A stretch of 13,061 bases of DNA from Thermococci archaeon. Its GTDB lineage: Archaea; Methanobacteriota_B; Thermococci; Thermococcales; Thermococcaceae. The DNA is taken from positions 1-13,061 of the forward strand of contig QMUF01000035.1 in the NCBI GenBank assembly GCA_003663525.1, given 5' to 3'. The notes beneath the pieces are model-generated. The model was not told the DNA's origin. It saw only the letters and a list, made by a program, of their open reading frames with translations, and made no database searches. Below are positions 1 through 13,061 of this stretch, one piece after another; the first letter of the stretch is position 1, and each line of letters begins with the position of its first letter. The position numbers and the translations under genes are program-made.

Positions 1-1187
1 TCAATGAAGAGTGCTTTCCTCTCACGCTCGTTTAAAGCCACTAAATCAATCTCCTCATTTTTATGCCACCAGCGGCCGAGTTTAGTGAATTTAAACGGAA
101 GCTCTCCTTCTTTGTTGAGCCGGTGCAGATACTCTTTCACGATTCCTTCAAAGATTGTACCGAGATATTGGTTGAGGTCTTCCATCACAAACTCTACCAC
201 CGTCGCTCCCTCTCCCGTCTCGATAAGGTCCACATTGGGATGAACATAGCGGAACCAGAAAGCGAAATAGGGATCTTTTATATAATACCTCCCCTTTCTG
301 CTTTTCCAGCTGGCTGTAACTGGAACTTCACGCTTTACGAAGTCGAGGTCAATCAGCACGGAGAGATATTTCCCCACGGTTGCTCTTTCAAGACCCGTCT
401 CGTTGATAATTTCTCCTAGGGTTGTTCTACCCTTTCCTATGGCTTCCAGTATGGCAAAATAGTTCCTAGGTTTGTCGAGCTCTTCCATGAGGATAAAGCG
501 GGCATCACCGTAGAGGAAGGAGTCCAGCCTGAAGTAGTCCATCAAATTCCTCCGAATGTCCTGTCTGTCGTTAAATTCAAGGAGATAAGCGGGGGTCCCT
601 CCCAGTATTCCGTAAGCCTTCACAAAGTCCTCAATATCGTATCGAGGGAGAAACTCCCTTGCACTGAAAAAGTCCATAGGCCTGAGTTTGATCTGTGCTG
701 TTCTTCTACCGTAGAGAGGACTCTTATACCCTAGGAGCTTCTCCATCATCGAGATACTGGAACCGCAGATTATCAGAAAGATTTTACTTTTTGACAGCTT
801 TGTATCCCAATATTCTTGTAGGATGGAAGGAAGAGCTCTGTTAGCCTGTACTAGATATGGGAACTCGTCTATGGCAACTATAAACCTCCTGCTGGAGGAC
901 TTTTGGTATAGATACTCGAAGAAGGCATCCCAGTTCTGAAAAGGATTCCTCTTCAAAAATTCGTCCTTGAAGAATTGTGCAATCTTCTGTGAAAAGCGTC
1001 TCAGGTTTTCCATCTCACTTGTCTCTCTCGCAAGGAGATAGATGCCATCGTGTCGTCTGAGAAATTCTAGGAGCAGGGTAGTTTTTCCTATCCTTCTTCT
1101 CCCGTAAATTACTACAAATTCTGCACGCGGGCTTTCCACTCTGTCATCAAGTGCTACAATTTCGGCTTTCCTATTTATGAACGTCAT
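1..1187 (-). CDS. Archaeal AAA ATPase with DUF234 C-terminal domain (partial, C-terminus beyond left edge)
   Basis: The reading frame opens at an ATG ending at 1187, preceded by a GGTGAG ribosome binding site, and stays open for 395 codons to the window edge. Walker A is GRRRIGKT (residues 29-36), Walker B is FIVAIDEF (about 102-109), and a sensor-like CGSS lies at about 141-144. A winged-helix-like stretch (GEIINETGLERATVGKYL) follows in the C-terminal half. The last visible part, with EEIDLVALNE and ALFIE, matches the nuclease-like DUF234 domain (PF03008), whose key E-x-K would lie just outside. This is the PF01637/PF03008 architecture common in Thermococcales. Its cellular role is not established; NTP binding is a safe inference, nuclease activity is not. 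It is divergent from the DUF1616 gene and has its own palindromic promoter. Only a few dozen residues appear to be missing. Confidence 0.93.
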   Translation of the reverse strand, partial: MTFINRKAEIVALDDRVESPRAEFVVIYGRRRIGKTTLLLEFLRRHDGIYLLARETSEMENLRRFSQKIAQFFKDEFLKRNPFQNWDAFFEYLYQKSSSRRFIVAIDEFPYLVQANRALPSILQEYWDTKLSKSKIFLIICGSSISMMEKLLGYKSPLYGRRTAQIKLRPMDFFSAREFLPRYDIEDFVKAYGILGGTPAYLLEFNDRQDIRRNLMDYFRLDSFLYGDARFILMEELDKPRNYFAILEAIGKGRTTLGEIINETGLERATVGKYLSVLIDLDFVKREVPVTASWKSRKGRYYIKDPYFAFWFRYVHPNVDLIETGEGATVVEFVMEDLNQYLGTIFEGIVKEYLHRLNKEGELPFKFTKLGRWWHKNEEIDLVALNERERKALFI

Positions 1188-1189
1188 TA

Positions 1190-1219
1190 TTTACTCACCA
1201 GTAAATTACTTTAAAGTAA
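1190..1219. promoter_or_regulatory. Palindromes over the ATPase start site (putative operator)
   Basis: TTACTTTAAAGTAA at 1206-1219 is a perfect 14-bp palindrome between the TATA box and the start codon. A second inverted pair, TTTACT (1190-1195) and AGTAAA (1200-1205), brackets the ribosome binding site with the same half-site sequence. Together they cover the expected transcription start, the usual place for an archaeal repressor site. The binding protein is unknown; the ATPase's own winged helix is a candidate. Confidence 0.5.
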
Positions 1220-1234
1220 ACTATTTAAACTTTT
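1195..1234 (-). promoter_or_regulatory. Promoter and ribosome binding site of the DUF234 ATPase
   Basis: Read on the minus strand, AAAAGTTTAAATAG at 1234-1221 is a strong archaeal BRE/TATA element. A start site about 25 nt downstream would fall near 1200, leaving a very short leader that holds GGTGAG (1200-1195) six bases before the ATG. Position and motif are seen; the start site is inferred. Confidence 0.7.
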
Positions 1235-1254
1235 ACCCCCATGCATATGATACC

Positions 1255-1270
1255 ATGAACGATCGTTCAT
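1255..1270. promoter_or_regulatory. 16-bp perfect palindrome between divergent genes
   Basis: ATGAACGATCGTTCAT is a perfect palindrome about 26 bp upstream of the TATA box of the ATPase gene and about 40 bp upstream of that of the DUF1616 gene. A further ATGAAC half-site occurs at 1281-1286. Its place between two divergent promoters suits a transcription factor site; no known Thermococcales regulator motif was recognised in it. Confidence 0.4.
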
Positions 1271-1310
1271 TTAACTTGGAATGAACACGTTGGTATTATG
1301 AGGGAAAACC

Positions 1311-1344
1311 ATTTTAAACACTCCTACCCTTTAGTATTGGTGAT
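1311..1344 (+). promoter_or_regulatory. Promoter and ribosome binding site of the DUF1616 gene
   Basis: ATTTTAAAC at 1311-1319 is a TATA-like element, and GGTGAT at 1339-1344 is a good Shine-Dalgarno sequence three bases before the ATG at 1348. The implied leader is very short. Confidence 0.5.
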
Positions 1345-1347
1345 TAA

Positions 1348-2334
1348 ATGAAACCCAAAGATTACTGGGATCTGATAACAATCATCGCACTTTCGCTCCT
1401 TCTTGATCTCCTCATTGCTTTCTATCCGAATAGTTTACTTAGAAAAGCCCTTGGTTTGGCCTTTGTGCTCTTCTTTCCAGGTTATGTTTTTATAACGGCC
1501 CTTTTCCCTGAGAAAAAGGAACTCGACAATCTTGAAAGATTGGCCTTGAGCTTTGGTTTAAGTATAGCGATAGTCCCTCTAATTGGCCTTGGGCTTAACT
1601 ACACTCCTTGGGGGATAAGATTAATTCCAATCCTTGTAAGCCTGACAGTTTTCAACCTCATCTTTGCTGCTGCTGCAATTTACAGAAGGATCAACGCCGT
1701 TGACCCATGGATCCCAAGGATAAGCATTGAAAAACTCAAAGAAGAACTGGAATGGGAGAAATCAAGCAAACTGGACAAAGCTCTAACAGTAATCTTGATC
1801 ATCGCAATAATCTCCTCCATAGCAACCCTGGGCTACGTCATAACCCACCCAAAGCCCGGAGAAAAGTTCACGGAATTTTACATCCTGGGCCCAGAAGGAA
1901 AAGCTGCCGATTATCCAACTGAGCTCTTTGTGGGAGAAAAAGCCAGGGTTATTCTGGGCATAGCGAATCATGAGTACAGAAACGTTACCTATCACGTTGA
2001 AGTCTGGCTGGTCAATCTCACCTATGACTTTGAAACGAATGAAACCATCATATATAATATGTATATTGTGGATTACTTCAACGTAACTTTACCCCATAAG
2101 TCCGTTGATATTGAAGGCAACTGGACGCCTCAGTGGGAGACCAATTACACCTTCACCATAAACAGGCCCGGAAAGTGGCAGCTGTGGTTTTTGCTCTTTA
2201 AGGATGAAAGGCCTCCACTACCCAGCCCAATAAAAGGTGACTATGTTCAAACAAACGCCACTCAGAGAATCCTGGATGCAATAGAGGGCAAAACAATGGG
2301 TTTGAAGCTCAATGTTGAGGTTAGGGAGATTTAA
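1348..2334 (+). CDS. DUF1616 family membrane protein
   Basis: This 328-residue protein has four hydrophobic segments near the N-terminus (about 8-26, 31-52, 64-84 and 90-111), a charged loop, and a fifth segment at about 145-164. An extracytoplasmic domain follows, rich in N-glycosylation sequons (NVT, NLT, NET, NVT, NWT, NYT, NAT). The opening, with LLDLLIAF and LGLAFVLFFPGYVF, and the phrase FYILGPEGKAADYP are typical of DUF1616 (PF07760). The family is widespread in archaea and has no settled function; a surface or envelope role linked to glycosylation is inferred from the topology and sequons. The stop codon overlaps that of the convergent UPF0175 gene by four bases. Confidence 0.88.
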   Translation: MKPKDYWDLITIIALSLLLDLLIAFYPNSLLRKALGLAFVLFFPGYVFITALFPEKKELDNLERLALSFGLSIAIVPLIGLGLNYTPWGIRLIPILVSLTVFNLIFAAAAIYRRINAVDPWIPRISIEKLKEELEWEKSSKLDKALTVILIIAIISSIATLGYVITHPKPGEKFTEFYILGPEGKAADYPTELFVGEKARVILGIANHEYRNVTYHVEVWLVNLTYDFETNETIIYNMYIVDYFNVTLPHKSVDIEGNWTPQWETNYTFTINRPGKWQLWFLLFKDERPPLPSPIKGDYVQTNATQRILDAIEGKTMGLKLNVEVREI

Positions 2335-2627
2335 TCTCTTCTAAAGATGCCCCTGTCCAGTATCTTTTTACATTTCACCTCTGCTATAACGTCTTCCTTG
2401 CTCAGTTTTCTAATGGGGATACCCCTTTTATGGAATTCTTTGATTAACTCTTCTCTGGTAATCCCCAAAAGTTCTGCCGCTTTTCCCAAGCTGATCTTTC
2501 TGTCAAGATAGGCACTAACTATAATTTCCCAAAATAACTCTTTATCTTTTTTCAGGAGCTTTATTATCCGATCTGGATTAAGTGCAGCAATCTTTTCAAA
2601 CTCGCTTATCATCCAAAGCCCTTCCAT
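2331..2627 (-). CDS. UPF0175 family antitoxin-like protein (no adjacent toxin)
   Basis: The 98-residue product contains the UPF0175 helix-turn-helix signature at about 44-80, with KISLGKAAELLGITREELIK and then HKRGIP. The start at 2627 is supported by GGTGAG (2636-2631) three bases upstream and a TATA-like TTAATATAC further up at about 2660-2668. UPF0175 proteins usually act as DNA-binding antitoxins for PIN-like toxins such as DUF3368, yet here the convergent neighbour is a DUF1616 membrane gene and nothing toxin-like adjoins on this strand. It may be an orphan antitoxin, a regulator, or the survivor of a module that lost its toxin. A second UPF0175-like gene with a DUF3368 partner lies about 1.2 kb away. 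Confidence 0.85.
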   Translation of the reverse strand: MEGLWMISEFEKIAALNPDRIIKLLKKDKELFWEIIVSAYLDRKISLGKAAELLGITREELIKEFHKRGIPIRKLSKEDVIAEVKCKKILDRGIFRRD

Positions 2628-2639
2628 TCTCTCACCACT

Positions 2640-3085
2640 TGGATTTAACGGATTTTAAGTATATTAACTTTTTTTCTCTTGAAAGCCTTACCCTTCAGCG
2701 GAATATTTTTATCCCTCTGTTGCTTGCAAGACCCCATGCGAAAAGCGTAAGGTTTAAATACTCTGAGGACACAGTCTCGTAACAGTCGAAAATAGAGAGT
2801 TTAAATTGTTGCAGTTAACGGGGGAAGCCCTTCATTTGTGCTCAAGAATTTCATGCTGTCTTCTCTTCTTTTCCCTCTCTGCAAAACTTGGATAAAAACT
2901 GATACAACTATTTCTTTTTCTGTGATCCTAATCTCAGCATGAAGTTGTTGAATCCCTCTAGAAAGCAGGTAAGGGCTATTTTAAACTTTTTGGAAGCATC
3001 TAGTATTTCAAGCCAATAACTGCTAATTCACCCATTATACAAGAGCCGCCTTCAGGAAGACAATGCGAGTATACATAATGCTTAT
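2640..3085. other. Intergenic stretch with orphan promoter-like sites
   Basis: No convincing gene fills this stretch. It holds two strong TATA-like elements on the plus strand, AAGGTTTAAATAC at about 2749-2761 and GAGTTTAAATTG at about 2798-2809, with no downstream open frame of note, so a small untranslated RNA is possible. A 26-codon frame starts with ATG at 2939 (MKLLNPSRKQVRAIL and on) and ends at 3019. It could be the broken start of a lost gene, but it is too short to identify. Confidence 0.4.
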
Positions 3086-3104
3086 ATATTTGTATTACAA
3101 ATAT
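3086..3104. promoter_or_regulatory. 19-bp palindromic operator of the first vapBC operon
   Basis: ATATTTGTATTACAAATAT has two perfect 9-bp arms around one central base. It overlaps the TATA-like TTATATATTTG (3082-3092) and ends 17 bases before the vapB start. VapB-type ribbon-helix-helix antitoxins characteristically bind palindromes in their own promoter, so autoregulation is the natural reading. Confidence 0.65.
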
Positions 3105-3121
3105 GCCCTTGGGTGAATTAC

Positions 3122-3352
3122 GTGGGGAGTGTTATTAGTATTCGTGTTCCGCCGGAAATTAAGCGCGAAATGGAGAGGTTAAAGGGTGAGGTTAATTGGA
3201 GTGAGGAGATTAGGGAGTTCATAAAAAAGAAAATCAAGGAGTACAAAAAGAAAAAAGCCCTCCAAGAAGTTGTGGCTTACATCCAAACCTTGCCTGAGGC
3301 TCCAAAAGGAACAGCACAAAAGTTGGTGAGGGAGGATCGTGATAGTCATTGA
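3122..3352 (+). CDS. vapB: VapB-type antitoxin, ribbon-helix-helix
   Basis: The 76-residue product begins with VISIRVPPEIKREMERL, the beta strand and first helix of a ribbon-helix-helix DNA-binding domain, followed by a lysine-rich helix and a C-terminal tail expected to bind and inhibit the toxin. GTG at 3122 is preferred because GGGTGA (3111-3116) sits at the right distance; a GTG at 3113 lies inside that site. The gene overlaps the PIN toxin gene by 14 bases, and the upstream palindrome suggests autoregulation. VapB families are very divergent, so the exact subfamily is uncertain, but gene order and domain pattern agree. Confidence 0.85.
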   Translation: MGSVISIRVPPEIKREMERLKGEVNWSEEIREFIKKKIKEYKKKKALQEVVAYIQTLPEAPKGTAQKLVREDRDSH

Positions 3353-3755
3353 CTCTTCAGCTTTTTCAAAATTCTTAATGAAGGAAGAGGAGTGGGAGAA
3401 AGTAATCCCATACTTTGATCCAGATTTAGAACCGCATGCCGTAGACATGTTGATCATTGAGACAACAAACGTAATATGGAAGTACATGAGAAAGTACAAG
3501 CTAATAACGAGAGAGCAGGCCTTAGGACTTTACGAGCAGGTGACAAAGCTCGTGAGGGAGGAAGTTATAATGTTAGAACCAAGTGAGAAATATTTGCAGG
3601 AAGCCTTGAAAATTGCCATGGATTATGACCTTCCCATTTATGACAGCTTATTTTTGACACAAGCAAAGAATTTGAGAGCTGAATTAATCACAAGTGATAA
3701 AAGACAAGAAGAAGTGGCAAGAGAGATAGGAATAGAAGCAACGTACATAGAATAA
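3339..3755 (+). CDS. vapC: VapC-type PIN domain ribonuclease toxin
   Basis: The 138-residue protein has the PIN acidic set: D5 (VIDSSAF), E41 (IIETTNV), D102 (YDSLFL) and D120 (TSDKR). PIN toxins are Mg-dependent endoribonucleases that cut tRNA or rRNA and are held in check by the partner VapB. The start is GTG at 3339, with GGAGG at 3331-3335 just upstream, inside the 3' end of the antitoxin gene; this implies translational coupling. All expected catalytic residues are present, so the toxin looks functional. Confidence 0.9.
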   Translation: MIVIDSSAFSKFLMKEEEWEKVIPYFDPDLEPHAVDMLIIETTNVIWKYMRKYKLITREQALGLYEQVTKLVREEVIMLEPSEKYLQEALKIAMDYDLPIYDSLFLTQAKNLRAELITSDKRQEEVAREIGIEATYIE

Positions 3756-3835
3756 GTAAACCTTCCTTTGCGTTTATACTGTATTCGCCAAAATGTTTTT
3801 ATTCTTTCCAATCTATATTAATTCCAGTGAGGAGT

Positions 3836-4108
3836 ATGCAAGAGATAGAAAAAGTTGTTTGGGGATTTCCCCTGTTCAAGACTTATGAGGAGAAAGAGAG
3901 GTTTTTCAAAGTGTTAGGGCTGCTGGTCTCTCATCAAATAACATTTGAAAAAGCTGCCGAGCTTCTCAAACTCGACAGGGAAAAGCTCGCATTTCTCTTA
4001 GATCTTCTTGAAATTGACTATTCATTCTTGGATGAAGAAGAAGCTAATCTAGAAAGAAGGGCGGTCAAAAAGCTTTTGGAGGAGCTAAAAAGTGAGGATA
4101 GTCTCTAA
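3836..4108 (+). CDS. UPF0175-like antitoxin partner of DUF3368
   Basis: This roughly 90-residue protein carries a diverged UPF0175-like helix-turn-helix (ITFEKAAELLKLDREKLAFLL) and a charged C-terminal helix (RRAVKKLLEELKSED). The chosen start is ATG at 3836, after GTGAGGAG; a GTG at 3827 would add three residues. A TATA-like TTTTTATTC at about 3796-3804 puts the start site near 3826, so the leader would be about ten bases. It overlaps the DUF3368 gene by 17 bases, which fits the known UPF0175-DUF3368 antitoxin-toxin pairing. Family assignment rests on the KAAELL-x-REKL pattern and on context. Confidence 0.75.
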   Translation: MQEIEKVVWGFPLFKTYEEKERFFKVLGLLVSHQITFEKAAELLKLDREKLAFLLDLLEIDYSFLDEEEANLERRAVKKLLEELKSEDSL

Positions 4109-4553
4109 CACTTCTCCGCTGATCTTCTTAGAAAAGCTAAAATACCTCGACAAAATTTTTGATATCTTTAGTGAAGTTATAACCCCAAAGGCAGTTTATG
4201 AGGAAATTAGAGCGAAAAATGACGAATCCTCAAAGAAGATTGCCGAATTAGTCAACATGGGAAAAATCAAAGTCCTCCAAGTAAATGCCGAAGGAATTGT
4301 GGGTCTGCATAAGGGAGAAGCCGAGGCAATAACCTTGGCGAAGAGAAGTAACTGCTGGGTTGTTTTGGATGATTTAAAAGCTAGGAAAGTTGCGAGAAGC
4401 GAAGGAGTGAAGGTAATTGGGATATTGGGTATTCTAAAGCTTTTGAAAGAATTAAACTTAGCCGAATTTGAGCCTGAAGACCTTTTTAAAGAGCTAACTC
4501 AAGTAGGTTTTAGAATTAAAAGGGAGCTGTTCTTTGAGATTTTCAAAGATTAA
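4092..4553 (+). CDS. DUF3368 PIN-like toxin
   Basis: The 153-residue protein matches DUF3368 (PF11848) along its length: IVSNTSPLIFLEKL at the start, PKAVYEEIR at about 32-40, the GEAEAITLA motif at 75-83, VVLDD-x-KAR at about 90-98, and a VGFRIKREL tail. DUF3368 is a branch of the PIN nuclease superfamily. The first acidic position of classical PIN domains is asparagine here (N6), a substitution common in this family; E38, E76, D93 and D94 remain. GTG at 4092 overlaps the antitoxin frame. It is probably an RNA-cleaving toxin, but activity is inferred. Confidence 0.88.
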   Translation: MRIVSNTSPLIFLEKLKYLDKIFDIFSEVITPKAVYEEIRAKNDESSKKIAELVNMGKIKVLQVNAEGIVGLHKGEAEAITLAKRSNCWVVLDDLKARKVARSEGVKVIGILGILKLLKELNLAEFEPEDLFKELTQVGFRIKRELFFEIFKD

Positions 4554-4588
4554 TATGCTTTCAGCATCCAGTCGTAGACTGGAGGAGA

Positions 4589-4663
4589 GTGAAGGGCGAT
4601 AGATGGGCTAAGAGATTGGAAAGAAAAGCTAAGAAATTCCTGGATAAATTAAAGCAGGGGTAA
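4589..4663 (+). CDS. Possible 24-residue basic peptide or gene remnant
   Basis: A GTG at 4589 with an excellent GGAGG (4581-4585) three bases upstream opens a 24-codon frame. Its product is strongly basic and helix-prone: VKGDRWAKRLERKAKKFL followed by DKLKQG. The frame is also open upstream to 4538 without another clear start, so it may instead be the tail of a deleted gene. It lies between the DUF3368 and AbiE modules. No family was recognised, and no promoter of its own is evident. Confidence 0.25.
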   Translation: MKGDRWAKRLERKAKKFLDKLKQG

Positions 4664-4689
4664 AGGATTTACTTCAAGAACTTAAGGAA

Positions 4690-4740
4690 GTTATTTATGT
4701 AACAACTATTAACTTTTTTAAGGATTGTTACATAAATAAC
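4690..4740. promoter_or_regulatory. AbiE promoter flanked by 16-bp inverted repeats
   Basis: GTTATTTATGTAACAA (4690-4705) and its exact reverse complement TTGTTACATAAATAAC (4725-4740) flank a 19-bp spacer that carries the TATA-like CTTTTTTAAGG (about 4713-4722). Each arm is itself partly symmetric (GTTA and TAAC ends), so the pair looks like two operators bracketing the TATA box and start site. AbiEi antitoxins are known to repress their operon by binding two inverted repeats in the promoter. The ATG at 4745 follows five bases after the second arm. Confidence 0.7.
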
Positions 4741-4744
4741 AACC

Positions 4745-5372
4745 ATGAAAAAGCTAATCAAATACATACTTTCCGAATTTGGTGGAAAAGTCGCGGGGAA
4801 GGAAGAAATAGAAGGTGTGTGAAAGGTTTAAGGCAGATGTTGACAAGACAATAAACTTCATGATATCCTATGAATATTTCGTGAGGATTTTAAGAGGTCT
4901 CTACTATGTCAAAACTCTCGAAGAGTTCAAGCTCAAAAAGAGCCTTGATACACTTAGGTTAATTTTTCTCGGCATGGATAAGCTAGGAATAAACTGGTAT
5001 TTTGGTTTATACACTACTCTGAGGCTTAATGGAGTTACTCATGAGTATTTCCCAACAATTTTCGTTTTGAGTGATGCTCTCTACAGACCAAGATCAATAA
5101 ACATTAATGGAGAAAATATCAAATTCATTAAGCTCAAAAAGAGCCTTTTTGGATTTGGGGTAATTGAAAAAAATGGAATAAAATTTTCTGACCTTGAGAA
5201 AACTATACTCGACATAATCTACATCTCCAGATACAGGTCTGTTCCAGAGGAGAGAATTATTTCAGTGGTTGATGAATATAAGACTAAGATTAAAAAAAGA
5301 AAAATTGTGGAATATTTAAAGTTCTACCCAAAGAGTGTTAGAGAGGTTGCTAAAGATGCCGGAGTTGTCTGA
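4745..5372 (+). pseudogene. abiEi: AbiEi-type antitoxin of a type IV system, frameshifted
   Basis: The promoter-proximal ATG at 4745 opens a frame (MKKLIKYILSEFGGKV and on), typical of the AbiEi N-terminal winged helix, but it hits TGA at 4820-4822. The rest of the protein continues in the +1 frame from about 4815 to 5372, with CERFKADVDK, GLYTTLRLNGVTHEYFPTI and FSDLEKTILDIIYISRY. Removing one base in GAAGGTGTG (4811-4819) would join the frames; a 2-base deletion is an equal explanation. A GTG at 4815 could start a shortened protein without the DNA-binding region. The antitoxin normally represses the operon and opposes the AbiEii nucleotidyltransferase. The gene overlaps the toxin frame by 17 bases. 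Confidence 0.75.
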
Positions 5373-5691
5373 GTTTGTTGAATTTATGATGGAGAAATCC
5401 GGTGTTAGGGACTCTTCACTTGTAAAAAGGGACGTTTTAATCCATAGAATCCTGAAGGATATCTTTTCTTCTTGTCTTGGGGATAACTATTTGTTCAAAG
5501 GAGGAAGTTGTCTGGTTAAATGCTACTTAGGCTATTACCGTTTTAGTGTTGATCTTGACTTTACATGGAGAGATCAGATCACATGGAAAAATCTTGGAAA
5601 AAAGAGGTTGAGAAAAGAATTACTTAAGGAGACTGAGAAATTTAGCTCTGTTCTTGAATTAACTGCAAAAGAAAGTTCATGGCTCCAATAA
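5356..5691 (+). pseudogene. abiEii: AbiEii-type nucleotidyltransferase toxin, C-terminally truncated
   Basis: From ATG at 5356, with GAGAGGT upstream at 5341-5347, this frame gives only 111 residues, whereas AbiEii proteins are usually more than twice that. The nucleotidyltransferase core is present: FKGGSCLVKCY (KGGS at about 48-51) and SVDLDF (D66 and D68). The sequence ends shortly after, at ESSWLQ, and no continuation is visible in the other frames before the next promoter. The C-terminal part was therefore probably deleted, and the toxin is likely inactive. Loss of the toxin would remove the need for the antitoxin, which fits the frameshift next door. Confidence 0.75.
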
Positions 5692-5761
5692 TAAGGAAAA
5701 TTAAAAGATTGCACACCAAGAGAAAGTTTTAAATCTCCTGAGGGTTCAATGACTATTGGTG

Positions 5762-5959
5762 GTGAGAGTGGAAGAAATTGAATATGTATATGGAAAAAAT
5801 GGGAAGATCAAAGCTGTTATAATCCCTATAGACCTCTGGGAAAAAATCAAAGCAAAGTTTTTCGACCCTTCTGAGTTTAGGGGAATATACAAAGACTTAA
5901 AAATTGACCTTGAGAAAGAGCTCAGGGAGCTGAGGGAAGAATGGGAAAGGGATATTTAA
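5762..5959 (+). CDS. vapB: VapB-type antitoxin (second VapBC module)
   Basis: This protein of about 65 residues has a short N-terminal beta region (VEEIEYVYGKNGKIKAVIIP), then DLWEKI, and an acidic helical C-terminus (KELRELREEW) suited to toxin binding. The layout resembles Phd/YefM-like VapB proteins of Thermococcales that precede PIN genes. The start is ambiguous among TTG 5756 and GTG 5759, 5762 and 5768; 5762 is chosen so that the product begins MRVEEIEY. A TATA-like AGTTTTAAAT at about 5725-5734 allows only a short leader. It overlaps the toxin gene by 19 bases. No palindromic operator was seen. Confidence 0.75.
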   Translation: MRVEEIEYVYGKNGKIKAVIIPIDLWEKIKAKFFDPSEFRGIYKDLKIDLEKELRELREEWERDI

Positions 5960-6330
5960 TTGATACAAACATTCTGATTTATTATCTGGCCGATGCAATT
6001 CCAAAAGAGGAGATTAATAGAGTGGAAGAAATTCTTAAAACTTCATTTAATATCTCAATAATTACAAAAATTGAGTTCTTAGGTTGGAGGGGACATACCG
6101 AAGAAGGTTTTAAAAAAGCAAAGGAGTTCATAAGCTTCGCTAGGATTATCCCTCTAGAGGATGAAATTGCAAACTTGACAATAGATTTAAGGCGAAAATA
6201 TAAAATTAAACTCCCGGATGCAGTAATCGCTGCAACGGCACTTTATTATGACTTAATCCTGGTCACGAGAAATGAAAAAGACTTTGAGGGAATTAAAGGG
6301 TTGGAAATTTATAATCCTTTTAAGAGTTAG
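5941..6330 (+). CDS. vapC: VapC-type PIN domain ribonuclease toxin (second module)
   Basis: The 129-residue protein has all PIN hallmarks: D8 (YLIDTNILIYYL), E45 (TKIEFLGW), D93 (KLPDAVIAATA) and the VTRNEKDF block with N111 and D114. Such proteins are Mg-dependent RNases inhibited by the upstream antitoxin. The ATG at 5941 is preceded by GAGGGAAG within the antitoxin gene, and the frames overlap, so the two are probably translationally coupled. The toxin looks intact. It differs from the PIN gene at 3339 throughout, so the two modules are unlikely to be recent duplicates. Confidence 0.92.
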   Translation: MGKGYLIDTNILIYYLADAIPKEEINRVEEILKTSFNISIITKIEFLGWRGHTEEGFKKAKEFISFARIIPLEDEIANLTIDLRRKYKIKLPDAVIAATALYYDLILVTRNEKDFEGIKGLEIYNPFKS

Positions 6331-6412
6331 AAGATTCTAATGCTTCTTGCTTCGAAGGTTGACTTCCTCTTGCCCTAAAGGATGAGACTTTTGAAGAAAA
6401 TGCAACCACAGA

Positions 6413-6420
6413 TTTTATAA
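6413..6420 (+). promoter_or_regulatory. TATA box for an apparently leaderless operon
   Basis: TTTTATAA is centred about 27 bases before the ATG at 6444, and no Shine-Dalgarno sequence lies between. The transcript of the OB-repeat protein and permease operon probably begins at or next to the start codon. Confidence 0.55.
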
Positions 6421-6443
6421 GCCCTTCATTCTTACTATCAATC

Positions 6444-7643
6444 ATGAGTAGAAAAATAAAATCACAAATAGTTATAACCCTGATGGCAATGATCTCGATA
6501 TCAGGCCTCTACTACCTCGGAAACCTCCAGGCTCAATCAGTGATGCCTTTGGAAGAGGCCGAAAAGGGTGATTTAATAGAATTCACCGGTATATGTGTTA
6601 ACTCAAAAGAAAACTTCGCCGTTCTTTACAATGGTAGTGAGACTATAGTGGTTTTTGAGACATTAGAGTCGGGAAGAGTTTATAAGATCCGGGGCAAGCT
6701 TACAGATCCAGATAAAAACTATGTGGAGGCCTTTGAAATAAACCAGACTTCTCCTAAAGCTCTCCCGGTAGAAACAGTAACCGGTGCTTACTGGGTTGAT
6801 GATTACTGTCAGCTTCTCACTCCTCAAAGGATCTCCCTAAACACCTGCTTAAATGCATCAAAAGGAGAGAGGGTTATTATTGAAGGTTTATACTACAACA
6901 AAAGGTTCTATGTGGTAAATTACACCCGGTTAGGTTTTGAGAATTCTCCCGAGGACAACATGCCTTTCGTGATAACAGGTTCTGTGATCTACGGCGGGAA
7001 CCCGGCCACAATATGGGATGGGGATGAAGAAGTCAGAGTTTACCTCCCCTATAAGCAGAGTCTAAAGGTTGGTGAGTACGTTGAGGTTTTAGGCACGGCT
7101 AAGCTTTACTCCACACTGACCATATATGTTAATGACAAATCTGACATCAGGGTTCTTGGAAGAGCCAGAAAATCTCCCATAGGAGAAGAAAAGATTGGTG
7201 AGATAGCCTATGGGGCCTGTGCAGTTAAGAAATCAACAAAAACCTACATAAGTCTAGACTGCACTTCAATCCCCCTTTATGGATTTTCTGCAAGAGTAGG
7301 GGATGCTGTTCAATTTGAAGCCATAAGAAGGAAAAACTCTCTTTACTGCTTGGGGTGTAAGGTTTCAAGGCCAAGAGAGGCTCTTGAGAACTCAATTTGC
7401 AATCCCATTCCAGACCAGCCGTCAAAAATAGAGGGCAGGGTTGCTTGGGTAAAAGTATACAGCAACGGTTTTGGAATAGCCAACATAACAAATGGAAACT
7501 GCTGGACTCTTTTAAAGCTCCCAAAATCTATTGGAGTGACTCTTGAAGAGGGAGGGCATGTAGTGGCCTTTGGATTCCACACCACATATAGGGAAATGCC
7601 GGCCTTTGAAATAGCTTCCAAAGAAGACGTGATCACAGATTAG
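6444..7643 (+). CDS. Secreted or membrane-anchored protein with tandem OB-fold-like repeats
   Basis: The 399-residue protein has an N-terminal hydrophobic segment (about 8-28), either a signal peptide or an anchor. About five repeating units of 50-70 residues follow, each with a pattern of the type GD-x-IEFTG or GEYVEVLG, resembling OB-fold strands: roughly 40-95, 112-165, 174-238, 250-308 and 326-395. Nine cysteines (51, 122, 135, 259, 273, 302, 305, 319, 353) lie in the exported part and may form disulfides. No enzymatic motif was found. The permease gene starts nine bases after its stop, so the two products may act together at the membrane, for instance with this one binding a ligand outside; that is inference. 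Confidence 0.7.
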   Translation: MSRKIKSQIVITLMAMISISGLYYLGNLQAQSVMPLEEAEKGDLIEFTGICVNSKENFAVLYNGSETIVVFETLESGRVYKIRGKLTDPDKNYVEAFEINQTSPKALPVETVTGAYWVDDYCQLLTPQRISLNTCLNASKGERVIIEGLYYNKRFYVVNYTRLGFENSPEDNMPFVITGSVIYGGNPATIWDGDEEVRVYLPYKQSLKVGEYVEVLGTAKLYSTLTIYVNDKSDIRVLGRARKSPIGEEKIGEIAYGACAVKKSTKTYISLDCTSIPLYGFSARVGDAVQFEAIRRKNSLYCLGCKVSRPREALENSICNPIPDQPSKIEGRVAWVKVYSNGFGIANITNGNCWTLLKLPKSIGVTLEEGGHVVAFGFHTTYREMPAFEIASKEDVITD

Positions 7644-7652
7644 GTGTTCCAT

Positions 7653-8804
7653 ATGCTGAAGGAATTAATCCTTGGAATGCTTGGGGGAACATTAACCGGC
7701 TTAACGCCCTCCCTCCATGTTAACACTTTAGCTTCCCTCATAAACAACCTTGACTTTCCGGTTGGAGGTTTTTCCTTTGTTGTTCTGGCCTATGCCATGG
7801 GCCTGACACATAGTTTCCTCGATGCCTTTCCATCGACCTTTTTTGGAATTCCGGATGAAGGAACTGCTTTGAGTGTTCTCCCGGCCCATAGATTGGCACT
7901 TCAGGGAAAAGGCCTGGAGGTTATAAACCTCTCTCTGAGGGCCAGTTTGCTTGCAGCAATCTTCTCAATAGCATTGATTCCCTTATACCTCATAATTGCC
8001 CCTTACTACACTCCGGAAATAGGGAGGGCCATTGTGTTTTTCTTGGCTTTTCTCATAATAATAACTGAAAAAGGTATAAAGAAGCTCTACGCTCTTTTTG
8101 TCTTCCTCCTCGCAGGGGCTCTTGGTATTGTCAGCGATCTTTTGCCGTTAAAAGAGCCTTTTTACCATCTATTTGTGGGCCTTTTTGGAGTTCCAGCCAT
8201 TTTGCTCTCCCTCGATAACAACAATAAAATCTCGGGCGGGGATAGTACGATAGACATGAGCCACTCTCAGCTGGTTGGGTTCTCATTCCTAGGAACTATT
8301 TTTGGTATGATGGCCTCTCTATTGCCTACTTTTACTTCATCACAGGCCGCATTGATAGGAAGCTTTATTGCAAGGAGTGAGAGGACATTTTTAACAATCA
8401 CATTCGCCGTAAATACAGCTAACTTTGTTTTTGGTCTTGGAAACTTCTGCTCCACAGGAAAAACGAGAAATGGGATACTGGTTCTAATCAGGGAACGTTA
8501 TTACCCAATAAGTCTCCAGGAGTTTTTAATCCTTTTATTGGCCACACTAGCTGTAGCTGCTATAGTGAACCTTTATGGTCTCTGGCTGTCAAAGAAACTT
8601 GTTAATCTTATAGAAAGGGTTGATTACAGGATGTTAAATGCTCTGATATTGACGACAACAGTTTTAGGATCTTTATTCCTTGATGGCCTATTTGGTCTTT
8701 TGGTTCTAATTGCAGCAACTCTAGTTGGCTTGACGGCCGTGTTTTTGGGTGTAAAGAGAACAGCATGTATGGGCGTTTTAATGCTGAAAGTAATGCTTGG
8801 TTAA
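7653..8804 (+). CDS. TctA-like (DUF112) membrane permease
   Basis: This polytopic protein of 383 residues has about ten hydrophobic segments and an internal repeat typical of TctA (PF01970): GGTLTGLTPSLHVNTLASL near the N-terminus mirrors GMMASLLPTFTSSQAALIG in the middle. Further family-like blocks are FFGIPDEGTALSVLPAHRLA and FAVNTANFVFGLGN. It is shorter than bacterial TctA (about 500 residues), as is usual for archaeal members. The ATG at 7653, with GGTG six bases before it, is preferred to the GTG at 7644 that abuts the previous stop. No TctB or TctC partner is adjacent, so tricarboxylate transport should not be assumed; the upstream OB-repeat protein is the likely partner. Confidence 0.8.
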   Translation: MLKELILGMLGGTLTGLTPSLHVNTLASLINNLDFPVGGFSFVVLAYAMGLTHSFLDAFPSTFFGIPDEGTALSVLPAHRLALQGKGLEVINLSLRASLLAAIFSIALIPLYLIIAPYYTPEIGRAIVFFLAFLIIITEKGIKKLYALFVFLLAGALGIVSDLLPLKEPFYHLFVGLFGVPAILLSLDNNNKISGGDSTIDMSHSQLVGFSFLGTIFGMMASLLPTFTSSQAALIGSFIARSERTFLTITFAVNTANFVFGLGNFCSTGKTRNGILVLIRERYYPISLQEFLILLLATLAVAAIVNLYGLWLSKKLVNLIERVDYRMLNALILTTTVLGSLFLDGLFGLLVLIAATLVGLTAVFLGVKRTACMGVLMLKVMLG

Positions 8805-8936
8805 GGAGATAATAAAGTGAAAAAAGGTTTAGTATTGCCTTTTGGATAAGATGGACGTGACTAGGCTTGAGTAGATTCAATAGAAGTCTTAGCGGAATTT
8901 TTCTTAAGTTTGAATTTTTGTCCAAATTAGGTTATA

Positions 8937-8989
8937 GTCATTTAACTGACCAAAATATTTATATATTCGGTCATTTAACTGACCAAAAT
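8937..8989. repeat. Two 20-bp direct repeats flanking the TATA box of the DUF4143-type ATPase
   Basis: GTCATTTAACTGACCAAAAT occurs identically at 8937-8956 and 8970-8989, a period of 33 bp (about three helical turns). Each copy is a near-palindrome around TTTAAC (GTCA and TGAC ends). The 13 bases between them hold the TATA box, ATTTATATATTC at 8957-8968. The second copy ends one base before the GGTGAG of the ATPase gene. This looks like a double operator, probably for autoregulation. It is not a CRISPR array: there are only two copies and the spacer is a promoter. Confidence 0.7.
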
Positions 8990-8998
8990 GGTGAGAAT

Positions 8999-10297
8999 AT
9001 GGTTCAATTGGATGACTATCTTATAAAGCTCGTAGCTGATCTCCCTAGAAGGTTCGAATATGCCAGAGGTCTTAGAAGGAGGTTTATTTTTGAAGAGCTT
9101 CAAGGTAAGGTGAATTCCTTTATGAGGGAGGGTAGATGTGTGACAGTTCTCCTACCAGGGTTAAGGGGTACTGGTAAAACTACTCTCTTGGTTCAGCTCT
9201 ATTTTTATACTCATTCTTTGAGCTCGGAGGTGATCTATCTACCCGTTGATGAACTTAAACTTCTGGGTTTCACACTTATTGAGGCTGTCGAGAGATATTT
9301 GGAAATATTTCGGCCGGAAAGACCAGTACTCCTTCTTGATGAGGTTCAGTATGATGAAAAATGGCCGTTAACATTGAAGGTCTTAAATGATAGAAAACAA
9401 TTTCTGATAATAGCCACTGGTTCATCTGCGTTAAATCTCAAAGAAAGTCCCGATCTTGCTAGGAGGGCTGAACATATTCATGTGCATCCACTTACCTTTA
9501 GAGAATACCTTTACCTTTCAGAGGGTGTTTTGGGCAAAGGTAACTTAAAACCACTTCTCGACTTTGATGTTGAGTTAATGGAGAGATCCATGGCAGAGAG
9601 TGCCCCTTATCTATGGAAAGCTGAAGAATATCTTCGAACGGGTTCCCTTCCATTTTCATTTGATAGAAAAGAACCTGAGGTTTATGAGGCGGTTTTCACT
9701 CTAATTGAGAGAATGATTTATAGGGATCTTCCTCAGGTGAAAGGGTTTGATTCTCAGACACTTGAAAAGGCACTAAAACTTCTCTTCCTGTTAGCAAACC
9801 CAAGAGGAGAACATTTCAGCTACGAAAGACTATCAAAAATCCTTGGGATGGCTAAGGGCACTGTCATATCCATTATCAATGCCTTAATCAAGGCGGGAAT
9901 ACTGGTAGAGATCCCTTCGATAGGTGGAATGACAAAAAAGGTTAAGAAAGGCCCAAAATTGAAGTTCCTAGCTCCGACCCTAAGGGCAGCACTTCTTTAT
10001 AAGTCCGGAGAACTTGAAAAAGGTCTTTCTGCCCTTCTTGAAGATGCTGTGGCTTTTTATCTCTCCAAAATTGGTAAGCTGGAGTATGAACCCGGGAAAG
10101 GTGGTGCTGATTTTGTTCTCACAGTTGATGGACGAAAATATGTTGTCGAGGTCGGTTTGGGGAAAGATAGGGCAACACAGGTTAGGAGAAGTATGGAGAG
10201 AGTCAGTGCTGATAGAGGGATTGTTATAGGAGAAAAGTTCTATGCTAATGGTGACATATTGAGCATCCCTTGGCGGGCATTTCTCGGCATGATTTAG
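8999..10297 (+). CDS. AAA ATPase (AAA_14/DUF4143 type) with C-terminal nuclease-like domain
   Basis: From ATG at 8999, with GGTGAG at 8990-8995, the product has 432 residues. Walker A is GLRGTGKT (54-61), Walker B VLLLDEVQ (110-117), and the sensor ATGSS at 139-143. A winged-helix region (about 277-304, with LSKILGMAKGTVISIINAL) and a C-terminal domain with GADFVLTVDGRKYVVEVG (D371, E384), resembling a PD-(D/E)XK fold, complete the AAA_14 plus DUF4143 layout. An in-frame ATG at 8867 is rejected because the extension would translate the promoter repeats. Function is not established in archaea; the winged helix makes binding to its own repeat operator plausible. It belongs to a different family from the ATPase at the left edge. 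Confidence 0.9.
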   Translation: MVQLDDYLIKLVADLPRRFEYARGLRRRFIFEELQGKVNSFMREGRCVTVLLPGLRGTGKTTLLVQLYFYTHSLSSEVIYLPVDELKLLGFTLIEAVERYLEIFRPERPVLLLDEVQYDEKWPLTLKVLNDRKQFLIIATGSSALNLKESPDLARRAEHIHVHPLTFREYLYLSEGVLGKGNLKPLLDFDVELMERSMAESAPYLWKAEEYLRTGSLPFSFDRKEPEVYEAVFTLIERMIYRDLPQVKGFDSQTLEKALKLLFLLANPRGEHFSYERLSKILGMAKGTVISIINALIKAGILVEIPSIGGMTKKVKKGPKLKFLAPTLRAALLYKSGELEKGLSALLEDAVAFYLSKIGKLEYEPGKGGADFVLTVDGRKYVVEVGLGKDRATQVRRSMERVSADRGIVIGEKFYANGDILSIPWRAFLGMI

Positions 10298-10345
10298 GTC
10301 TCTCCGGCTTTTTGGATTTTTAATTTTGATAGTAACAAAACAAAA

Positions 10346-10396
10346 ATCTTTTTAATCGCTTTTTTACTTAATACATTAGTAAAAATGAGGTGATGA
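10346..10396 (+). promoter_or_regulatory. Promoter and ribosome binding site of the TasA-like gene
   Basis: A TATA-like CTTTTTAATCG lies at about 10345-10355, and GAGGTGATG at about 10387-10395 is a near-perfect Shine-Dalgarno sequence before the ATG at 10400. A leader of about 20-25 bases follows, longer than for most genes here. Confidence 0.55.
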
Positions 10397-10399
10397 AAT

Positions 10400-10996
10400 A
10401 TGAAGAGAGAGTTAACCATTCTTCTCATAGGGCTTTTAGTGGGAGCAGCGGGTTTCAAAATAGGCAGTGCGCTGTTTAGCGATGTAAGCATCTCCGAGAA
10501 TAACGAAATCTCAACGGGGGAGTTTGACATAAGGATAAGCAAAACGGGGGAGCGATTTTACAACGATCTTAAGCTCTTTGAATTTAAAGACTTAAAGCCG
10601 GGAGATGAAGTGAATGCCACCTTCTACATAAAAAACAGCGGCGATATAAGCATGTCTAGAATACTCATACTTCTAAAGATTAGGGATTTGGAGGATGGAG
10701 AACTTACGGATGCTGAAGCACTAGTGGATGATACTCCCGAAACCGGAGAGCTGAGCAAAAACCTTATGGTTGAGTGGATAGTGGTAGCGAAGGGCAACCA
10801 AACCTACACCCTCAGCGAATACTCGGGGAAAACCCTCTACGAGCTTAATAATCAGTCAATATCCATATTCAATTATTCATTGGGCCCATCAGAAACTCTC
10901 AGGGTTACCATGTTTCTCCTTGTAGATCCAAATGCAGGCAATGAGATCCAAAAGGATGTCTCTTTGGTTTCTCTCCAAATTTATGCAGAGCAGTGA
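10400..10996 (+). CDS. TasA/camelysin-like exported filament-type protein
   Basis: The 198-residue protein begins with a signal peptide (MKRELTILLIGLLVGAAGF), followed by SALFSDVSISENNEISTGEF, which closely follows the CalY/TasA pattern ALFSD...N..TTG-x-(L/F)D. A beta-rich domain comes next, with DLKPGDEV and FYIKNSGDISMS, also typical of TasA-like proteins, in which a Pro-Gly-Asp turn precedes a strand. TasA relatives form extracellular fibres in bacteria, and archaeal relatives build bundling pili; whether this one polymerises is inference. It is monocistronic, with an oligo-T terminator downstream. No SipW-like signal peptidase is present in the window. Confidence 0.7.
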   Translation: MKRELTILLIGLLVGAAGFKIGSALFSDVSISENNEISTGEFDIRISKTGERFYNDLKLFEFKDLKPGDEVNATFYIKNSGDISMSRILILLKIRDLEDGELTDAEALVDDTPETGELSKNLMVEWIVVAKGNQTYTLSEYSGKTLYELNNQSISIFNYSLGPSETLRVTMFLLVDPNAGNEIQKDVSLVSLQIYAEQ

Positions 10997-11006
10997 GTTT
11001 TTAAAC

Positions 11007-11025
11007 TTCTTTTTCTTTTTTTATT
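11007..11025 (+). terminator. Oligo-T terminator after the TasA-like gene
   Basis: TTCTTTTTCTTTTTTTATT on the coding strand, 11 bases after the stop, is the usual archaeal termination signal. It sits inside the promoter region of the next gene, whose TATA-like GTTTTTAAAC is at 10998-11006. Confidence 0.6.
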
Positions 11026-11036
11026 TGGTGTTCACA

Positions 11037-11834
11037 ATGATTGGGATAGTTTTTGATATGGATGGGGTCATTTATAGGGGAAATCAACCGGTTGAAGGGG
11101 TTAAAGAGGTTATTAAGTTTTTGAGGGCCAATAAGATTCCCTTCGTATTTCTCACCAATAATTCAACCAGAGATGCTAAAATGTATAAGGAAAAGCTTTG
11201 GGGGATGGGAATTGAGGTTGAAGAGGAGAGAATAATAACTTCTGGCTATGCAACGGCCCAGTACTTAAATAGACATTTTGAAAAGGGTCTGGTGTTTGTG
11301 ATTGGTGGTAGGGGCCTTGTGGAGGAAATAAAGGGCATAGGTTGGCCTGTGATAAGCCTTGAAGAAGCAAAAGAGAAGTGGAGAGAAATAAGATATGTTG
11401 TAGTTGGTATGGATCCTCAATTGACCTATGAAAAGCTCAAGTACGGCTGTTTAGCGATAAGAAATGGGGCCCGTTTTATAGGCACAAATCCAGACACCAC
11501 CTATCCGGGTGAGGAAGGAATTCTTCCCGGTGCCGGTTCCATAATTGCGGCACTAAAAGTTGCCACTGAGAAGGAGCCTTTAATTATAGGAAAGCCCAAT
11601 GAACCTGTTTTTGAAGTGGTTAGAGAAAAACTAAACGCTGATAAGATATGGGTGGTTGGAGATAGACTCGACACTGACATGGCCTTTGCAAAGAAAATTG
11701 GGGCAAAGGCAATAATGGTCTTAACCGGTGTAAACACACTTGAGGACATAGAAAAGAGTGAAGTTAAGCCCGATATAGTGTTACCCAGCATCAAGGAGCT
11801 TTTGGAGTACATAAAGGTGCAGTTGGAGATTTAA
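11037..11834 (+). CDS. HAD superfamily phosphatase, NagD-like
   Basis: The 265-residue protein has HAD motif I FDMDGVIY (D7, D9), motif II FLTNNSTR (T40), the lysine of motif III in IIGKPNEP (K186), and motif IV VVGDRLDTD (D209, D214). The C2-type cap lies between motifs II and III (about 80-185), placing it with NagD and 4-nitrophenylphosphatase-like enzymes; Pyrococcus horikoshii PH1952 is a relative of similar size. It should hydrolyse a small phosphorylated metabolite in the cytoplasm; the substrate cannot be read from sequence. ATG at 11037, with GGTG at 11028-11031, is preferred over an in-frame ATG 35 codons upstream that lies within the previous gene. Confidence 0.93.
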   Translation: MIGIVFDMDGVIYRGNQPVEGVKEVIKFLRANKIPFVFLTNNSTRDAKMYKEKLWGMGIEVEEERIITSGYATAQYLNRHFEKGLVFVIGGRGLVEEIKGIGWPVISLEEAKEKWREIRYVVVGMDPQLTYEKLKYGCLAIRNGARFIGTNPDTTYPGEEGILPGAGSIIAALKVATEKEPLIIGKPNEPVFEVVREKLNADKIWVVGDRLDTDMAFAKKIGAKAIMVLTGVNTLEDIEKSEVKPDIVLPSIKELLEYIKVQLEI

Positions 11835-11853
11835 AATCTATTCTCTTAATTTC

Positions 11854-12186
11854 TTATTCAATGAGCTCCTCTATTAGGGGTTTTAATAGTGGGATATCTT
11901 CTTTTATAGTTTTCCAGACTACTCTAAGATCAACTCCAAAATATGCATGAATAAGCTTGTCTCGCATTCTTGCCATCTCACTCCAAGGTACCTTTGCATG
12001 GTTCGATTTAACCTCATTGGGGATATTCTTTGCAGCTTCTCCAATGATTTCCAATGCTCTGATAACAGCAAATTGTGTTTTCTTGTCTTTAATGAACTCA
12101 TCAAAGTTAATATTTTCAGTGAACTCTTCAATTAGCCTTATGGCTTCTATAATGTCGTTCAGGTAATCTTCATGTACTCGCTTCAT
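11854..12186 (-). CDS. hepT: HepT-type HEPN ribonuclease toxin (DUF86)
   Basis: The 110-residue, all-helical protein contains the HEPN motif RDKLIHAY, with R75 and H80 as the RX4H pair and Y82 completing RX4HXY. A conserved [13 protein letters not shown] segment lies at 44-56. HepT cleaves RNA and is silenced when the partner MntA transfers AMP to the tyrosine of this motif; both the residue and the partner gene are present. The start codon overlaps the stop of mntA in ATGA, so the two are co-translated. The gene is convergent with the HAD phosphatase, only 19 bases away. Confidence 0.92.
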
Positions 12187-12476
12187 ATGTAAACGACCTC
12201 CTTATGCACGGCCTGGGATATTTTGGGTTTCAATGCAGACTCCATCACAAGATCGACTCTAATACCAAGCAGTTCTTCTAAATACTCTTCAAGTTTGAGG
12301 AATGTTAGTAGAGAAGGCACTTCATAAAAATCTACAAGTATGTCTACATCACTCGTTTCTCTAGCCTCTCCTCTAACATAAGATCCAAAAATGCCTATTT
12401 TTTTAACTTTGAACTTTTTTTGGAGTTCTCCTTTGTGTTGTTTTAATATTTGCTCAATTTCCTCTAATCTCTTCAT
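12183..12476 (-). CDS. mntA: MntA-type minimal nucleotidyltransferase antitoxin
   Basis: The 97-residue protein has the minimal nucleotidyltransferase signature [18 protein letters not shown] (G31, S32, D43, D45) and a third acidic residue in VDLVM (D75). MntA proteins AMPylate the HEPN toxin encoded downstream and thereby neutralise it. A TATA-like GTTTATATT at about 12517-12509 on the minus strand puts the start site roughly ten bases before the ATG; no clear Shine-Dalgarno sequence is seen. All catalytic residues are intact, and the order antitoxin then toxin, with a four-base overlap, is canonical. Confidence 0.92.
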
Positions 12477-12540
12477 ATTAGCATCAAGATTTATTTTGTT
12501 ATTAAGGAAAATATAAACCTTACTTTTACTTTTTTCTTTT

Positions 12541-12663
12541 GAAAGCTTTGTCCGTAGGGGTGGGGGTAGTTCACTCCCGAGAGCTTTTCTTATCTCTGCT
12601 GGGAGACTTATCTAATAATTGTGCGTGACTTTTGTGAGTGGATCCAATCACCTGTCACTGACC
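12541..12663. other. Structured spacer between the GC-rich RNA and mntA
   Basis: There is no gene here. The stretch holds an 18-bp near-palindrome GTGAGTGGATCCAATCAC (12634-12651, one mismatched pair). A GC-rich block at about 12549-12582 is closed by AAAGCT (12542-12547) and AGCTTT (12582-12587), with GGGAGTGAACTACCC on the minus strand able to form a bulged hairpin with a UGAA loop. On the minus strand no oligo-T run separates the upstream RNA from the mntA promoter. The block may be a degraded end of another IS605-type element. Confidence 0.35.
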
Positions 12664-12960
12664 TCCTTCCCGTCCTGAAGGGCGAGGGTTCTAACGAGTT
12701 AACCCCTCGCTAACGGACGGTTCGGTTTGCGGGCCCATCACCTACTCCCGTTACCGGTTTCGGCTCAGCCCACAGGCCGGGTCTTCGGCCCATTACCCCT
12801 ACCGCAGAGCGGTTTGGGGTTATCGTTTTAGAGGCCACTCCAATGGTTTCAACCGCCCGAAGGCGGTTTTGAGAGGACGCCTATCGGCGTCTTCCCTCCC
12901 GAGGGGGGAGGGACACGAGTAAACCCCTTTGGAGGGAGTATCTGACGGTGGCCTCTCCGA
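12664..12960 (-). ncRNA. GC-rich structured RNA, possibly omega-RNA-like
   Basis: The region is about 60% G+C where counted (12841-12900), against about 20% at 12481-12540, and has no coding frame. On the minus strand a 9-bp stem (12956-12948 with 12838-12830) closes a domain of three hairpins: TCCCTCC/GGAGGGA (12913-12907 with 12899-12893), GACGCC-GATA-GGCGTC (12891-12876), and AACCGCC-TTCG-GGCGGTT (12868-12851), whose cUUCGg loop favours this strand. A second domain has ACCCC/GGGGT around CCGC/GCGG (12820-12795), GGGCC/GGCCC (12791-12787 with 12735-12731), and a 3' helix of CCGTCC/GGACGG (12720-12715 with 12675-12670) and GCGAGGG/CCCTCGC (12710-12704 with 12688-12682). No RNase P, SRP, tRNA or rRNA signature was found. 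The ends are estimates. Confidence 0.65.
12669..12698 (-). repeat. 3' module shared with the tnpB-like end (copy 2)
   Basis: CCTCGCCCTTCAGGACGGG (12687-12669, minus strand), preceded by CTCGT, matches CCTCGTCCTTCAGGGCGGG near 13046-13028 at 17 of 19 positions, and CTCGT also precedes that copy. Here the module forms the 3' strands of the last helix of the structured RNA. Confidence 0.6.
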
Positions 12961-12981
12961 GGCCCTATTACGTTACAAGAG

Positions 12982-12989
12982 TTTAAAAA
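12982..12989 (-). promoter_or_regulatory. TATA box of the structured RNA
   Basis: On the minus strand TTTTTAAA, within AAGCTTTTTAAACTC, is centred about 26 bases before 12959, where the first long stem of the RNA begins. The spacing supports an independent transcript on this strand. Confidence 0.5.
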
Positions 12990-13020
12990 GCTTTCTACTC
13001 AAGTGCCGATTTTAGGATTC

Positions 13021-13061
13021 TTACATCCCCGCCCTGAAGGACGAGGCTTTCACGAGGGGAA
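13021..13061 (-). CDS. tnpB: C-terminal codons of a TnpB-like (IS605/IS1341-type) protein (partial)
   Basis: On the minus strand the frame entering from the right edge reads PLVKASSFRAGM and stops with TAA at 13023-13021. The DNA CCTCGTCCTTCAGGGCGGGG ahead of the stop is of the kind that ends IS605/IS1341-type tnpB genes and their omega-RNAs in archaea. Only 13 codons are visible, so the call rests on this terminal signature, recognised from general knowledge rather than a search. TnpB is an RNA-guided DNA nuclease that uses an RNA made from the 3' end of its own gene. If correct, the element's right end lies near 13020. Confidence 0.45.
   Translation of the reverse strand, partial: PLVKASSFRAGM

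Follow-up and report, generated by a model that had tools for sequence, protein, structure and literature searches.

A multicopy IS200/IS605-type unit of the Thermococcaceae with a TnpB-type omega/reRNA core and a covarying 5' RNA domain

A GC-rich island and its minus-strand RNA gene

The window (the whole 13,061-nucleotide stretch of DNA that was analysed, contig QMUF01000035.1 of a Thermococci archaeon) carries an island of high GC content near one end: 100-base GC fractions are 0.57-0.64 over positions 12650-12949 versus 0.24-0.50 over 11000-12649. The list of open reading frames has none of 60 or more amino acids at 12658-13057. The minus strand of 12655-12970 folds to -147.9 kcal/mol (z = -4.48) and the plus strand of the same region gives a weaker but good fold (z = -3.73), with 0 of 100 shuffled sequences as low in either case. 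A TATA-like hexamer lies inside the 26 nt corresponding to the window's minus-strand TATA box in 42 of the 48 element copies described below, against 21 of 189 control windows, and the customary archaeal distance between TATA box and start predicts initiation near 12958.

The initial annotation of this DNA had proposed a promoter-driven RNA at 12664-12989, and the GC-rich island, the TATA box and the stems that it listed (including the cUUCGg hairpin at 12851-12868 and the 3' helices) are all present. The RNA gene body is 12658-12971 on the minus strand, and the interval needs widening to about 12658-13057 for the entire mobile unit; its 9-bp closing helix likewise exists (12956-12948 with 12838-12830), but closes the 5' domain and not the entire RNA. 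The parts of the unit are as follows (percentages are the alignment cells in which a helix is paired; R1 and R2 are the models of the two RNA parts).

12658 to 13057 (about), minus strand: the complete mobile unit, read as non-autonomous and of IS200/IS605 type; long copies end at or near these points and have unrelated flanks
About 13057 and 12658, minus strand: the left end (5' of the RNA) and the right end of the unit
13026 to 13049, minus strand: left-end subterminal hairpin, resembling the right-end hairpin (direct repeat D1) and conserved in the alignment
12989 to 12982, minus strand: TATA box TTTTTAAA, with a TATA-like hexamer conserved at this position among copies
12826 to 12971, minus strand: 5' RNA domain (R1) of about 146 nt, closed by P1 and containing hairpins PA, PB and PC
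12950 to 12964, minus strand: palindrome P0, GGCCTC-GGA-GAGGCC, spanning the predicted start (91.6%)
12948 to 12956, minus strand: 5' arm of the 9-bp closing helix P1, whose 3' arm is 12838-12830 (86.2%)
12893 to 12913, minus strand: hairpin PA (helix 2, 87.4%)
12876 to 12891, minus strand: hairpin PB, GACGCC/GGCGTC (helix 3, 99.1%)
12851 to 12868, minus strand: hairpin PC, with a cUUCGg loop in the window copy (helix 4, 87.0%)
12658 to 12825, minus strand: omega/reRNA core (R2), 168 nt from CGATAACCCC to GGTCAG, homologous to tnpB-linked cores
12669 to 12690, minus strand: right-end hairpin, within the core (D1; covariation helix 10, 88.4%)
12638 to 12657, minus strand: predicted guide, the flank immediately past GGTCAG, by analogy with reRNA (PMC8612924)

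At gathering level no Rfam model matches the window, and neither Rfam nor ARAGORN finds an RNase P, SRP, tRNA or rRNA, which rules out these housekeeping RNAs in agreement with what the initial annotation had said. Its verdict of no recognised family is correct at that level, but two weaker matches proved to be the right lead to the identity of the RNA. The 130-nt Rfam model of HgcC (RF00062) gives the window 27.0 bits, under its 50-bit cut-off, the best match spanning 12646-12793 only, and sot0042 (RF02656) gives 19.3 bits, with a gathering cut-off of 88. At related loci HgcC rises to 43.2 bits and sot0042 to 43.0 at best; both remain below gathering in every locus scanned.

Adjoining the element, at 11854-12476 on the minus strand, is a HepT-like ribonuclease and nucleotidyltransferase (MNT) gene pair. 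Elsewhere in the window three small gene pairs on the plus strand (3113-3755, 3827-4553 and 5756-6330) resemble PIN-type toxin-antitoxin modules; the protein encoded at 5941-6330 (plus strand) has a PIN match.

Copies, ends and insertion sites

The RNA gene belongs to a repeated unit. There are 20 matches in its own genome, ranging from 31 nt to full length, of which three besides the window copy are near-full, at 88-91% identity, and several lie at contig ends; 32 of 61 genomes contain matches, all 32 in the Thermococcaceae. Long copies in this genome and its relatives have common end points and unrelated flanks. The palindromes near the two unit ends are direct repeats of one another (13028-13049 and 12669-12690, 86% identity), and no listed inverted repeat joins the ends. 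In 30 of 40 copies TTAC is present in the last 23 nt ahead of the left end (the other 10 lack it), compared with 23 of 401 control windows; the 40 are what is left of 48 copies after removal of six with no recognisable left end and of two duplicates. The window copy is preceded by TTCC instead; an empty site left by this copy might therefore be without a suitable motif.

One insertion, in the genome G002, can be set against sites that do not carry it. Its joined flanks match as two pieces separated by 408 bp in G002 and are unbroken across the joint in 14 of 37 genomes searched. Five uninterrupted sites were read, with TTAC in one and TTGC in four, and with a target duplication in none. Insertion appears to be mostly after TTAC and to proceed without duplication (for duplication, as judged at the one insertion compared), and these are features of the IS200/IS605 family, members of which insert 3' of TTGAT (ISDra2) or TTAC (IS608) with no duplication (PMC8612924). 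As far as sequence comparison goes, the unit is mobile and multicopy, and it has hairpins near its ends, a target motif and a TATA-like box.

The initial annotation had taken the locus to be an independent host RNA unconnected to transposons. The TATA-like box and the strong structure would fit such a gene, but the repeated copies with common ends and unrelated flanks, the uninterrupted sites compared with G002 and the homology of the 3' half to TnpB-linked RNA (see below) all contradict it. We find it scarcely credible; in its plain form, a host RNA with no transposon link, it is refuted by the G002 empty sites and the R2 matches at tnpB loci. The lone host RNA unrelated to known things is instead a repeated mobile element whose 3' half has known kin. 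What largely endures is the proposal of a promoter-driven structured non-coding RNA on the minus strand, with which the covariation of its helices, the conserved TATA-like box and published transcripts of related loci (PMC4247193) are all consistent.

In several respects the unit resembles the PATEs of Haloquadratum, which have IS605-type ends with no inverted repeats, make no target duplication and are too short to encode a transposase (PMC3119063). It differs from PATEs, as they are described in that account, in having a probable promoter and a conserved putative guide RNA inside the element (PMC3119063). PATEs also exist as terminal-only forms, generated through deletion between repeats (PMC3119063). 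Copies of about 45 bp in the window's own genome (L013, L016, L018 and L019), each with one hairpin and both end motifs, look as if the unit's two similar hairpins had recombined, and bear a resemblance to those terminal-only PATEs (PMC3119063).

Some further details of individual copies may be recorded here. A copy in G002 (C3:312980-313387; L125 and L196) splits a stretch that reads, from its sequence, as the start of purE. At 12526-12565 on the plus strand of the window, adjoining the main copy, TTACTTTTTTCTTTTGAAAGCTTTGTCCGTAGGGGTGGGG has the look of an oppositely oriented left end from this element family that has since degraded (inverted repeat I1). L083, L086, L090 and others have a mosaic look, with loop variants differently combined, which suggests conversion among copies.

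A TnpB-linked core and a 5' domain in the place of the coding sequence

The reRNA of ISDra2-type elements is a right-end RNA that overlaps the 3' end of tnpB and uses the flank as guide, the insertion motif serving as TAM (PMC8612924, PMC10278001). The core model R2, built from stand-alone copies only, matches end to end, at 63.7-134.5 bits, all 14 tnpB loci picked for comparison (L179-L192; picked for a nearby core match or for TnpB score and hence not a random sample). At each of these 14 loci the core extends over the final part of the tnpB reading frame (ITPS...GRGN... or similar), the stop codon lying 19-82 nt before the GGTCAG end. A TNB domain is present in both TnpB proteins tested; the full-length one scores 194.3 bits with the NCBIfam model guided_TnpB (cut-off 100) and a fragment from the window's own genome scores 79.4. 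Other TnpB loci (L051-L080) have a core of at least 58 bits in only 3 of 30 (L060, L070 and L079), and other TnpB groups therefore seem to carry different RNAs. The 3' 168 nt of the window RNA are, by these matches, homologous to the omega/reRNA of one TnpB group of the Thermococcaceae. Two observations on the tnpB-linked loci stand apart: the 435-aa TnpB of L179 has VIGYPKGIARNSDKG at what is presumably the RuvC-II glutamate site, possibly a rearranged catalytic site, and at L140 a tnpB-linked core is closely followed, on its downstream side, by the C/D box sRNA sR23 (716-768, plus strand; 74.8 bits).

Cores come in two contexts. Among 83 cores of at least 58 bits, in the eight genomes for which both searches were available (G036, which we take to be Thermococcus kodakarensis KOD1, was left out), the 5' domain lies directly upstream of 43 and a TnpB TNB domain upstream of 34, with both at none and neither at six; since 2 of the 34 TNB matches score below the Pfam cut-off, admitting only those above it changes the counts to 43, 32, 0 and 8. 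The gap between TNB match and core is 19 nt in 31 of the 34 TnpB-linked cases. In all 14 tnpB-linked cores the internal spacing preserves the TnpB frame, versus 9 of 36 stand-alone ones, and each of these nine has a stop in that frame; a further 9 of 36 show no stop when read in the former TnpB frame, but in these the spacing breaks it. The frame being lost or stopped, stand-alone cores are non-coding. In the window's own genome two cores are TnpB-linked, C127 and C13, and they have short open frames of 172 and 105 aa, that of C127 cut short by a contig end.

The 5' domain, which is conserved and covarying, occupies the place that the TnpB coding sequence has in tnpB elements, as the alignments and model matches show it. 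The idea that it is left over from that coding sequence is ruled out by its distribution: in 52 tnpB/tnpA loci R1 finds only two stand-alone copies beside tnpB and two weak matches (L066, 16.7 bits; L184, 11.9 bits) that we take as chance. R1 has 206 matches, up to 20 per genome, in 51 of 94 Thermococcaceae genomes. Across the 115 genomes of the phylum, searched with strict filters that may lose weak matches, 51 have it, all of them in the Thermococcaceae. A DNA pattern scan across genome contigs yielded 21 stretches, 16 in Thermococci and 5 in unrelated bacteria, the latter taken as chance.

The element RNA is like the reRNA/omegaRNA of ISDra2-type systems in having a core homologous to a tnpB-linked RNA of the same archaeal family, with its right-end hairpin, and unlike these systems in that the element lacks tnpB, has a TATA-like box of its own and bears an extra covarying 5' domain in place of the coding sequence.

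Covariation was assessed in an alignment (A1) of 36 rows drawn from 49 long copies (48 and the window), 13 truncated or near-duplicate ones having been dropped; one genus supplies 33 of the 36 rows (two further alignments, A2 and A3, have 35 and 28). Over these 36 copies the structure has 54 pairs in ten helices, formed in 92.6% of cells, with two-sided changes at 25 pairs in 129 cells. None of 500 shuffles, which ignore kinship, reaches any of these values, and versions of the structure slid along the alignment are only 36.8-51.5% paired, a comparison in which the true register is favoured since it was selected on the same rows. RNAalifold by itself arrives at 55 pairs, of which 26 show a kept two-sided change. 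The helices of the initial annotation, for which it had suggested a check in homologues, do therefore covary. In P1, six of the nine pairs have two-sided changes, and in P0 five of six. These two pairings share one strand (A1 columns 9-25, window 12948-12964) and exclude one another, yet both covary. With transcription predicted to begin near 12958, the more distant arm of P0 would fall immediately 5' of the RNA itself, and P0 may therefore function in the DNA, or else as an alternative pairing.

The evidence so far bears on the possibility that the unit is a decayed IS605 element, a PATE left by internal deletion from a tnpB element, with the RNA structure a passive leftover and with no guide function in trans. 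PATEs of this kind are known in haloarchaea and some have been described as degenerate versions (PMC3119063); truncated and solo-hairpin copies of the present family occur and many genomes lack TnpA. We nevertheless think decay unlikely, for the 5' domain is not tnpB sequence and is yet conserved and covarying, a full core is retained behind 43 of 46 5' domains in eight genomes, and 42 of 48 copies retain the TATA-like box. Insertions shared between genomes give a mixed picture of divergence in element and flanks. The RNA is the more conserved in L112/L113 (308/318 identical, flanks 188/199 and 182/200) and the less conserved in L096/L102 (274/295, flanks 196/197 and 198/199), the latter pair speaking for decay; L120/L121 have 323/324 in the RNA with 200/200 and 183/200 in the flanks, and L111/L112 are identical throughout RNA and flanks. 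Apparently decayed copies are seen in G018, which we take to be Pyrococcus abyssi: both of its 5' domains (L235 and L236, 43.1 and 27.7 bits) lie near left-end sequence and have no core downstream.

A guide RNA that may borrow its nuclease, and its relatives

The explanation that we favour, and hold to be probably correct, is that the unit is a non-autonomous, PATE-like IS200/IS605 element whose sole product is a stand-alone omega/reRNA, with TnpB and TnpA predicted to act in trans. The element promoter would direct synthesis of an RNA of about 300 nt, the last 16-20 nt or so of which, copied from the flank, would serve as guide. TnpB made from another element in the same cell would bind the core, and the 5' domain might be trimmed off by the RuvC processing activity of TnpB. 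The complex would then cut the empty donor site (TTAC and flank) left by excision, and repair of the cut from the sister chromosome would restore the element, as has been proposed for ISDra2 (PMC8612924).

Movement would depend on Y1 TnpA provided in trans. Y1 TnpA occurs in 25 of the 94 family genomes, that is, in 22 of 51 with the 5' domain versus 3 of 43 lacking it (Fisher p = 6e-5, uncorrected for kinship); it is absent from 29 of the 51, and was not found in the window's own genome, an assembly that is 82.8% complete. At three of eight TnpA loci (L175, L176 and L178) there is a core on the TnpA strand, some 1.2 kb further downstream, and in G012 TnpA, TnpB and core are consecutive on one strand (255288, 256601 and 256821). 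Seven genomes assembled into one or two contigs contain 39 copies of the 5' domain; two of these begin less than 2.5 kb away from a TNB match, and the median separation is about 66 kb.

What the 5' domain does can be approached from the behaviour of TnpB, which processes its own message to omegaRNA by trimming on the 5' side, and part of that message is able to inhibit cleavage (PMC10278001). Hence the domain could be removed by trimming, could have a regulatory role, or could simply permit independent transcription; most likely, we infer, it allows synthesis and folding of the guide RNA independently of a tnpB message. A more adventurous suggestion, which we consider possible although we would not bet on it, is that these are guide-RNA-only parasites of an RNA-guided nuclease, which have retained the IS605 ends and TnpB scaffold but exchanged the nuclease gene for a new RNA domain that actively serves the element, by capturing TnpB in trans, by blocking or directing processing or by switching between P0 and P1, in competition with nuclease-encoding elements.

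TnpB-like repressors exist, and a domesticated regulator is another reading: TnpB or a nuclease-dead relative would use the stand-alone RNAs to repress or cut host targets through their guides. Some insertions are common to different species, with the guide drawn from one and the same flank (L111-L113 and L120-L121, for instance), which speaks for this reading, but guides otherwise differ from copy to copy, because guides are flanks. For the window guide, moreover, the 18-mer at 12640-12657 has no second match with three or fewer mismatches in its own genome assembly (82.8% complete). We judge a regulator of this kind to be quite improbable.

The prevailing view of TnpB is that it holds its own transposon in place. 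If a guide-only element does borrow the nuclease, other elements can share this means of retention or live on it as parasites, in the way that SINEs depend on the enzymes of LINEs. IS605 elements that lack a transposase are an established idea, and the ends and the scaffold are familiar as well; what is new is the guide-RNA-only unit in which an RNA domain has been substituted. No earlier description of the element was recognised in the open-access literature (subscription papers lay mostly outside the scope of the search). The family is a predicted natural source of abundant stand-alone guide RNAs of hyperthermophile origin, and also a natural experiment in which parts of the scaffold set by RNA structure may be told from those set by coding.

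Stand-alone omegaRNAs are also known for IscB. Several archaeal RNAs invite comparison. The first, sot0042, is a Halobacterium sotRNA, now called omegaRNA, a sense RNA within tnpB of haloarchaea (PMC12558985); its model scores weakly with the window RNA, and it sits inside tnpB whereas the window RNA is stand-alone. To our knowledge, binding of L7Ae through kink-turns is not known for the RNA family of the element. Such binding is a property of P. abyssi sRkB and sRkC, promoter-driven RNAs that come from repeated loci; in one case the locus is the 3' terminus of a gene for OrfB, a TnpB-type protein (PMC3124441). The element RNA is like them in being promoter-driven, in coming from repeated loci and in its link with TnpB. 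At the published coordinates of sRkB, sRkC, sRk48 and sRk52 in G018 there is no R1 match and, for R2, an 8.6-bit trace (L233); these four were rejected as members of the same family.

HgcC, too, belongs in the comparison. The T. kodakarensis transcriptome contains five expressed HgcC RNAs, HgcC1-3 within transposase genes and HgcC4-5 outside them (PMC4247193); HgcC4 has a mapped start that is common with TK1679, and no transposase, and HgcC5 lies within TK1820, a membrane metalloprotease gene (PMC4247193). Among the six R2 matches listed, of eight in G036, five fit HgcC1-5 in order, at 842-896 bases per TK gene number, and the sixth, at 1124374 (41 bits), fits none of the five. We infer from order and gene type, rather than from published coordinates, that these cores are probably HgcC1-5. 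The locus that fits HgcC5 is within an M50 peptidase gene. The locus that fits HgcC4 bears the 5' domain, a 145-aa frame beginning inside its core, and, going by the published transcriptome, this 5'-domain copy would be transcribed (PMC4247193). The element family would in this way explain an HgcC RNA that has no transposase gene.
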